The translations under genes were made by a program, and so were the position numbers. Of a stretch of DNA of 64,000 nucleotides, positions 1 to 64,000 are shown piece by piece (position 1 is the first letter of the stretch; the number at the start of each line of letters is the position of its first letter). The DNA is taken from NCBI GenBank assembly GCA_951812525.1, contig OX638316.1, forward strand, positions 2,598,506 to 2,662,505, written 5' to 3'. This DNA comes from an uncultured Poribacteria bacterium (GTDB lineage Bacteria > Poribacteria > WGA-4E > WGA-3G). The notes below the pieces were generated by a model. It saw only the letters and a list, made by a program, of their open reading frames with translations. It ran no database searches and was not told the origin of the DNA.

Positions 1-2
1 AT

Positions 3-311
3 GCCAATCGCAGCGTCGCGACAACGAAACTCCTTCCGAATTACCCCAATCCGTTCAATCCGGAGACGTGGATTCCGTATCAGTTGGCAGAAGCAGCCGA
101 TGTAAACGTGAAAATCTACGATGTCAGTGGTCGTTTAGTCCGAACAGTTTCTGTTGGGTTTAAACCTGTAGGATACTACCTTACACGCGAACGGGCAGCC
201 TATTGGGATGGACGGAATGACATAGGTGAATCTGTTTCAAGCGGTGTCTATTTTCTACAGTTCGTAGGGGGAGATTTTACTGCCACACAGCGAGTGGTGA
301 TAGTAAAATAG
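3..311 (+). CDS. C-terminal sorting domain of a secreted protein cut by the window edge
   Basis: The frame is open from the left edge and stops at 309-311, so this is the 3' end of a larger gene. The 102 visible residues make a complete FlgD-like/type IX secretion C-terminal domain: LPNYPNPFNPETWIPYQLA at the start, a KIYDVSGRLVRT strand pair, YWDGRNDIGESVSSGVY, and the final VVIVK. In known systems this domain is recognised by the type IX translocon at the outer membrane and removed or anchored. The ATG at 84 lies inside the domain and is not a start. The WD40 protein at 46650-49196 ends in a close relative of this domain. The identity of the passenger is unknown because it lies outside the window. 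Confidence 0.85.
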   Translation, partial: ANRSVATTKLLPNYPNPFNPETWIPYQLAEAADVNVKIYDVSGRLVRTVSVGFKPVGYYLTRERAAYWDGRNDIGESVSSGVYFLQFVGGDFTATQRVVIVK

Positions 312-316
312 AATTA

Positions 317-1747
317 TTAATCAAACCGAAGCCTCTCCTGCAACTCCCCAAAAACAGCAATCCCACCACCATAAAACACTACCGCCAACGGAATCAACAC
401 CCAAATAGAGAAAAATCCCTTCAATATCACCAAACCGATACCCATCACAGCGCAGAGAAAGACAGTTTTCAAAAGCGTCGGCAGTATAAGTGGTGTTTCG
501 CGGAATCTGACGATATTTCTTGAGATGTAACCGATCCCAAAGACGAGTAAAAACACTTCACTGATCACCATTGCTATCGCCGCACCAACATGGCTGAAAC
601 GCGGGATAAAAAATAAATTCAGACAGATATTCAGGAGTGCCGTTGCCCCCATAAGAATCGAAAAAGCACGACGTTTATCTGTTGCCCGAAGCACCGACAA
701 CACCGCTGTTGTTAGGAAGATCAGTCCACCCGCCCAACTCAGCCATTGGAGTGCCTTTGACACTTTGTGTAACTCATCCGGTGTATAAGTTGGAAACAAC
801 GCCGCTGTAATTTCGGGGGATAGTATTGACAGCCCAACAGCGAATGGGAGTCCACTCAGTACCATCCACCGCATACCGAACGTATATGCTTCCGGAAATC
901 TGCCTTTCTCTCGTTCCCACGCACGGGATAACACAGGAAACATCGCCCCCATCATGAATGCCCCGGGTAGAATCGTGAAAGCATTAACAATCGTGTACGC
1001 CAAACCGTACCACGTATTGGCATCCACACCATCCGAACTCAGTTTTGACACCAGAATCGCATCGACACGAAAATAGAGAAGATTGAAAAGATTACCGATA
1101 GCAAACGGCAGTGCCTGCCGCATCAGGACCGTTACAATCTCTCGACTCGGTTGGAAGCCGAGTGCAGTGAAGCGATACCGGGTGAGTCCAACGCTCAAGA
1201 TTAGGTTAATGCAACCCGCTACCAGCATTGCGTGACAGACAGTTACCAGCCCGTAGTTGAAGAGGATCGCGCCACCACCGATTAAAAGGAACACGGCACG
1301 TTCAGCTATCACGGTGAACGCTTCATACTTCATCTTCTCGTGTGCGCGAAAGACGCATCGGTACAGCTGCGCCAAGGAATTCGCAATTTCCGCCAATCCT
1401 AAGAAGACTATCATCTCTACGATTATCGGGGTATAGAGGAATATACCACTGACAATCATGATACCGTAAGCGACAATCGACAGAATACTGCGAACGATCA
1501 GGGCGTTACCGAGGTAGTGTCGTGTCTGTTGCAGATGCAGCGTCATTTCCCGTATGAGTGGGTTTTGCATGCCGAGTTCCGTCAGGCTTGCAATCAGGTT
1601 GGTAAGGGCAATAGCAACAAAATAGCCACCCAGTTCACTTTCTGAGAAATAACGTGGCATTAACCATATCGTTATCACGAGTGAACCGAGGCGGCTGATA
1701 AGGTGCGCGCTAAAAAGTGAAGATGTGTTTTGAAAGATACGATTCAT
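317..1747 (-). CDS. Polysaccharide flippase (MATE/MOP superfamily, oligosaccharide exporter type)
   Basis: The 476-residue protein is almost entirely hydrophobic with about 12-14 predicted membrane segments, the size and profile of Wzx/RfbX-type flippases that move lipid-linked glycans across the inner membrane. Near the N-terminus it has the usual amphipathic start (residues 1-30) and an EIANSLAQLYRCVFRAHEKM cytoplasmic-loop-like stretch about residues 120-140. It follows tsaB by 24 bases on the same strand, so the two are probably co-transcribed, although they have no shared pathway. No glycosyltransferase is adjacent; the nearest is the GT39-type gene at 14 kb. The substrate cannot be told from the sequence. 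Confidence 0.8.
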   Translation of the reverse strand: MNRIFQNTSSLFSAHLISRLGSLVITIWLMPRYFSESELGGYFVAIALTNLIASLTELGMQNPLIREMTLHLQQTRHYLGNALIVRSILSIVAYGIMIVSGIFLYTPIIVEMIVFLGLAEIANSLAQLYRCVFRAHEKMKYEAFTVIAERAVFLLIGGGAILFNYGLVTVCHAMLVAGCINLILSVGLTRYRFTALGFQPSREIVTVLMRQALPFAIGNLFNLLYFRVDAILVSKLSSDGVDANTWYGLAYTIVNAFTILPGAFMMGAMFPVLSRAWEREKGRFPEAYTFGMRWMVLSGLPFAVGLSILSPEITAALFPTYTPDELHKVSKALQWLSWAGGLIFLTTAVLSVLRATDKRRAFSILMGATALLNICLNLFFIPRFSHVGAAIAMVISEVFLLVFGIGYISRNIVRFRETPLILPTLLKTVFLCAVMGIGLVILKGFFSIWVLIPLAVVFYGGGIAVFGELQERLRFD

Positions 1748-1771
1748 CAGACGCGGCTGACGTGCCTCTGG

Positions 1772-2452
1772 TTAGTACAGTCCGACTCTAACGTAGTTCG
1801 GCACTAAAGACCAGTAACTATCACTATCTCCCTGCTGTAAGCGTTGTGCACCAAGATGGGCGATGGTCGCACCGCGCGGGACATTGAAAATAGCATCCGC
1901 AAAGTGTACCCGTTCGCCGAGATTTTCTCGGACAACGTCTCCGTATGTCGCTAGTCCGTCACCAACGAAGTTGATAGTACAATCTGGAGGGGTATATTCT
2001 TTAATATGGTCTAAGAAGGTATCAATTGGCAAACAGAGATCCTCGCTAAGACGCTCCCATTTCGTATTGCCCTCGAAAATAGCACCGTAGGTTTCACTAC
2101 GCCGAGCATCGAGTAGTGGACAGATAATGCTATTTGACCATCGGAGGTTATAAGCGATTGCCTCCAAGGTTGAAACACCGATAATCGGTTTGTCAACGGC
2201 GTAGCAGATAGATTTAATTGTCGCAACACCGATACGGATACCCGTGAACGAACCCGGTCCAATACCGACAGCACATCCATCTAAATCATCTACCGTAATA
2301 TCGCCCCACTTTAGGATGCTATCGATGGCGGGCATCAGTCTGGAGGAATGTGCTTGGACAATATCGAGCGTGTGCTCTGCAACTAAATTTTCACCATCTA
2401 TTAAAGCAATACTCCCGATAGGAGTTGAGGTGTCAACACCTAAAATTTTCAT
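1772..2452 (-). CDS. tsaB: tRNA threonylcarbamoyladenosine biosynthesis protein TsaB
   Basis: TsaB is the non-catalytic partner of TsaD in making t6A37 of ANN-decoding tRNAs. The 226 residues show the actin/HSP70-fold start MKILGVDTST, the family stretch HSSRLMP at 36-42 and the signature GIGPGSFTGIRIG at 63-75; length matches the family (about 220-230). The start at 2452 has only a weak AG-rich ribosome site but agrees exactly with the family N-terminus. It lies upstream of the flippase gene on the same strand. No tsaC, tsaD or tsaE is visible in the window. Confidence 0.95.
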   Translation of the reverse strand: MKILGVDTSTPIGSIALIDGENLVAEHTLDIVQAHSSRLMPAIDSILKWGDITVDDLDGCAVGIGPGSFTGIRIGVATIKSICYAVDKPIIGVSTLEAIAYNLRWSNSIICPLLDARRSETYGAIFEGNTKWERLSEDLCLPIDTFLDHIKEYTPPDCTINFVGDGLATYGDVVRENLGERVHFADAIFNVPRGATIAHLGAQRLQQGDSDSYWSLVPNYVRVGLY

Positions 2453-2511
2453 CTTTTAATTTTTCTTTCCCCAACCACCGAAATTATAAAGCGTAGTTTT
2501 TCTCATATAAA

Positions 2512-2540
2512 TCCCGAAGAGTCTTGAAAACCCTTCGGGA
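2512..2540 (-). terminator. Stem-loop between tsaB and the LamG-like gene
   Basis: An 8-bp perfect inverted repeat (TCCCGAAG / CTTCGGGA) with a 13-nt loop lies 31 bases beyond the stop of the minus-strand gene at 2571. There is no clear U-run after it, so it may be a weak or factor-assisted terminator, or an mRNA-stabilising hairpin, rather than a classical intrinsic terminator. Confidence 0.4.
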
Positions 2541-2570
2541 CCTCTAACACAAAAACAAATATCCAAATAC

Positions 2571-3353
2571 CTACTCTATTTTCAATCTTGCCCAGACAGT
2601 GGCAAGTTTACCGTCCGCTTCTACGTCAAGTGTGTCCGGCAACAATTTCTCAATCTCTGCCTGACTGAGAACAGATGCATAAATTCGTGAGTCTTCGATG
2701 TGAGCGTCAAGATCACCGGGACCTCCGGCTAAACCGCCGTGCCGCTTACCCCAAATTGCCTCGGCATCTTTATTATCAAAGGTCACGAATTGGCCAAATG
2801 TATAGTCGCCGATTTCGTCCGCATTCCGATATATTCTCACACGTGCCGTGCCGCCATCATCTTCATACGAGATCGCCATCATAATCAGCTCTCCCGCTTT
2901 CTTTTCTTCAAACCCAGGTTTTGGATCCTGCGTACGGTGAAACCAACCGCTACCTGCCATCCAACGGTGATTCTGACGTTCACCAAAGACAATGGCATCA
3001 AACGTCGGATCGGAAAGACGGTCGATGGTTAGTATTGAACCTTTCTGAACGTCGAGGTTATCCATGATTGCCCACGACACCAACGTTTTTTCTCCAATGT
3101 CTGGACCGTCATACCCACTGGCGATTGCCCATTTACCGAGATCGACGTTCAATTGTCCATCTTCGATTGTAGCACCCATGAGTTTAATGTCGGCAAAATT
3201 ACCCATAAGATCTTCCAGTTCGACACCTTTCTCAAATGTCCAGTGTCCAACGAGGGTGTCTGCCTTTTCTGCCTGCCCTAGTGCTGTCATTGATAGATTG
3301 AACAGCAACAGGACCGAACATACCCAGGTGCAACAGCGTTCCAGATACTTCAT
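2571..3353 (-). CDS. Secreted LamG/concanavalin-like protein with C-terminal TWG-type tail
   Basis: A signal peptide (residues 1-27, ending near TALGQ) precedes a single LamG/concanavalin A-like beta-sandwich: GHWTFEKG at the first strand, DIKLMGATIEDGQL in the middle, and IEDSRIYASVLSQAEIEKLL near residue 225, a phrase typical of LamG domains of the Laminin_G_3 type. It ends VEADGKLATVWARLKIE, the C-terminal motif shared with four other intact genes here. The ATG at 3353 is chosen because GGAGGA precedes it by six bases; the ATG at 3368 overlaps that site. The role is probably carbohydrate or surface binding, but the ligand is unknown. Confidence 0.75.
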   Translation of the reverse strand: MKYLERCCTWVCSVLLLFNLSMTALGQAEKADTLVGHWTFEKGVELEDLMGNFADIKLMGATIEDGQLNVDLGKWAIASGYDGPDIGEKTLVSWAIMDNLDVQKGSILTIDRLSDPTFDAIVFGERQNHRWMAGSGWFHRTQDPKPGFEEKKAGELIMMAISYEDDGGTARVRIYRNADEIGDYTFGQFVTFDNKDAEAIWGKRHGGLAGGPGDLDAHIEDSRIYASVLSQAEIEKLLPDTLDVEADGKLATVWARLKIE

Positions 3354-3587
3354 GGTTATCTCCTCCATTGTTAATTCGGATTGAGATTTTTCCAGAAACT
3401 ACTGAAATTTAAGTATAGTGCTCGCCGTTAGTTGTTTTGTAGACTGCTACGGGTTTGGAAACAAGAATCCAGCACCCCGCGGCATCCGCTAACGATACAC
3501 TCGGACTCAGTATATCACATCTAAGAAAAAAACGATGTTTTTTGGGATTGCTGTCTTTGCGAGAGCGATAATGTATGCTGTCTGAAT

Positions 3588-4424
3588 TTAATTCAGGCGC
3601 GAAAGTAGTTTGTGAAGGTGTTGTATATCCCGTTCAATCGTCGCTGCATCTGGGGGTGTTTCTGCAAGTTGAAGGTACTTCTCAAAAGCTGTGATGCTTT
3701 CGCTATATGCGTGGTTTTTGTAGTGTAGATAACCGAGGAGTCGGTAATCCGTTGATGCGTCGGGGAGTAACCATGTAATGCGTTCTGCTGCAGTAAGTGC
3801 TTTATCGTAACGCTCAAGGAGTGTATAGGCACGCACCAAATTCCGTAAGATACGCGCTAAGATTTCCCGATCCGATGCTTCTGCCAACATACTCGGTTTT
3901 AAGGACACCGATTCACCCATCATTTCCTTGAGTTTTGCTTGGAGCATGTCTTCGCACATAAAGCATCCGTCTTTAAATACATCAAGGAGAATATCTAAAT
4001 GCTCACGCTGGTATTTAACAAGGAAATGTCCCGGAAAATTTACACCTACGAGTGGCAGTCCAGCACGCCTACCAACTTCAATGTAGACAACCGCTAACGT
4101 GATAGGAATACCTGTTTTGTTATCCAGCACAGCATTAAGAAAGTTGTTACCCAAAGCGTAGTAGTTCTCGGTATTCCCGGTAAACCCATTTTCTTCAAAA
4201 AGATAGCGATTCAGTTCAGAAATATGGTGTTCAGGAAGTGTCGCGTCTCGAATCCGTTCTCGAACAACGTTTGCCATCTCATCCAAACGGCACAGATAAT
4301 CCTCAATATTAAGCTCAATGTACTCGCTTTGGGCAATAAGAAGTGCCCCGGTTGCGAGTTGAATCTCACTATCCTTACGTTGGGCAAAGGAAAAAAATGG
4401 ATCTGTTTGCGAAGTTTTCGCCAT
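3588..4424 (-). CDS. SirB1/transglutaminase-like protein with TPR tail
   Basis: The 278-residue protein matches the SirB1 family: an N-terminal helical region, then a transglutaminase-like core (about 80-170) with FLNAVLDNKTGIPITLAVVY and GVNFPGHFLVKY, and a C-terminal tetratricopeptide region (about 195-278) with RAYTLLERYDKALTAAERI and a second helix pair. In the core, His of PGHFLVKY aligns with the transglutaminase His, but a catalytic Cys is not evident at the usual place, so it is probably not an active enzyme. The function of SirB1 proteins is poorly defined. The gene diverges from tRNA-Ala, whose promoter begins 24 bases from its start codon. Confidence 0.85.
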   Translation of the reverse strand: MAKTSQTDPFFSFAQRKDSEIQLATGALLIAQSEYIELNIEDYLCRLDEMANVVRERIRDATLPEHHISELNRYLFEENGFTGNTENYYALGNNFLNAVLDNKTGIPITLAVVYIEVGRRAGLPLVGVNFPGHFLVKYQREHLDILLDVFKDGCFMCEDMLQAKLKEMMGESVSLKPSMLAEASDREILARILRNLVRAYTLLERYDKALTAAERITWLLPDASTDYRLLGYLHYKNHAYSESITAFEKYLQLAETPPDAATIERDIQHLHKLLSRLN

Positions 4425-4447
4425 TTTTCTAAAAAATGCAATTTTTC

Positions 4448-4476
4448 TTGCATTCCCTGAAGATGTGTGATATAAT
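4448..4476 (+). promoter_or_regulatory. Sigma70-type promoter of tRNA-Ala
   Basis: TTGCAT at 4448-4453 and TATAAT at 4471-4476 are separated by exactly 17 bases, and the tRNA begins 19 bases after the -10 box. It lies within the short divergent gap next to the start of the SirB1-like gene. Confidence 0.8.
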
Positions 4477-4494
4477 TAAAGGCAATAATTAAGT

Positions 4495-4567
<73 letters not shown>

Positions 4568-4573
4568 CCTTTT

Positions 4574-5080
4574 TTATTCCCGCTGTTGTTCCAGAGAAGA
4601 TGTAGAATTTTCGTCCGTTTTCTTACTGGTTTGCGACTTCGACATTTTGCGTGGGATACCGTTCTCCAGCACCCCTAAAACAGTTAAATGGAGTTGTGCG
4701 CGAGGTGGCAACGCCTGAATCAACTCTGCCTCGATCCTATCAATCCCTTCTTGCATTTCCTTGCGTTTCATCCGGAATTCGTCCAGCGTCTCTTGGATCT
4801 CTGCGTCTTCAGCAAGCGAATCTCTTACAAGTCTATTGAGCGTCTTCAAATCGGCGACTGCCTGAATCTGCTTTTGACGTTTTAATTCCCAGAGTGCTTT
4901 AATTTCGGTCTGCTGTGCTTCTGTTACGCCAAGGTCAGCCAAGGTGACGCCCTTCTGGTTCTCGTTATCGCTCTTTTGCGCCCACGCAATAACGCCAAAA
5001 AGCGCAACACACATCAAAATCCCCAAGGCACATTTCCATATATCTCGGTGTTGCCGTTGTATCCGTTCAGCATCTCGCAT
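4574..5080 (-). CDS. Spy/CpxP-like periplasmic helical protein
   Basis: The 168-residue protein has a short basic N-terminus, one hydrophobic segment (about 17-34, signal peptide or anchor) and then a wholly helical charged region. The phrase LTLADLG-like VTLADLGVTEAQQTEIKAL followed by long Gln/Lys/Glu helices resembles the LTXXQ repeats of Spy/CpxP and heavy-metal-resistance periplasmic proteins, which act as chaperones or sensors. The C-terminal 25 residues are polar and low-complexity. The start at 5080 has a GAGGA ribosome site. It converges on tRNA-Ala with only six bases between them. The family assignment is by pattern only. Confidence 0.55.
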   Translation of the reverse strand: MRDAERIQRQHRDIWKCALGILMCVALFGVIAWAQKSDNENQKGVTLADLGVTEAQQTEIKALWELKRQKQIQAVADLKTLNRLVRDSLAEDAEIQETLDEFRMKRKEMQEGIDRIEAELIQALPPRAQLHLTVLGVLENGIPRKMSKSQTSKKTDENSTSSLEQQRE

Positions 5081-5176
5081 AATTTTTTCCTCTAACTTGG
5101 TAGTTGGTTTCAGGCATTCTTATAGTACTATAGTAACACGGCGTACAGGAGATGTCAAGGGTAAACGAAGTGCTAT

Positions 5177-5204
5177 ACTGATAATCGATAGCCGACAACC
5201 GACA
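5177..5204 (+). repeat. Heptanucleotide repeat tract (4 units) upstream of the helicase promoter
   Basis: Units read ACTGATA, ATCGATA, GCCGACA, ACCGACA; a fifth degenerate unit may follow. The tract ends 21 bases before the -35 box at 5226. It belongs to the same degenerate family as tracts at 13064, 23050, 39325, 53483, 59165 and 61607. Confidence 0.65.
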
Positions 5205-5225
5205 TCTCAGCACCCAGAAAAACCC

Positions 5226-5254
5226 TTGACAAAAAATACCCTATCTGTTACAAT
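5226..5254 (+). promoter_or_regulatory. Sigma70-type promoter of the Ski2-like helicase
   Basis: TTGACA (5226-5231) and TACAAT (5249-5254) have a 17-base spacer. The helicase ATG is 70 bases downstream. Confidence 0.75.
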
Positions 5255-5323
5255 TGCCTTTAACATTATGCCTCAAGCTGCTTGCATACTGTGCAGAGAG
5301 GTTAGAGTGCAAGGGAGGGTTGG

Positions 5324-7765
5324 ATGCTTTACAAAGGGTTACAACTCGATCGATTTCAAGAGGAAGCGATCGAGGCTATTAATCGGGATGCTTCAGTCAT
5401 TGTTACTGCCCCCACAGGCGCAGGCAAAACTGTCATCGCCGAGTATGCCGTCGAAAAGTGCATTGCGGAAAACCATCGCGTCATCTACACTGCACCCATC
5501 AAAGCCCTCAGCAATCAGAAATATCGGGATTTTTACGCCGAATACGGAGACAAAATAGGCATTGTTACCGGCGATGTTGTCCTAAATCCGTACGCTCAAG
5601 TGTTATTGATGACCACGGAGATTTTCCGCAATACTATTTTTGATGACATTGAACGGTTGCAGGATGTCTCTTATGTCATCTTTGACGAAATTCACTATAT
5701 CAACGATATTGAACGCGGCACTGTCTGGGAAGAGAGCCTTATCTTTGCACCCCAACATATCAAATTCGTCTGTCTGAGTGCTACTATTCCGAACATTAAT
5801 TCTTTCACAGAATGGATGCAGAGCGTGCGGGATATAGATATTGAGATAGTCGAAGAGTTAAACCGCCCTGTGCCTTTGGAGCATCATCTCTATTTTAAAG
5901 ATTACGGTGTCGGTAGTACGAAACATATCCCCATCATCCGTAGTACAGCACAGCGCGATACACGTAAACGCAAATCTGACAAGTCTGATAATGAGGATGC
6001 TCCAACATTGCCGTCTGATTTTATAGAGACAAGACTCATTCCGCATCTTCGTCGTGAAAAGCAGCTTCCTTGTCTCTATTTCTGCTTTAGTCGTAAGGGC
6101 TGTGAAGAAAACGCCAATTCGCTTGTATACGGATCGCAGCTGCAGCTACTTGATAAGGGACAACAGACCCAAATTTTGGAGCAATTTGACGCACTCTGCA
6201 TCCAATTTGACATCGTAGAGGAAAAGAAAATTAACGTATTTCGCAGATTGATTAGCTGCGGAATAGCCTATCACCACGCAGGTATGTTGCCCACACTCAA
6301 AGAGGTAGTGGAAAGACTGTTTACTTCTGGATTAATCCAACTCCTCTTCACTACTGAAACGTTCGCTGTCGGTATTAATATGCCAGCTTGTACTGTCGTC
6401 TTTGACAGTCTTGAAAAATATGATGGCATCGGATTCCGCTACCTCAAAGCACGTGAATATCACCAGATGTCTGGACGCGCTGGTAGACGCGGGATTGACA
6501 CCATCGGTTACGTCTATGCCCAAATTCTACCCGCTTATGCCGATTCAAGAGAGATTCGCGGTGTTGTCGCTAATAAGATAGAGCCTATTGAAAGCCAGTT
6601 TAATCTCTCCTATTCCAGCATTCTCAATCTTTATCAGAAGTATGGTGATGACATTTACGATGTTTACACGATGAGTTTGAGCAACCATCAAAACTATGTT
6701 CGGGTAGCCAAACTCAATGAGCAGATTAAAACAAAGACCAAGAGGCTCCAAACACTGCCTGAACCTCAGTGCATTCATGAGGGAATTGACGGGAGCACGC
6801 AAATTGAACAGCATTATCGCCACGAGCGAAATCGTGAAAAGAACCTCCAACGTTTATACGCAGAGATGGCACAAATCAGATCCCAAACTCGTGGGAAGAA
6901 GCGAAAAAAAGAACGGATTAAAAGATTAAAGGGCGTTCAACGGCGGATAAAGCATTTTCAGACCAGGGATGAGCAGAGCCTGTGTGACGAATGTCAACAT
7001 TTAAAAAAGTGTACCGGCAGATACAAAGCCATCCGTAAAGAAGAGGATCAACTTCAAAAACTAAAAAAGAGAACAACATTTATTCAGAACAGCCCGAGGG
7101 AGCAAATAGCATCCCGTCTTAGAGTGCTTGAGGAACTCGGTTACATTGAAGGACAAGCACTTCTACCACGTGGGAGCACCGCCGCACATATTTATGGATA
7201 TGAACTTCAACTGACCCAATTACTGTTAGGGGGATTTTTTGAAAGGCTCACTGAGGATGAAATTAACTGCCTCATGATCGCAATTGTATCCGAGCCTCGT
7301 AAAGACGGATATTTTAAACCACTCAGTGACGAACGCTTACTCGAAGTCCTCTACACAGTCAATTCCGAGATTTCATTCATCCAACATTTAGAGAGCGAGC
7401 ACGGCGTAACAGAAATTACACCCGTGTTGGAACTTCGATTTTGCACCGCTATGCTTGCTTGGAGCCGTGGTTGTGCCTTTGACAGACTTGAGAGATATGC
7501 TCGCGTGGATGCTGGCGATTTCGTCCGAACCTTTCGACTTGTCATTGATCAGCTCCGCCAAATTCGTCGCGCAATGAGTGGACACTCTGCCCTCGTTGAT
7601 AAACTCAATCGGTGTATCGGTAAAATCAATAGAGATGTTGTCGACGCAGAACGGCAATTGCGGATTGGGCAGGAAAATCTTGATGAGGCAGCATCCACGG
7701 CGGACGGTAGCGATCCTGAAGAACCATCGCTTACTGATCGTGGAAGCCCGGATGCTGCCAAGTGA
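5324..7765 (+). CDS. Ski2-like DExH RNA helicase
   Basis: The 813-residue superfamily 2 helicase has motif I APTGAGKT at 29-36, motif II DEIH at 121-124, motif III SAT at 152-154, motif V TETFAVGINMPA about 345, and motif VI QMSGRAGRRG about 381-390, the arrangement of Ski2/Mtr4 enzymes that unwind RNA for degradation or processing. After the helicase core come a long basic helical region, a Cys cluster (CDECQHLKKC, about 553-562) that could bind zinc, and the Ski2 C-terminal domain; a polar tail ends it. Ski2-like proteins of this length are found in cyanobacteria and Actinobacteria. It appears to be transcribed alone from its own promoter. Confidence 0.9.
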   Translation: MLYKGLQLDRFQEEAIEAINRDASVIVTAPTGAGKTVIAEYAVEKCIAENHRVIYTAPIKALSNQKYRDFYAEYGDKIGIVTGDVVLNPYAQVLLMTTEIFRNTIFDDIERLQDVSYVIFDEIHYINDIERGTVWEESLIFAPQHIKFVCLSATIPNINSFTEWMQSVRDIDIEIVEELNRPVPLEHHLYFKDYGVGSTKHIPIIRSTAQRDTRKRKSDKSDNEDAPTLPSDFIETRLIPHLRREKQLPCLYFCFSRKGCEENANSLVYGSQLQLLDKGQQTQILEQFDALCIQFDIVEEKKINVFRRLISCGIAYHHAGMLPTLKEVVERLFTSGLIQLLFTTETFAVGINMPACTVVFDSLEKYDGIGFRYLKAREYHQMSGRAGRRGIDTIGYVYAQILPAYADSREIRGVVANKIEPIESQFNLSYSSILNLYQKYGDDIYDVYTMSLSNHQNYVRVAKLNEQIKTKTKRLQTLPEPQCIHEGIDGSTQIEQHYRHERNREKNLQRLYAEMAQIRSQTRGKKRKKERIKRLKGVQRRIKHFQTRDEQSLCDECQHLKKCTGRYKAIRKEEDQLQKLKKRTTFIQNSPREQIASRLRVLEELGYIEGQALLPRGSTAAHIYGYELQLTQLLLGGFFERLTEDEINCLMIAIVSEPRKDGYFKPLSDERLLEVLYTVNSEISFIQHLESEHGVTEITPVLELRFCTAMLAWSRGCAFDRLERYARVDAGDFVRTFRLVIDQLRQIRRAMSGHSALVDKLNRCIGKINRDVVDAERQLRIGQENLDEAASTADGSDPEEPSLTDRGSPDAAK

Positions 7766-7958
7766 AAAATAATGCTCTACTTTCCTAAAAAGCGTCGTTT
7801 TCTGGTGAACGCTTTGAAGAAAAAGTAGTTGTAATGTGAAATTGATTATATTACAATGGTTTGATAACGTGTTTAAACATCGGATATGTAAAAATGCTTG
7901 CCGCGCTGTACGCGGAAGCACTGACTAAAATACTAATAATAACGCAAGGAGAAAGTCT

Positions 7959-8525
7959 ATGGCTAATCAAGACTTCAACTTAACCGGAGCTATTAAAGTA
8001 CGCTCGGCTGAAGAAAACGATGCACCACATTTACACGCATATTGCTTTCCTGAAAAAACCAGAGAGCAGGTTACCGAAGAATTAACAGCTGATTTGGAAA
8101 CCGGGAGTGGTACCTATCGGCTTGTCGCAGAAGCCAGTGGGTATCCGATCGGACAAGTCACTGTGAAGCAAAGTCCCATCAACCCAGAAATCGCACAAGT
8201 CGGAAATCTCGCTGTGGCAGGTCCGTTTCGGCAATTAGGTGTGGCTGACCACCTTATGCGTGCAGCTGAGGCTACTGCAACATCCAACGGTGTGAAATCC
8301 CTTGAAGTAGAGTTAGCACCCTCAGAGGCGAGCGTCATTCAGAGATATAAGGACTGGGGATTCACCGAGAAACCGGTCGTCGTTCTGCAAAAAATGCTGG
8401 AAGCAGAAGCAGAAGCAGAGGACGCAGAGGACGCCATAGAAGTGGAAGTCGATGATACCGACGAAATCATGGAGGGAGAGGTATCTGAAAATGGGGATGG
8501 ACAAACGAGCCTCCTAGACACCTAA
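7959..8525 (+). CDS. GNAT-family N-acetyltransferase with acidic tail
   Basis: Residues 12-148 form a GNAT fold: IKVRSAEENDAPHL at the first strand, a VGNLAVAGPFRQLGVADHLM stretch (motif A, with R-Q-L-G-V-A in place of the usual Q/R-x-x-G-x-G/A for acetyl-CoA), and YKDWGFTEKP near the end, the common GNAT closing phrase. The last 40 residues are a very acidic tail (EAEAEAEDAEDA onward), which is unusual for the family and may mediate a protein contact. An AAGGAGA ribosome site precedes the start. It heads a run of co-directional genes to 13 kb; the acceptor substrate is unknown. Confidence 0.8.
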   Translation: MANQDFNLTGAIKVRSAEENDAPHLHAYCFPEKTREQVTEELTADLETGSGTYRLVAEASGYPIGQVTVKQSPINPEIAQVGNLAVAGPFRQLGVADHLMRAAEATATSNGVKSLEVELAPSEASVIQRYKDWGFTEKPVVVLQKMLEAEAEAEDAEDAIEVEVDDTDEIMEGEVSENGDGQTSLLDT

Positions 8526-8538
8526 AAGGGGAAATGCT

Positions 8539-9423
8539 ATGAAAAGACTCTGGCTTGTTCCCGTACTCGTTCTCTTTATTATCGGGTGCGGTACCCAGAA
8601 TGAGAACCTCGCCAAGGGCAAGGAATTGATTAAATCGGATAAACGGCGGAAAGAGGAACGCGCCGTCCGGGAATTTAAACTCGCACTCCAACGACCGATT
8701 GATAACGCCGAAGCACACTACCTCCTCGGATTTTACAACTCGCAGGAGTTTTACGAACCTAATACCACCGATTGGGAAGAGGCTTCGATCACTGAGCGCG
8801 GCAAACACATGTTCCTCGCATACAAAGAAGAGTCGCGTAAATATCTCGAAAGACTGATTTTTGAGACCCTCCGCGATGACGATTTAGATATTCAAAATGC
8901 TGCGCTTGACGCGCTAAAGCGCGTATATAAGCAGGGTGACCGCAAACGCCTTATCAGCCAACTCCAGAAAGCTATTAAATCCGGTGATAATCGCGATAGG
9001 CACAGCGCACATTGGGTGTTCGGACATCTCGGTAAGGACGATCCGGCAGCCATCGTACCCATTTTGGTGAAACTTCTAGATCACCGGCGGACGGAGACCC
9101 GTTTGAACGCAGTCAAGGCACTCGGCGAAGTTGGAAGTGAAGAAGCAATTCCGGCACTCTCTGCAATAATCGAGTCTGGCTCTGCTAGGTGGAAACGCGA
9201 CCGAGAGGAACCTGAAGTCCGTCAGCTCGCCGTAGAGGCACTCGGAAAAATTGGTGGTGCTGCCGTTCCAGAACTCGTCAAAATTGTCGAGAACAAGGGA
9301 TCGTCGCTACGCGTTGACGCTATCCGCGCATTGGCAACACTCGGCGATGAGAAGGTCGTCGAACCGCTCTTAGACGCTTTGAAGGAACAGAGCAGTCGAG
9401 ACGTGCTTATCCCGCTTAATTGA
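8539..9423 (+). CDS. HEAT/EZ-repeat lipoprotein
   Basis: The signal peptide ends in a lipobox, FIIGC (Cys17), so the 294-residue protein should be lipid-anchored on the periplasmic side. Residues 25-70 resemble a TPR pair (AVREFKLALQRPIDNAEAHY). From about 110 it carries phycobilisome-lyase-type HEAT repeats: VKLLDHRRTETRLNAVKALG, VRQLAVEALGKIGGAAVPEL and LRVDAIRALATLGDEKVVEP. Such repeats form a solenoid for protein binding. It ends 102 bases before the next lipoprotein, which has the same repeat type and adds PDZ domains, so the two probably work together. Confidence 0.8.
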   Translation: MKRLWLVPVLVLFIIGCGTQNENLAKGKELIKSDKRRKEERAVREFKLALQRPIDNAEAHYLLGFYNSQEFYEPNTTDWEEASITERGKHMFLAYKEESRKYLERLIFETLRDDDLDIQNAALDALKRVYKQGDRKRLISQLQKAIKSGDNRDRHSAHWVFGHLGKDDPAAIVPILVKLLDHRRTETRLNAVKALGEVGSEEAIPALSAIIESGSARWKRDREEPEVRQLAVEALGKIGGAAVPELVKIVENKGSSLRVDAIRALATLGDEKVVEPLLDALKEQSSRDVLIPLN

Positions 9424-9524
9424 GGGCAACTTGTAATCGCTCTTTTCGGCGCACCTTACAACGCCGCGGTTCCCTTCCGTTACTGGGAAGGGCTAAACTT
9501 GCTATTAAATCGAAAGGATCCAGC

Positions 9525-10970
9525 ATGCTAAAAAAAATAACACAGTTGCTCAGACCTCGCTGTTTCGCATTTATTGTGCTAATTTTTGCGCTGGCATTGG
9601 GACTCGGATGCGACAATCGATATTACGATGACCGTTTGCAAATGGAGGTCCAGCAGTTAGACAGCGATCTCATGAATCGTTGGGCTACCAGTGGCGTCGT
9701 CGTTTTAGATACCGCACCCAATGGGCCCGCACATAAAGCACAACTCGAGGGTGGTGAACTCATCTCTTATGTCATCGTGGAATATCCAGTCAAGAGTGCT
9801 GGAGATTTTAACAGCGCAATAAAAAAGGCACTTGATGAAGATAATAACCTGATTCTTTATTTGAAGGATAAGGATCCGATCCGTATCGCGCTGCGGAGGA
9901 AAGGGGATAAGCTCGGCCTCAGCGTTGAAGGAAGTGGCACTGTCCGTGTTAAACAGATTCAACCCGGAGCACTTGCTTCAAACTCTGATATTCAGGTAGG
10001 CGACATTGTTGAAAAGATTGTTGATGAGCAAAATATTAACAGCCTCGCCGATTACAAGAAGATACTCGGAAAACTCTCCAAGCACAAATTCATTTTCCGA
10101 ACTTCGGAGTTAATAGGCGTGAAAATCGCTGCTGTAACTGCCCTCGGCGACTTAGGAGATGACCGCTCAATTGAGCCATTGGTAGACCTTTTCAAAAATA
10201 GCACAGAATTTTCACTCCGCAAAGCTGCAATTAGTAGTCTCCAACGCCTCGTTGAATTGAGTGTACTAAATGATCTGTTCCAGGAATTCCAGCGTGCCAA
10301 TGTGAACCAACTGCCAGCTGACAGCCTTCAAGCGAGTCAACTCGAATCCGCCTCAATTCTTGGCTTACTTACCGTAGATAGAACGGAAAATACCGCTACC
10401 CTCAAAGCCCCGTTCGGAACGCAATTCAGACACAGATCCGAGACACTCTATCGGAGAATCAACGAGGGACAAATCGCTGAACTGGCACAACAATATATTC
10501 AGATTGAGGTAGAACCGGAACAAGAAATTCGGCGCGCCTGCCTCGCGATACTCGGCATTCTCAAACCGATTTCGGCGATTGATGCGCTCATTGCAGTTCT
10601 TGAAAATTCGACAGAAATTCCCGGTATCCGTTTCCAAGCAGGACTGGCACTCAGTCAGGTCGGTGAACCCGCTGTTGACGCACTGATCGCCGCTTTTGAA
10701 AGCGGAGATACCAGCACGAAAGATATAGCCGCTTCTGCACTAGGTGGTATCGGAGGAACTAAGGCACGAAATCGGTTGATTAGTGCACTGGAAACCGCCA
10801 ATGAACCCGCAATCCGACTCACGCTTGTCGACGCAATCGCTAAGATCGGGGACGGTCCTTCAATTCGGGCACTTGAGCGTCAACGTGAACTATATCAACA
10901 GGAGGCTGATAGTGGCCTCCGCATCTTCCTTGATGAGGTTTTTAGAAACTTAGCAACGGAATCGATGTAG
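9525..10970 (+). CDS. PDZ and HEAT-repeat lipoprotein
   Basis: The ATG at 9525 is preferred: it follows AAAGGA and starts a signal peptide with a possible lipobox (GLGC, about Cys29). The frame is open further upstream to 9420, but that extension would bury the signal. Residues 50-115 and 120-185 look like two PDZ-type modules (GPAHKAQLEGGELISYV; IQPGALASNSDIQVGDIV). The rest, to residue 481, is HEAT/EZ repeats (VKIAAVTALGDLGDDRSIEP, FQAGLALSQVGEPAVDALI, IAASALGGIGGTKARNRL). PDZ plus HEAT suggests a periplasmic scaffold. No protease domain is present, which separates it from DegP-type proteins. Confidence 0.8.
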   Translation: MLKKITQLLRPRCFAFIVLIFALALGLGCDNRYYDDRLQMEVQQLDSDLMNRWATSGVVVLDTAPNGPAHKAQLEGGELISYVIVEYPVKSAGDFNSAIKKALDEDNNLILYLKDKDPIRIALRRKGDKLGLSVEGSGTVRVKQIQPGALASNSDIQVGDIVEKIVDEQNINSLADYKKILGKLSKHKFIFRTSELIGVKIAAVTALGDLGDDRSIEPLVDLFKNSTEFSLRKAAISSLQRLVELSVLNDLFQEFQRANVNQLPADSLQASQLESASILGLLTVDRTENTATLKAPFGTQFRHRSETLYRRINEGQIAELAQQYIQIEVEPEQEIRRACLAILGILKPISAIDALIAVLENSTEIPGIRFQAGLALSQVGEPAVDALIAAFESGDTSTKDIAASALGGIGGTKARNRLISALETANEPAIRLTLVDAIAKIGDGPSIRALERQRELYQQEADSGLRIFLDEVFRNLATESM

Positions 10971-11008
10971 TTCAACGGGGGACTCGCGCAACGGGTTGTG
11001 TGCTACCA

Positions 11009-11845
11009 ATGAAGATTGGACTCATTTCAGACTTACACACAGACGTTACGCCCTTAAACAAAGCACTCATCCCGTATCTCATTGATGCCGTCAAGGCAGC
11101 GGAACTCGACGTTTTAGTAATTGCAGGTGATCTCGCACGGCATCTCGTTCAACTTTCTGAAACACTCAACGCTTTTTATTTGGCAGATTTAGCCTGTGAG
11201 AAATTGTTCGTTCCAGGCAACCATGACATTTGGGCAATTGAGACTGCTGACGTTACAAGTGAACAGAAGTGCGATATTATTTCTCAGCTTTGTTATGAGT
11301 GTGAGTTTCATCCGCTTATGGATCAGCCTTTTGTCACCGAGCAAGTCGCTTTCTGTGGGACTATCGGTTGGTATGATTACAGTTTCGCACCCGAGGGTTA
11401 CGACTTTTCCGACGCACAATACGCCGAGAAGGAGTTGATGGGGGCAGTCTGGAATGACAAGCGATACGCCAAATGGGCGGACACCGATCCCGTTGTCACC
11501 CAGCGTTTTGATGTAGAACTTGAAGCGCAGATAGATTGCGTCCGGGATGATGTGTCCCGTATCATTGTGGTTACACATCATGTTCCATTTCGCGAGTGCA
11601 TCCAATACCGAGGCGAATTACCGTGGGACTTCTTTCGTGCATTCATGGGAAGTAAAAGCATCGGGGCATGCTGCTTGCGGGAACCACTTGTTACGCACGC
11701 ACTTTTCGGGCATATCCATCGATCCGTTGATATGCAACTTTGCAGTGTACGAGCTATCTGTGCCCCTGTCGGTTATCTATATGAAAAACCTACAATGGAT
11801 TTGAATGCTTATGCCGCACAATGTTTGGCTTGTTTCGAGATATGA
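11009..11845 (+). CDS. Calcineurin-like metallophosphoesterase
   Basis: All metal-binding motifs of the family are present: DLH (DLHTD, about 8-12), GDLARH (about 43), GNHD (about 74), VTHHVPF (about 190) and GHIH (about 235). These coordinate two metals for phosphoester hydrolysis. The 278-residue length suits a single-domain enzyme, and no signal peptide is seen, so it should be cytoplasmic. The ATG at 11009 places the first strand correctly; a GTG nine bases earlier (11000) is a possible alternative. The substrate is unknown; the flanking lipoproteins and cupin do not indicate one. Confidence 0.9.
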   Translation: MKIGLISDLHTDVTPLNKALIPYLIDAVKAAELDVLVIAGDLARHLVQLSETLNAFYLADLACEKLFVPGNHDIWAIETADVTSEQKCDIISQLCYECEFHPLMDQPFVTEQVAFCGTIGWYDYSFAPEGYDFSDAQYAEKELMGAVWNDKRYAKWADTDPVVTQRFDVELEAQIDCVRDDVSRIIVVTHHVPFRECIQYRGELPWDFFRAFMGSKSIGACCLREPLVTHALFGHIHRSVDMQLCSVRAICAPVGYLYEKPTMDLNAYAAQCLACFEI

Positions 11846-11875
11846 TTGAATTTGGAAAATAGAAAGGAAAACGCT

Positions 11876-12235
11876 ATGGAGATAACCTTAACAAACAGCA
11901 ACGACGCAGGCGCACTCGAATTCCCTTGGGGTGCCATTAAATGGCTCTGCAATGATCAAATCGATCCAGACGCTGAGATGACCTTTGGAGTCGTCTATAT
12001 TAACGCCGGTGAAGGCAATCCTGTCCATTACCATCCGAACTGTGAAGAGCTCATCTATGTCCTTTCCGGTGAATGCGACCACAGTTTGGGAGATGAGGTC
12101 ATCCCGCTCAAACCTGGGATGATGTTGCGTATCCCTCGCAATGTCAAGCACAATGCCGTCAACACCGGCTGGCAGCCCGTGACAATGATTATCTGTTATT
12201 CCGATGCCGACAGGCAAACTGTCTTTGAAGAATAG
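11876..12235 (+). CDS. Small cupin-domain protein
   Basis: The 119-residue protein is a single cupin barrel: motif 1 reads HYHPNCEELIYVLSGE with the His, His and Glu metal ligands, and motif 2 reads PRNVKHNAVNTG with the last His. A divalent metal is therefore likely. The start at 11876 is supported by AAAGGAAA five to six bases before it; the open frame upstream to 11846 has only a TTG. It begins 30 bases after the metallophosphoesterase stop, so the two are probably one transcript. Such small cupins may act as isomerases, sensors or sugar-binding proteins; nothing here decides. Confidence 0.8.
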   Translation: MEITLTNSNDAGALEFPWGAIKWLCNDQIDPDAEMTFGVVYINAGEGNPVHYHPNCEELIYVLSGECDHSLGDEVIPLKPGMMLRIPRNVKHNAVNTGWQPVTMIICYSDADRQTVFEE

Positions 12236-12252
12236 GAAAGTTGTTTGTAGGA

Positions 12253-12267
12253 GGGATTTGTAATCCC
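12253..12267. repeat. Short interspersed palindrome
   Basis: GGGATT and AATCCC arms flank a TGT loop, inside the wider phrase GTAGGAGGGATTTGT. It belongs to the group of small 3-nt-loop palindromes found at many intergenic sites in the window. Confidence 0.6.
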
Positions 12268-12311
12268 GACCCTCTAAGACACCTTATCCGTTTAAAAGGA
12301 ATTATTGCGCA

Positions 12312-13013
12312 ATGTCCAGAGAATCACACTGCAGTGTTAAAATCTGCGGTATTACCTCTATCCATGACGCTCGACTTGCCGCCGATGCGGGTGCAGACTA
12401 CGTCGGTGTGTTAGTTGATGTCGCCGTATCAGAACGAACACGTTCTACTGCTCAAGCCATCGAAATCGCAAGCGGAAGCCCCATTCCTACCGTGCTTCTG
12501 CTATACAACCGCACAACATTCGATATCCAAGAAATCGTTTCTCAGATTCAACCCTTTGCCGTGCAACTCCTTGGACAAGAACCACCACAACAAGTTGAAG
12601 AACTTAAAGACACGGTGTCCTGTCAGCTTTGGAAGTCCGTCTATCTGCCTGCCGGTAGCCCCGAAAATGTAGATATGCCCACTGTCCAAGCGGAGATGCA
12701 AGCTTATCAAGACGCAGGTGCCGATTTCCTGCTGTTTGATAGTGTCGATATGAGTCTGGAGAAACCCAGATATGGTGGTACTGGGAAAACTTGTGATTGG
12801 AATGTCGCTGCTGAACTTATTACGGAAAGCCCGCTACCGGTATTTTTCGCTGGTGGGATCCGCCCAGAGAATGTTAAAGCCGCCATTGAGACGATCCGTC
12901 CACACGGTATTGATCTCTGTTCTGGGGTTGAGGCGTCAAAGGGTATCAAAGATCCAAATAAACTTGAACAACTTATGGAACAGGTTAAACAAGCGAAGAA
13001 AAATAGGCTTTAG
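12312..13013 (+). CDS. trpF: Phosphoribosylanthranilate isomerase-like TIM barrel
   Basis: The 233-residue protein follows TrpF closely: VKICGIT at the first strand with the catalytic-type Cys, VQLLGQE in place of the usual QLHG, a phosphate-binding GGTGKTCDW, VFFAGGIRPENV and DLCSGVEASKGIKDPNK near the end, with Asp of LLFDSVD before it. TrpF converts phosphoribosylanthranilate to CdRP in tryptophan synthesis. The catalytic-loop region after strand 2 (VGVLVDVAVSERTRS) departs from the canonical F-x-x-x-SPR phrase, so a related isomerase activity cannot be excluded. No other trp gene is nearby. An AAAGGA ribosome site supports the start. Confidence 0.75.
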   Translation: MSRESHCSVKICGITSIHDARLAADAGADYVGVLVDVAVSERTRSTAQAIEIASGSPIPTVLLLYNRTTFDIQEIVSQIQPFAVQLLGQEPPQQVEELKDTVSCQLWKSVYLPAGSPENVDMPTVQAEMQAYQDAGADFLLFDSVDMSLEKPRYGGTGKTCDWNVAAELITESPLPVFFAGGIRPENVKAAIETIRPHGIDLCSGVEASKGIKDPNKLEQLMEQVKQAKKNRL

Positions 13014-13091
13014 TAGTCAGTCGTCGGTTAAAGAGGACTCTGATTTGACAGATCTGCCTCTTAACCAACAACTGATAACCGATAACTGACA
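13014..13091 (+). repeat. Inverted repeat built from opposing heptanucleotide tracts
   Basis: Plus-strand heptads ACCAACA, ACTGATA, ACCGATA, ACTGACA run from 13064 to 13091. On the other side, 13014-13030 reads as the complement of two such heptads. The arms 13018-13036 and 13057-13074 pair over about 18 bases with few mismatches (core GGTTAAAGAGG / CCTCTTAACC) around a 20-nt loop. The structure fills the gap between the trpF-like stop and the ribosome site of the gene at 13113. Confidence 0.65.
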
Positions 13092-13112
13092 ACCATTGAA
13101 AAGGAGACTTTC

Positions 13113-13880
13113 ATGAAGAATTCTTTTGTCTACTATACGCGGATGCTCAACAATGGCTTTCAGCTAATTACTGTCGTGGCACTAATTTGTATATTATCCA
13201 TTGCTAATTTCTCTACTGCCTTCGCTGATAGCCATGAAATGGAAGGTGAAAAGGCAGAAGAAAAACCGAATATTTCCGGATGGTTCCAGATCGATGTGGA
13301 TAGTCTCGGTCCTTATTTCTTGATTGGTGCCAGTCATCCACTCGGCGGTGGTATTTCATTTGATTCTAATATCTATGTGAACGGTAATCCGGGGATCGAC
13401 GGTTCGCGCAAGTATTTGGGCGAGTTTGATATGGGCATTTCATTCCCTGTTATCGCGAACGACAGCATGGCACTGCTGCTAACACCCATGCTCGGTGTTG
13501 GGTTCAATTATGCCAGTCCAGACGGTCCCTACGCCTTATACCCTCAAATTTTTGCTATCCTACCCGCTGGCAAAATTTTCGGTTTCCATTGGACGATCAG
13601 TACACTTTCTTCTATGTTTGATGATGAAAGTCTAAATGAACTCTATAATCGCACTTATTTCACCTACGCTCTTAATGATACCATTGCTGTTGGTCCGCAA
13701 TTTGAATCCGTGCTCGGTCTCGGTGATGGTGGTGGGTTGTGGGCTTTAAATTTCGGTGGACGTATAAATATCGGCTATGGTGAGAATAACACGCTTGGCA
13801 TATACGTCGGATATGAAACCAAAAAAGAGGAAGGTCAAACCGGACTTACCGGTAGAATGAATTTCACTCGGACTTGGTAG
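13113..13880 (+). CDS. Predicted outer-membrane beta-barrel-like exported protein (paralogue 1)
   Basis: A long signal peptide (about 1-38, ending FADS) precedes an acidic linker (EMEGEKAEEKP) and a 200-residue region of alternating short beta strands with Gly/aromatic turns, starting SGWFQIDVDSLGPYFLIGAS. The protein ends RMNFTRTW; a terminal aromatic residue after alternating polar/aromatic positions is typical of outer-membrane barrel proteins. I do not recognise a named function. The gene at 15826 encodes a clear paralogue, and the pair lies beside two ammonium transporter genes. GGAGA precedes the ATG. Confidence 0.75.
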   Translation: MKNSFVYYTRMLNNGFQLITVVALICILSIANFSTAFADSHEMEGEKAEEKPNISGWFQIDVDSLGPYFLIGASHPLGGGISFDSNIYVNGNPGIDGSRKYLGEFDMGISFPVIANDSMALLLTPMLGVGFNYASPDGPYALYPQIFAILPAGKIFGFHWTISTLSSMFDDESLNELYNRTYFTYALNDTIAVGPQFESVLGLGDGGGLWALNFGGRINIGYGENNTLGIYVGYETKKEEGQTGLTGRMNFTRTW

Positions 13881-13910
13881 CCGCTTTAGGTGAGCAAACG
13901 CCACACGGTA

Positions 13911-13973
13911 GGCGAGGTTTTCTCACCTCGCCTGAGAAACGTCCACATGGTAGGCGAGGTTTCTAACCTCGCC
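13911..13973. repeat. Two adjacent GGCGAGGT-type palindromes
   Basis: The first copy (13911-13932) has 8-base arms GGCGAGGT/ACCTCGCC with a 6-nt loop. The second (13953-13973) has perfect 9-base arms GGCGAGGTT/AACCTCGCC with loop TCT. Each is preceded by the same CCACAYGGTA phrase, so this is a tandem duplication of about 42 bases. They fall between convergent genes and could also act as transcription stops. Confidence 0.75.
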
Positions 13974-14005
13974 CCCAATACCTTCGGTATATAGTCCGCC
14001 TTATG

Positions 14006-15445
14006 CTATTCCAAGAGATAAATGTGAATCGTTCTATCTTTTGCACGTGAAAAGGCTGGCAGTGTTGTTACAAGGTGTCCACGTTCGCGAATCCAGCTGC
14101 GAACCGCTGCATTTGCGTCAAAAACATTGAAACTCGCCACGTCCACAACAAACCACAATCGTTCTCTCCCAGAAGTTTCCCATTGTCTCTCAAATCCTTC
14201 CTTGTCGTCTAACAACCCACCAATGTAGATAGGTGTCAGCTCTGGAAGATAGTACTTGCCCATCTCAGGTTCAGAAAGCACTATATTATCGGTGGGATGC
14301 TTCTGAGCTTCAATCGCTTTAAACGCCTCCCGCCATCTGGGGCGTCCTCCGTTTTCAATCCAAAAGTAGAGGTAAGTCTGTGAGAGTAGCGTCACCACCA
14401 GAACACACGGCACAAATATACCGAGTATTTTTCCGCCTGATTGCGGTACGACCGCCTTCCAGATCCGTTCACACGCAACGCCAGCCAAAATAAAATAGGC
14501 AGGGATCGTCCAGAACAGGTAATAGCCAGCGACGTTTTGAAGCTGCGAGGCAACAAGAAAAAGTCCCAATGGTATACCCGCATAACAAAGTAAAAAGCGC
14601 GTCCCTCTGTTAAATGGGGTTGCAACGAAACCGAAAAACGCAGCAACAGCTATCGGGATACTCACCCCGTGGACAAGTGTTAGTAAAATATAAAGTGGAC
14701 TCCGCTGCCACTCATTGCGTCCCCACCCCGAAAAGAGATAACCGCGAACTTCTGGAAGCAACAGTGCCAACACCGGCATCGCGAACGGGAGAAAGAAGAT
14801 AATCAAATTTAGCCATCGCTTTTTGTTGGATTTTTCTAATAGGCAAATTACGGCGTAAGCAGCTAATGCAGGAACAATCACGACAGAAAGGGTATGCGAG
14901 AGAATGAGACAGAAACAGGAAACCAGCGCACCTACCGTCAAGAGTGTCGAATCGCGTTCCAAGGAGAGGTAGAATAACCATGCTGTCAATATGGCGAAGA
15001 GGAGGGTAAAGATGGGATATCGCGCGTTCTGCGTCCAAAACAGATGCCAGCTTGAGCATGCCATAAACATGCCACTCAGAAACCCGATCTGCCAATTGAA
15101 CAATGTGCGTCCTAATCCAAAAATCGCAGGGATTGAGATAATCCCGACTATACAAGGAATGAAACGACTCCCCCATTCGCTGTCGTTGGCGAGCGCGATA
15201 GATAACTTTACCGCTAGGTAAGGAATCGGATTCGGAATGCTCTGCCAGCTCTCCAACGAAAACCCCTCTGTATCTCTGACTGTAAAGACCTCATCAATCC
15301 AAAAACTCCACTGACCTAAATTCCAGAAGCGAAGTAGGGCACCGACTATCACAACAACGCTTAGAAGTACAATATGCTTTTTTTTTGGGCAATCTTTTGT
15401 TGAAAATTTCAGCATTTTTATTTGAACTCTGTCTCCCCACTTCAT
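14006..15445 (-). CDS. GT39/ArnT-type membrane glycosyltransferase
   Basis: The 479-residue protein has a first membrane segment (about 24-42), followed by the first periplasmic loop with WSFWIDEVFTVRD, the Asp-Glu motif of GT-C enzymes of the PMT/ArnT/GT83 group. About ten further hydrophobic segments follow, and a C-terminal soluble domain (about 375-479). These enzymes move a sugar from a polyprenyl-phosphate carrier onto protein or lipid outside the membrane. It is transcribed against its neighbours and has no partner gene. An AGGGG site lies very close to the ATG at 15445; ATG 15415 (residue 11) is an alternative. Confidence 0.8.
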   Translation of the reverse strand: MKWGDRVQIKMLKFSTKDCPKKKHIVLLSVVVIVGALLRFWNLGQWSFWIDEVFTVRDTEGFSLESWQSIPNPIPYLAVKLSIALANDSEWGSRFIPCIVGIISIPAIFGLGRTLFNWQIGFLSGMFMACSSWHLFWTQNARYPIFTLLFAILTAWLFYLSLERDSTLLTVGALVSCFCLILSHTLSVVIVPALAAYAVICLLEKSNKKRWLNLIIFFLPFAMPVLALLLPEVRGYLFSGWGRNEWQRSPLYILLTLVHGVSIPIAVAAFFGFVATPFNRGTRFLLCYAGIPLGLFLVASQLQNVAGYYLFWTIPAYFILAGVACERIWKAVVPQSGGKILGIFVPCVLVVTLLSQTYLYFWIENGGRPRWREAFKAIEAQKHPTDNIVLSEPEMGKYYLPELTPIYIGGLLDDKEGFERQWETSGRERLWFVVDVASFNVFDANAAVRSWIRERGHLVTTLPAFSRAKDRTIHIYLLE

Positions 15446-15825
15446 AGACCCCTACAAATCTCATCAAAACCGCTTATCGGTATTACTATGGCATTAATCC
15501 ATTTCCAGTCGGCAAAAACAGGTATTTGTCCAGTGTGTACCTGTTTTGACCAGTCCTATCGGTACTGCTCTTATCTGCTTTCAGATGCAATATTATCTCC
15601 ATAAAAACCGAATTGGCACGCGTTTTGCTTTAAACGAAAATAGGTGCACAGTAAGTGCTGGTGAAAGCCTGCTGTTCGCAGGCGAGTATATCACAAGTTT
15701 ATGATTAAGTCAAGTGATCCTGTTCTCTGTAAAAACCTGGACTGGCACTGTAGCACCGTGATTGTAAGGCAACTTAAACCTACATAACACCGCAGGCGCG
15801 CTTTGACGCGCACAAGGAGATTTTA
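15446..15825. other. Divergent intergenic region with a long inverted repeat and a hairpin
   Basis: No gene is supported in these 380 bases. A perfect 10-bp inverted repeat (AAAACAGGTA / TACCTGTTTT, 13-nt loop) lies at 15515-15547, about 70 bases upstream of the glycosyltransferase start and flanked by CCAGTC on both sides, a layout that could be an operator. A smaller hairpin GCCTGC/GCAGGC is at 15667-15683. Just before the gene at 15826 is a GC-rich GCGCG/CGCGC hairpin next to the ribosome site. Confidence 0.5.
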
Positions 15826-16545
15826 ATGAAAACGCATACATTTTGGTTTGTTCAAGTATTAGCGTTGGTCTGTATTTTCGCTATTGGTAGTATCCCTATG
15901 GTCTATGCTGACATGCATGAAGCCGGTGAAGAGATGGCGGAAGAAGAGCCATCAAGTGCTTCCGGTTGGTTTCGGACCGACACAGACGGTTTAGGAACAC
16001 AAATCTGGTTCGGTGCAAGCCACTCCCCAAGCTTCCTCGGTAGCCTCTCCCTTGATACAGATATTTATGTAGTTGATACATTCGGTGAATTGGATGTCGG
16101 AATCGGGATTCCGGTCGTTGATAGTGATTCACTGTCGCTCAGTTTCTTGCCGATGGTAGGTATCGGGTTTGACTATGCTGCGCCGAATGGTCCCTCTTCC
16201 TTGATTGCTCCGCAGCTATTTACGTATCTCACTGCTGGCTCTATCTACTTTGAATCATGGATCCAAGGTTTCTTCAATTCTATGTTCGATGAAGAAGCGG
16301 GTGATTCCCTCTACACTCGCAATTTTGTCCTACTGTCGCTCAATGATACACTTTCTGTTGGTCCGCAGGTGGAAGTAACTCTTGATTTGACCGAAGGCGG
16401 GCTCGGTAGTCTCGCGCCCGGTCTCCGCGCAAACGTCGCTTACGGTGAGAATAACACGCTTGGTGTCTTTGTCGGATTTGAAACCCAAAAAGGTGATGAT
16501 GACACAGGTATTACCGGTAGAATGACATTCGTCCGCTCTTGGTAA
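15826..16545 (+). CDS. Predicted outer-membrane beta-barrel-like exported protein (paralogue 2)
   Basis: The 239-residue protein is a paralogue of the one at 13113. Both have a signal peptide ending in an acidic spacer (HEAGEEMAEEEP here), SGWFxxDxDxLG at the mature start, the stretch SxSFxPMxGxGFxYAxPxGP in the middle, a SMFDxE phrase about residue 155, NDTxxVGPQxE, and the closing YGENNTLGxxVGxET with a final aromatic (RMTFVRSW). This conservation profile with a terminal Trp fits a small outer-membrane barrel. It is followed after 195 bases by an ammonium transporter gene on the same strand, suggesting a joint role, but no function is known to me. Confidence 0.75.
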   Translation: MKTHTFWFVQVLALVCIFAIGSIPMVYADMHEAGEEMAEEEPSSASGWFRTDTDGLGTQIWFGASHSPSFLGSLSLDTDIYVVDTFGELDVGIGIPVVDSDSLSLSFLPMVGIGFDYAAPNGPSSLIAPQLFTYLTAGSIYFESWIQGFFNSMFDEEAGDSLYTRNFVLLSLNDTLSVGPQVEVTLDLTEGGLGSLAPGLRANVAYGENNTLGVFVGFETQKGDDDTGITGRMTFVRSW

Positions 16546-16554
16546 AAATAAAAA

Positions 16555-16622
16555 GTGTCGCTGACGACACAAGGTATGGTTATCGCGAACCAGAGGGGCA
16601 GGAATACCTCGTGGTTCGCGAT
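16555..16622 (+). promoter_or_regulatory. Structured leader hairpins upstream of amt
   Basis: Two stems can be drawn: GTGTCG/CGACAC with a CTGA loop (16555-16570), and a long one with arms ATCGCGAACCA (16582-16592) and TGGTTCGCGAT (16612-16622) extended by GAGG/CCTC with a single bulged base, about 15 pairs in all. No T-run follows the second stem. It lies about 120 bases before the amt start and may be an mRNA processing, stabilising or attenuation element. Confidence 0.55.
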
Positions 16623-16740
16623 GAGCAACACTGACCTGCAACGGCAGATCGCAGACGGATCCTACACAGACGCAACCCCGCTTTTGCCGTTCACGACACG
16701 AAAGGTTTTTTGGAAAGATTGACACAAGGAGATATTTCAA

Positions 16741-18078
16741 ATGAAGAAAAAGGTGATTATATTAATTTTTGCCCTCACTTGCCTATTAAGTCTGAACGTT
16801 TTTGCCTTGAACGGCTCGATTGAGGGTGAAAAGGTTTCTGACGCTAAGTATATGGCTGACACATTGTGGGTGCTTGTCGCTGCATTTCTCGTTTTCTTTA
16901 TGCAGGCAGGATTCGCTATGGTGGAGTCTGGATTCACACGTGCCAAAAACGCCGTCAACATTCTCATGAAGAACCTAATGGACTTCTCAATGGGTTCAAT
17001 CGCTTATTGGGCGATCGGCTTTGCCATTATGTTTGGTGCAGGTAACGCATTCATGGGAACAAGTGGATGGTTCGTTCCATCTGACTCTGGTATATTTGGT
17101 TCATTGGAATGGAGTTCTGTGCCGACACACGCCGCATGGCTCTTCCAACTGGTGTTCGCTGCTACCGCCGCGACTATCGTCTCTGGTGCAATGGCAGAAC
17201 GGACACAATTCAAAAGTTATCTCATTTATAGTGTCTTCATCACCGGTATCATCTATCCGATTGTTGGACACTGGATTTGGGGTGGTGGTTGGTTATCAAG
17301 TTTGGGTATGTCGGATTTCGCGGGTTCGACTGTGGTCCACTCAACCGGTGGTTGGCTCGCGCTGACTGGTGCTATCGTCTTAGGTCCCCGTATGGGTAAA
17401 TACGACAGTGAAGGCAACCCGAGACCGATTGCGGGACATAACTTACCGCTTGCCGCACTCGGTGTCTTTATCCTCTGGCTCGGATGGTTCGGATTTAACC
17501 CGGGTAGCCAAATGGGCGCAGATGCTGCCGACATCTCCAGTATTGCCGTAACGACGAACCTCGCTGCCGCTGCAGGTGCTATTACCGCTATGATTACCGC
17601 ATGGATATTCCTCGGTAAACCCGATGCCGGTATGTCCCTCAACGGTGCACTCGCTGGCTTGGTGGCAATTACTGCAGGCTGCGCCTCTGTGAGTCCAGTA
17701 TCCGCTGCGATTATTGGCGCACTCGGCGGTATTGTTGTTGTTCTCAGTGTTCTGTTATTTGAAAAACTTCGCATTGATGATCCAGTCGGTGCTATCTCTG
17801 TTCACGGAACTTGTGGTGCCTTAGGTACAATTCTCCTCGGATTTTTCGATAGTGAAAGTGGAGTGTTCTTTGGTGGTGGGTTCGGACTCCTCTGGGCACA
17901 GATCGTCGGTGTTGTCGCTGTTCTTGCATGGTGTCTCGTTACTGGCTTTATTCTTTTCTACGCAATTAAAGCCGCTACAGGCTTACGGGTCAGTGAAGAG
18001 GAAGAAATGGCAGGACTTGACTACGAAGAGCACGGCGCAAGTGCATATCCTGATTTCAACGTCTCCTCAATAAGGTAA
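16741..18078 (+). CDS. amt: Ammonium transporter, Amt family (copy 1)
   Basis: The 445-residue protein has a signal peptide (1-22) and eleven predicted membrane segments. Family marks are FMQAGFAMVESGFTRAKNAV about residue 57, the two pore histidines in STVVHSTGGW (about 200) and ISVHGTCGALGT (about 355), and GWFGFNPGS. Amt proteins conduct ammonium across the inner membrane as trimers. The cytoplasmic tail includes ATGLRVSEEEEMAGLDYEEHG, the conserved C-terminal region that couples subunits and contacts PII proteins. No glnB/glnK is in the window. CAAGGAG precedes the start and an intrinsic terminator follows. Confidence 0.95.
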   Translation: MKKKVIILIFALTCLLSLNVFALNGSIEGEKVSDAKYMADTLWVLVAAFLVFFMQAGFAMVESGFTRAKNAVNILMKNLMDFSMGSIAYWAIGFAIMFGAGNAFMGTSGWFVPSDSGIFGSLEWSSVPTHAAWLFQLVFAATAATIVSGAMAERTQFKSYLIYSVFITGIIYPIVGHWIWGGGWLSSLGMSDFAGSTVVHSTGGWLALTGAIVLGPRMGKYDSEGNPRPIAGHNLPLAALGVFILWLGWFGFNPGSQMGADAADISSIAVTTNLAAAAGAITAMITAWIFLGKPDAGMSLNGALAGLVAITAGCASVSPVSAAIIGALGGIVVVLSVLLFEKLRIDDPVGAISVHGTCGALGTILLGFFDSESGVFFGGGFGLLWAQIVGVVAVLAWCLVTGFILFYAIKAATGLRVSEEEEMAGLDYEEHGASAYPDFNVSSIR

Positions 18079-18119
18079 ACACATTTTTCAGGTAGCCTTC
18101 GAGCTACAACAACCGAATA

Positions 18120-18189
18120 GGGACCGTCCACACGAAGTTTCACTTACATCCCTGAGTTTACTTCACTCCTTGTGGGCGTTTCCCTTTTT
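18120..18189 (+). terminator. Intrinsic terminator after amt copy 1
   Basis: GGGA/TCCC and CGTCCACA/TGTGGGCG (8 pairs, one G-U) close a long hairpin that also holds GAAGT/ACTTC, directly followed by TTTTT at 18185-18189. It lies 42 bases after the stop codon, so copy 2 of amt is probably transcribed separately. Confidence 0.7.
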
Positions 18190-18352
18190 ACTATGCAAAT
18201 TTTGATGCTTTTTGGTCCTGAAATTATTACTTGATCCTGTTCTGATATTCTGCTAAAATTCCCAATCAATGCCTTCTAAAAATTAGACGCTCTTGTCGGA
18301 AAATGATTAATAGGACAAGAGCAATTGCCCCACACACTTGTAATTGAAGATA

Positions 18353-18399
18353 CAGACAAAGTTGTCTGTTATCAAACAACACACAAGCATCAGCTGCTT
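18353..18399 (+). promoter_or_regulatory. Leader hairpins before amt copy 2
   Basis: CAGACAA/TTGTCTG with a two-base loop (18353-18368) and AAGCA/TGCTT (18385-18399) lie just before the GGAGG ribosome site of the second amt gene. The first may serve as an inverted-repeat operator. Together with the terminator at 18120, this accounts for what is visible in the 342-base gap between the two amt genes; no other gene is seen there. Confidence 0.4.
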
Positions 18400-18420
18400 G
18401 TAAAATTATGGAGGATTCAG

Positions 18421-19785
18421 ATGCAACAACGATGTGCATCAACATCTGCAAAAAAGCGATCTGGTTACGCACGAATTGGAACGTTAATAGTTGTTCTGTT
18501 AATTTGCGGCGTGCCGAGTTTGGCGATGGCACAAGAGGCAGCACCTGATTCAGGCGACACTGCTTGGATGCTCACCTCAACTGCCCTCGTCCTATTTATG
18601 ACGATTCCCGGACTCGCCCTCTTCTATGGCGGACTTGTCCGTGTCCAAAATGTGCTCTCTGTCCTGATGCAATGTTTCGCATTGACAGGGTTAATTACGA
18701 TCCTATGGGTTATCTGCGGTTATAGCCTCGCCTTTAACACCGCTGGCATGGAAGCGGGGAAAATCACAGCCACTTCTTTTGTCGGTGGGCTCGGTACCAT
18801 GTTCTTGAAAGGTATCGGCGTCGATACCCTCTCTGGAACTATCCCCGAAACTGTTTTTATCACCTTCCAACTGACATTCGCTATTATCACGCCCGCACTG
18901 ATTGCAGGGGCATTCGCTGAGCGGATGAAATTCTCCGCCATGCTTATCTTCTCTGTACTTTGGTCGATAATCGTGTACGCACCGCTCTGCCACATGGCAT
19001 GGTCGGGCGACGGATCACTGTTTGGTGATATTATCGGTGCACTCGATTTCGCCGGTGGGACGGTTGTACATATTAATGCGGGTATCGCAGCATTAGTCGC
19101 CGCCATCTTGGTCGGAAAGCGAATTGGTTATCAGACAACGCCGATGCCACCGCATAGCTTGACGCTCACTGTCGTCGGCGCGTCTATGCTCTGGGTAGGC
19201 TGGTTCGGATTCAATGCCGGTAGTGCTGTTGCTGCTGATGGAGCCGCTGGTATGGCGATGCTCGTTACTCAGATTTCAACTGCTACTGCGGCTATTACAT
19301 GGATGTTTGTTGAGTGGGGGAAACACGGCAAACCGAGTGCCTTGGGCATTGTAACCGGTGCTGTTGCTGGCTTAGTTGCTATTACCCCTGCTTCTGGCTC
19401 CGTTGGACCTATCGGTGCACTCGCTATCGGCATCGTCTCCGGTGCTGTTTGTTTCTGGGGTGCTACGACGCTGAAATCACAACTCGGCTATGACGATTCC
19501 CTCGACGCATTCGGCGTTCACGGTATTGGTGGGATTGTCGGTGCCTTACTAACCGGAGTTTTTGCCGCTGCAAGTTTAGGTGGTGTAGGGTTAGATAAAA
19601 GTATAGGTATGCAGGTTTGGGCACAGTTCCTCAGTATCGTTATCACTGTCCTCTGGAGTGGTGTGTTTTCGTTTATTATCCTCAAAATTGTTGATGCTAT
19701 TGTCGGCTTACGCGTTGAAGAGGATGAGGAACGGATGGGACTCGACATCTCACAGCACAACGAACGTGGATACAACCTCTCATAG
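18421..19785 (+). CDS. amt: Ammonium transporter, Amt family (copy 2)
   Basis: The second Amt, 454 residues, has a signal peptide ending MAQEA, membrane segments throughout, the pore histidines in GTVVHINAG and FGVHGIGGIVGA, and the family phrase IPGLALFYGGLVRVQNVLSV. It is the more AmtB-like of the two (TxxxxFxGxxxxxxKG loop, GWFGFNAGSAVAADG). The tail VGLRVEEDEERMGLDISQH is the usual PII-contact region. ATG 18421 is chosen because GGAGG is placed seven to eight bases upstream; the frame is open back to 18325, but that part holds hairpins. The two copies differ throughout and are not a recent duplication. Confidence 0.95.
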   Translation: MQQRCASTSAKKRSGYARIGTLIVVLLICGVPSLAMAQEAAPDSGDTAWMLTSTALVLFMTIPGLALFYGGLVRVQNVLSVLMQCFALTGLITILWVICGYSLAFNTAGMEAGKITATSFVGGLGTMFLKGIGVDTLSGTIPETVFITFQLTFAIITPALIAGAFAERMKFSAMLIFSVLWSIIVYAPLCHMAWSGDGSLFGDIIGALDFAGGTVVHINAGIAALVAAILVGKRIGYQTTPMPPHSLTLTVVGASMLWVGWFGFNAGSAVAADGAAGMAMLVTQISTATAAITWMFVEWGKHGKPSALGIVTGAVAGLVAITPASGSVGPIGALAIGIVSGAVCFWGATTLKSQLGYDDSLDAFGVHGIGGIVGALLTGVFAAASLGGVGLDKSIGMQVWAQFLSIVITVLWSGVFSFIILKIVDAIVGLRVEEDEERMGLDISQHNERGYNLS

Positions 19786-19833
19786 AGAACAGTTTTGTAT
19801 AGTAAACTCCACGATTATCTTTACCCTATGGTG

Positions 19834-19857
19834 GGCGAGATTTCCTAACCTCGTCCT
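19834..19857. repeat. Degenerate GGCGAGG-type palindrome
   Basis: The sequence GGGCGAGATTTCCTAACCTC with following GTCC is a decayed member of the GGCGAGGTT/AACCTCGCC family, here with mismatched arms. Confidence 0.5.
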
Positions 19858-19880
19858 TTCCCAGCAAATGTAAATAAAAA

Positions 19881-19909
19881 GGGCGGACCACTGTGTCCGC
19901 CCAATTTTT
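19881..19909 (+). terminator. Intrinsic terminator between amt copy 2 and the convergent hydrolase gene
   Basis: Perfect arms GGGCGGAC (19881-19888) and GTCCGCCC (19895-19902), a 6-nt loop, and then a run of T. The A-rich stretch on the other side (AAATAAAAA) means it can also work for the opposite strand, whose gene ends at 20014. Confidence 0.85.
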
Positions 19910-19948
19910 TTGATTAATTAACAAGAACATTATTGGAAGATTTCGTAC

Positions 19949-19967
19949 CGTAAACCGTTAGTTTGCG
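19949..19967. repeat. GCAAACT-type palindrome (imperfect copy)
   Basis: Reads CGTAAACCGTTAGTTTGCG; the perfect version GCAAACT-GTT-AGTTTGC is at 41951, and another near-perfect one is at 44104. All three lie in intergenic DNA. Confidence 0.5.
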
Positions 19968-20013
19968 ACTTATAGTAAAGTCCGAAAATATGTAGGCTTA
20001 AATTTTCACATAG

Positions 20014-22035
20014 TTATCCTGTCGTTACCCGTGCAACTACCTCCGCATCAGACAATCTCTCTTTTGCCACAAGTAAATGCTGACTCGCACCGATATTGCC
20101 ATAAACCTCAGCAATCCATGTCGTGTTAAATACATCATCAGTGTTGTGGATAACCAGTGGTCGAGGTGCAACGAGCGTTCCTGCGGTTCGAAAGTCTCCA
20201 ACTTGCCGGATATTCGGGATGAGTAAAGTTTCCAAGAAAGCGGCATCGCCATCAAGGTCGTCCCGTAGGTCAAATTCTGCTGCATCAATAACAACATTTT
20301 TGACATCCGCAAATCCCGCCGCCAGCAGACTCCACAATCCCGCTTCACCTATTCCAATCAGATTCACCTCTGAAACGTCACCTCTATCTGTGAAACAGTG
20401 CAGTGCCGTCACGATGTCTTGCACACGTAGTGCCGCGGTGGTTCGGTTGTAGGTAGTAAAGTAATTGGTATCTTCCGACCTCTCATAATCGCTGTGTTCA
20501 CCTGTCCCAAAGACATCAATCAAAAGCACCTTCCGATCCGCACTGAGCAAATCTGTGATGAGTGATGACGGTTCACCTGTTTCTATGTCAATTAACTTTT
20601 CCTTACCTTCTGGGTGAACGATAACGACGACGGGATCATGACCTACCTGTGGCTCTGGGCTAAATAGAATAGCAGGAATAGCATCACCCATATTCTGTCT
20701 GCCGATGACGAGGTGTTTCGCAGATAAATTCGTCTTGTAGGTTGTTGGAAATGCACCCTCAGGCTCAACAAGCGTTATTTCCGTGCTTTTTGGGATCTGT
20801 AATCCGAGGGCATGTTGCAGCCCACTACCGATCTCTTCGCGGAATGTCTGAAGTTCTGCTTCGTTGGTCGGTTTCCGTTTTTCGATCGCTTGGCGCGTAC
20901 GATTTGCCCAAGTCGGTAGAAACGCCTCCTGTTTCAACGCGTGGGACGGCATCTCACGTTCCGAGAAAGTCAACAAGGCATCGTCGGGTTCAACCTCAAA
21001 TGGGACCTCTTTGAACGCTGATGCGTCCGCTGCCCCTAAAAACCATTTTGCGAACCAAGCATACACAGCCTCGCGACTCTCAAGATTGTAGTTATGCTCT
21101 GCGTCTACCTGAACCTGATGCACCCTGTCTTCGGCGTCGAAGTGGGCATAAACGCTTCGGATAGCGGGGTATTCGACCGTCGGGGTATTCACCGTCCAGT
21201 CACCCGTGGCGGACACCAATAAAAGTGGTCTCGGTGCCATGAGTGCACCAATCTCAATGTTGCTCACATCTAAACGGAGGTTTGGAGCGTTTTCGCAGAG
21301 ACAACCACCTTGCATTGTCGCTGAAATCATATTGACGGGTGCAGAGACCTTGATGCGTTCATCAACTGCTGTTAAGATAAAGGCTTGCGTTCCGCCACCT
21401 GACGCACCTGTACACCCGATGCGTTCATTATCCACATCCGATAGGCTTTCTAGGAAGTCGATGGAGCTGATGCTATTCTGGAGTTGGAGTCCCATTGCGC
21501 TGAGACCCCACAATCCCTCGTGTGCCCCACCATAGCGGTGCTCGATCTGTTTGCCACTATCGTTGTGGCCGAGCATATCGTAGGCGAAGATAACGTATCC
21601 CTGTTTCGCAAAGTTGATACAGCGACCAGGGATTGAACCCCGCTCAATACTCTCAAGCCTACCACGTGTCCAATGTCCATGTGGACTTACAATTCCCGGA
21701 AACGGACCTGATTTTCCCAGTGGACGATAGAGGTTTCCTGTTGTGAAGAAACCCGGAAAGGGTTCAAAATAAACCTTTTCGATACTATAATCTTCTCGTT
21801 CAATTTTTCCGAAGATCTCAGCATTTAGCGGCGTCGGTTCATGCGCTGGTACCAAGCCGTTGGCAACGCGAATCTGTTGGCGTAATGCTGCAGCTTTTTC
21901 TACCCACTCCGCTTTCGTATAACCCGGAAAGGTATAAGGTGTATTCAGGTCGCGTGGCGTACCACCGCGTGCGTCGTTAACCACCCGCGAAGCCTCAGCA
22001 AAAACATGGGCAAGTTCGTGATGTTGTTCAGCCAT
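20014..22035 (-). CDS. Tandem alpha/beta hydrolase (acetyl-xylan-esterase-like)
   Basis: The 673-residue protein holds two alpha/beta hydrolase regions. The first (about 60-340) has the nucleophile elbow GASGGGTQAF, oxyanion-side phrase GIVSPHGHW, and late APRPLLLVSATGDWTVNTPT and DAEHNYN for the acid and His of the triad, as in acetyl-xylan esterases of the AXE/dienelactone group. The second (about 400-673) has the same fold outline, APRPLVIHNTDD included, but its elbow reads GIGEAG with Glu where Ser should be, so it is probably inactive. No signal peptide is seen. Start 22035 is set by GGAGGA eight bases upstream; ATG 22050 overlaps that site. Confidence 0.75.
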   Translation of the reverse strand: MAEQHHELAHVFAEASRVVNDARGGTPRDLNTPYTFPGYTKAEWVEKAAALRQQIRVANGLVPAHEPTPLNAEIFGKIEREDYSIEKVYFEPFPGFFTTGNLYRPLGKSGPFPGIVSPHGHWTRGRLESIERGSIPGRCINFAKQGYVIFAYDMLGHNDSGKQIEHRYGGAHEGLWGLSAMGLQLQNSISSIDFLESLSDVDNERIGCTGASGGGTQAFILTAVDERIKVSAPVNMISATMQGGCLCENAPNLRLDVSNIEIGALMAPRPLLLVSATGDWTVNTPTVEYPAIRSVYAHFDAEDRVHQVQVDAEHNYNLESREAVYAWFAKWFLGAADASAFKEVPFEVEPDDALLTFSEREMPSHALKQEAFLPTWANRTRQAIEKRKPTNEAELQTFREEIGSGLQHALGLQIPKSTEITLVEPEGAFPTTYKTNLSAKHLVIGRQNMGDAIPAILFSPEPQVGHDPVVVIVHPEGKEKLIDIETGEPSSLITDLLSADRKVLLIDVFGTGEHSDYERSEDTNYFTTYNRTTAALRVQDIVTALHCFTDRGDVSEVNLIGIGEAGLWSLLAAGFADVKNVVIDAAEFDLRDDLDGDAAFLETLLIPNIRQVGDFRTAGTLVAPRPLVIHNTDDVFNTTWIAEVYGNIGASQHLLVAKERLSDAEVVARVTTG

Positions 22036-22096
22036 TAGCAATTCCTCCATTATCCATCTTCCCGCTAAGATGCTGTTCTATGGCGGGGAGTATATT

Positions 22097-22765
22097 TCAG
22101 GTATCTGAAGCAGTTTCCTCAGCCAGCAACTTCGTCTCTATATTATTGAGGCTCTCCGCTATATTTGCAAATACGTTAATCTCTTCTGCTATGAAATAGG
22201 CAGTAATTAATAGTACTGGTCCAGAGAGAAAAAAAATCACAGAAAAGATCACACTTGAGGTAAAGGTGATGTTTCCTCTCGGATCGATCGGAAAAAGGTT
22301 CAGCAGTTCCCGATTCCGCAAGAAAGTATCTAAGAACTTCGGAATTCCAGATCCGAAGATTGAAGCTACCAACGTTTGAACACCTGTCCCGATGAGGACA
22401 AGGAAACTTACTTCACCAAGTAGTTGAACCACGATAACCGCAATTGATATCAAAAGGAAGTTCGGGTCGTTATCGAGTGTCCTGATTTTATTCGATCTGT
22501 TCCAACATAGCATGGCGAGAACTGTAGTTATGGTGATAATAATGCATACTTCCAGAATTGATCCAATGACGACAAGAATCGATGAAGTCATTCCCAGATT
22601 TTTGCTTGCACCTATCGTATCTACGCAAATCACAATACTCCATACGCTGATACCCACTAGAACTGCCAACCCGAGGATTTTGAGGAGAATTACCGTCCAA
22701 CTCCGAAATTGACTACCGGATTCCAATGAATCAATCCATGTAATAATGCCTCGCAAATAGCGCAT
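22097..22765 (-). CDS. Four-segment membrane protein of unknown function
   Basis: The 222-residue product has hydrophobic segments at about 20-45, 52-80, 97-130 and 165-195, with a charged C-terminal tail (NNIETKLLAEETASDT). A loop of about 35 residues between segments 3 and 4 contains PKFLDTFLRNRELLNLFPID. ATG 22765 is used because GGAGGAAG precedes it by about six bases; the open frame reaches 22864, but the extra 33 residues are basic and have no ribosome site. It resembles DUF4282/TM-helix type proteins only loosely, and I do not recognise it. It lies 61 bases upstream of the tandem hydrolase on the same strand. Confidence 0.6.
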   Translation of the reverse strand: MRYLRGIITWIDSLESGSQFRSWTVILLKILGLAVLVGISVWSIVICVDTIGASKNLGMTSSILVVIGSILEVCIIITITTVLAMLCWNRSNKIRTLDNDPNFLLISIAVIVVQLLGEVSFLVLIGTGVQTLVASIFGSGIPKFLDTFLRNRELLNLFPIDPRGNITFTSSVIFSVIFFLSGPVLLITAYFIAEEINVFANIAESLNNIETKLLAEETASDT

Positions 22766-22923
22766 AAAATGCTTCCTCCTACCACTACGGGTTGTGCTAC
22801 GAAATGGTCTGTCTAAACCGTAGTCAAATCGCCTTAATATAGCAGGTCGTGTAGGCTTTGTCAAATTAAAGCTATTGGTTTTTCGTGGCTTTACTTTTAA
22901 TTTTCCTTCTCATTAACTATAGC

Positions 22924-23029
22924 GCGTAGGTTGGGTTGAGTGGAACATAAAAACTAGGTACTTGTGACGCAGGAGGCTTCCCATTTTCAAAATACTTAAA
23001 GACACAGAATTTCCAGCGAAACCCAACGC
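22924..23029. repeat. MITE-like element with GTTGGGTT/AACCCAAC ends (copy 1)
   Basis: The 106-base sequence begins GCGTAGGTTGGGTTGAG and ends CCAGCGAAACCCAACGC, so the ends are inverted. It contains the phrases AACATAAAAAC and TTGTGACGCA in the middle. A second copy of the same layout and length is at 59051-59158. No coding capacity is seen. The ends match the widespread short palindrome formed by GTAGGTTGGGTT and its complement. Confidence 0.75.
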
Positions 23030-23049
23030 GTCATCTGACGGTTTCTGGA

Positions 23050-23070
23050 AACTGAGAACTGAGAACCATA
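23050..23070 (+). repeat. Heptanucleotide repeat tract (3 units) upstream of purD
   Basis: AACTGAG, AACTGAG, AACCATA. The tract ends five bases before the -35 box of purD and follows the MITE-like element by 20 bases. Confidence 0.55.
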
Positions 23071-23075
23071 GCTGC

Positions 23076-23104
23076 TTGATTTCCCGAACATTTTGTGATA
23101 CAAT
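23076..23104 (+). promoter_or_regulatory. Sigma70-type promoter of purD
   Basis: TTGATT (23076-23081) and TACAAT (23099-23104) with a 17-base spacer. The purD ATG follows 21 bases after the -10 box, with AAAAAGGA as ribosome site. Confidence 0.7.
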
Positions 23105-23125
23105 ACAGTCAAAAAGGATGGACAC

Positions 23126-24400
23126 ATGAAAATACTGGTTATCGGGCAAGGAGGGCGTGAGCACACACTCGTCTGGAAACTTGCCCAGAGCCCACTCGTT
23201 GAAAAAATCTATTGTGCGCCCGGTAATGCTGGCATCTCACAAATCGCAGAACCTATCGCTATGCCAGAGTTGTTTACTGAATTAGCAGATTGGGTGGAAT
23301 CCGAAAATATTGCCCTAACTGTTGTTGGTCCCGAAGTTCCTCTGGCTGAGGGGATCGTCGATGTATTCCACGAACGTGGACTAAAAGCGTTCGGACCCGA
23401 TAAGCGTGCAGCACGACTCGAAGCAAGTAAGGATTTCGCCAAGCAGCTGATGGTGAAAAACGACATACCGACAGCAGCACACCGCACGTTTGTGGATGCC
23501 GAGGAGGCGATGGCTTATATTGAAGATCACAACGCTCCTGTTTTCGTCAAGGCAAACGGGCTCGCTGCAGGAAAAGGGGTTATCCCCGGACGCACCTTCA
23601 AAGAGGCAGCACAAGCTGTCACAGCGATTCTCGTTGACAGGGCATTTGGAGAGGCAGGCGATAGCGTGGTGATTGAGGAAGAATTGATCGGCGAGGAAGC
23701 CTCTTTTACTGTCCTTACCGATGGTACTTATTGCCTACCTTTCGTCTCTTCACAGGATCATAAAATGTCGCATGATGGTGATACCGGCAAGAACACAGGC
23801 GGAATGGGAGCTTATTCCCCCGCACCTGTTATCACACCTGAACTGCACGATGATGTGATGCAGCGCATCGTCTATCCAACTGTCAACGGTATGGCATCTA
23901 TCGGAAGACCCTTCAAAGGTGTACTATACGTTGGATTGATGATTACAGATGCTGGTCCGAAGGTAGTGGAATTCAACTGTCGTTTTGGAGATCCTGAGGC
24001 ACAAGTCCTGTTCCCCCGTCTCAAGAGCGATTTAGTGCCTTTGTTAATGGCGTGTATTGATGGAACGCTCGAACAGCACGCTGACGTACAATGGTATGAC
24101 GAAGCAGCCGCATGTGTCATCATGGCTTCTGGTGGTTATCCAGATCCGTACCAAACCGGGAAAGTCATCACAGGATTGGAAAACGCCGCGTTGATTGAGG
24201 GTGTGAATGTCTTTCACGCAGGCACGGAACGGGATGGCGAAAACATCGTCACGGCTGGCGGTAGAGTGTTATGTGTTACCGCTGTTTCAGGTGAGTTACA
24301 CGATGCGATTCAACAAGCCTACCAAGGCGTTTCTGTCATTCAATTTGATGATGCACATTTTCGAAACGACATAGGCTACCGAGCATTAGAGCGAGATTGA
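23126..24400 (+). CDS. purD: Phosphoribosylamine-glycine ligase
   Basis: PurD joins phosphoribosylamine and glycine with ATP in purine synthesis. The 424-residue length and order fit the family: N-domain VIGQGGREHTL (4-14) and GPEVPLAEG, linker FGPDKRAARLEASKDFAK, ATP-grasp core with VKANGLAAGKGV, the family signature DHKMSHDGDTGKNTGGMGAY, metal-binding EFNCRFGDPEAQV, and the C-terminal domain VIMASGGYP. No catalytic residue is obviously missing. It sits apart from other pur genes, as is common. Downstream, a hairpin and a GGCGAGGTT palindrome precede the next gene. Confidence 0.97.
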   Translation: MKILVIGQGGREHTLVWKLAQSPLVEKIYCAPGNAGISQIAEPIAMPELFTELADWVESENIALTVVGPEVPLAEGIVDVFHERGLKAFGPDKRAARLEASKDFAKQLMVKNDIPTAAHRTFVDAEEAMAYIEDHNAPVFVKANGLAAGKGVIPGRTFKEAAQAVTAILVDRAFGEAGDSVVIEEELIGEEASFTVLTDGTYCLPFVSSQDHKMSHDGDTGKNTGGMGAYSPAPVITPELHDDVMQRIVYPTVNGMASIGRPFKGVLYVGLMITDAGPKVVEFNCRFGDPEAQVLFPRLKSDLVPLLMACIDGTLEQHADVQWYDEAAACVIMASGGYPDPYQTGKVITGLENAALIEGVNVFHAGTERDGENIVTAGGRVLCVTAVSGELHDAIQQAYQGVSVIQFDDAHFRNDIGYRALERD

Positions 24401-24478
24401 GACCCCAATATAACTCAGATCCCTATCCAACAGTCTTGAGCGTTTGAACATATTTTTGAAGTAAAAAGTGAACTTTCG

Positions 24479-24543
24479 CACCCCATAGGGGTGATATATC
24501 TATAGAATCCGCGCCTCGGTAGGCGAGGTTTCCGAACCTCGCC
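24479..24543. repeat. Hairpin plus GGCGAGGTT palindrome after purD
   Basis: CACCCC-ATA-GGGGTG lies at 24479-24493; a perfect GGCGAGGTT / AACCTCGCC palindrome with loop TCCG is at 24522-24543. Between them is ATATCTATAGAA, which also precedes the palindrome at 61574, so the repeated unit is longer than the palindrome itself. Confidence 0.7.
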
Positions 24544-24602
24544 TGTTTATTCTGTATTGTTATTTTTTATTTTACTATGTAACATTGCGATGGTGCAAAG
24601 AC

Positions 24603-25121
24603 ATGGGACCTGAATTGACATATAAAATCGCCAAGTGTTGTGCTCCACAAGAGGGGGACACAATTACCGGCTATTTCAAAGAAGACGGCACGATTACCGT
24701 CCATGATGCCACCTGCAACGCAATGCAAGGATTGCGAACAGAAAGATTATTGAAAGTAACCTGGGACGAAATTCGGAAAACCGAAACTACAACCGATATT
24801 GCCCTACTCGCCCCTGAATTTGCAGAACTGGATGAGACCGATTACTTTATACTTAAACATCATCAGGAATTGGGGATGGATTATTCCATCGTTGTCGCTG
24901 AAGCCTTAAGAATCCCACTCGAAGAGATGCACCAGCGGCACCGAAAATTAAAAGAACTCGGCGTACTAAAACGGGTTGAAGGACGCATCATCCACTATCG
25001 AAAGAATATTGTTAAAGGCAAATGGATTAAGCACCGAAATCATACCTACTATGAACTGACACCGGAAGGCAAAATGTGGATTGAGGCTTTTGAAAATCAG
25101 CAAACTGCGTCCGAAACTTAG
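24603..25121 (+). CDS. RelA/SpoT zinc-finger (RIS)-like domain fused to a winged-helix region
   Basis: Residues 7-52 match the zinc-finger/RIS domain in the regulatory half of long RelA/SpoT proteins: IAKCCAPQEGDTITGYF, then GTITVHDATC, with Cys12-Cys13 and His34/Cys38 in the CC...HxxxC pattern, and LLKVTW after it. The synthetase, hydrolase, TGS and ACT domains are absent. Residues 60-172 look like a winged helix: DETDYFILKHHQELGMDYS, EALRIPLEEMHQRHRKLKE, LGVLKRVEGRIIHYRK, and HTYYELTPEGKMW as the wing and last helix, somewhat like DUF2250-type proteins. I infer a DNA- or RNA-binding regulator. A TTG at 24585 is an alternative start; the ribosome site is weak for either. Confidence 0.75.
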   Translation: MGPELTYKIAKCCAPQEGDTITGYFKEDGTITVHDATCNAMQGLRTERLLKVTWDEIRKTETTTDIALLAPEFAELDETDYFILKHHQELGMDYSIVVAEALRIPLEEMHQRHRKLKELGVLKRVEGRIIHYRKNIVKGKWIKHRNHTYYELTPEGKMWIEAFENQQTASET

Positions 25122-25206
25122 ACATTCCAAAACGCCACACTTTTACTTATAGATTTTATATTAGACGTGCTGATCAAAAGAGAAAACACACTGAGAGGGT
25201 ATTATC

Positions 25207-26415
25207 ATGTTGAATCAACTGTTGAATTGGCGGCTTGATACGGAAAAGCGTAGGAATCGGATGCGTTCTGTCGTTCTATTATCCCTTATTTTACACATGA
25301 TTGTTATTATCGTTTACCTCTTTCTTCCACTAAATCGACTCAGCAACCAGCAGGAAGATGCCTTTGCTGTCGATTTGCTCAATGACGCAGATGCTCCCAG
25401 AAAGCGGAACTTAAAGCCCAAACCGCCACTAACAAAAAAATTGTATGATCCCAACGAGCAGCTTGCGAGAAATGCGGAGGATAGAAAGATTGAAACGACG
25501 CGGAACAAGATAGATGAAGTCATGAAACTCAGTCCACGCGTTGTTCTTGAAGATGTTGAAGTCAACAAGGCACCGTTGAGTGAGGTTATTCCAGATGTTA
25601 TGACCGATGCCCAATTACGGGATGCGGAAGCCTCAAACCTGAGCAGGCTCATCTCACAACCTGGACAAACTGACGGGCGCGGTATCGTTACCGGCAGAGT
25701 TCGTGCGCGCGGCGATGGAGGCATGGGCAGGTTCCGCGGTAGTGGACAAGGTGGCGGGGATGGACTCCTTGGTGGCGGCGGAAAAGATGGTGCCGCCGAT
25801 CGTCTCGGTATCATCAATTTTCTCAATGAACTCGACGGCCCCAAGGATGTTGTTTACTGTCTTGACATCACTGCAAGTATGCAGGCAGCAGGACTCAATA
25901 AACTCGAATTAGCCATTACTTCTATTAAAGATTCCATAATGATGCTCGGCAGTGAGGATGCCTTAAATTTGGTAACGTTTTCCGCGCAGGTAGAAGCCAT
26001 GCACAAAACGATGCTACCGGCGAACGCTGCCAATATAGAGCGTACCTTGAAGTACCTTAATAGATTTACACCGCGGAGCATTCAAGGCAATACTGACACA
26101 AATATTCTTTCCGCTCTTGAAGTCTCTTTAGCCTTTGAACCCACTGTTATTGTTTTGGTAACAGACGGCTTACCGGTGTGGGATGATGATGATACGGTAT
26201 ACATTGAAACGGACCCACAGAAAATTCTTGACACGGTTCGTGAACATAACCGCAGTAACGCCGCTATCTATGTTGTTGCTCTTGAAATCGATTTAAAACG
26301 CTCACGTGGTGCGAAACTGCTTGTTTCCCTCGCTGAAGAACACAATGGAGAAATAAAACCAATTGGTTCAGACCTATTGTATGAATATATAGAAGATGAA
26401 GGATTGAACGATTAA
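25207..26415 (+). CDS. Membrane-anchored VWA-domain protein with TonB-like N-terminus
   Basis: A basic N-terminus and one membrane helix (about 21-42, in RSVVLLSLILHMIVIIVYLF) precede a Pro/Lys-rich periplasmic stretch, as in TonB-type proteins. Next are a charged region (50-155), a Gly/Arg-rich linker (about 158-195) and a von Willebrand A domain from about 213 to 395. The MIDAS reads DITAS (canonical DxSxS with Thr for the first Ser) with TDT and VTDG downstream, so metal binding is probably kept. No C-terminal TonB domain follows. AGAGGG precedes the start. It lies between the RIS-winged-helix gene and an SDR; no MoxR ATPase partner is seen. Confidence 0.8.
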   Translation: MLNQLLNWRLDTEKRRNRMRSVVLLSLILHMIVIIVYLFLPLNRLSNQQEDAFAVDLLNDADAPRKRNLKPKPPLTKKLYDPNEQLARNAEDRKIETTRNKIDEVMKLSPRVVLEDVEVNKAPLSEVIPDVMTDAQLRDAEASNLSRLISQPGQTDGRGIVTGRVRARGDGGMGRFRGSGQGGGDGLLGGGGKDGAADRLGIINFLNELDGPKDVVYCLDITASMQAAGLNKLELAITSIKDSIMMLGSEDALNLVTFSAQVEAMHKTMLPANAANIERTLKYLNRFTPRSIQGNTDTNILSALEVSLAFEPTVIVLVTDGLPVWDDDDTVYIETDPQKILDTVREHNRSNAAIYVVALEIDLKRSRGAKLLVSLAEEHNGEIKPIGSDLLYEYIEDEGLND

Positions 26416-26439
26416 TTATAGATTGAAATTGGAGTGAAT

Positions 26440-27246
26440 ATGAATCAAAAATCCGCTACAACTACTATCCAACAATTCCAACTTGACGACAAGGTGAGCC
26501 TCGTCAGCGGAGCAAGCCGCGGTATTGGGCTTGCCATGGCAGAAGGACTGGCAGGTGCAGGTTCAGACCTCGCCATCGTCGGCAGGAAGCTGGATACATT
26601 AACCCCAATCGCTGAACGAATTGCTGCCGAGACGGGTAAAACCGTTCTTCCAATTCAGGCAGATGTCGGCAATCTTTCTGAAATTGATGCCGTTGTTGCC
26701 CAGACCGCTGAAACTTTTGGCAGAATTGATGTTCTTGTCAACAATGCCGGTGTTAATAGACGGAATCCTGCACTGGAATTTACCGAAGAAGATTGGGATT
26801 TCGTCACGGATATTAATCTGAAAGGTGCCTTCTTTCTCGCAAAAGCATGCGGCAGTATCATGAAAAAACAGAAGGCTGGCAAGGTAATTAACACCTTGTC
26901 GCTCACCTCAGCGATCGGGCTGCCCACGAGTGTCGCCTATACAGCAGCAAAGGGTGGACTCCTGCAGTTAACAAAACTCCTTGCCGTGGAGTGGGCAGAA
27001 CACAACATTCAGGTGAACGGCATCGCACCCGGTTTTATCCGAACAGAGATGACTGCACCGGCGCGTGAAGATGCCCGAAATGAATGGATTCTCAATCGAA
27101 CACCGGCTTATCGGTGGGGCGAACCTGAAGATTTGGCGGGCTTGACAATCTTCTTCGCATCCAACGCCTCCGATTTTGTCACGGGTCAAATGGTTTTTGT
27201 TGATGGTGGATTCATGGCTGGGAGTGACTGGAGGCGGCGTTCTTAG
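26440..27246 (+). CDS. Short-chain dehydrogenase/reductase (gluconate 5-dehydrogenase-like)
   Basis: The 268-residue protein is a classical SDR: cofactor motif SGASRGIGLAMAEGL, NNAGVNRR, active-site Ser in LSLTSAIGLPT, and YTAAKGG with the catalytic Tyr and Lys, then PGFIRTEMTAP, with C-terminal VDGGFMAGSDW. The GRKLDTL stretch after the second strand hints at NADP(H). By overall pattern it resembles gluconate 5-dehydrogenase/3-oxoacyl reductase-type enzymes; the substrate is not fixed. GGAG is placed five bases before ATG 26440; an in-frame GTG at 26434 is less likely. The next gene starts one base after its stop, so they are translationally coupled. Confidence 0.9.
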   Translation: MNQKSATTTIQQFQLDDKVSLVSGASRGIGLAMAEGLAGAGSDLAIVGRKLDTLTPIAERIAAETGKTVLPIQADVGNLSEIDAVVAQTAETFGRIDVLVNNAGVNRRNPALEFTEEDWDFVTDINLKGAFFLAKACGSIMKKQKAGKVINTLSLTSAIGLPTSVAYTAAKGGLLQLTKLLAVEWAEHNIQVNGIAPGFIRTEMTAPAREDARNEWILNRTPAYRWGEPEDLAGLTIFFASNASDFVTGQMVFVDGGFMAGSDWRRRS

Positions 27247-27247
27247 A

Positions 27248-27484
27248 ATGGAAAAAGAACACAGTCAGGAACACAGCGAAAACCAAACATCACTAAAAGA
27301 AATCGAACAGATTCTGCACGAGTTTCAGATTAAAGGTGCTGTCCTCTTTGATCATGCCCCGGTTTTACGCATCCAAATCTCCGAAGCGCAGTTTACGCAT
27401 GCGCTTCAGGTCCGAGAAACCTTAGTGGAGCGGATAAAGCCGCTCGGATATCGCTTCGTCGCTCTTGATTTAGATGAACTGTAG
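27248..27484 (+). CDS. Small protein resembling the LarE C-terminal tail domain
   Basis: This 78-residue protein begins with a charged, mostly polar stretch (1-22). From about residue 25 it reads LHEFQIKGAVLFDHAPVLRI, ISEAQFTHALQVRETLVERI, then GYRFVALDLDEL. The last part closely follows the end of LarE/ExsB-type sulfur transferases, where ARIEVxxEDFxxLLxxRExIVxxLKxLGFxYVTLDL is usual. Here the PP-loop ATPase domain is missing. The start one base after the SDR stop suggests coupled translation. It could be a stand-alone subunit or a remnant kept by selection; I favour a real small gene because the frame is intact. Confidence 0.6.
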   Translation: MEKEHSQEHSENQTSLKEIEQILHEFQIKGAVLFDHAPVLRIQISEAQFTHALQVRETLVERIKPLGYRFVALDLDEL

Positions 27485-27560
27485 GAATCTAAGAGATAAA
27501 ATGATGACTTTTCTCTATAGGTGTGACGTGCGGTGAGGTTCAATTTCGCTGGACAAAAAT

Positions 27561-27589
27561 TTGATTTTCACGCCGTGATGTGTTATAAT
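27561..27589 (+). promoter_or_regulatory. Sigma70-type promoter of the polyprenyl synthase gene
   Basis: TTGATT (27561-27566) and TATAAT (27584-27589) with 17 bases between. The leader to the ATG is about 115 bases. Confidence 0.7.
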
Positions 27590-27709
27590 ATTAAGGCAGA
27601 ATTTGCAAGTCAACCCTTAAAAAGTCTTAGACTTTCTACTTCAGAAATCTGAAAAGAACACGGGAGGACTGTGCGAATCAAGAACACGGCGTAAGATATA
27701 AGGAGACCG

Positions 27710-28774
27710 ATGCAGAAAACTGGACAGGACCCCTCACCAACACAGCACCTTGTCGCCACATACCTCAGCGATGTCAAAAGCAGGGTTAATGCCTGCATTT
27801 TCGATTTCCTCCCGACTGCCCATGAGCACCCGGATGTACATAAGTTGTACCAGATGATGTTAGACTACCCGCGCCGCGCTGGTAAAGGGTTAAGACCTGC
27901 TCTCTGTATGCTTATCTGTGAAGCATTCGGCGGAGATCCAGAGCGTGCTGTGAATACCGCTGCCTCGCTTGAACTCCTACAGAATTGGCTCCTGATTCAC
28001 GACGATATTGAAGATGGCTCCGAGCTTCGTAGAGGTGAACCCTGTCTTCATCAAAAACACGGTATTCCGATGGCAATCAACGTCGGTGATGCACTACACT
28101 GCAAAATGTGGGAGATGCTCCACCGGAACACAGAGATCCTCGGACACGAACTCACCTTCCGGATTTTATCGGAGTTTATACAGCTCAGCAACCAAGTCGT
28201 TGAAGGGCAGCATATTGAATTGAGTTGGGTTAACGATAACCGTTGGGATCTCGACGAAAACGACTACTTGACCATGTGTATACAGAAAACGGCATGGTAT
28301 ACCTGTATTACACCTTGTCGGGTCGGGGCAATCATCGGTGGTGCAAGCGAAGAGGAAGTAGACGGACTCGTACAACTCGGCAAAGAGATCGGAATCGCCT
28401 TCCAAATTCAGGACGATGTTCTCAATCTCATTGGTGATGTCGGCAGATACGGCAAAGAGATTGCTGGTGATATTAGCGAGGGCAAACGTACGCTCGTTCT
28501 CATCCACCTCATCAACTCCTGTACCCCTGCCGAAGCACAGCAGGTCGTTGATATTATGGCACGTCGGCGGGATGAAAAAACCGAGGCGGAAGTCGAGAGT
28601 ATCCTCCAGTTAATGCAAAAATATAAATCAATTACATACGCGCAACAACGTTCTAAAGAGCTTCTACAGGAGGCTGCTGGACGATTTAGCCACAACTTTG
28701 CCCATCTCCCTAATGGACGAGCAAAACAGTTGTTTCTGTCTTTAATTCATTTTTTCGTTGAACGTGAATACTAA
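27710..28774 (+). CDS. Trans-isoprenyl diphosphate synthase
   Basis: The all-helical prenyltransferase fold is seen over 354 residues: GKGLRPALCMLICEAFGG about 63, first Asp-rich motif DDIED about 98 (DDxxD), HQKHGIPMAINVGDAL, and second Asp-rich motif FQIQDDVLNLIGD about 232, followed by KEIAGDISEGKRTL. These bind Mg-diphosphate for chain elongation to FPP, GGPP or longer products. The product length cannot be read with confidence, because the residues before the first motif (ELLQNWLLIHDD) are not the small or large residues that clearly set it. Preceded by GGAGA and followed at 25 bases by the aldolase gene. Confidence 0.9.
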   Translation: MQKTGQDPSPTQHLVATYLSDVKSRVNACIFDFLPTAHEHPDVHKLYQMMLDYPRRAGKGLRPALCMLICEAFGGDPERAVNTAASLELLQNWLLIHDDIEDGSELRRGEPCLHQKHGIPMAINVGDALHCKMWEMLHRNTEILGHELTFRILSEFIQLSNQVVEGQHIELSWVNDNRWDLDENDYLTMCIQKTAWYTCITPCRVGAIIGGASEEEVDGLVQLGKEIGIAFQIQDDVLNLIGDVGRYGKEIAGDISEGKRTLVLIHLINSCTPAEAQQVVDIMARRRDEKTEAEVESILQLMQKYKSITYAQQRSKELLQEAAGRFSHNFAHLPNGRAKQLFLSLIHFFVEREY

Positions 28775-28798
28775 CACAAACTTAAAAAAGGAGAAGCT

Positions 28799-29863
28799 AT
28801 GAACGAGATTTCTTCTGGAAAATTGCGTGGCATCACGAAGCTTGCCGATACAAATGGTCGCTTCAAAATGATGGCAATTGACCAACGCGGTTCCATGGTC
28901 GAAGCAATCGCGAATGTGCTAAATAAGGACAAAACCGATGTCCAATATGAAAATGTCGCCGCACTTAAAACCCTGATAACACAGGTCCTTGCCCCCAATG
29001 CCACTGCAGTTCTCACCGACCCAATTTACGGGCACCCGTACTCTATTACAGCCATTCCGCGTGATGTCGCTTTGCTACTCGCTTATGAAGAATCTGGCTA
29101 CGTCAGTGAAGGGGTTGCCGAGAACGAACGCCTCTCAAATCCGATAGCAAACTGGACTATCACAAAAGCGCATCGTGCTGGAGCGGATGCTATCAAGCTC
29201 CTCGCCTACTATCACCCCGATGCCTCGCCAGAGACCGTGAAGCATCAGCAAGACTTTGTATGCCATGTCGGGGACGAGTGTGAAAAGCACGATCTACCGT
29301 TCCTATTGGAATTGGTGAGTTACGCACTTGAAGGCACTACCAAGAGCGTCGGGTTCGCAAAACAAAAACCCGATCTCGTTATTCGAAGCGTTGAGGAATT
29401 CACGGATCCCAGCTACAAGGTTGACATCCTAAAGTTAGAGTTCCCCGCTGATCTGAAATACACGGCGGATTATCAAAATTCTACTTTTTATGCTGGAGAC
29501 TCGGCGTACGAACTTGCCGAAGTGAAGGAAATCTGTCAGAAGTTAGATGAGGCTTCAACCTTACCGTGGGTGATTCTAAGTGCCGGTGTCGATATTGAGG
29601 AATTTATCGAAAACGTACACCTTGCAACCGGAGCGGGAGCAAGCGGCTTCCTCTGTGGTAGAGCCATCTGGAAAGACGCTGTCAATTATTATCCAGACAC
29701 CAACGCCGTCAAGCAGTTCCTTGAGAACGAGGCGACAACGAATTTCAAAAATGCGAACGCCGCAGCGGAGAATGCACTGCCTTGGTTTGAACATCGCCAG
29801 TTCGGAGGCGAACAAAATGTTCGGGTTGCAAAGCAGACCGCAACGTGGTACCAAGACTATTAG
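28799..29863 (+). CDS. Tagatose 1,6-diphosphate aldolase-like class I aldolase
   Basis: The 354-residue protein has the LacD/DeoC-type class I barrel marks: FKMMAIDQRGSM about 20, DPIYGHPYS, GADAIKLLAYYHPDAS about 128, LPFLLELVSYAL about 166, VDILKLEFPADLKY about 205 with the Lys that would form the Schiff base, and a phosphate-binding AGASGFLCGRAIWK about 280. The family cleaves tagatose 1,6-bisphosphate or related sugar phosphates to triose phosphates. GGAGA precedes the start. No other lac/gat gene is near, so the natural substrate may be a different sugar phosphate. Confidence 0.85.
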   Translation: MNEISSGKLRGITKLADTNGRFKMMAIDQRGSMVEAIANVLNKDKTDVQYENVAALKTLITQVLAPNATAVLTDPIYGHPYSITAIPRDVALLLAYEESGYVSEGVAENERLSNPIANWTITKAHRAGADAIKLLAYYHPDASPETVKHQQDFVCHVGDECEKHDLPFLLELVSYALEGTTKSVGFAKQKPDLVIRSVEEFTDPSYKVDILKLEFPADLKYTADYQNSTFYAGDSAYELAEVKEICQKLDEASTLPWVILSAGVDIEEFIENVHLATGAGASGFLCGRAIWKDAVNYYPDTNAVKQFLENEATTNFKNANAAAENALPWFEHRQFGGEQNVRVAKQTATWYQDY

Positions 29864-29987
29864 GTGCATCCGTGTTCTATGGATGAAAGGTGTTGGGCTG
29901 CTTATAGCAGCGGAGTAAGTGAAATCTGATCGAAAACTGTTGTGAATTGATAGTTTTATTCTACGCTTGGCGAATCGTTAAAGATTC

Positions 29988-30458
29988 TCATGCCATCGCG
30001 CTATTGATTTTTTCAAAGATTTTTCGAGCAATACGGAGGGTTGTGTCCTCTGGGACCTTCCCTCCTGTTTCCGCTACAAGTATAATAATAGTGTGTTGGA
30101 CGAATAAAAAATTCGCACCAGCCTGCCATACTGTATTACCCAGCCCATGACCATCATTCGGTGGCGGTTGATAGATGGAATCACGTCCACCGAGTTTCGG
30201 CACAGTCTGCGCCGATAGCCGAAATCTACCTTCATCAGCCGCTGTACACGCCTCGTCATCCGACGCGAAAAACCAGTAATGAATGGCTACTGACTCAGCT
30301 GCTGTCTGGTTTAACCACCATCTATCACGCCAACCGAATTGTGCCGCAGGAGACTTCGGAGCTGTTGGAGAATAAAGTTCTTGCGAGGAGGCACGACGTG
30401 CTGCAACATCTGCAAGGTCATCGGTTGTGAGTTGAATATCTTCTAACGTAAGTTGCAT
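29988..30458 (-). CDS. Unrecognised 156-residue protein
   Basis: No family is recognised. The protein begins MQLTLEDIQLTTDDLADVAA, continues with WRDRWWLNQTAAESVAIHYW, a mixed alpha/beta middle (ASDDEACTAADEGRF), then GHGLGNTVWQAGANFLFVQH followed by a hydrophobic strand TIIILVAE and an amphipathic last helix (RIARKIFEKI). There is no signal peptide, and it looks like a small soluble domain. The frame has no interruption and codon choice resembles the neighbours, so I accept it as a gene. The start lacks a strong ribosome site. It diverges from lptF; the 299-base gap between them is AT-rich with no further feature I can support. Confidence 0.55.
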   Translation of the reverse strand: MQLTLEDIQLTTDDLADVAARRASSQELYSPTAPKSPAAQFGWRDRWWLNQTAAESVAIHYWFFASDDEACTAADEGRFRLSAQTVPKLGGRDSIYQPPPNDGHGLGNTVWQAGANFLFVQHTIIILVAETGGKVPEDTTLRIARKIFEKINSAMA

Positions 30459-30757
30459 GTGGATATGATACCATCTCGGTCACAGAATTTCAAATTAAAT
30501 ACAGAGCTTATTCCCACTAACCTATAAGGGCATGTTTCTGTTTCTTTCAGATTTGTAACTCGCTTGTGACAGTGTATCGTTAAAATTATCGGCTTTATGA
30601 AAAAAAATAATGATTTTTTAAACACAAATCAACTAATGGAAAAACATCTGACTTTTGCTTATGTCGCTTAGAGTAGAACCGATGATTGTCGGATCTGTTG
30701 AGCGATCTGCTTGTAAAGTATACCTATAGTAAAACATTCACAGACGCATTATAAAAT

Positions 30758-31960
30758 ATGAGAATATTATCACGCTATATCCTCAAAGAATTTTTTCCGC
30801 CCTTCATAATAACACTTACCTGTTTCACCATTATGCTTATCTTCAATGACCTTTTTCGGTTAACGAAGCTTTTTGTGCAGAAAGGGGTAAGTCCGCTCTA
30901 TCTTGCCGAATTAATCTTTTATATGATGCCCGTGATGGTTGTGTTAGCACTTCCCATGGCGGTCTTAGTCGCTATTTTACTCGCACTTGGACGACTCTCT
31001 ACCGATAATGAGATAATAGCAATGAAGGCACACGGCGTAGCGTTCCATCAATTGATGCTACCTCTTTTGGTGATTGCACTTATATTGAGTTTTGTTAATC
31101 TTGCGCTAATGGACTATGCCTTGCCGCGAGCTAACCTCGCCTATGCTTCACTCAGACGCGATATCCAGAAACACAATCCCGCCTTCGTTTTGGAGGAAGC
31201 CACAGTTATGAAGGAATTAGAAACGGAGGGAAAACTCTGGATGTATGAATCTACGGCAGCGAAGAGTGGGCGTATGCAAAACGTTAAAATCTGGGATAGC
31301 ATCTGGAATGGACGTCCACGGTTCAGCCACGCGCAGGAAGGCACCCTCGCCTTTGAAAACGGTAGAGCAGTGCTCACACTTTACGACGGTCTCACTTACG
31401 AACCCACAACAAGCAATCCAGATGAGTTCCGTATAACAAAGTTTCAACAACAAAAACTCGCACTTCAGATGACAGAAGACCTCAAACGTGGCGAAATTCA
31501 AAACCAGACCCCCCGTTCGATGAGTATTACGCAACTTAAAGAGTTTATCGGCACGTTGCAATCTGCCGTTTCAACCAGCACGAACCCAGACTATACACTG
31601 CATAAACTTCGCTTTGCTCAGGTCGAGTATCACAAAAAGTTCTCCATCCCGTTTGCATGCTTAGCACTCGGTTTAATCGGCATCCCATTAGGCCTAATGG
31701 TGAAGCGGAGCGGCAAAATGATAGGATTTGGGATCGGATTGGCTGTCATTGTCGTCTACTACTTACTACTACAAACCGGACAAACCGCAGGTGTGGATGA
31801 TGTCCTCCATCCAATGTTCGCCATGTGGCTACCGAACATTGTAGTCGGGGCATTCGGGATTATGCTTAGCCTCTGGATGATAGGCGAAGGAAAACTACGG
31901 ACTTGGCGTGAGCAGGAAAAAAAAATACCACTCGTTGTTGATAGGAAAACAGCGTCTTAG
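30758..31960 (+). CDS. lptF: LptF-type permease of the lipopolysaccharide export complex
   Basis: This 400-residue protein belongs to the YjgP/YjgQ family: RILSRYILKEFFPPF start, membrane segments at about 12-35, 55-75 and 100-120, the DNEIIAMKAHGVAF coupling-helix phrase about 85-98, a large periplasmic beta-jellyroll (about 130-290) and three final membrane segments including IPFACLALGLIGIPLGLMVK. LptF and LptG with LptB extract LPS from the inner membrane and pass it to LptC/LptA. Its companion follows 105 bases downstream. The presence of this pair supports a Gram-negative-type envelope. The start ATG has no strong Shine-Dalgarno sequence. Confidence 0.88.
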   Translation: MRILSRYILKEFFPPFIITLTCFTIMLIFNDLFRLTKLFVQKGVSPLYLAELIFYMMPVMVVLALPMAVLVAILLALGRLSTDNEIIAMKAHGVAFHQLMLPLLVIALILSFVNLALMDYALPRANLAYASLRRDIQKHNPAFVLEEATVMKELETEGKLWMYESTAAKSGRMQNVKIWDSIWNGRPRFSHAQEGTLAFENGRAVLTLYDGLTYEPTTSNPDEFRITKFQQQKLALQMTEDLKRGEIQNQTPRSMSITQLKEFIGTLQSAVSTSTNPDYTLHKLRFAQVEYHKKFSIPFACLALGLIGIPLGLMVKRSGKMIGFGIGLAVIVVYYLLLQTGQTAGVDDVLHPMFAMWLPNIVVGAFGIMLSLWMIGEGKLRTWREQEKKIPLVVDRKTAS

Positions 31961-32065
31961 TTCCCATATTGTATGGTTTCAAGTGTGCCGAACACGAAGT
32001 TGTAGCACGCGCCTTCTATTGCCTCACGTATTGACGTTGAAATACTTCAGGATGGAAAACGCCGT

Positions 32066-33127
32066 TTGAATATTCTAGACCGTTATCTGCTTCGGGAATA
32101 TCTCCGCGCCTTCGCCGTTGCGCTTTTTTTCTTTATCGCTTTGGTTGTTATCGTTCGTCTATTGGATTATGACCTCAAAAAGTTTGAGGACGATATTGAC
32201 TACATCACTGCGACAAAGATTGTTCTTTTTCAAGCGCCGCGTAGGATTATGGAAATGGTGCCGATCGCTGCATTCGTCGCCGTCTTTTTTAGCCTCGGTA
32301 GGATGGTAAGAAGCAACGAGTTCACGGCGATGAAGGCTGGTGGTATAAGTGTTTACCGACTTCTCGTCCCTATTCTTCTTGTGACGCTCGTTATCTGTGG
32401 GCTCTTCACATTTTTCTATGACCGAATTGCCTCCCCTGCCTTTCACCAGGCGCATCTTTTACAAAATAAAGTAAAACCCCGACGCGGCAGAAATATCGTC
32501 TTCAAAGGCAAAAATGACCGTACCTTTTACTCACAGCGAATCGTCTTGGATGAACGGAAAATCAGCCACTTGACGATTTATGAATATGATCCAGAAAATC
32601 AACTGGATCGTATAACCTTCGCCAAATCTGCGACGTGGACACCCACGCAGTGGGAGCTCACCGAGGGGTATATCCGCCACTTTGAACAAGGCGTTGAGGT
32701 AGATTACGAAACTTTCGACACTTACGCTATTGATCGTCATGAGGATCCGGCGCGTTTTATCGGAAGCGAAAAAGATCCCAGGGCAATGACGATTAAGGAA
32801 CTCCGCGAGCAGATTGCATATAAACAAGAGGCGGGACAGATTCATCGGAAGGAGCGAGTGAAGTTGTATCACAAAACAGCATACCCATTCGCCGCCGTTG
32901 TTGTCGTTATGTTGGGAGCACCCATTGCCATCCGGTTTGGAAGAGCCGGTTTTTTCGCCGGTTTAGTTATTGCTTTCTTCATCTCTTTCATCTATTGGGC
33001 ACTCTCCTTCGCAACACTTGAAGGGTTGAGTGAAAGCGGCAAACTCCATCCATTTCTCGCCTGTTGGGGTGCGAATATCCTCTACGCAGTTGCTGGGAGT
33101 ATCATGATCTGGCGTACACCGAAATAG
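32066..33127 (+). CDS. lptG: LptG-type permease of the lipopolysaccharide export complex
   Basis: The second YjgP/YjgQ protein, 353 residues, begins NILDRYLLREYLRAFAVALF and shows the same layout: three N-terminal membrane segments, SNEFTAMKAGGISVYRLLVP as coupling helix about 85-104, a periplasmic domain of about 150 residues and three C-terminal segments (AAVVVVMLGAPIAIRFGRAG). It pairs with the lptF-like gene upstream. A TTG at 32066 appears to be the start; it lies about 14 bases after AGGA and fits the family N-terminus, while no ATG is available in frame nearby. No lptA, lptB or lptC is visible here. Confidence 0.85.
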   Translation: MNILDRYLLREYLRAFAVALFFFIALVVIVRLLDYDLKKFEDDIDYITATKIVLFQAPRRIMEMVPIAAFVAVFFSLGRMVRSNEFTAMKAGGISVYRLLVPILLVTLVICGLFTFFYDRIASPAFHQAHLLQNKVKPRRGRNIVFKGKNDRTFYSQRIVLDERKISHLTIYEYDPENQLDRITFAKSATWTPTQWELTEGYIRHFEQGVEVDYETFDTYAIDRHEDPARFIGSEKDPRAMTIKELREQIAYKQEAGQIHRKERVKLYHKTAYPFAAVVVVMLGAPIAIRFGRAGFFAGLVIAFFISFIYWALSFATLEGLSESGKLHPFLACWGANILYAVAGSIMIWRTPK

Positions 33128-33158
33128 AATCAACCGACCTGCTAGCGCAATAGAAAAC

Positions 33159-33740
33159 ATGGGCTCCTCAAAAATTGGCAACTTCTTCTTCAAAATTCGC
33201 AGCTTCACCCCGATCCCTTTCATCTTCGCATTACTCTATTTCGCAGAACCATCGCTGTACACAGTCGCGATCAGTGTGCCGTTTATTGTTATCGGTGAGT
33301 TCCTCCGAATGTGGGCTGTCGGATATGCAGGCGCATCCACCCGTGCCAGAACTCTCGGTGCCGCTCGAGATCTCGTCACAACAGGTCCTTACAGTTACGT
33401 CCGCAACCCCCTTTATCTCGGCAATTTCCTACTTAGCTTCGGTGTCTGTCTTGTTGCAAATGTTTATTGGCTCATTGCAGTCCTGATTATCGGCTATTTC
33501 TCCCAGTATCTTCCAATTATTGCGCTGGAAGAGGCATACCTGTTGGAATCCTGTGGTCAAGTCTATCAGTCATATCGAGAACGAGTACCTCGCTTTTTGC
33601 CTCGGTTCCGTACCTATCCGAATCCATCTCCCCACGATTTTTCTTGGTGTCGCGCCATTAAGAGTGAAAAACGAACCTTGACGGCAATTGCATGTGTCGT
33701 CGGATTGATTTTTGCGAGGCAGCTTGTCAACCTGTCGTAG
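33159..33740 (+). CDS. Isoprenylcysteine carboxyl methyltransferase-like membrane protein
   Basis: The 193-residue protein has about four membrane segments and the ICMT/PEMT signature: RTLGAARDLVTTGPYSYVRNPLYLGNF about 63-90 and, after two segments, the Glu-rich EEAYLLESCGQVYQSYRERVPRF about 125-148, which form the S-adenosylmethionine site in the family. Bacterial members methylate small lipids or unknown targets at the membrane. It begins 31 bases after lptG and is co-directional; the ribosome site is weak. The target is unknown. Confidence 0.8.
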   Translation: MGSSKIGNFFFKIRSFTPIPFIFALLYFAEPSLYTVAISVPFIVIGEFLRMWAVGYAGASTRARTLGAARDLVTTGPYSYVRNPLYLGNFLLSFGVCLVANVYWLIAVLIIGYFSQYLPIIALEEAYLLESCGQVYQSYRERVPRFLPRFRTYPNPSPHDFSWCRAIKSEKRTLTAIACVVGLIFARQLVNLS

Positions 33741-33785
33741 TCTTTCCTCTAATCACAATCAACGCATACATCAATTTTTGCCAAA

Positions 33786-33983
33786 ATGGAAAATACAACG
33801 CCAACACTAAAACTCCCTCGCCGTATGGTCTTAATCATCGTTTTCGTCGGAATCATCGGACTTTTTGGTGGTGTGTTGGTCGGATTGCTGCCTTGCCAAC
33901 ATTGTGAAAAGACAGTGCTACAGGTAGGGAAATATAAGGTCTTTGGCGAACACCGCATCTATTGTCCGCTGCATGATAGATAG
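33786..33983 (+). CDS. Small membrane protein with a Cys/His-rich tail
   Basis: A 65-residue product with one membrane helix (about 15-36, VLIIVFVGIIGLFGGVLVGL) and a short tail bearing CQHC at 37-40 and CPLH at 60-63, a spacing that could bind one zinc or iron. No ribosome site is clear, and the protein is not one I recognise. It follows the methyltransferase gene by 45 bases on the same strand. The combination of membrane helix and paired Cys motifs is unlikely by chance, but a non-coding reading cannot be excluded. Confidence 0.5.
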   Translation: MENTTPTLKLPRRMVLIIVFVGIIGLFGGVLVGLLPCQHCEKTVLQVGKYKVFGEHRIYCPLHDR

Positions 33984-34141
33984 TAGTCCTATTTTTCTAA
34001 GCGATGAAACTCACAATTTTCCTTCCCAATAGTTTCACAATGGTATATAATAAACATTAGTGTTCGTTATGTACAAAATCTGTGTAACTGAAACGAATCA
34101 CCTGAAGGACGTAACTTTCAGAAATAGAAGGAGACAACCTC

Positions 34142-34831
34142 GTGAAGAAAATTTTTGTTTCTCTCATGATTCCATCAGTCCTCCTGATGCTGTTTGTTCT
34201 GCCTGTTAACCTCGCTTCGGCGCGAGCGTTTAACAACGATTTCGAGACAGGTGACCTCACTGATTGGGAAAAAGATGGTGAGGCATTCGACTTCCAGCCC
34301 ACTTGGGGGGATAATCCAACGGCGCGAAACCGCGGTCAGCCCTCTCAACATCAGGGAGACTGGTGGTTAGGTTTATACGAGAAGTACCAGGGGCCAGATA
34401 TAGGGAAAAAACTCGGACAGAATCCAGGGGGGACTCAGGGTGATGGACCTCAAGGCACCCTTACCTCTATTGAGTTCACGATCGTCGGAAAAACGATGAA
34501 TTTCCTCATCGGCGGGGGCAACCACCCGTGGAAGGATGATCCGGGTCCTTGTAGTGTTAACCTTGAGATTAATGGTAAAGTTGAGCTCACAGCAACCGGT
34601 AACGCTACCGAGACCATGATCCGGGTAGAGTGGGATCTTTCTGGATTGAGCGGTGAGACAGCCCAAATTGTCGTTGTTGACGAAAATAGTGGCGGGTGGG
34701 GACATCCGAACTTTGACGATATACATCAAGCAGATACCAGAGGAAGAAATATTCCCTGGGAGCAGGTCCTTGCTGTTGATGCACGCGGAAAGTTAGCCGC
34801 TACTTGGGCACAAATGAAAAAGTATTATTAG
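34142..34831 (+). CDS. Secreted beta-sandwich (CBM-like) protein with TWG-type tail
   Basis: GTG start with GGAG upstream; a signal peptide covers 1-28. The mature part (about 30-200) begins FNNDFETGDLTDW, includes GDWWLGLYEKYQG, PQGTLTSIEFTIVGKTMNFL, GGGNHP and WGHPNFDDIHQAD, the phrases of the carbohydrate-binding-like beta-sandwich often attached to GH32-type or other glycosidases. No catalytic domain is present. It ends VDARGKLAATWAQMKKYY, matching the shared C-terminal motif of the window. It lies convergent with the epimerase gene, separated by a GC-rich palindrome. Confidence 0.75.
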   Translation: MKKIFVSLMIPSVLLMLFVLPVNLASARAFNNDFETGDLTDWEKDGEAFDFQPTWGDNPTARNRGQPSQHQGDWWLGLYEKYQGPDIGKKLGQNPGGTQGDGPQGTLTSIEFTIVGKTMNFLIGGGNHPWKDDPGPCSVNLEINGKVELTATGNATETMIRVEWDLSGLSGETAQIVVVDENSGGWGHPNFDDIHQADTRGRNIPWEQVLAVDARGKLAATWAQMKKYY

Positions 34832-34857
34832 GTCTGACAGTTAACCAACGCAATGCT

Positions 34858-34883
34858 TAGGGGCGGGACGCGTTCCGCCCCTA
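34858..34883. terminator. GC-rich palindrome between convergent genes
   Basis: Perfect 9-base arms TAGGGGCGG/CCGCCCCTA surround an 8-nt centre. It overlaps the last codon of the epimerase gene and lies 27 bases after the secreted protein's stop, so it could stop transcription from both sides. It may also be a member of the interspersed palindrome family, since the TAGGGGCGG phrase has that form. Confidence 0.55.
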
Positions 34884-35834
34884 CGGCGAAATCTGTTCCA
34901 AACCTGCTCGCTCACGGAAACGATTGAACGTTTTCAGGATCCCCTGCTCCATCGTATAGTCGGGTGTGAAACCCATCTCCTCAGCAATAGGCGTTGCATC
35001 GTAATCCCATGAAATGCCGAATACTCCGGGCTCCAGCGTAATCTGCGCCTCTGGCACCAACTTTTTAAGATATGCGGCACCGTCCTTAACCGGTCGAATA
35101 CCACCTTTCACATTAAAGACGCGTGTCTGTGTTGTCGGACAGGTGCACGCAAGCACAATCGAACGCGAAACATCTTCTACATACTGCCAATCCACAGCAT
35201 CATCACCGAAGGGACAGACGTGCGATTTACCTAACGCCACTGCCTCAATCATTTGCGTCGTAAATGAACTCATCCCTCGCGTTCTACCGACACCATAAAC
35301 AGCAGTAAACCGAAGTCCGATTGAGTCTACTCCATACGCATCAAAATAGTGCGTTGCATACTTCTCGTTGAGGGATTTACATGCGCCGTAGATAAACTTC
35401 GGATAGTGTGGGGCATCGTTGAGAATCTGTTGGTGGTTGTAATCCTCTGGTGAACCGAAGACAGCGACACTGCTTGCCCACACGACCCGTTTGAGGTCGA
35501 AAATACGCGCCGCCTCTAATACGTTGATTGTCCCTTCGCAAACAACTTTTAGTGCCTGCGGTGGATTCGCATTGCACGCTGGGACCTGCCATGAGGCGAG
35601 ATGAATAATTCGATCAATCTCATGTTCTTGGACGGTGCGTAAAACGTGCGGCAGATCGGTAATATCGCCCTGCACGAAGCTAAATCCTTCTAACTGTTCA
35701 TCCGTAAGTACCATCTTGGGAATGGTTAAGTCGTAAGCGAAATCGTAAACGACTACCTTTTCACCGGCAGCCAACAGGTCGCGGATAACATAAGTACCGA
35801 TGCATCCCATGCCACCAGTGAGCAGATATGCCAT
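34881..35834 (-). CDS. NAD-dependent epimerase/dehydratase
   Basis: The 317-residue extended SDR starts with the Rossmann motif TGGMGCIGTYVIRDLL (7-22), has the Asp of VVYDFAYD, HLASWQVPA about 80, ASSVAVFG with the active-site Ser region about 120, and YGACKSLNEKY with catalytic Tyr and Lys about 150. The overall pattern is that of UDP-glucose 4-epimerase-type enzymes that act on sugar nucleotides, but substrate residues are not clear. GAGGAGA precedes the start. It is last in a four-gene minus-strand set with Rieske, SDR and gamma-glutamyltransferase genes. Confidence 0.85.
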   Translation of the reverse strand: MAYLLTGGMGCIGTYVIRDLLAAGEKVVVYDFAYDLTIPKMVLTDEQLEGFSFVQGDITDLPHVLRTVQEHEIDRIIHLASWQVPACNANPPQALKVVCEGTINVLEAARIFDLKRVVWASSVAVFGSPEDYNHQQILNDAPHYPKFIYGACKSLNEKYATHYFDAYGVDSIGLRFTAVYGVGRTRGMSSFTTQMIEAVALGKSHVCPFGDDAVDWQYVEDVSRSIVLACTCPTTQTRVFNVKGGIRPVKDGAAYLKKLVPEAQITLEPGVFGISWDYDATPIAEEMGFTPDYTMEQGILKTFNRFRERAGLEQISP

Positions 35835-35920
35835 AGTCTGTTCTCCTCTTCACGCGCAATCGCGCCTTTCTGCTATTGTGGGCGCGCTTCTTGAGCACGC
35901 CAGCACTGCTTTCTGTCTCG

Positions 35921-36244
35921 TTACAAATTAAGAGGCTTATCCACATCCACGAGGATATCTTCCCCCTCCACTTTAACAGCATAGGTAGGTTGTTTCTCCT
36001 CACCTGGCCATACACACTCACCCGTCGTCACATCAAATTCCCACATGTGAAGTGGGCACGTAACACATTTGTCATCTAAAAAACCGTAACTCAAAACTCC
36101 ACCGAGGTGTGGGCAGATGTTGTTCATGGCGTAGTACTCGCCTTTTACGTTGTAGATACCGATGAAAACGCCTTCAACTTTTACGCCGAGACACTTGCCA
36201 GGCTGGATCTGATCGGTTGTCGCGGCTTTTACGAATTGTGACAT
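35921..36244 (-). CDS. Rieske-type [2Fe-2S] ferredoxin
   Basis: The 107-residue protein is a complete Rieske domain: CPHLGG (C-x-H) about 42-47 and CPLHMW (C-x-x-H) about 61-66, 17 residues apart, to ligate the cluster by two Cys and two His. The flanking strand phrases GVFIGIYNVKGEYYAMNNIC and DVTTGECVW fit the ferredoxin component of ring-hydroxylating or nitrite-reductase-type systems. No signal peptide, so it is cytoplasmic. CGGAGAA precedes the start. No oxygenase large subunit or reductase is adjacent; the partners may be encoded elsewhere. Confidence 0.9.
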   Translation of the reverse strand: MSQFVKAATTDQIQPGKCLGVKVEGVFIGIYNVKGEYYAMNNICPHLGGVLSYGFLDDKCVTCPLHMWEFDVTTGECVWPGEEKQPTYAVKVEGEDILVDVDKPLNL

Positions 36245-36437
36245 AATTTCTCCGTCTTTGCGCGCCTCTTACGAAACACACAATTGAAATCGCATCGGAA
36301 AACGCTCCTGAAATTTTCCGATTGACACCAAAAATTTCGGCACTAAACTTTGATCTCAAGATAAACCAAAATCATTTACACCGAAGCATATTTGCCAAAC
36401 CACACGAAAAATTTATTTTGTCTATCTTCTATGAAAG

Positions 36438-37226
36438 CTAAGCATCATCCATTGGGTACAGGCTACATCCACCGTCTACGAGTAGTTCTGTCCCAGTCAT
36501 GTAATCTGCAGCCGAACTGCACAAAAACAAAAAGGCGTTCGCCACCGACTCAAGCGGTTGCATAACGCCGAGTGGAATCGCTTTCTGAGCACGCGCACGA
36601 TAGGTTGGATCCGTATCCCACTGCTGTTTTGCAAGCCCGACGCTAACAATGCCAGGGGCAATCGCATTTGCGCGGATCTCTTTATCTGCTAACTCGCGTG
36701 CGAAAGAACGCATTAACTGTTTCATCGCCGCCTTGCTTGCATTATACGGTCCAATCTCCGGCCACGGCACATCAGCGACCCAAGATGTCGTGAAAATTAG
36801 TTGTCCTTTAACACCATCTTCAAGCATTGAACGGGCGGCAGTGCTGCCCAATAGAAACGCTGTCCGGGTATTAACCGCCATTGTTTCATCCCACTCTTCT
36901 GCATTGTATTCTAATAACGGTTTCGGTATTACCATGCCGATATGACAGAGCGCGACGTGGATAGGTCCAAACCGCTCACGCCCAACAATTATCAACGTCC
37001 GAGTTGCATCGGAATCCGTTAGGTCTGCTTTAACGTAGTTAATTTTCTCTGTATCGATGCCATGCTGTGTAAGTCGGTCCATCGCCAGTTCGTCCGACAA
37101 AATATCGTTCACGGTTACGTTTGCACCGTGTGCCACTAATTTCTTAACGATTCCAAGCCCGATTGCCCCACACCCACCAGAAATTACGATATGTAATCCT
37201 GCGAGGGCATCGTCGCGAAAAGCCAT
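36438..37226 (-). CDS. Short-chain dehydrogenase/reductase
   Basis: The 262-residue SDR has ISGGCGAIGLGIVKKLV as cofactor motif (Gly-rich, but with Cys-Gly-Ala before Ile-Gly), ADLTDSDATRT, LCHIGMVIPKP in the place of the NNAG stretch, active-site TTSWVADVPW and YNASKAAMKQL with catalytic Tyr and Lys, and the end TGTELLVDGGCSLYP. The NNAG motif is replaced by C-H-I-G, which is unusual and may affect the usual Asn role. AGGAG lies nine bases before ATG 37226; the preceding GTG at 37229 is an alternative. It is co-transcribed with the gamma-glutamyltransferase gene 15 bases upstream. Confidence 0.88.
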   Translation of the reverse strand: MAFRDDALAGLHIVISGGCGAIGLGIVKKLVAHGANVTVNDILSDELAMDRLTQHGIDTEKINYVKADLTDSDATRTLIIVGRERFGPIHVALCHIGMVIPKPLLEYNAEEWDETMAVNTRTAFLLGSTAARSMLEDGVKGQLIFTTSWVADVPWPEIGPYNASKAAMKQLMRSFARELADKEIRANAIAPGIVSVGLAKQQWDTDPTYRARAQKAIPLGVMQPLESVANAFLFLCSSAADYMTGTELLVDGGCSLYPMDDA

Positions 37227-37241
37227 CACCAGATTCTCCTG

Positions 37242-38843
37242 TTATTTCGTCCTTACTTTACCTTCGCCTCGTGGGTCTGTCCCACCCTCATGGTGGTTTC
37301 CATCTTCCGATACACGAATACCGTGTCCGGGACCACCGATACCCGCGCTCGGTGTAACTTCGTGACCAAGTTCCCGCAACGCTGCAAGGGTCTCTTCACC
37401 TGCACGCGGTTCGACCTGAATCGGTTCAGCACCATCAGTGTGAAGTCTCGGCGCATCCAACGCCGCCTGTGTGGAAGTCTGAAGGTCCATTAGGCTAACA
37501 CTGATGTTCAGTTGGTTGTTTGGAATAGTCCTGCCGCCGGGTATACCGTAGGTGGCAAAAGGCTTACCATCCCTTGTAGCAAGAAACGGTGCCATGTTGT
37601 GAAGTGGGCGTTTACCCGGTCCGATTGAGTTAGCGATTCCGGGTCTCGGATCAAAACGTCCAACACCGTGTCCAAAGAGCAATCCTGTTCCGGGCACCGT
37701 CACCATTGAGCCGAATCCACCGCCGTGCGTCTGCGTCAGAGATACCATATTCCCTTCCGCATCCGCAGTGGAGATATGACTTGTACAATTCATCGGTTCA
37801 TAGTAAACAACTTCCCCAGGTTGCGGCGATTCAAGACCGCTTTTCAGTTGCTCGCTGAGTGTAGCGGTAAGATTATCCGAAAGTTCGGTCGGGATGTCTA
37901 TGTCAACAAACTTAGGATCACCAAATCGACGGAGCCTTACGGGCCAGCAAACTTTCATTGCTTCAGCGAAAAGATGGAACCTTTCAGCAACCGACATCGC
38001 TGCTGTGTCAAATTCCTCCACCAAGCGAAGCATCTGCAAAGTAGTTAATCCACCCGCACCGAGCGGTGCAGTATAGACAGAATAGCCTCGGTACTGAATT
38101 TTGTAGGGTTCTGTAATAAACGGACGGTAGTTCTTGAGGTCATCCGCCGTTAGGCATCCGCCCAATTCCTGAATATGGTTCGCAATTGTTTCGGCTATTG
38201 TTCCTTCGTAGAAGGCTTCGCGTCCACCTTCGGCGACCGCCTCCAAAGTTCGGGCAAGTTCGGGATTAGTGAGTGTTTCCCCTTTCTTCGGAGCACTGCC
38301 ATTTTTCAGGAAGACACGCGCTGTTTCTGGAAACTCTTTTTTCCACCGTTCTGCGTTCCCAGCCATCCCGCCGCGATTCGCACTGTTCGGCGCATAGCCG
38401 TAGCGCGCCGAGTTGATAGCCGGTCGCGTCACATCCGAGAGCGGTAGGCTTCCGAATTCCTCCAAAGCTAAACACAAGCCCGCCACAACTCCTGGCACCC
38501 CAATAGATAGTGGTCCATGAACGTTTACACGTCCAGGTACACGATAGCCCGCAATCGCATCGGGAGCATCTTCAATCGTAAACATATTTTCAGAAGCAGC
38601 AGCCGGTGCTGCGGTGTTATAATCTATTGCGATAACATCTTCTGTTTTCTTACGATAGATAAGCACACAGCCCCCGTATCCGGCAATGCCGTTGTGCGAG
38701 GGTTCAACGACGCCTTCTGCGAACGCTGCAGCAACAGCCGCATCGACAGCGTTCCCACCTGCAAGCAGCATCTCGAATCCTGCCTGTGCAGTACGAGGGT
38801 GCGGTCCAACAACAGTACCGTAGTCTCTTTTGCGTAGATTCAC
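37242..38843 (-). CDS. ggt: Gamma-glutamyltransferase/glutathione hydrolase-type Ntn hydrolase
   Basis: The 533-residue proenzyme has GGNAVDAAVAAAFAEGVVEP about 29-48, PGVVAGLCLALEEFG about 117, and the self-cleavage and catalytic Thr at CTSHISTADAEGN about residue 353, followed by GFGSMV; ATYGIPGGRTIPNNQ is the usual late Gly-rich part. The family moves or hydrolyses gamma-glutamyl groups. No signal peptide is seen, so it may be cytoplasmic, which favours relatives acting on gamma-glutamyl or cephalosporin-like amides. GTG start with AAAGGA upstream. It is the first gene of a likely operon with SDR, Rieske and epimerase genes. Confidence 0.88.
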   Translation of the reverse strand: MNLRKRDYGTVVGPHPRTAQAGFEMLLAGGNAVDAAVAAAFAEGVVEPSHNGIAGYGGCVLIYRKKTEDVIAIDYNTAAPAAASENMFTIEDAPDAIAGYRVPGRVNVHGPLSIGVPGVVAGLCLALEEFGSLPLSDVTRPAINSARYGYAPNSANRGGMAGNAERWKKEFPETARVFLKNGSAPKKGETLTNPELARTLEAVAEGGREAFYEGTIAETIANHIQELGGCLTADDLKNYRPFITEPYKIQYRGYSVYTAPLGAGGLTTLQMLRLVEEFDTAAMSVAERFHLFAEAMKVCWPVRLRRFGDPKFVDIDIPTELSDNLTATLSEQLKSGLESPQPGEVVYYEPMNCTSHISTADAEGNMVSLTQTHGGGFGSMVTVPGTGLLFGHGVGRFDPRPGIANSIGPGKRPLHNMAPFLATRDGKPFATYGIPGGRTIPNNQLNISVSLMDLQTSTQAALDAPRLHTDGAEPIQVEPRAGEETLAALRELGHEVTPSAGIGGPGHGIRVSEDGNHHEGGTDPRGEGKVRTK

Positions 38844-39324
38844 AGGTCTTTTCCTTTCGCTCAGGGATAATACGTGAGATTTTACGAGTTTTTCACAGAA
38901 TTGTCAAGTATTTCCACTATTTATGCTGTCGCACCTGTAGGAGGAGTTGAAACCTAGACTTTATTGCTATACTCACCATCTCCGCTGGCGAGGTTTCTAC
39001 CTCGTTAGACTTACCAATCCCCGCTGGCGAGGTTTCTAACCTCGCTGGGCATGCGTTTTCACACTGTCTCGATAATCGTGAAATCTACTATGGTTTGTAG
39101 CAGGTCAATTTGCTGCCTATTAATTATGACGTAAATTGGGCGGCTATGGACTACACGTTTTTTAATATCCTTGATAATAAAGCCCGAAAATATATAGACC
39201 TTGCCCAACTTAAACCAACGCTTACCGCTGACGAGATTTCCAAGGTATGCTATTAAAGTATAATTTATCTTAAGTTTTACATTTCTCGCCGCTTTTCTTG
39301 TAAAATGTGCTGTACCTACTACCC
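38844..39324. other. Long intergenic region between ggt and nusB with decayed palindromes
   Basis: No gene is supported. Two GGCGAGGTT palindromes lie at 38987-39004 (shortened right arm) and 39026-39046 (GGCGAGGTT/AACCTCGCT, loop TCT), both preceded by CCGCT. Further on, CCGAAAATATATAG (about 39183) resembles CCGAAAATATGTAG near 19982, and CTTACCGCTGACGAGATTTC (from 39222) looks like a decayed half of the palindrome. The region then runs into a heptanucleotide tract and the nusB promoter. Confidence 0.55.
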
Positions 39325-39373
39325 ACCAATCACCAATCGCTAATTGCCAATTGTCAACCGCTGAAAACTAACT
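39325..39373 (+). repeat. Heptanucleotide repeat tract (7 units) abutting the nusB promoter
   Basis: Units: ACCAATC, ACCAATC, GCTAATT, GCCAATT, GTCAACC, GCTGAAA, ACTAACT; an earlier unit ACTACCC may belong too. The last unit ends at the first base of the -35 box. This is the longest and clearest tract of the family in the window. Confidence 0.75.
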
Positions 39374-39401
39374 TGACACCTTGCCCAAAATAGCGTATAA
39401 T
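39373..39401 (+). promoter_or_regulatory. Consensus sigma70 promoter of nusB
   Basis: A full-consensus TTGACA (39373-39378), 17-base spacer and full-consensus TATAAT (39396-39401). The ATG is about 70 bases further on, after an AAGGAAA ribosome site. Confidence 0.85.
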
Positions 39402-39470
39402 ACAAGGTAATACACCCGCAGCGGCAAATACTCGCATGCGGTAGCGATAAAGATAGAACAAGGAAACCTA

Positions 39471-39890
39471 ATGTCCTCTCGCAGACAATCGCGCATCGCT
39501 GCGATGCAGATGCTATATCAAATTCAACTCACTGCAATACCGGTAAAAATCGTCATGGAACGGTTTTGGCAGAACCAAGAGACATCATCAGAACTCCGTC
39601 CCTTCGCCACAGAACTCGTTGAAGGCACCATCGCACACCTTGAGACAATTGATACATTACTCCAAAATACCTCTAAAAACTGGAAACTCCACCGGATGCC
39701 TATCGTAGATCTCTCAATCTTGCGATGTGCTACTTATGAAATTCTCCATCTCAATGACGTTGATCCTGCAACCACGATCGACGAAGCTATTGAGATTGCC
39801 AAATCTTACAGTACCCCGGATTCGCCTAAATTTATCAACGGCATCTTAGATAATATCCGAAAAAAACACGAGAATACACCAGAACAATAA
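39471..39890 (+). CDS. nusB: Transcription antitermination factor NusB
   Basis: NusB binds boxA RNA with NusE (S10) to prevent termination, chiefly in rRNA operons. The 139-residue length and motifs match: SRRQSRIAAMQMLYQIQLT at the first helix (RRxARxxALQxLY in the family), FATELVEGTIAHLETID, LSILRCATYEILHLNDVDP with the conserved Arg, and INEAIEIAK-type DEAIEIAKSYSTPDSPKFING then ILDNIRKK. All strongly conserved positions appear kept. A consensus promoter and heptanucleotide tract precede it. Confidence 0.97.
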   Translation: MSSRRQSRIAAMQMLYQIQLTAIPVKIVMERFWQNQETSSELRPFATELVEGTIAHLETIDTLLQNTSKNWKLHRMPIVDLSILRCATYEILHLNDVDPATTIDEAIEIAKSYSTPDSPKFINGILDNIRKKHENTPEQ

Positions 39891-39937
39891 ATAACTCCTG
39901 CATAGAAAAGGTCAAGTACTCGTCCAAAAAATAGCCA

Positions 39938-41749
39938 ATGTTTAGCCTAAGAAATTTAATGCTCTCTCTCCTATTCCTCGTTCCGATTTACGTAAACGCC
40001 GCTCAAGAATTCAAATTTATTAGTGAGTTCGGTGGAAAAGGAGAAGGACAGGCACAATTCGCAACAACCTTGTTTATGGCGTTTGGACCTGACGGTGCCA
40101 TCTACATTACAGATACAGATAACTTCAGAATCCAGAAATTCGATGAAACCGGAAATTTTGTATTTGATATCCAGATGGAGGAAGAGAGCGAATTTCGGTT
40201 CATCAACCCCACCGATATTGCTGTAGGAACGGACAATGCTATCTATGTAATGGATTGGATGTTTATAGAGGTTTCCGACAAAGACCCGCAAGCAACATCG
40301 GAACCTAAAATCTTCAACTACGGTCCGGGCATACATAAATTTGGCGCACAAGGTGCCTTCGTCGGAACCTACCCAATCCAAAATTTCAGCAAACGGATAG
40401 CACCCCTTGAAGCAGCCAGTCCCGGACTCGATGCCGATGGCAATTATACTTTGGTCATTCCACAGGGGAACACAAAACGAAATTTTTTATTAACCGTAGA
40501 CCTACACGGCAATCTTTACGTCTGTGACACCGGACCAAAGAAACTCATCTTCAAGCTGGATATGAACGGCAAGCCCATTGCCCGTTATCCACTCGCACAG
40601 CCCGGTGCAGGACATCTCATCTATCCTGTTGATATGGCGGTTGATAGAACTGGAGATCTTTACATTGTTGACGAAAAGGGACATCGTGTCCTGAAATATA
40701 GTGCCGAAGGGAAATTCTTACACGCTTTCGGCGAATATGGAGACGCTGGTGGGCAATTTATCGAACCTTTCCAGATAGCAGCGTTAAAAGACGGAACACT
40801 CCTTATCGCCGATACAGCCAAGTATCTCAAGGATTTTGTCTCCACACTTCCAACGCGGCTCGACGATCCAACGCGACGCTATACCGATGACGCGCGTCTG
40901 TTTCGCTACCGCCTGCGACGGATTCAGCGATTCACTGCAGATGGCGTGTATACCCAAAAACTCCTGATTCCATTCCAGCGAGAAGCTGAAACCGATGTCG
41001 CGCTGCAGCTTAAGGGAATTGATAACACTGGGAATCTTTACTACCTTAACCCAGCGGAATTACGGTTTAGAAAGTATACCCCGACGCGTTCCTTAATTTC
41101 TCCAATGTTCCAAACAGAACTCAAACTTCGGTATACGCGCGATCTACATGACGTTGAAATTGACAATCAGGATGACTTAGACGCAGATCTCTATACCAAA
41201 TCCGATTTTGACGAACAGATTATCCAGGATGCCGCCAATGCAAATCTAATCTTCTCTTACGACATCAGTGAGGCGTATCGACTCGCCCTCTCCAATCAGC
41301 TCACTTTCATCCGGGCAACCGATACAAGCTACTATCGCTCACGAGATTTTGAAGATTTCCGTGGACGTTTCAACCAAGACGATAGAACAACCGAGACGAC
41401 TTGGGACGATCGCGTCCAACTCGATTTCACGTGGATACGCGACCATAGCCTCTACAATTACCGAGAAGCACGCGCCTTTGTCTACTTCAGCATTGTCCGC
41501 GTTGATTTTATCAACGATGCACTTGACCGATTCAATTCCCGATTCTTCGACTTCAACGCTAACCTCTCTGACTGGGGAGCAGGCATATATTACGACCTAA
41601 GTCGGACGTTTCGTCTGAATTTTGAAATCACACACTTTTTCGGTGAGAACAGATACACATATATTGATGAAACCAATGTCCTCTATGCCACTGGGTTTCA
41701 GGAAGCAGATCTCATACGCGCGGTTTTGTTCATAAACGGAGTCTTTTGA
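39938..41749 (+). CDS. NHL beta-propeller fused to a C-terminal beta-barrel-like domain
   Basis: A signal peptide (1-21) is followed by NHL-type repeats to about residue 330: FISEFGGKGEGQAQF, GPDGAIYITDTDNFRIQKFD, VDRTGDLYIVDEKGHRVLKY and GDAGGQFIEPFQIAALKDG. From about 385 the protein changes to alternating, aromatic-rich strands (FQTELKLRYTRDLHDVEI, YREARAFVYFSIVRVDF, LSDWGAGIYYDLSRTFRLNF), ending in VLFINGVF with terminal Phe, as in outer-membrane barrels. I infer a surface propeller carried by, or tied to, a barrel. The ribosome site is weak. It begins 47 bases after nusB and may read from the same promoter. Confidence 0.7.
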   Translation: MFSLRNLMLSLLFLVPIYVNAAQEFKFISEFGGKGEGQAQFATTLFMAFGPDGAIYITDTDNFRIQKFDETGNFVFDIQMEEESEFRFINPTDIAVGTDNAIYVMDWMFIEVSDKDPQATSEPKIFNYGPGIHKFGAQGAFVGTYPIQNFSKRIAPLEAASPGLDADGNYTLVIPQGNTKRNFLLTVDLHGNLYVCDTGPKKLIFKLDMNGKPIARYPLAQPGAGHLIYPVDMAVDRTGDLYIVDEKGHRVLKYSAEGKFLHAFGEYGDAGGQFIEPFQIAALKDGTLLIADTAKYLKDFVSTLPTRLDDPTRRYTDDARLFRYRLRRIQRFTADGVYTQKLLIPFQREAETDVALQLKGIDNTGNLYYLNPAELRFRKYTPTRSLISPMFQTELKLRYTRDLHDVEIDNQDDLDADLYTKSDFDEQIIQDAANANLIFSYDISEAYRLALSNQLTFIRATDTSYYRSRDFEDFRGRFNQDDRTTETTWDDRVQLDFTWIRDHSLYNYREARAFVYFSIVRVDFINDALDRFNSRFFDFNANLSDWGAGIYYDLSRTFRLNFEITHFFGENRYTYIDETNVLYATGFQEADLIRAVLFINGVF

Positions 41750-41771
41750 TAATCCTATCAGTGTCATCTAA

Positions 41772-41967
41772 TTCTTCTGTAGGAGGGAACTCCGATTCCC
41801 GACCAACGTCATCCAATTCTTCTGTAGGAGGGACTCCGATTCCCGATTTTTTCTTTTAGGAGCGATCTCCTGAATCGCGACGTATCTGATACAACTTCCA
41901 AAAAACGAAAACTATAGTTAACGTCAGTTCGATAAACAGGAACCTGTACCGCAAACTGTTAGTTTGC
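41772..41967. repeat. Cluster of interspersed palindromes
   Basis: Two tandem units TTCTTCTGTAGGAGGGAACT/CCGATTCCCGA lie at 41772-41803 and 41817-41846, the second one base shorter. A related AGGAGCGATCTCCTGAATCG follows at about 41858. A perfect GCAAACT-GTT-AGTTTGC is at 41951-41967, with a decayed GGCGAGGTTCCAACTTC just after. The 382-base gap between the two propeller genes holds only these repeats and the promoter at 42032. The same unit occurs at 53450. Confidence 0.7.
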
Positions 41968-42031
41968 GATACTCAGGCGAGGTTCCAACTTCACTTGTGT
42001 ATAGGTAATCGCGAAAGCTACTATAAAACAG

Positions 42032-42060
42032 TTGAAATATTCCCGATAATCGTATATTAT
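42032..42060 (+). promoter_or_regulatory. Sigma70-type promoter of the second NHL gene
   Basis: TTGAAA (42032-42037), 17-base spacer, TATTAT (42055-42060). The gene start is about 70 bases downstream. Confidence 0.6.
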
Positions 42061-42131
42061 TATCCAAATTCAGGATCTTAAAGCTATCGTCGCTAAATCC
42101 GTAGATGCGAATACCTAACAGGAGGCTTACC

Positions 42132-42983
42132 ATGGCAACTTTTGGAACAGGCGATTATCAATATGAAGTCGTAGAAGGGTGGGGAATGATTCCTCAACTC
42201 GGGCTCGTTTCCGGTGTAGCGTGCGACTCAAATGACCGGGTCTACGTCTTCAATCGTAGCCCGCAACCCGCTATGCTCGTTTTCGAGGCGGACGGTACAT
42301 TCATCACCGAATGGGGCAAGGATATCTTCCAGAAACCGCACGGCATCTGGATTAGTCCTGATGACGAGATTTATACCACAGACACCGTTGATCACACCGT
42401 ACGCAAATTTTCCCTTGACGGAGAACTCTTGCAGACTTTCGGGACTGTTAATCAACCCGGTGCACCAGGTGGTCCATTCAATGAACCGACGCGCGCCGTA
42501 CTCACTGCATCCGGTGACGAAATGTTTGTCTCTGACGGCTACGGACAATCACGCGTACACCGAATGACTGCAGATGGCGAAGTGATCGTTTCGTGGGGAG
42601 CACCCGGCACAGGACCTGGAGAATTTAACCTGCCACACGATGTCACCGTAGACCATAACGACCGCGTCTATATTCTTGATCGTGGCAACCTCCGCTGTCA
42701 GATTTTCAACAACGAAGGTGAATACCTGACCGAGTGGACAGACCTCCGTTCCCCGAATGACCTCTTTATTGATAGTGATAACATCATCCACATCGCCGAG
42801 GGTGGGCAACGCATCAGTATCATGACACTTGACGGCGAAGTCATCAGCCGGTGGGGTGAAAAGGGAGACGCTCCCGGACAATTCAGCGATTCTCCGCACG
42901 GCATCTGGATCGATTCAAAGGGCGACATCTACGTTAGCGAAGTCGTCGCTGACAGACGCTTCCAGAAATTCGCGAGGATTTAG
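42132..42983 (+). CDS. NHL-repeat six-bladed beta-propeller protein
   Basis: The 283-residue protein is made of six NHL-type blades with ITEWGKDIFQKPHGIWISPDD, DHTVRKFSLDGELLQTFG, PHDVTVDHNDRVYILDRGN and SDSPHGIWIDSKGDIYVSEV among them. There is no signal peptide, so it is probably cytoplasmic. The fold resembles peptidyl-alpha-hydroxyglycine lyase and related propellers, but a catalytic role is not supported. Start 42132 has AGGAGG eight to nine bases upstream; the frame is open further to 42105 without a site. The next gene starts six bases after its stop. Confidence 0.8.
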   Translation: MATFGTGDYQYEVVEGWGMIPQLGLVSGVACDSNDRVYVFNRSPQPAMLVFEADGTFITEWGKDIFQKPHGIWISPDDEIYTTDTVDHTVRKFSLDGELLQTFGTVNQPGAPGGPFNEPTRAVLTASGDEMFVSDGYGQSRVHRMTADGEVIVSWGAPGTGPGEFNLPHDVTVDHNDRVYILDRGNLRCQIFNNEGEYLTEWTDLRSPNDLFIDSDNIIHIAEGGQRISIMTLDGEVISRWGEKGDAPGQFSDSPHGIWIDSKGDIYVSEVVADRRFQKFARI

Positions 42984-42989
42984 TCAGTT

Positions 42990-43961
42990 TTGAAGAAACG
43001 TCATCTCTATATTCTTAGTATTGTTTTTATTGGTGTTGTTGTGTGCGCAGTGGGGTTTGCGGATGAGGGACATGAACATTCGGGCGACCGGATAAAGGCA
43101 CTGATAAACCAACCACTTACCCTGCAACTCGCAATTGCTGCCCTTGTCATTTCATTCGTGCTTGGCGGTCTGCACGCATTGACACCCGGACATGGAAAAG
43201 CTATAGTCGCTGCTTACCTCGTCGGTTCTAAAGGCAGAGTAATTGATGCAGTGTTCCTTGGGCTTGTCGTTACTTTTACGCACACCTTCAGCGTCATCGC
43301 GCTTGGCGTCGTCATGCTGGTAGCCCAAGAGTTTGCGCCGGAGGATATTGTCCCGTGGTTGAGTCTGTTTTCTGGGATCTTGATTGTTGGTATTGGTGCA
43401 TGGCTGCTGGCTAAAAACATGAAACAGTATTACAGCGGTGCTGCGCAGCGTCACGGACACTCACACGACCACGGACATTCGCATGATCACGACCATGGAC
43501 ATTCCCACGATCATTCGCACGACCACGACCATGGGCATGACCACGATCATGGGCATGACCACGATCATTCACACGACCATGATCATGGGCATACGCACAG
43601 TCATGGAGGGCGTACACATAGCCATGTCCCGCCGGAACGGACCGGTTTTTGGGGCTTGCTATCGCTGGGTATCTCCGGTGGCATCGTGCCGTGTGTCGAT
43701 GCACTCATCGGGCTTCTATTTGCGATTAGCCTCAACAAACTTGTATGGGGTCTAATTATCCTATCTGCTTTCTCATTGGGGCTTGCTGCCGTATTGGTTG
43801 CTATCGGTATTCTGATGGTGATGGCAAAACCCTTGATTGGGCGTTTCACAGGCGAGGGGGTCTGGTTACAACGTCTACCAATTTTCAGTGCCGCTGTCGT
43901 TATCCTGCTCGGGGCAATATTGGTATTTAAGGCAATCAACTCTGTCGGTATTCACATCTAA
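42990..43961 (+). CDS. NicO-type nickel/cobalt transporter with His-rich loop
   Basis: The 323-residue protein has a signal-like first segment, then six membrane segments. Family marks are [20 protein letters not shown] about 60-79 with the metal-binding His-x-x-x-x-x-His arrangement, and [20 protein letters not shown] about 231. Between them is a His/Asp-rich stretch of about 60 residues ([20 protein letters not shown] onward) that must bind divalent metals. NicO/RcnA-type proteins move nickel or cobalt, usually outward. A TTG start at 42990 follows AGGA in the end of the previous gene; the two are tightly coupled. Direction of transport is not settled. Confidence 0.85.
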
Positions 43962-43995
43962 AAAACGCTACTACCGTGTTTACCTTAATGTTGTA

Positions 43996-44120
43996 GGTGC
44001 GGTTTGTAACCGCACCGGACAGCAAAATTCAGAAACATTACATTTATCCATAATTTCAGACTTGACAAAGCACTGGTTCAGCGTCCGGCATCTCTGTTGT
44101 AGCGCAAACTGTTAGTTTGT
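43996..44120. repeat. Two interspersed palindromes
   Basis: GGTGCGGTT/AACCGCACC with loop TGT (43996-44016, nine perfect pairs, preceded by TTGTA) and GCAAACT-GTT-AGTTTGT (44104-44120) lie in the gap after the metal transporter gene. Both follow the same plan of 7-9 base arms and a 3-base loop. Confidence 0.65.
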
Positions 44121-44164
44121 GGCATTTAAGTTGAACTTACGCTAAAAATAAAGGGAGGCAACCT

Positions 44165-45046
44165 ATGCTCAACACTGTCGGAATTTTAAGCCCTGGTGAT
44201 ATGGGACACACCGTCGGAGATGTCCTCCGCCAAAACGGTTTGCGCGTCATCACCTGTTTGCAAGGAAGAAGCCAACGCACCCGGCAACTCGCAGAAAAGG
44301 CAGGTATTCAAGACGTTCCCACCTATCCGCAATTGGTAACCGAAGCAGACCTTATCCTTTCAATCATGGTGCCTGCCCAGGCGATGTCTGCTGCCGCCGC
44401 AGTCGCAGAAGCACTCCAGCAGAAAGACACGAACCTAACCTATGCCGACTGCAACGCCATCGCGCCACAGACGGTTCGTAAATTGGGAGATGTTATTACT
44501 GCGGCAGGCGGAAACTTCGTCGATGCCTCTATCATCGGTCCACCGCCGCGTAACCCAGGGGCAACTCGATTCTACGCATCAGGACCGAACCTCGACACAT
44601 TCTCCGAACTCAACGATTACGGCTTAGATGTACCCACGCTCGGAGACGAGGTTGGGCTTGCCTCTGCGATTAAGATGTGCTATGCATCCCTGACAAAAGG
44701 GCTAACCGCACTCTGCACTGAATTGCTCACGGCGGCGCAGGTTTTGGGTGTTTCGGATGCGCTCACCGCCGAATTTCAGTTGAGCCAATCGGCACTGTTT
44801 CAACGGATGGAAAATGGATTACCGGGTATGCCACCCAAAGCGAGACGTTGGATCGGTGAGATGGAAGAGATTTCCGCAACTTTTGCGCATGTCGGATTGA
44901 CACCGAACATCTTAACAGGTGCAGCGGACATGTATCGTTTTGTTGGGGACACGCATCTTGCGGATCTTCCACCAGAGGCGCGTGATGAGTTCCCAACCTT
45001 GGCGGAATTAATCCAAATCTTAGCGAAAAATCTTAAATCAGAGTAG
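44165..45046 (+). CDS. 6-phosphogluconate dehydrogenase-like NAD(P)-binding protein
   Basis: The 293-residue protein begins with a Rossmann domain: VGILSPGDMGHTVGDVLRQN (5-24; the usual GLGxMG is replaced by SPGDMG), and DLILSIMVPAQAM about 61, the beta-hydroxyacid dehydrogenase layout. The C-terminal half has SAIKMCYASLTKGLTALCTE about 162-181 with the conserved Lys, and LPGMPPKARRWIGEMEEISA about 219, a feature of the DUF1932 subgroup. It likely oxidises or reduces a hydroxyacid-type substrate. GGGAGG precedes the start by seven bases. A repeat region follows. Confidence 0.82.
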   Translation: MLNTVGILSPGDMGHTVGDVLRQNGLRVITCLQGRSQRTRQLAEKAGIQDVPTYPQLVTEADLILSIMVPAQAMSAAAAVAEALQQKDTNLTYADCNAIAPQTVRKLGDVITAAGGNFVDASIIGPPPRNPGATRFYASGPNLDTFSELNDYGLDVPTLGDEVGLASAIKMCYASLTKGLTALCTELLTAAQVLGVSDALTAEFQLSQSALFQRMENGLPGMPPKARRWIGEMEEISATFAHVGLTPNILTGAADMYRFVGDTHLADLPPEARDEFPTLAELIQILAKNLKSE

Positions 45047-45356
45047 AGAATCGCGCCCTATACAATGACTTGATCTCCCGTTTTGTAAGTACGGTTTCAA
45101 TCCCACTCAGACCTCAACCCAGATGGGTTACTTTTCAAGCATGAAGAAGCGTTGTTAAGCAAGATCGTTTCACGCATCATGCGGAAAACGAGAAGTAAGT
45201 CTGGCTTCTTGAGTTCCATTGGGACGATATGTTTATAGAAAAGCGTTCCGTCTGCGTCTTCAACCCTGTAAGGGTGACATGTAGAAACGTTTGTCATAAA
45301 ACTGCGCTTCAGTCCCATAAGGACAACATCTTAAATCTATATATCGAACCGAAAGT
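45047..45356. repeat. Intergenic region with tandem degenerate TTCARTCCC-type repeats
   Basis: Three copies of a 27-33 base unit: TTCCATTGGGACGATATG (45214), TTCAACCCTGTAAGGGTGAC (45259), and TTCAGTCCCATAAGGACAAC (45308), each followed by an ATRTTTATA-like end. Consensus TTCARYCC-NNTAAGGRYGACAT. The spacing of about 45-49 bases is regular. A small minus-strand open frame crosses them but reads as repeat DNA. Nothing else is visible in the 310-base gap. Confidence 0.55.
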
Positions 45357-46463
45357 TCAATTGCTACCTTTTTTAATGGTTCCCCATGTTTTCAGAAGTT
45401 TTCCTGTTGGATCCACGCTCTGCGCAAACTCTCCCGTGTTATAGACCTCAACAGTTGCAAATGGGACATCATTGTGGTCTGCTCCGTTAAGGATATAGAT
45501 ATTCCCGTTTATGACTTCAGCCTTATGTCCAACTTTGGCATCAGGCATGTCAGGCTTCTGTGTCCAACGACCCGTTCGAGGGTTGTAGATTTCTATTGTT
45601 TTAAAATCTTTCGTATTCTGTCCCTGATTCCGAAAATAACCGCCCATCACATAAATTTTTCCGTTGATCACACTTGCGGTATGCCCCGCTTTTGCGGTAG
45701 GTATATCACCTATTTCGCGCCAATTGTTTCTTTTCGGGTCATAGACTTCAATACTGGAAAGAAAAGGACCCGGATGATTTATAATCATGGGCAATCCGGT
45801 GCCCCCCATGACGTAAATCTTTCCGTCAACAACACTGACTGCGGCACCAGCACGTGCCTGGTTCATATTTCTGGCTTTGCTCCATTTATTAGTAGCTGGG
45901 TCATACACCTCGACGGTGTCTAAACGAAACGATTTTACCTTGTCGGATGTTCCACCGATTGCGTAGATTTTCCCATCAACGGCGCACGTACTGGTGTTTC
46001 TTGGCGTAGGCATGTCGGCTTTCTGTGTCCATGTGTCAGTATCTGGATCATACATTTCGACGGTTGGAAGATCTTCAGGGTCCCACCTGTCGAACGTTCT
46101 AACCTTACCATTTACAAGGACATCAAACTGGAATTTATTCAGTGATGTTCCACCGATTGCGTAGATTTTTCCATCCACAACCGAGGTCGCTGCGTCAGTG
46201 CGTGCCGTTGGCATATCAGCTTTTCGTTCCCATGTATCGGTTTTCGGGTCGTACATTTCGACGGTTGAGAGGGACAAGTCCCCGAGTCCGTCAACATAGC
46301 CCCCGATTGCGAATATCTTTCCGTTGACAACACACGTTCTAAAGCCTGATCGGAGCGTTGGCATGTTTGCTTTCCGGGTCCAATTTTCTTCGGCGGCGAG
46401 ATTGGCAACGTTGATAAACAGCACACACAGAATCAATGATCCTAAAGTCCAACGAATTTTCAC
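45357..46463 (-). CDS. Secreted six-kelch-repeat propeller with TWG-type tail
   Basis: A signal peptide (1-23) precedes six kelch motifs spaced about 50-60 residues: GFRTCVVNGKIFAIGGY, AATSVVDGKIYAIGGT, NTSTCAVDGKIYAIGGT, GAAVSVVDGKIYVMGGT, GHTASVINGKIYVMGGY and GHKAEVINGNIYILNGA, with W-x-x-K-A/D-N/D-M-P-T at the blade ends. This makes a closed six-bladed propeller for binding, probably at the cell surface. It ends VDPTGKLLKTWGTIKKGSN, the shared tail, after a short linker. A GTG start at 46463 follows GGAGGG. It is the last in a set of minus-strand secreted proteins. Confidence 0.85.
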   Translation of the reverse strand: MKIRWTLGSLILCVLFINVANLAAEENWTRKANMPTLRSGFRTCVVNGKIFAIGGYVDGLGDLSLSTVEMYDPKTDTWERKADMPTARTDAATSVVDGKIYAIGGTSLNKFQFDVLVNGKVRTFDRWDPEDLPTVEMYDPDTDTWTQKADMPTPRNTSTCAVDGKIYAIGGTSDKVKSFRLDTVEVYDPATNKWSKARNMNQARAGAAVSVVDGKIYVMGGTGLPMIINHPGPFLSSIEVYDPKRNNWREIGDIPTAKAGHTASVINGKIYVMGGYFRNQGQNTKDFKTIEIYNPRTGRWTQKPDMPDAKVGHKAEVINGNIYILNGADHNDVPFATVEVYNTGEFAQSVDPTGKLLKTWGTIKKGSN

Positions 46464-46516
46464 GGTTGCCCTCCATCTATTGTTTTCTGGGCACTATCGT
46501 ATTTAAACACTGAAGA

Positions 46517-46642
46517 TTAGTTTTGACGACGTGCTTTAAGTTCACCCCAGCGTGTGAACGATTTGCCGTTTGCTTCGACAGCATGAAAGCCTGTATCATA
46601 TACTACCACATCTGAAAAAAATTGCGCGCTTGTTCCAATACC
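46517..46642 (-). pseudogene. Remnant of a secreted gene keeping the TWG-type tail
   Basis: Between the kelch and WD40 genes a 41-codon open stretch, bounded upstream by TGA, ends AVEANGKSFTRWGELKARRQ and one more residue before TAA. The last 20 residues match the C-terminal motif of the neighbouring secreted proteins (V-E-x-x-G-K...W-G-x-L-K). No start codon, ribosome site or domain precedes it, so it is best read as the 3' end of a deleted gene. Confidence 0.6.
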
Positions 46643-46649
46643 TCAACCT

Positions 46650-49196
46650 CTATTTTAGAATTAGCATCCGGCGCGTTGCGCTGAAATTGCCCGCAGTGAG
46701 CGTATAGAAATAGATACCACTGGCAACTGATTCTCCTAAAGCATTCTTACCATCCCAATACGCCGCACGGCTACGTGATTCATAGTTTCCCACCGCTTGA
46801 GTGCCTAACGCAAGTCTGCGGACTAACTTTCCATCTGCAGCGTAGATAGTGATTTTGACATTCGCAGGTTTTGCCAACTGGTACGGTATCCATGTTTCTG
46901 GGTTAAACGGATTCGGGTAGTTCGGCAATAAAACCGTCTGGTTCGGTGTTAATGTTGCAAGGAGTTGTTCTAAAATGAGAATACCGCGTTGCAAAGCAGG
47001 TTCTGTCACGGACAACTGTCGAGCTTCCTGAAGCCATTTTTCTACATCTGCAGCGATGAACGTTTGGAGGGTTTGCGCATTCAGAGCAGGCGCGGAATCA
47101 CTTGGGCCTAAGGCACCCGCAACGAGGACAAGGTCCTGTACATTGACAATCCCATCACTGTTGACATCTGCAGCATTGCTTCCCGATTGCCCAAGATTTG
47201 ATGCGACCGATACGAGGTCTTGGATGTTAACAATATAATCCCCAGTGACATCCTCTTTGCGTCTTGTAGGTTCAGTGGCATCTAATATAGCGGAGGGCTT
47301 GAGTTCCCATACGAGTACAGTGCCGTCCTTACTCGCGGTTGCGACGACATTGCCATCTGGACCAAAGGATACGCTGTCGACGTCCCCCGTATGTCCAGCG
47401 AGCGTGCGGAGCTCGCTACCCGTGTTCACGTCCCAGATCCGGGCGGTGCGGTCCCAACTCGCGGTTGCGACGGTCGTCCCATTTGGGCTAAATGACACGC
47501 TGACGATTGCCCCCTTATGTCCAGTGAGCGTGTGGAGTTCACTACCTGTGTTAGCATTCCAGAGACGGGCGGTCCCGTCATAACTCCCCGTTAGGATGAC
47601 CGTCCCATCTGGACTAAACGATACGCTGGCGACCCCAGCCCTATGTCCGGTGAGTGTGCGGAGTTCACTACCTGTGTTAGCATCCCAAAGCCGTGCGGTG
47701 TCGTCATAACTCCCAGTTACGATGGTGTTGCCATCTGGACTAAACGATGCGCTTCTAACCCAATGCGTATGCCCAGTGAGCGTGCGTAGATGGCTCCCTG
47801 TGTTAGCATCCCAGAGACGGACAGTGCGGTCACCACTCGCGGTTGCAAGGATCGTCCCATCTAGACTAAACGATACGTCTCTGATCCAATCCGTATGCTC
47901 TGTGATCTTGTATAGCTCGCTACCTGTGTTAGCATCCCAAAGCCGTGCGGTGTCGTCATAACTCCCAGTTGCGATAGTAGTGCCATCCGGACTAAACGAT
48001 ATGCTGTTGACCGTATCTCTATGCCCAGTGAGCGTGCGTAGATGGCTCCCTGTGTTCGTATCCCAAAGACGGACGGTGGTGTCCTCACTCCCGCTTGCGA
48101 CGGTGTTTCCATCTGGACTAAACGATACGGCGATGATCCCAGCCATATGCTCAGTGATCGTGCGTAGTTCGCTACCTGTGTTAGCATCCCAGAAACGGAC
48201 AGTGCCATCCTCACTCCCGCTTGCGACGGTGTTTCCATCCGGACTAAACGATACGCCGACGACCCTGCTCGTATGCCCGGTGAGCGTGTGGAGCTCGTTC
48301 CCCGTGTTTGCATCCCAGACCCAGACGGGACCGTACCAACTCCCGCTTGCGATGGCATTGCCATCTGGACTAAACGACAGACTGGTGACCCCGGGTCCAA
48401 GGATTGTGCGTAGCTCGCTCCCCGTGTTTGTATCCCAGAGTCGGACGCTGCGGTCATAACTCGCGCTTGCGATGGTTGTGCCATCTGAACTAAAGGATAC
48501 GGCGATGACCCTACTCGTATGTCCGGTGATTGTGCGTAGCTCGCTTCCCGTGTTTACATCCCAGAGACGGATGGTGTTGTCCCAACTCCCGCTTGCGACA
48601 GTGTTGCCATCCGAACTAAACGCTACGCTGATGACTGGAGCCTTGTGCCCGGTGATTGTGCGTAGCTCACTACCCGTGTTTGCATCCCAGAGACGGACGG
48701 TGGTGTCCTCACTCCCGCTTGCGACGGTGTTGCCATCTGGACTAAACGATACGCTATTAATCAAAGCCCTATGCCCTCTAAGTGTCCGTAGATGGCTACC
48801 TGTGTTCACATCCCAGAGACGGACGGTGCGGTCCCTACTTCCGCTTGCGATTGTGTTTCCATCTGGACTAAATGATACGCTGTTGACTCCAAATGTATGC
48901 CCTCTGAGCAGTTCAAGTTCTTCGCCTGTCTGTGCGTCGTAGATCCAAATGCCTATAATGCTTGCTACTGCCAGACGTGTGCCGTCTGGGGAATACTTTA
49001 TTTCATTTATCTTACCTTTGCCGATACGTGCTTTAGCGTCTTCAGGTAATTCCAACGTTGTGTAGTCTTGTGCAAAGGTGTTTGCCACAACAGTAAATAT
49101 CGCCAAAAGGACAACTAAAATCGAAAATCGTGTGGTTTTCATGCGTAATTTCTCTTTAATAACAATCGGTTTTTTAGAATTGAACACACTTAACAT
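46650..49196 (-). CDS. Secreted 14-WD40-repeat protein with dockerin-like region and type IX sorting domain
   Basis: The signal peptide ends near NTFAQ. Fourteen WD40 repeats of about 42 residues follow (about 58-640), each with SFSPDGN-x-x-ASGS, D-x-T-VRLWD and TGSELRTITGH; 14 blades would make two seven-bladed propellers. Then comes a dockerin-type calcium pair (DVTGDYIVNIQDL, DVNSDGIVNVQDL), a linker, and the 88-residue FlgD-like/type IX sorting domain beginning LPNYPNPFNPETWIPYQLA. Dockerins can bind cohesins; no cohesin is seen here. ATG 49196 is favoured by GGAGGAAGG; ATG 49142 would give a more usual signal length and cannot be ruled out. Confidence 0.88.
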   Translation of the reverse strand: MLSVFNSKKPIVIKEKLRMKTTRFSILVVLLAIFTVVANTFAQDYTTLELPEDAKARIGKGKINEIKYSPDGTRLAVASIIGIWIYDAQTGEELELLRGHTFGVNSVSFSPDGNTIASGSRDRTVRLWDVNTGSHLRTLRGHRALINSVSFSPDGNTVASGSEDTTVRLWDANTGSELRTITGHKAPVISVAFSSDGNTVASGSWDNTIRLWDVNTGSELRTITGHTSRVIAVSFSSDGTTIASASYDRSVRLWDTNTGSELRTILGPGVTSLSFSPDGNAIASGSWYGPVWVWDANTGNELHTLTGHTSRVVGVSFSPDGNTVASGSEDGTVRFWDANTGSELRTITEHMAGIIAVSFSPDGNTVASGSEDTTVRLWDTNTGSHLRTLTGHRDTVNSISFSPDGTTIATGSYDDTARLWDANTGSELYKITEHTDWIRDVSFSLDGTILATASGDRTVRLWDANTGSHLRTLTGHTHWVRSASFSPDGNTIVTGSYDDTARLWDANTGSELRTLTGHRAGVASVSFSPDGTVILTGSYDGTARLWNANTGSELHTLTGHKGAIVSVSFSPNGTTVATASWDRTARIWDVNTGSELRTLAGHTGDVDSVSFGPDGNVVATASKDGTVLVWELKPSAILDATEPTRRKEDVTGDYIVNIQDLVSVASNLGQSGSNAADVNSDGIVNVQDLVLVAGALGPSDSAPALNAQTLQTFIAADVEKWLQEARQLSVTEPALQRGILILEQLLATLTPNQTVLLPNYPNPFNPETWIPYQLAKPANVKITIYAADGKLVRRLALGTQAVGNYESRSRAAYWDGKNALGESVASGIYFYTLTAGNFSATRRMLILK
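47277..49025 (-). repeat. Fourteen tandem 126-base WD40 units
   Basis: The coding DNA repeats with a period near 126 bases and many units keep long shared stretches such as CATCTGGACTAAACGATACG on the plus strand, indicating recent expansion or gene conversion. Blade 6 (residues from about 261) and blade 1 are the most diverged. The repetition keeps the plus strand open over long spans, which creates false antisense frames. Confidence 0.8.
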
Positions 49197-49323
49197 CGGT
49201 CCTTCCTCCATGTATTGTTAATACAAAATGGTTATTTTTTTTCTTTTTACCAGCTACTTCCCTGTTGTCAGAGATTCTTACACTTTACCTTGATAGATGA
49301 TATTTCAATCCTGTGGGTACTAA

Positions 49324-51486
49324 CTACTGTTCTTCTTCAAGCGATATGTGAAACATCCCACGCCTATTAACAGCACTATAGAGCCTGTTCTTAACGATGG
49401 CGGTAGAAATAATATCACCTATAACTTCCGAAGAAATCTTCTTCCATTGCCTACGAGTATCCAAATAATAAATCCCAGCATCACCGATACCATAAACCTT
49501 GATGCCGTCCGTAGCAAACCTGTCTATGATGGGACGCTTGCCCGAACTATCGGTTAGCACGCGCCAATGTTCTCCAGTCTGTGAAGCTAAGATACCTTCC
49601 TCTGTTGAGACGTAGAGGGTTGATCCTATAAAGGCTACCTTTTTGAAGACTGTAAATCGAAGTGGCAGACTTGGTGTAACATCTCTCCAACTGTCCCCTT
49701 CATCAAGCGATTGAAACAACTTACCATCCCTTTTGCCCACATAGAGGGTTTCTCCTAAAACCGCTAACTTAAATCCCCCTCTGTATTTTTCAACATTCTC
49801 ACCATGTTGATAGTTATCATCTACTAATCCAGTGCTTGTCCATTTTGGGTCACCAAGTTTCCATTTGTAAAGTTCTCCCATGTATTCTACATAAAACACA
49901 TCATGGCTCGCAGCAGCAGTTTCAGTTCTCAGACGGTCTATACGAATATATTCTTGATCTTTCGACCTATAAAAATATTTTTCATAACCAAGTTTTTTAC
50001 GATCAAAAACGGGGACACCTTGAACTGGAATTAGCATATCGCCATCTGTAGATAAGCGAAAAATTTTGAAACTATCTGCTTCAGATGAAAGCAAATAAAG
50101 TGTGTTGTTAACAACCACTAACTTCGACTCATAAGCCACCTTGGTCCTGGGATTGAGCACGCCTTCTTGTCCATCAACTCCAACTTTTTTCCAAGACACG
50201 CCAGCGTCGGTTGATTGATAAACTTCATAGCCAGTATGTGCATATAGCCTATTGTTGAACGCAACCAGATCGATTATAACTGTTCCTGCCACTCCATTCA
50301 TAAATGGGTGCCATGACGCACCACCATCAGTCGTGCGGTGAATGCCCCATACACTGGCTTTGTAAAACGTCCTATCGTTCACCGCTACAGCTGGCAGACT
50401 ACTTCTATTTACCCAATTCTGGTCCCTTCTAAGCTTTGTCCAAGTCTGGCCACCATCTGTTGAACGGGATTGGTCATAACCTAGTGCCAAAAGTGTTTCA
50501 TCTGCAGCTAAAACTGTTATACCCCCATGTGCACCCGTAAGTTTATATTTTTTCCCATGCATTATTTCAGTCCACGAAGTTCCCAAGTCAGCTGAATGGA
50601 AGATCTTGGTTGAATATAATTTGTTATTCCATTCTGAATCCAACCTGTTGCTCCGCTTCAACTCAAATAACTCCGTTCGAGTTAATCTCACTAACAAGTC
50701 AGAACCTGTCCCAACATACAGATTATTTCCAGACACTGCCAAGGAACAGACCGCTCCTGATGTATCCATCGGCAGTTTTTCCCAAATACCTGACTTAAGA
50801 CGATAGAGACCGTTTTCTGTGCCAGCGAACACTGTTTTTCCAACAGTAGCCACTACGGAAATTTTATCGGCTTTCAATCCATCGTTAAGAGGACTCCATT
50901 GCGTCCCACCGTCTGTGGATCGGAAAATCCCTTCATCTTTAAGCGCAAGATACATCGTAACACCTGCTTGCGCGCTGCCCATTTGTTTCGCATCTGTAAT
51001 AACGAGTCCAACAGCATCTCCCTTGGGTCGTGTGCCTAGCGTCCTCCACGTCTCGCCGCTATCATCTGAAGTAAATATCTCTTCAGTAGAAACAATATAA
51101 ACGCTCCCATCATGTGCTGCCATCGGCATTCGAGATTCGTCTATGAGGTCACCAATAGGGATACTCGTGTTGACCTGTGTCCATTCGGTCGCATTTGCTG
51201 ATATTCTGTAAATTCCTGTTGATGCAATAGCGTAGACAGTTCCCTCAGATGTAGCGAAGAGATCGCGTATATAACCGGCTGGTGGTCCCTTTCCCTGAGT
51301 CCACTGTGAGGTGGAAAATGTAGGAGAATCCTCTGATGTAGCAGATCCTAGTGTCACATCAGAAACTTGCGCGCCGGTCCCACTGCTTTTACCGGGGGTG
51401 GCAGTCTGACCGGATTGATTGCGCACCGCCGGTTTCGCCGGAATATCAAGAACGATAGGCGTATCAACGATTTCATTGGAATTTTT
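49324..51486 (-). CDS. BNR/sortilin-type repeat protein lacking its own start and signal peptide
   Basis: The frame encodes about 720 residues of BNR/Asp-box repeats: SDDSGETWRTLGTRP, FRSTDGGTQWSPLND, HSADLGTSWTEIM, RSTDGGQTWTKLRR, RTTDGGASWHPFMN and STDAGVSWKKVG, so at least two propellers are likely. At its 5' end it is open into the last 325 bases of the upstream LamG gene in another frame, where it translates nonsense. The true start is unclear: no signal peptide and no ribosome site is seen near 51486, and first candidates are internal GTG codons (PAVRN at about 51418). It may be 5'-truncated, or joined to the LamG gene by frameshift. Confidence 0.65.
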   Translation of the reverse strand, partial: KNSNEIVDTPIVLDIPAKPAVRNQSGQTATPGKSSGTGAQVSDVTLGSATSEDSPTFSTSQWTQGKGPPAGYIRDLFATSEGTVYAIASTGIYRISANATEWTQVNTSIPIGDLIDESRMPMAAHDGSVYIVSTEEIFTSDDSGETWRTLGTRPKGDAVGLVITDAKQMGSAQAGVTMYLALKDEGIFRSTDGGTQWSPLNDGLKADKISVVATVGKTVFAGTENGLYRLKSGIWEKLPMDTSGAVCSLAVSGNNLYVGTGSDLLVRLTRTELFELKRSNRLDSEWNNKLYSTKIFHSADLGTSWTEIMHGKKYKLTGAHGGITVLAADETLLALGYDQSRSTDGGQTWTKLRRDQNWVNRSSLPAVAVNDRTFYKASVWGIHRTTDGGASWHPFMNGVAGTVIIDLVAFNNRLYAHTGYEVYQSTDAGVSWKKVGVDGQEGVLNPRTKVAYESKLVVVNNTLYLLSSEADSFKIFRLSTDGDMLIPVQGVPVFDRKKLGYEKYFYRSKDQEYIRIDRLRTETAAASHDVFYVEYMGELYKWKLGDPKWTSTGLVDDNYQHGENVEKYRGGFKLAVLGETLYVGKRDGKLFQSLDEGDSWRDVTPSLPLRFTVFKKVAFIGSTLYVSTEEGILASQTGEHWRVLTDSSGKRPIIDRFATDGIKVYGIGDAGIYYLDTRRQWKKISSEVIGDIISTAIVKNRLYSAVNRRGMFHISLEEEQ

Positions 51487-52360
51487 ATTCCTTAAGTCGT
51501 CCCCATGTGGTTGTGAGTTTTCCTTCTGCTTCGACTGCCAGTGGGATGCTGATCTTTGCGCCATTTTTACCCTCAAGATGATATGCGTTGCCTGATGCGT
51601 CTGAGAATTTCTGGTTTCCACTGAGTTCATCAAAATGCCACAACGCAATTGTCTTCCGGTCTTTGTTGAATTTATTCCGCGGTGTAAAACCTTGTTTTTC
51701 GACATCGTAACGAGCAACTGTCGAGATGCGTACTTCATCAATATATCCCGCAAAAGAGCCCCAAAAGCCGTCGCCGTGAGGTGTCTTAATTTTCTTTCCA
51801 AACCCACCAAGTGTAAAATCTTTTGGATGCTTGAGTGCCGAGAGATCGTGAGCGAGAGTTACGCCTTGCGGGACGGTCTTTGCGAGATCGTTGACAATAG
51901 TTGCTGTCTGTCCCCCTTTTGCCTGATATGCGACGTGATTCCATTGATTCGGGGAAAGTGCTATTGGGAGAAACCCTGTCGAACCGAGGTTTCCTCCAAT
52001 CCTAACATGCCCTTGAATTATTAGGAATAAATCACCCTTCTGCCACTTAATACGTTTCTTTATGTCCGCCCATCCGTCGTCATCGCTCACCGCCTCCATC
52101 CGCACCTGTTGGCTGAGAATCGTTGCGTATATATTCTCGGCAGGCGGTGTGGTCGGATATACCCACGCTTCGACAGTGAACTCGTCTGTGCCTTTCGGCA
52201 AGAGAACATCGAAGGTTTTAAAGTCTAAAACGGCATAGTCGTCCACTCCGTCAAGGACTAAGTAGTTTCCACCCGCCGGTGAAGCCGGTGGAAATGCTTT
52301 AGCACTCAGCGGAAGTAATATCAGTAAAAAGAGACAGGCAAGAATTTGTAGATATATCAT
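51485..52360 (-). CDS. Secreted LamG/concanavalin-like protein with TWG-type tail
   Basis: Signal peptide 1-22 (ending SAKAF) with GGAG set six bases before ATG 52360; the open frame to 52420 is not needed. A LamG domain spans about 30-265: NYLVLDGVDDYAVLDF, FTVEAWVYPTTPP, NQWNHVAYQAKGGQTATIVN, FWGSFAGYIDEVRISTVARY and KTIALWHFDEL, the standard phrases of Laminin_G_3. The end, VEAEGKLTTTWGRLKE, carries the shared C-terminal motif and the stop sits inside the open frame of the downstream BNR gene. Role: probable surface glycan or matrix binding. Confidence 0.85.
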   Translation of the reverse strand: MIYLQILACLFLLILLPLSAKAFPPASPAGGNYLVLDGVDDYAVLDFKTFDVLLPKGTDEFTVEAWVYPTTPPAENIYATILSQQVRMEAVSDDDGWADIKKRIKWQKGDLFLIIQGHVRIGGNLGSTGFLPIALSPNQWNHVAYQAKGGQTATIVNDLAKTVPQGVTLAHDLSALKHPKDFTLGGFGKKIKTPHGDGFWGSFAGYIDEVRISTVARYDVEKQGFTPRNKFNKDRKTIALWHFDELSGNQKFSDASGNAYHLEGKNGAKISIPLAVEAEGKLTTTWGRLKE

Positions 52361-52785
52361 CTTTTTCTCCAAATTTAACAACTCGCTAACCCCTAATCCT
52401 TGAAAGAAAAGGGCTATCAAACACGATATTAAAGTGAGATCCTTAAATTTAAAACTTTACTTTCTTGTTCTGTCATTAAAGATACAATTTTTAGGCAGAA
52501 AAGGTGCATAATCTGACAAAAAACAAGAAAAATTTGTGTTTTTACCTAAAAAATGGAAAATCTCTTGAAATTGTTGGTAGGTTTTAGAGAAAACAGCAGT
52601 CAGTTTTTCCTTAAAATAGGTAGGCTAGGTTTCCTAACATCGCTGGTTCCGACTGTATAGATAATTGTAAAATCTGCTATAGTACACAAAATAGCCAAAC
52701 CTCTGAAGAATTTTAATCCCTCAATAGCTTGGCTGTAATTATGAAACGGATTTTATTTTTTTGTCGGTTGACTTTTCAAGCGTGA
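52361..52785. other. Intergenic region with one decayed palindrome
   Basis: No gene is supported. GGCTAGGTTTCCTAACATCG (52623-52642) is a degenerate GGCGAGGTT palindrome, and ACTGTATAGATAATTGTAAA after it (from 52652) resembles ACTGTCTCGATAATCGTGAA near 39063, so the repeated unit extends beyond the palindrome. The rest is AT-rich. Confidence 0.5.
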
Positions 52786-53223
52786 TTAATGTTTTCGTAT
52801 CCAGAAGGTTAGCATCATGGTACCAGCTCCGATAACAGTTACAGTAGGGTAATACCACCACAAAAATCGTTTGCGTTTCTTCTCGATCGCTTCCCGCTGC
52901 TTTTGGATGTTCGCGATAGTTCTTTTCCCTTTTTCAATGGATGCAGGATCATCATTGAGCAGCATCCAACGCTCAACGAACAGTTCGTCCTCAGTGAGCT
53001 TCTGAATCTCAGCATGCCATTCATCCAATGGCGTCAACCAACGCCCCAAAACGTTAACGCTTAATCCCACGAGGATTGCGAGTCCTGTACGCGCGCCCCT
53101 TTCTTCACGGTTGTGTCGGTCATTTTCTGTTCTGCTCGGTGTAGCGACTGAAACGTTTGTCAATAGCATAGCAAATATTACCGTCCAAATGAGGGCAAGG
53201 CGCGGTACAAAAGCGAATGTCAT
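52786..53223 (-). CDS. Small membrane protein with charged helical middle
   Basis: The 145-residue product has an N-terminal hydrophobic segment (about 6-28, possibly a signal peptide), a basic stretch with NDRHNREERGART, a second weak hydrophobic segment (about 47-62, LAILVGLSVNVLGRWL), a coiled-coil-like middle (about 70-115, ending KQREAIEKKRKR) and a membrane helix at about 118-140 (WWYYPTVTVIGAGTMMLTFW). I do not recognise it. AGGAGAA precedes the start. It is monocistronic between LamG and the MOSC gene, which is read the other way. Confidence 0.55.
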   Translation of the reverse strand: MTFAFVPRLALIWTVIFAMLLTNVSVATPSRTENDRHNREERGARTGLAILVGLSVNVLGRWLTPLDEWHAEIQKLTEDELFVERWMLLNDDPASIEKGKRTIANIQKQREAIEKKRKRFLWWYYPTVTVIGAGTMMLTFWIRKH

Positions 53224-53449
53224 AATTTTTCTCCTGTGATTAAAAAAAACATCTCTTTAGTACATAATAGTGTTGGTGAAATTGTTGAGGGTTCTGTAGT
53301 TGATGTAAGATTGAGGACAATCGATAAGACTCCGCCATCTTTTTACCGATGCCTACGTCTCCTTTGTTAGGTTCCTTAATAAATTCCTTCAAAAATCATT
53401 TATAGTGCCCCGAAACCGATTTTCCCTTAAAATAGGCAGAGGCATTTAG

Positions 53450-53481
53450 TTCTTCTGTAGGAGGGAACTCCGATTCCCGAC
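53450..53481. repeat. Interspersed GTAGGAGGGAACTCC-type palindrome
   Basis: Same unit as the tandem pair at 41772 (TTCTTCTGTAGGAGGGAACT then CCGATTCCCGAC). It lies directly before a heptanucleotide tract. Upstream, 53224-53449 shows nothing further. Confidence 0.65.
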
Positions 53482-53482
53482 T

Positions 53483-53517
53483 GCCAGCCGTTAATTGCCA
53501 ATCGCCAAAAACCTAAT
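53483..53517 (+). repeat. Heptanucleotide repeat tract (5 units) upstream of the MOSC promoter
   Basis: GCCAGCC, GTTAATT, GCCAATC, GCCAAAA, ACCTAAT. The tract ends 15 bases before the -35 box. Confidence 0.6.
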
Positions 53518-53532
53518 ACCCCTATCTTTCTC

Positions 53533-53561
53533 TTGACACAACTTAAAAAAATCTATATATT
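53533..53561 (+). promoter_or_regulatory. Sigma70-type promoter giving a probable leaderless mRNA
   Basis: TTGACA (53533-53538), 17-base spacer, TATATT (53556-53561). The MOSC ATG at 53571 is only nine bases after the -10 box and there is no ribosome site, so the transcript should start at or just before the start codon. Confidence 0.65.
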
Positions 53562-53570
53562 AAAGCGTAT

Positions 53571-54212
53571 ATGAAACTCTTATCTGTAAACGTCTCAAAA
53601 CCGAAGTCTATCCAATACGGCGGCAAGACCATCAAAACCGGAATCTTCAAAGTACCGGTGTCAGGTACCGTTATGCTCAGGGAAAAGAATATTGACGGTG
53701 ATGGACAAGGCGATCTGCGGGTACACGGCGGCACTTATAAAGCCATCTACGGGTATCCGTTTGAGCATTATACCCACTGGCAACAGGAATTGCAAAGAGA
53801 CGATCTGACTTATGGACAGTTTGGTGAAAATCTCACCGTTGAAGGTCTGCTGGAAGACGCAGTTCACATAGGCGATGTCTTTCAGATAGGTTCAACGGTA
53901 AAATTACAAATTACCCAACCGCGCGTGCCTTGTTTCAAACTGGCGTACAAAATGGGACTGCCGGAATTTCCCAAGCAGTTTTTAGAGAGTCGGCGCGTCG
54001 GTTTCTATTTTCGGGTGCTTGAAGAAGGTGAAATCACTGCTGGCGATACGATTGCACGTATTGATATGGCATCAGAAACGATGAGCGTCACGGAAATAGT
54101 GAACCTGCGCTATTTTGATACGGACAACCACGAGAAAATTGCACGAGCCAGAAAACTACCGGCCCTCTCTCCGAGTTGGAAGCGGGATTTCACGAAGATT
54201 CTAAACAGATGA
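53571..54212 (+). CDS. MOSC-domain protein (YiiM type)
   Basis: The 213-residue protein matches YiiM-type MOSC proteins: [19 protein letters not shown] start, [20 protein letters not shown] about 42-61, [20 protein letters not shown] about 83-102 and [14 protein letters not shown] with the conserved Cys (about 123) that contacts the molybdenum cofactor. YiiM reduces N-hydroxylated purines and related compounds in E. coli; the same may hold here. The C-terminal 50 residues form the usual helical tail. It overlaps the next start codon by four bases (ATGA). Confidence 0.88.
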
Positions 54213-54940
54213 ATATTTTTAAAGCAACAACCAAACGTGAAACGAGCGAAGCCGCAGCACATCTCGCAAGTAAAAAGCTTCGTGAGGCATTGGATACAAA
54301 GGGACATGCTAGTTTCATCGTCGCCACCGGCGCTTCCCAATTTGACTTCCTTGCTGCACTCACTGCTGACGAGGCAATTGACTGGAGCAACACGACGATG
54401 TTCCATCTCGACGAGTACATCGGCATCCCTGAGACACATCCCGCAAGTTTTCGCAAGTACCTCCGAGAACGCCTTGTGGACATCGCTCATCCCGGAACGG
54501 TTCATTTCTTGGATGGCGAAGCAGACGAACCGCAAGCCGAATGTGATCGGCTCAATCAGGTTATCTCGCAACATCAAATCGACGTAGCGTTTGTGGGTAT
54601 TGGTGAGAACGGACACCTCGCCTTCAACGATCCACCAGCAGATTTTGATACGGAAGATCCTTATATCCTCGTTGAATTGGATGAGGCGTGTCGCCTCCAA
54701 CAGGTGGGTGAAGGCTGGTTCAAAGGACTTGATGATGTGCCGAGCCAAGCAATTTCGATGTCCATCCGTCAGATCCTGAAGGCACAGACAATTGTCTGCA
54801 CTGTGCCAGATGAACGGAAAGCGGAGGCAGTGCGGAATTGTTTACACGGTGAGATAACACCGATGCACCCCGCTTCAATCTTGCAGACGCACTCGGACTG
54901 TTCAGTATTTCTCGACGCAGGCTCGGCATCTCTGTTATAG
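54209..54940 (+). CDS. nagB: Glucosamine-6-phosphate deaminase/6-phosphogluconolactonase-like protein
   Basis: NagB converts glucosamine 6-phosphate to fructose 6-phosphate and ammonia. The 243-residue protein has [20 protein letters not shown] at the start, [14 protein letters not shown] for phosphate binding, the catalytic Asp in [12 protein letters not shown], and [18 protein letters not shown] with Asp, His and later Glu for ring opening; [19 protein letters not shown] closes it. The start overlaps the MOSC stop, so translation is coupled. No nagA or PTS gene is near. Distinguishing NagB from close relatives needs residues beyond these motifs. Confidence 0.88.
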
Positions 54941-54969
54941 GCGGAGTTAACAACACCGCTCGGTAGATT

Positions 54970-55698
54970 CTAACGTGCCACTTTGATTTGTCCCCAGGTC
55001 ACAGCGAGTTTGTCTTCGGGTGCGACATCAAATGGAATCTGACCCAAAGCGTAAAGGATTGAACGGTGGATGAGTTCCCATCCATCGTCGGTTACCATCT
55101 GCCAACCAGTAGAATGGGGCCAAATGTTGACGTGTATCGCTTTCGTGGAGCCTTTAATCGTTTTCGCACCTTTCTCATAGACAGAAATGGCAACGAAATC
55201 GTCATTATCGGCGCGCACGGCTAATACATCAATATCGCCTTCAAAACCGTTACATGTCATCAGTGATGCTGCTGGTTTGCTGACTGTGATTTTATCCTTG
55301 AAACCTTCGGTGATTGGATGGTCAGTGTTGGCGATAGTTAAATCGTCGCCTGCATCAGAGTTGAACGTCCCATCTGGAGCGAACCCCATGTCATCGTAAG
55401 TCCATGTTTCGGCATTGACAACCGGGATCGCTGAGTCTTCGTAAGCGTCCAGAATGTTGGCACTTGATGATGATTCTGAAATAAAAACAAAATCGATACC
55501 CGCGAGATTACCTGGATGTTTCGCCAAGTGCTCACGCAGTTCAATTTCATAACCCCACTCCTCAAGGTAGTCCACGAGCAAAATGTCCTTCGGATCGGGC
55601 TCACCGGAACCAACAAGCAACAACTTTTCACCTGCAGCATTTACTGTCCCTGTAGCAAGAAGTAGCACAAGCATTGGTAAGAAAAAGTAACGATACAT
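54970..55698 (-). CDS. Secreted ThuA/amidotransferase-fold-like protein with TWG-type tail
   Basis: Signal peptide 1-21 (ending NAAGE). The mature part begins KLLLVGSGEPDPKDILLVDY, then EWGYEIELREH, GIDFVFISESSSSANIL about 70, NTDHPITEGFKDKITV about 128, and MVTDDGWELIHRSILYALGQ about 205. This arrangement resembles ThuA-like/class I amidotransferase-fold proteins, where a late His-Gly-type site is common, but catalytic residues are not evident. The end VAPEDKLAVTWGQIKVAR is the shared C-terminal motif. GGAGGAAG lies about ten bases before the start. Confidence 0.7.
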   Translation of the reverse strand: MYRYFFLPMLVLLLATGTVNAAGEKLLLVGSGEPDPKDILLVDYLEEWGYEIELREHLAKHPGNLAGIDFVFISESSSSANILDAYEDSAIPVVNAETWTYDDMGFAPDGTFNSDAGDDLTIANTDHPITEGFKDKITVSKPAASLMTCNGFEGDIDVLAVRADNDDFVAISVYEKGAKTIKGSTKAIHVNIWPHSTGWQMVTDDGWELIHRSILYALGQIPFDVAPEDKLAVTWGQIKVAR

Positions 55699-55944
55699 GA
55701 GAAAAATCTTCCTCCTTTTGGTTTTTACTTTGAGAGTGTAGTGCCTTTGCGCAGTCGCTTATAGCATTCCAAGCGCGGCGCAAATCTTGGTAATCTAATG
55801 AATCGTAATTTCACGAATCTCAGTTTAGGCTTGATTGAATATACCCTACGTCACGATACGAGAAATGTCAAGCCTTTTTGATTGAATCTCTATGCAAACA
55901 TTGAGTTTCACATGCTTTAAATCTAGCGCAAATGGAGAGTGTGC

Positions 55945-57006
55945 ATGAAAGATCCGATTAAAGTTGGAATCATTGGTGTCGGAGGAACGATCGGCAGTAC
56001 AACCGCTGTTCTCGCCGCAGAGCCGAATGTCCAACTCGTCGCTTTGGCAGATCCAGACCCAGCCCGTAGGAAAAGGGTCTTGGATGGAATCAAAGGTGTC
56101 CGTGTTTTTGACGATTATCGGCAGATGTTTGATGCCTGTGATTTGGATGCAGTTTGCATTGGGCTTCCAACGTGGATGCACGCCCCCGTCTCACAAGAGG
56201 CGGTCGAGCTTGGGCTGCATGTCCTCTGCGAAAAACCACCCTCAAATGATGCAGCAGAACTCATACCGGTCACACAACTTGCCGCAGACAAAGGACTAAT
56301 CTATATGTTTGTCCGGCAATCGCGTTTTACCTCCCAGTTGATGGAAGGTCGCAGACTTGTGAAAGCCAGGGAACTCGGTGATGTATACTACGCTGAAACT
56401 CGGTGGATACGCACACGGTGGTGTTCTGCCCGCGGATGGCGGCACGATAAAGCAAAGGGTGGCGGTGTCCTACTCGATCTCGGTATTCACGCCATTGACA
56501 ACGTCTGGTTTATGATGGACTGTCCACGTCCTACGGAGGTTATGGCTGGACTATACTGCACGTTTGTCCACCTCGCACCCCCTGAACAAACCTACACCGC
56601 CGATGATGCCGCATGTGGGTTTGTCCGATTTGAAAATGGATGTACGCTACACTTTGCTGTCGCATTTTCCTTGAATACCACCAACCGACACACTCCAGCA
56701 GCCGGAAGCGATCTCGTCAAAAGCGAGATTCAGGAGTTTCATCTCTACGGCACGAAGGCAGGACTTGAAAGCGGAAAACTGTTGGTCGGAACACCAGATG
56801 GTGTTAAGGTCAAACCGATCAAATCACCACCGCAAAAGGCAAATGAAGTAACACTTCAGGCACGAGAATTCATCCGAGCGATCCGAGAAGAGGATGAACC
56901 TCTCAATCCCGGTTCGCAAGCTGTAATGTTAATGCAGATGCTCGATGCAGCGATGAAGTCAAGCGAAATAGGCAGTGCCGTTGCAATTCAGCCAGTAGAT
57001 TCATAA
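55945..57006 (+). CDS. Gfo/Idh/MocA-family oxidoreductase (1)
   Basis: The 353-residue protein has a Rossmann motif GIIGVGGTIGSTTAVLA (9-25), ALADPDPARRK, VCIGLPTWMHAPVSQEAVEL about 73-92 and LCEKPPSND about 98 with the EKP Lys, then a C-terminal domain with GGGVLLDLGIHAIDNVWFMM about 173, where the His of GIHAID is the usual active-site position. Family members oxidise or reduce sugars, inositols or similar. GGAGAG precedes ATG 55945. It begins the sugar/xenobiotic gene group and is followed 90 bases later by a PhyH gene on the same strand. Confidence 0.88.
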   Translation: MKDPIKVGIIGVGGTIGSTTAVLAAEPNVQLVALADPDPARRKRVLDGIKGVRVFDDYRQMFDACDLDAVCIGLPTWMHAPVSQEAVELGLHVLCEKPPSNDAAELIPVTQLAADKGLIYMFVRQSRFTSQLMEGRRLVKARELGDVYYAETRWIRTRWCSARGWRHDKAKGGGVLLDLGIHAIDNVWFMMDCPRPTEVMAGLYCTFVHLAPPEQTYTADDAACGFVRFENGCTLHFAVAFSLNTTNRHTPAAGSDLVKSEIQEFHLYGTKAGLESGKLLVGTPDGVKVKPIKSPPQKANEVTLQAREFIRAIREEDEPLNPGSQAVMLMQMLDAAMKSSEIGSAVAIQPVDS

Positions 57007-57096
57007 CCGTATTTTCGTTTTGGGACCTATACAGAAACAGATTTGGCGACGGGCGAGCATGAGGCATCGCCCTTATAGGAAGGATGGGGATTCGCA

Positions 57097-57999
57097 ATGT
57101 CTACGCAACGCAATTCAGAAGCACCTCAACAAGGCGGACTCACACCGCAACAAAAGCAGCAATTCCACGACGACGGCTTCCTGTTTGTCCGAGACCTACT
57201 CCCAACTCAAGCCCTTCAACCCCTGATTGATGAGTTGTCGCAATTAGTTGATGATGGCACGTGTGCTGCAGTTGAACAAGGGGTCCTTGACGCATCAGAC
57301 ACTTATGATAACGAACCCTTTGAAACACGACTCGGATTAGTATCAAATGCCTGCTCTGACCCGAACTGGATTTGGAGTAACTATTTCCGCGATCAGAAAA
57401 TTCGGACCGCTGGAATGTTCACACTCAGAACTGCCCCTTCACTCCTTGATGTCGTTGCCTCACTCATCGGTGAGGAAATCTTAGCGCATCCGCAGTTTAA
57501 TTTCCGTGCTAAATTGCCAAACCAAGACATTACGGTCATCCCGTGGCATCAAGATTTAGCATATCTCATACCCGAAGAAGCAGGAGATACGCTGGTTGTG
57601 AACGTCTGGCTGCCGCTCGTTCAGGCGACTGAGGAAAATGGATGCATGCAGGTTATCCGTGGCTCACACCGCTTCAACCTAATTAATCACAACTTCCAAG
57701 ACCAGACCCCAGGGCATACGGGTGGTAAAGGCATCAGTGATATCGAACTACCCCCCGGCGATGTCGTCACTGCCGAGATGGATGTGGGTGATATCTTGCT
57801 AACGAGTGAGCGCGTCGTACACCGTGGTCTCCCAAACCGCGCCGATACAGTCCGTTGGAGCGTTGATACGCGTTATAGCCAAATCGGTTTGCCAACTGGT
57901 CGAGCGAACGTTCCGGGTTTCGTTGCTCGGAGTCAGGAAAATCCTGAGCGCATTGCCAAGTCGCATTACGACTGGAACCAGCTGTTTGCGTCAAACTAA
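57097..57999 (+). CDS. Phytanoyl-CoA dioxygenase (PhyH) family protein
   Basis: The 300-residue protein is a non-haem Fe(II)/2-oxoglutarate oxygenase of the PhyH family: QFHDDGFLFVRDLL about 24-37, iron ligands His and Asp in VIPWHQDLAY about 150-159, VNVWLPLVQATEENGCMQVI about 168 (the typical EENGCM stretch), GSHRFN and a late His in RVVHRGLPN with Arg RWSVDTRY for 2-oxoglutarate. The substrate is not fixed; PhyH proteins are abundant in sponge-associated bacteria of this kind. Its stop overlaps the stop of the convergent Gfo/Idh-like gene by a few bases. Confidence 0.9.
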   Translation: MSTQRNSEAPQQGGLTPQQKQQFHDDGFLFVRDLLPTQALQPLIDELSQLVDDGTCAAVEQGVLDASDTYDNEPFETRLGLVSNACSDPNWIWSNYFRDQKIRTAGMFTLRTAPSLLDVVASLIGEEILAHPQFNFRAKLPNQDITVIPWHQDLAYLIPEEAGDTLVVNVWLPLVQATEENGCMQVIRGSHRFNLINHNFQDQTPGHTGGKGISDIELPPGDVVTAEMDVGDILLTSERVVHRGLPNRADTVRWSVDTRYSQIGLPTGRANVPGFVARSQENPERIAKSHYDWNQLFASN

Positions 58000-59024
58000 A
58001 TGTCCCCGAACTTTTTCCGAAATAACGCCACGATATCGTGGTCAGGGTGATTCGGGAGTTCAACCGGTGCTGTCCAGTCTTCGGCGACATCTGTTAATCT
58101 CACAGGCTTGCCGTCATTTTCCAAAACCGATTTCCACCCGGCGAGGAAAACATTCGTTTTATGTAAAATCTGCGCAAAGGTTTGAGGCATCTCATTGTGC
58201 AATGCCATATTCTGGAACGCCCAAATCGTTGGCACCCAAATCTCTGTCTTGTCGAACGGATAGCCGGTCCCCGTGTAGATTCTAAAATTCTCACCACCGT
58301 ATGCTTCTTGTGTATGAATCTGAACCGTTCCCCAAGAACCACTCACCTGATGGAGTGTGCCGTAGAATTGCCGACCATCGTTGTCAACATGCTCAAGCGT
58401 AATGACACCCGGCGGACTATGCCAACTGTTCGCTTGATACCCCACTGACACAACGCTGTTCCCGGCTTCCGCTATCGCCTTACAGACCATGTAAACACCG
58501 TGAATCCCGTGTGTTGGATAGTCGTCAAACGAATTAGTTGCGGTATAGCAGACAATTTGTTTGTCGCTTGCCCACGCCTTAGCACGTGAGATAGCATCGT
58601 TGTGCTCATGGCTTGACGGTGCTAGAATTGTTGCACCGTGCTTTTCTGCGAGTTCGATCATCTGCTGCGCTTTTGCGAGAGAGTTTGCAAAGGGTCGGTT
58701 AATCAGATTCGGCAAGCCTGCTTCAAGATAGGGTTCGTGGAGAATATGGTTCCACGGATGATTGTAGTAGCCCCCGGAGATCACGCCGTCTACCTTTCCC
58801 AACATATCATCAAAATTCTTGACAACTTCGCAACCGTAGGGCGCAGCGACCGCTTGTGCTTTCTCGTATTCAATGTCCCAGCAGTGAGTGATTCGCATAC
58901 CTGTGAAAGGTGTATCTTTTTCACCTGGACGCGGATTGATATGCGGTGCCCAGAGCGGCATGTGCGAATACGAATCAACGTTCAGAAATCCAACACGGAA
59001 AGGTTCAGAATTAGATACTTGCAT
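57996..59024 (-). CDS. Gfo/Idh/MocA-like protein with altered cofactor motif (2)
   Basis: The 342-residue protein keeps the Gfo/Idh outline (LGKVDGVISGGYYNHPWNHI about 72, YLEAGLPNLINRPFANSL about 96, HGATILAPSSHEHNDAISRA about 118). However, the first loop reads GFLNVDSYSHMPLW, without the Gly-x-Gly-x-x-Gly motif, and INRPFA takes the place of the EKP motif. It may therefore not bind NAD(P) in the usual way. A GGGAGAG ribosome site supports the start. Its 3' end meets the PhyH gene tail to tail with four bases of overlap. Confidence 0.78.
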   Translation of the reverse strand: MQVSNSEPFRVGFLNVDSYSHMPLWAPHINPRPGEKDTPFTGMRITHCWDIEYEKAQAVAAPYGCEVVKNFDDMLGKVDGVISGGYYNHPWNHILHEPYLEAGLPNLINRPFANSLAKAQQMIELAEKHGATILAPSSHEHNDAISRAKAWASDKQIVCYTATNSFDDYPTHGIHGVYMVCKAIAEAGNSVVSVGYQANSWHSPPGVITLEHVDNDGRQFYGTLHQVSGSWGTVQIHTQEAYGGENFRIYTGTGYPFDKTEIWVPTIWAFQNMALHNEMPQTFAQILHKTNVFLAGWKSVLENDGKPVRLTDVAEDWTAPVELPNHPDHDIVALFRKKFGDI

Positions 59025-59050
59025 AACTCTCTCCCTTTATTACCATATAG

Positions 59051-59158
59051 GCGTAGTAGGTTGGGTTGAGCGGGCATAAAAAACGAGCGGTTGTGACGCA
59101 AGAAACTTCGCATTTTTAAGATGCTTGAATGTTTCCAGATACCAGCGAAACCCAACGC
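59051..59158. repeat. MITE-like element with GTTGGGTT/AACCCAAC ends (copy 2)
   Basis: Begins GCGTAGTAGGTTGGGTTGAG and ends ACCAGCGAAACCCAACGC; 108 bases. The interior keeps phrases of copy 1 (CATAAAAAA, TTGTGACGCA, a CTTCGCATTTTTAAGATGCT-like stretch), so the two copies come from one element, though they have drifted. Confidence 0.75.
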
Positions 59159-59164
59159 TTCAAT

Positions 59165-59192
59165 ACTGACAGCTGATTGCTGACCGCCGACC
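59165..59192 (+). repeat. Heptanucleotide repeat tract (4 units)
   Basis: ACTGACA, GCTGATT, GCTGACC, GCCGACC, directly after the MITE-like element and four bases before the stop of the minus-strand gene. Here it is not upstream of a plus-strand promoter. Confidence 0.6.
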
Positions 59193-59196
59193 GCTT

Positions 59197-60357
59197 TCAC
59201 ATTGCCACCCAAGTCGAGCCATTCTCACAAGACGCAACCGTTTTGTAAATGAACTGCATACCCCGCAATCCATCATGGACAGTCGGAAAATCGTACGCTT
59301 CGGTTTCCATAGGATCGCCATCAATGTAGCGTCGGATAGCTTCGACAACACCGACGTAAATAGTCGCAAACGCCTCCAAGTAACCCTCAGGGTGTCCAGT
59401 CGGGATACGCGCACCTGCCGCTGCTGCATCCGAAAGATAGTCCTGACCGCGGGTAAGCGTCTGTCTCGGTTCACCGTAACGATAAAGTTCAAGATAATTC
59501 GGGTTCTCTTGTGCCCATTTCACCGCACCTTGTTCGGCATAAACGCGGAGCGTCAGCCCATTTTCCTCTCCAGTAGCAACCTGACTTATGCTTAGAATGC
59601 CTTTGCCGCCACCCTTGAAACGGAGCAGCGCGTTGACATCTTCATCCAGCACCCTATCAGGGAGGAAGGTGCTTTTGTCAGCGCAAAGTTCAACAATCGG
59701 ATCGCCGGTGACGTATTCAAGTAGGTTCACGCAATGGGTCCCGACATCACCCATAGTGCCACCGATACCTGACTGGGTCGGATCGACGCGCCACGCTGCT
59801 TGCTTCTGACCGAGTTTCTCGTGTGGGACCATCAGGAAATCCTGAAGGTATTCGACGATGACTTTACGGATTTGTCCCATTGAGCCTTCAGCGAACAGGG
59901 CACGCGCATGTCGCACGAGCGGATGTCCCGTATAATTGTGTGTCAACCCAAAGACAAGCCCCGAATCTTCCACGAGTTGGACAAGAGCCTCTGCTTCGTC
60001 GAGACTGTAGGTCATCGGTTTATCGCAAACAACGTGGAAACCGGCATCCAAAAAAGTCTTTGCAATATCAAAGTGGGAAATATTCGGTGTGACGATGCTC
60101 ACAAAATCGATACGCTCATTTTCAGGAAGTGCAGCTTCCGCTGTCGCCATCTCTGCATAACTGTCATAGCAACGATTCGGATCGAGATACAACTCCGCAC
60201 CAGTGATGCGTGTGTTTTCCGGGTCACGCGAGAAGCACCCAGCGACAACCTCAATTTGCTGATCCAGCGTGGCAGCGATACGATGAACGCCACCGATAAA
60301 CGCGCCCTGCCCACCACCTACCATGCCCATCCGTAATTTCCGTTTCCAAGATTCCAT
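59197..60357 (-). CDS. Gfo/Idh/MocA-family oxidoreductase (3)
   Basis: The 386-residue protein has a clear nucleotide motif MVGGGQGAFIGGVHRIAATL (12-31), VVAGCFSRDPENT, IDFVSIVTPNISHFDIAKTF about 80 and VVCDKPMTYSLDEAEALVQL about 109 with the (E/D)KP Lys. The C-terminal domain has GGTMGDVGTHCVNLLEYVTG about 185 with His at the usual position. It is transcribed 20 bases downstream of the TIM-barrel isomerase gene on the minus strand, with the altered Gfo/Idh-like gene further on, so the three probably form a carbohydrate or polyol pathway. GGAG precedes the ATG. Confidence 0.9.
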   Translation of the reverse strand: MESWKRKLRMGMVGGGQGAFIGGVHRIAATLDQQIEVVAGCFSRDPENTRITGAELYLDPNRCYDSYAEMATAEAALPENERIDFVSIVTPNISHFDIAKTFLDAGFHVVCDKPMTYSLDEAEALVQLVEDSGLVFGLTHNYTGHPLVRHARALFAEGSMGQIRKVIVEYLQDFLMVPHEKLGQKQAAWRVDPTQSGIGGTMGDVGTHCVNLLEYVTGDPIVELCADKSTFLPDRVLDEDVNALLRFKGGGKGILSISQVATGEENGLTLRVYAEQGAVKWAQENPNYLELYRYGEPRQTLTRGQDYLSDAAAAGARIPTGHPEGYLEAFATIYVGVVEAIRRYIDGDPMETEAYDFPTVHDGLRGMQFIYKTVASCENGSTWVAM

Positions 60358-60377
60358 AGTGCATCACTCCAATTCGG

Positions 60378-61427
60378 CTAATTCAAGCCAAGAATATCCC
60401 GATTCTGTTCTGTGTCAGTCTCACCGCCTGCGAAGTCATCGAAGGCGACGTCGGTCGTTTCAATAATATGTTTGGCGATAAAAGGGGCACCTTCTGCCGC
60501 ACCTTGCTCTGGACTTTTAACACAACACTCCCATTCTAAGACTGCCCAACTGTCATATCCGGCTTCGGTGAGCATTGTGAACACCTGTGTGAAATCCACT
60601 TGTCCATCTCCGAGAGAACGGAATCTACCGGCACGTCCAGCCCACGATTGATAACCACCGTAAATCCCAACGCGACCTGTCGGACGAAATTCGGCATCCT
60701 TAACGTGAAAGCCCTTGATGCGTTCGCTATACAGTCGGATGAAGTCGATATAATCAAGTTGTTGGAGGAGAAAATGGCTTGGATCGTAGTTGAGACAGGC
60801 AGCGGGGTGATCGTTCGTGTAGTCAAGAAACATCTCGTATGTCGCACCATCGTAAATATCCGAACCCGGATGGAGTTCGTAAGCGAAGACCTGACCGTTA
60901 TCGTGTGCCAGATCCAGCAACGGAGACCATCGTGCGGCAAGTTCTTTAAACGCCTCTTCAATAATGCCATCAGGACGTTGGGGCCACGGATAGACGGTGT
61001 GCCACGCAAAACCTCCTGAAAGTACTGGAATTACATCCAGGTCCATATTCACTGAAGCGTGGATACATTTCGTCAACTCACCTGTTGCCCACGCTGTCCT
61101 TTCAGCACCACGCAAGCCGGGGGGATGGAACGCCTCAAACATAATCTCGTATGCCGGATGCACAGCCAAAACCTGTCCAGCGAGGTACCCCGCCACCTCC
61201 GTAGCTTCAAGCCCTATCTCGCTAAGCGTTCCTTTTAATTCATCACAATAAGTTTTCGATTCGGCGGCTTTTTCGAGGTCAAGGACGCGTTCGTCCCAAC
61301 CGGGGAGTTGGACACCTTTGTACCCTAAATTAGCGACCCATTTCCCAATGTTTTCTATGCTATTATACGGCACCTCGTCCCGCATGAATTGGGCGAGGAA
61401 GATAGCTGGACCTTTGATTTTCGGCAT
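60378..61427 (-). CDS. Sugar phosphate isomerase/epimerase-type TIM barrel
   Basis: The 349-residue protein belongs to the xylose-isomerase-like/AP endonuclease 2 fold: IENIGKWVANLGYKGVQLPG about 21-40, AYELHPGSDIYDGATYEMFL about 183 with a metal-binding Glu and His, LNYDPSHFLLQQLDYIDFIR about 212 with Asp and His, IKGFHVKDAEF about 237 and WAVLEWECC about 300 with the last Glu. Such enzymes act on keto-sugars or inositol derivatives (IolE/IolI-like). AAAGGAG precedes the start. It is the first gene of a minus-strand set with two Gfo/Idh-type genes. Confidence 0.88.
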   Translation of the reverse strand: MPKIKGPAIFLAQFMRDEVPYNSIENIGKWVANLGYKGVQLPGWDERVLDLEKAAESKTYCDELKGTLSEIGLEATEVAGYLAGQVLAVHPAYEIMFEAFHPPGLRGAERTAWATGELTKCIHASVNMDLDVIPVLSGGFAWHTVYPWPQRPDGIIEEAFKELAARWSPLLDLAHDNGQVFAYELHPGSDIYDGATYEMFLDYTNDHPAACLNYDPSHFLLQQLDYIDFIRLYSERIKGFHVKDAEFRPTGRVGIYGGYQSWAGRAGRFRSLGDGQVDFTQVFTMLTEAGYDSWAVLEWECCVKSPEQGAAEGAPFIAKHIIETTDVAFDDFAGGETDTEQNRDILGLN

Positions 61428-61573
61428 TGTTACTCCTTTATAATCTCATATATAGACGATACTTTAGGACTCACCCACCCTGTTCTCGGTATGTTCTTTT
61501 ACACTTCTAAACGCATTCCAGCAAAGTGCTATATCTATAGAAAACAGTAGGCACGAAAACATTCTTTCCGGTA

Positions 61574-61595
61574 GGCGAGGTTTCCCAACCTCGCC
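61574..61595. repeat. Interspersed GGCGAGGTT palindrome
   Basis: Nine-base perfect arms GGCGAGGTT/AACCTCGCC with loop TCCC, preceded by CCGGTA. ATATCTATAGAA lies about 45 bases before it, as also before the copy at 24522. It comes before a heptanucleotide tract. Confidence 0.7.
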
Positions 61596-61606
61596 GGACT
61601 TCCGTA

Positions 61607-61634
61607 AACTGAAGACTGAAAACTGAGGACTAGT
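61607..61634 (+). repeat. Heptanucleotide repeat tract (4 units) upstream of the ABC exporter genes
   Basis: AACTGAA, GACTGAA, AACTGAG, GACTAGT. A TATAAT is found at 61667-61672, but a convincing -35 box 17 bases before it is not seen. Confidence 0.55.
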
Positions 61635-61723
61635 AAAATAATTACCAAATCTTCACCGATTTTGGGTATAATAATATAAAAGTCGATATGAAATGTCAAG
61701 CGGTTTGGAGGTAGTGCAGTTTA

Positions 61724-62584
61724 GTGAAAGAACAGAATGTGGAAAACCCTATCTATGGATTAGCGGTTCGCGAGGTGACAAAACATTTTCACCGAACCAA
61801 GAGGACAAATAATAAACCGCCTTTGCATCAGAAGATCCGCCAAATATTCAAGCGAGAAAAAGAGGTAATCCGCGCAGTTGATGACATCTCTTTAGAGGTA
61901 AACATCGGAGAAATCTACGGTATTCTCGGTGCAAACGGTTCAGGAAAATCGACCTTGATTCGTCTTATTTCAACGCTGCTCATCCCCGATGCTGGCAGTA
62001 TTAGCGTTTTCGGAGACGATGTTGTAACAGACAGTCTGAAAGTCCGACGCGTAATGAACCGCGTCTCTGTCGAAGCCTCATTCTTCAAACGGCTCTCTTC
62101 GGCAGAAAACCTGATTTACGCCGCCCGCCTCTACGGTATTTCCGCGCCGGAAGCCGAGCGAAAATCAAAGCAAATTTTGGAAAGGCTCGGTTTTGACCCA
62201 AATCGGATGAACGAGGAAATGGAGCATTTGTCGCGTGGTATGCAACAGAAAGTCGCCATTGCACGCGCTTTGCTAACAACTCCCATGCTTCTCCTGCTCG
62301 ATGAACCGACTACAGGACTCGATCCCAAATCTAAACGCGATGTGCAAGCCTTTATTGAGGAGATCCGTCAAGAACGAAACGCTGTCATTGTCCTAACGAC
62401 ACACGATATGGCGGAGGCTGAGAGGTTATGCGATAAAATCGCTATTATCGACGGGGGACGGTTTATCGCCGAGGGAACAGTCGAGGAACTCATCGCCAGC
62501 ACACCGTCACAGAACGGAGCACCCGCAACATTGGAAGATGTCTTTATCGCGCTGACCGGCAAAGAAATTGGGGAGGAAGAGTAA
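61724..62584 (+). CDS. ABC-2 exporter ATP-binding protein
   Basis: The 286-residue ATPase has Walker A GANGSGKST about 70-78, signature LSRGMQQKVAIARALL about 169, Walker B LLLLDEPTTGLDPKSK about 189 and H-loop TTHDMAEAERL about 225. A first 40-residue part with HFHRTKRTNNKPPLHQKIRQ is an N-terminal extension. It is of the DrrA/CcmA type that drives export. The GTG start follows GGAGG by 12 bases, a longer than usual spacing. The permease starts four bases after its stop. The substrate may be a lipid, drug or polysaccharide; nothing here decides. Confidence 0.9.
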   Translation: MKEQNVENPIYGLAVREVTKHFHRTKRTNNKPPLHQKIRQIFKREKEVIRAVDDISLEVNIGEIYGILGANGSGKSTLIRLISTLLIPDAGSISVFGDDVVTDSLKVRRVMNRVSVEASFFKRLSSAENLIYAARLYGISAPEAERKSKQILERLGFDPNRMNEEMEHLSRGMQQKVAIARALLTTPMLLLLDEPTTGLDPKSKRDVQAFIEEIRQERNAVIVLTTHDMAEAERLCDKIAIIDGGRFIAEGTVEELIASTPSQNGAPATLEDVFIALTGKEIGEEE

Positions 62585-62588
62585 AGCC

Positions 62589-63395
62589 ATGCTGAACCTT
62601 GTCCGGGAGACCGTTGTCTCCTACGCCTTCATTGAACGCAACTTTAATCTCGTGAAGCGGTATCTCAGCTGGGAAATCCTCTTTTTCAGCTATTCCATTG
62701 TCAATGCCCTAACAATCGGCTTGATTATGGTAGGACGCGGCAGCAGTGAAGATGTTCTTTATCTCGTCATTGGCGCATTAATCTGGGGATTTCTCTCCGT
62801 CATGATGCGCGAGGTGAGCGATGCAATTACTTGGGAACGCTGGGAAGGCACGATCGAATATACCTTTATGGCACCGATTTACCGTATCACACATCTGGTC
62901 GGTTCCTGTCTTTTTGCTATTCTGTATGGGCTGCTCCGAACAGGTTTAGTGCTGGCGATAATGCCGCTCTTTTTTGGCGAACACATCGACTTGGGAAGCG
63001 CGAATTGGCTAACAATGGCTGTTACTGTCCTTATCTCCAGCCTCTCTTTCATCGGCATCGGTCTAATGGCAGCGATCTTCCCGTTACTCTCGCCAGAAAA
63101 AGGGCAGGCTGCAACCGGCATTATCCAATCGTTCCTACTCTTGGTCTCCGGTATCTATTATGAAATCGACGTGTTACCCGAATGGGTTCAACCCATCTCC
63201 AAAATTTCGCCTGCTACCTACACACTCAAATCTATTCGAGAGGCGATGCTCCATAACGCGTCCATTGAGAGCCAGATGAGCAATTTATTGCTGCTGTTTA
63301 TCATCGGTGTACTACTCATTCCATTCGGATTTTGGGTCTTCCATCTCGGTGAAAAATATGCCAAACGCGTCGGTAGGCTTAAGAGAAGTGGGTAG
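62589..63395 (+). CDS. ABC-2 type permease
   Basis: The 268-residue protein has six hydrophobic segments. The first half has VRETVVSYAFIERNFNLVKR as amphipathic start and LVIGALIWGFLSVMMREVSD about 55-74; the C-terminal part has the ABC-2 phrase LLVSGIYYEIDVLPEWVQPI about 195 followed by SKISPATYTLKSIREAML, as in DrrB/YadH-type permeases. It pairs with the ATPase gene upstream with a gap of four bases, so the two form one exporter of inner membrane type. The start at 62589 is set by the ATPase stop and AAAG before it. Confidence 0.88.
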   Translation: MLNLVRETVVSYAFIERNFNLVKRYLSWEILFFSYSIVNALTIGLIMVGRGSSEDVLYLVIGALIWGFLSVMMREVSDAITWERWEGTIEYTFMAPIYRITHLVGSCLFAILYGLLRTGLVLAIMPLFFGEHIDLGSANWLTMAVTVLISSLSFIGIGLMAAIFPLLSPEKGQAATGIIQSFLLLVSGIYYEIDVLPEWVQPISKISPATYTLKSIREAMLHNASIESQMSNLLLLFIIGVLLIPFGFWVFHLGEKYAKRVGRLKRSG

Positions 63396-63463
63396 GTGCT
63401 TAGTGCCTGATCTACGCTGAAGACCGCCTATATCTTTTCCCCTTATCTATCACGGAGGTGTCA

Positions 63464-64000
63464 ATGTCAGGATATTACAGATTTCCAACAATTTGTCAGA
63501 ATACTATTGTTTTTGTATGTGAAGATGACCTGTGGACAGTTTCAATTGAAGGCGGTATCGCTCGACGACTCACGTCAAATCTTGGTGCAGCAAGCTCCCC
63601 ATGCTTATCGCCAAATGGCGAATTACTGGCTTTTACCGGAAGTGAAGAAGGTCCACCGGAAGTTTATGTTATGCCTGCCCTCGGTGGTGAGGCGAAGCGA
63701 CTCACCTATCAAGGAAGCAACGCCGCCGTCGTTAACTGGGATAGCGATGGCAAGCATATCTTCTATTCAAGCGGTGCTGGCTTGGCGTTCAATCCGTTGA
63801 TTCCGTGGATATGGAAAATCTGTGCTGAAGGTGGCGAACCACAACGCCTCCCGTCCGGTCCCGCCAGTCACATTGACTTCGGCGATACGGGTGGAGTTAT
63901 CCTCGGTAGATTAACACGCGAACCCGCACGATGGAAACGTTACCGAGGCGGCACAGCCGGGCAACTCTGGATAGACACGCAAGGGGACGGACAGTTCCAG
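63464..64000 (+). CDS. Tricorn protease-like protein (5' part, runs off the window)
   Basis: The open frame starts at ATG 63464 (ribosome site GGAGG, seven to eight bases before) and continues to the right edge, giving 179 residues. They form the N-terminal propeller of tricorn-type peptidases: GYYRFPTICQNTIVFVCEDD, LWTVSIEGGIARRLTSNLGA, SPCLSPNGELLAFTGSEEGP, VYVMPALGGEAKRLTYQGSN and VVNWDSDGKHIFYSSGAG. Tricorn enzymes degrade peptides made by the proteasome or other proteases; the serine-protease part would be beyond the window. No signal peptide is seen. It follows the ABC permease by 68 bases. Confidence 0.85.
   Translation, partial: MSGYYRFPTICQNTIVFVCEDDLWTVSIEGGIARRLTSNLGAASSPCLSPNGELLAFTGSEEGPPEVYVMPALGGEAKRLTYQGSNAAVVNWDSDGKHIFYSSGAGLAFNPLIPWIWKICAEGGEPQRLPSGPASHIDFGDTGGVILGRLTREPARWKRYRGGTAGQLWIDTQGDGQFQ

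Follow-up and report, generated by a model that had tools for sequence, protein, structure and literature searches.

The window analyzed here is a 64,000-nucleotide stretch from an uncultured Poribacteria bacterium whose genome is a single 5.06-Mb contig. It contains an intact gene for a 172-residue protein in which the RIS/zinc-finger domain (ZFD) of long RelA/SpoT (RSH) enzymes is fused to a DUF2250 winged helix (Table 1). An alternative TTG start at position 24585 is possible; alignments of orthologs begin at the ATG at 24603. Domain searches of the protein found RIS and DUF2250 only, with no further domain of clear score and neither an HD hydrolase nor a SYNTH synthetase domain, as expected from the original prediction that no (p)ppGpp enzyme domain is present. 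A separate full-length Rel is encoded in the same genome.

Table 1. Features of the RIS-DUF2250 fusion gene (positions in the window)
Feature	Position	Strand	Remarks
RIS-DUF2250 fusion gene, 172 aa	24603..25121	+	ATG 24603, stop 25121, ORF intact
RIS/ZFD domain, residues 1-58	24603..24776	+	strands and short helix, RelA-like
Cys12-Cys13, zinc-ligand positions 1-2	24636..24641	+	invariant, 99/99
Gly29, aligned with RelA Arg629; the A-site finger contact is lost in the fusion family	24687..24689	+	
His34, zinc-ligand position 3	24702..24704	+	invariant
Cys38, zinc-ligand position 4	24714..24716	+	invariant
Variable linker, residues 59-76	24777..24830	+	18% identity between phyla
DUF2250 winged-helix domain, residues 77-160	24831..25082	+	
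Probable recognition helix, residues 105-119	24915..24959	+	helix in model; 38% identity between phyla
Basic wing core YRKNIVKGKWIKHRNHTYYE, near-invariant, residues 132-151	24996..25055	+	84% identity between phyla; low model confidence

The N-terminus of the fusion is a genuine RIS/ZFD of the long RelA/SpoT enzymes. Residues 3-58 match the RelA RIS/ZFD, and the domain itself extends over approximately residues 5-58. Comparison of the N-terminus with PDB sequences by phmmer matched RelA chains 8fr8 (E 6.9e-7) and 5iqr/5kps (E 1.6e-4), and a profile of 39 fusion sequences matched the RelA-type chain 6htq (E 5.8e-11). The NCBIfam model TIGR00691 (RelA/SpoT) aligns with the fusion only at its RIS positions, 554-620 (E 4.5e-10). 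Alignment of the fusion profile with the RIS of Poribacteria and Zixibacteria RSH enzymes by hhalign gave a probability of 99.4 and an E of 7.8e-22, the latter being the value for one comparison. In a fold search with an AlphaFold model of the RIS alone (mean pLDDT 84.3), nine RelA/SpoT/Rsh chains ranked first (TMq 0.66-0.73, rmsd 1.5-2.6 A), separated by a clear gap from the next hit, which had a probability of 0.21. The predicted strands and short helix agree with the published description of the RIS (PMC4974054). The original prediction of a RIS/ZFD with its CC...HxxxC residues on a winged-helix protein is borne out by these results: sequence, profile and fold searches agree, C12, C13, H34 and C38 are kept in all 99 distinct homologs, and hhalign, TIGR00691 and the fold search revealed neither the lack of a RIS-like fold nor a different small domain. 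The sequence, profile and fold tests rule out a chance resemblance. In a tree of RIS domains, those of the fusion split from those of RSH enzymes (split support 0.82, from a short alignment). An origin by recent local duplication of the Rel in this genome is rejected on the basis of this tree and of the presence of the fusion in both phyla.

The fusion shares with the RSH RIS/ZFD (CC) domain its fold, the C-C...H-x3-C ligands and the core motif CCxP...I.GY....VH...C...RL..W. Unlike in RSH enzymes, the RIS of the fusion is free and N-terminal, without an HD, SYNTH, TGS, helical or ACT/RRM domain. In RSH enzymes the RIS is a ribosome-docking domain (PMC4974054; PMC5829649). R629 in the RIS of E. 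coli RelA contacts the 23S A-site finger, and R629E by itself weakens RelA function on ribosomes (PMC7058999). In the fusion, the TRGRG loop bearing Arg629 is replaced with a KEDG- or SHDN-like sequence, and the equivalent residue is Arg in none of the 99 distinct fusions, being mostly Gly, Ser or Asn.

The C-terminus (residues 77-160) is a near full-length match to Pfam DUF2250 (PF10007; E 8e-15; score 55.2 bits, curated cut-off 24.4), and the model matches all 39 fusion members. The Pfam text describes DUF2250 as conserved in archaea, whereas here the domain is bacterial and, in the genomes examined, preceded by a RIS. DUF2250 is mentioned in two papers, in one of them as a bare entry in a plasmid gene table; the other concerns human receptor genes. 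The whole-protein model (mean pLDDT 85.7; 54-66 for wing residues 131-150) had as fold matches DNA-binding regulators of the MarR type and AspA, a PadR-like centromere protein, with TMt reaching 0.85 at prob 1.00. The winged-helix fold matches are mostly DNA-binding regulators rather than RNA binders, which points to DNA binding by the winged helix and weakens the earlier suggestion that the protein could bind structured RNA. Pfam PadR, MarR_2 and HTH_45 match the fusion weakly (lowest E over the 39 members: 0.003 for PadR, 0.042 for MarR_2), with no clear MarR/PadR family-profile match among these members, and the fusion profile gave weak hits to HTH regulators among solved structures. MarR/PadR regulators and pNOB8 AspA share with the fusion the predicted winged-helix fold and a wing ending in Y-x-[LI]-T-x-x-G. 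However, the fusion has a longer basic wing with an invariant W-x-KHRNHTYY, in addition to its N-terminal RIS.

Conservation between the phyla is uneven. Identity is 84% in the wing core (132-151), 38% in the recognition helix, 37% in the RIS and 18% in the linker. The wing motif W-[IMV]-KHRNHTYY (window positions 25023-25052 and homologs), which includes an HxxH pair, is almost invariant across phyla. KHRNHTYY served as a search pattern in the scan for relatives, and the motif was therefore rechecked in Zixibacteria found by profile only; the stretch was present wherever readable, two sequences being masked and one split by a frameshift. Near-invariance of the wing next to a recognition helix of just 38% identity makes the ligand of the wing seem universal.

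The fusion is conserved in other genomes. Among 85 Poribacteria genomes, 67 carry it: 57 of 59 in the family of the window, all nine in a sister family, and a single genome from a further family of the class, where the copy is interrupted by a contig end; the two remaining Poribacteria hits are RSH. About 75 of 132 Zixibacteria genomes also encode it (both tallies are the authors' own count). The gene is chromosomal and single-copy in almost every genome, with two copies in the genome G113. The DUF2250 model gave exactly one hit, at the fusion, in each of six Zixibacteria genomes, and the fusion is the main hit in every DUF2250-positive Poribacteria genome, where extra hits are only weak and DtxR/MntR-like. 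Candidate DUF2250 paralogs in the sister family (L180, L181 and L182) were likewise rejected as DtxR/MntR-like by eye with weak DUF2250 scores. Poribacteria and Zixibacteria fusions are about 40-48% identical, similar to the full-length Rel proteins (38-44%), which suggests an old descent of the fusion. The scan retained 80 of 137 relatives, and phyla other than these two may also contain carriers. A phage or plasmid origin was rejected: no relative was found on viral contigs and no DUF2250 match in phages or plasmids, and those plasmid-collection matches to the N-terminus that carry an annotation are RSH. As far as the literature could be searched, the conserved combination of RIS and DUF2250 seems not to have been described; queries about a stand-alone RIS returned nothing relevant and no paper on a free form. 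The coupling of a RIS to a winged helix, conserved in two uncultured phyla, suggests that the RIS is a portable module. The fusion also provides a small protein for asking what the RIS alone binds, whether the ribosome, a partner or a metal.

In the family of the window, the gene order is purD, the fusion gene, and genes for a VWA protein, an SDR protein and a polyprenyl synthetase. The VWA gene is directly next to the fusion gene in most Poribacteria of this family, and in the sister family the two are separated by a MATE-like gene. The VWA neighbor is missing from every Zixibacteria locus read. Their neighbors differ and vary, and include a DUF819-like transporter and a zinc metallopeptidase-like protein (names taken from translated sequences rather than a family search). 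In one Zixibacteria locus (fusion gene at L111:7971-8483), secY-adk-map-rpsD-rpoA-rplQ-like genes, also named from translations, stand upstream of the fusion gene, an arrangement absent from the other loci read. Because neighbors differ and vary between the phyla, a function tied to a neighbor is unlikely.

The leading explanation, in which confidence is evenly balanced, is that this conserved, chromosomally encoded fusion binds DNA with its winged helix, as a regulator or a nucleoid-type protein, and has the RIS as a zinc-structured module for interaction or dimerization. The DUF2250 half would bind DNA through its MarR/PadR-like fold and unusually long basic wing. The RIS, a homolog of the domain in long RSH enzymes, would serve dimerization or partner binding, and its zinc site is possibly the sensing point. 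The protein would act on distant genes rather than on its neighbors, and it fits such long-range action that the neighbors differ between the phyla. The MarR/AspA fold matches, the weak HTH profile matches, the C-C-H-C set in all 99 homologs and the coincidence of DUF2250 hits with the fusion are consistent with this explanation, as is the published proposal of the RSH ZFD as a dimerization route (cited in PMC6719525). However, a recognition helix at 38% identity beside a wing at 84% is the opposite of the pattern expected when a regulator recognizes a specific sequence in a conserved operator. Moreover, a search for a shared upstream palindrome as a candidate autoregulatory operator found none, and the wing is modeled with low confidence.

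It is possible, though less likely than DNA binding and on balance doubtful, that the fusion is a ribosome- or RNA-associated factor, the RIS docking at the A-site finger/S19 bridge in the manner of RelA and the basic wing contacting rRNA or tRNA. Such a protein would report on or modulate translation, or compete with Rel for the ribosome. The retained C-C pair and RIS fold fit the docking role of the domain in RSH enzymes (PMC4974054; PMC5829649), and the near-invariant wing core in two phyla would suit a ligand that itself does not vary, for instance rRNA; the argument for a universal ligand gives this role its place. However, the Arg629 equivalent is never Arg, when R629E weakens RelA on ribosomes (PMC7058999), an ACT/RRM domain is missing, the winged-helix fold neighbors bind DNA, and linkage to ribosomal genes is confined to the single locus L111. 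The idea in the original prediction that a free RIS senses stalled ribosomes is weakened, as far as the RelA manner is concerned, by the loss of this Arg and the lack of an ACT/RRM domain; the RIS fold and C-C-H-C ligands are kept. It is improbable that the RSH anchor was moved onto the winged helix as a ribosome tether, with the invariant wing reading an invariant RNA or DNA element. If true, Poribacteria and Zixibacteria would possess a translation-sensing regulator independent of (p)ppGpp synthesis.

A zinc- or redox-responsive regulator, in which the RIS C-C-H-C site would change with metal or oxidation and switch DNA binding, perhaps with the participation of winged-helix histidines H87, H113, H144 and H147, is similarly hard to favor. 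The four ligand positions are invariant, as are H87, H144 and H147, with H113 nearly so, and the winged-helix fold matches include two zinc sensors, AdcR and ZitR. However, these are just two of many MarR matches, and no metal-homeostasis gene was recognized as a recurrent neighbor in the Poribacteria and Zixibacteria loci read. The C-C-H-C ligands in RSH enzymes are, moreover, probably structural. Finally, it is very improbable that the fusion regulates or partners the VWA membrane protein, as suggested previously from its downstream gene: this gene is next or, after the MATE-like gene, next but one in the two Poribacteria families, but its conservation stops within that phylum, and it is absent from all Zixibacteria loci read, where neighbors vary.

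The DNA upstream of the gene was considered separately. An autoregulatory operator was rejected: no shared upstream palindrome was found among orthologs, and the window's own palindrome, GGCGAGGTTTCCGAACCTCGCC (24522-24543, between purD and the fusion gene), is a dispersed repeat of the genome. With up to 2 mismatches it has 72 forward and 63 reverse genome matches (one place can count on both strands), versus zero for the reversed control. It also scores as a terminator-like hairpin, and the ortholog in L023 has a related palindrome upstream. The Zixibacteria gene is closely preceded by a TATATT-like box, roughly 6-8 bases 5' of the ATG (L110, L112, L113, L118, L121, L126, L128, L129, L132, L133, L142 and others). 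A TA..TT-type match occurs in 16 of 36 orthologs versus 10 of 125 neighboring ORFs, counts that ignore kinship and use crudely chosen start codons. The position of the TATATT-like box suggests that the Zixibacteria fusion gene may be transcribed as a leaderless mRNA.
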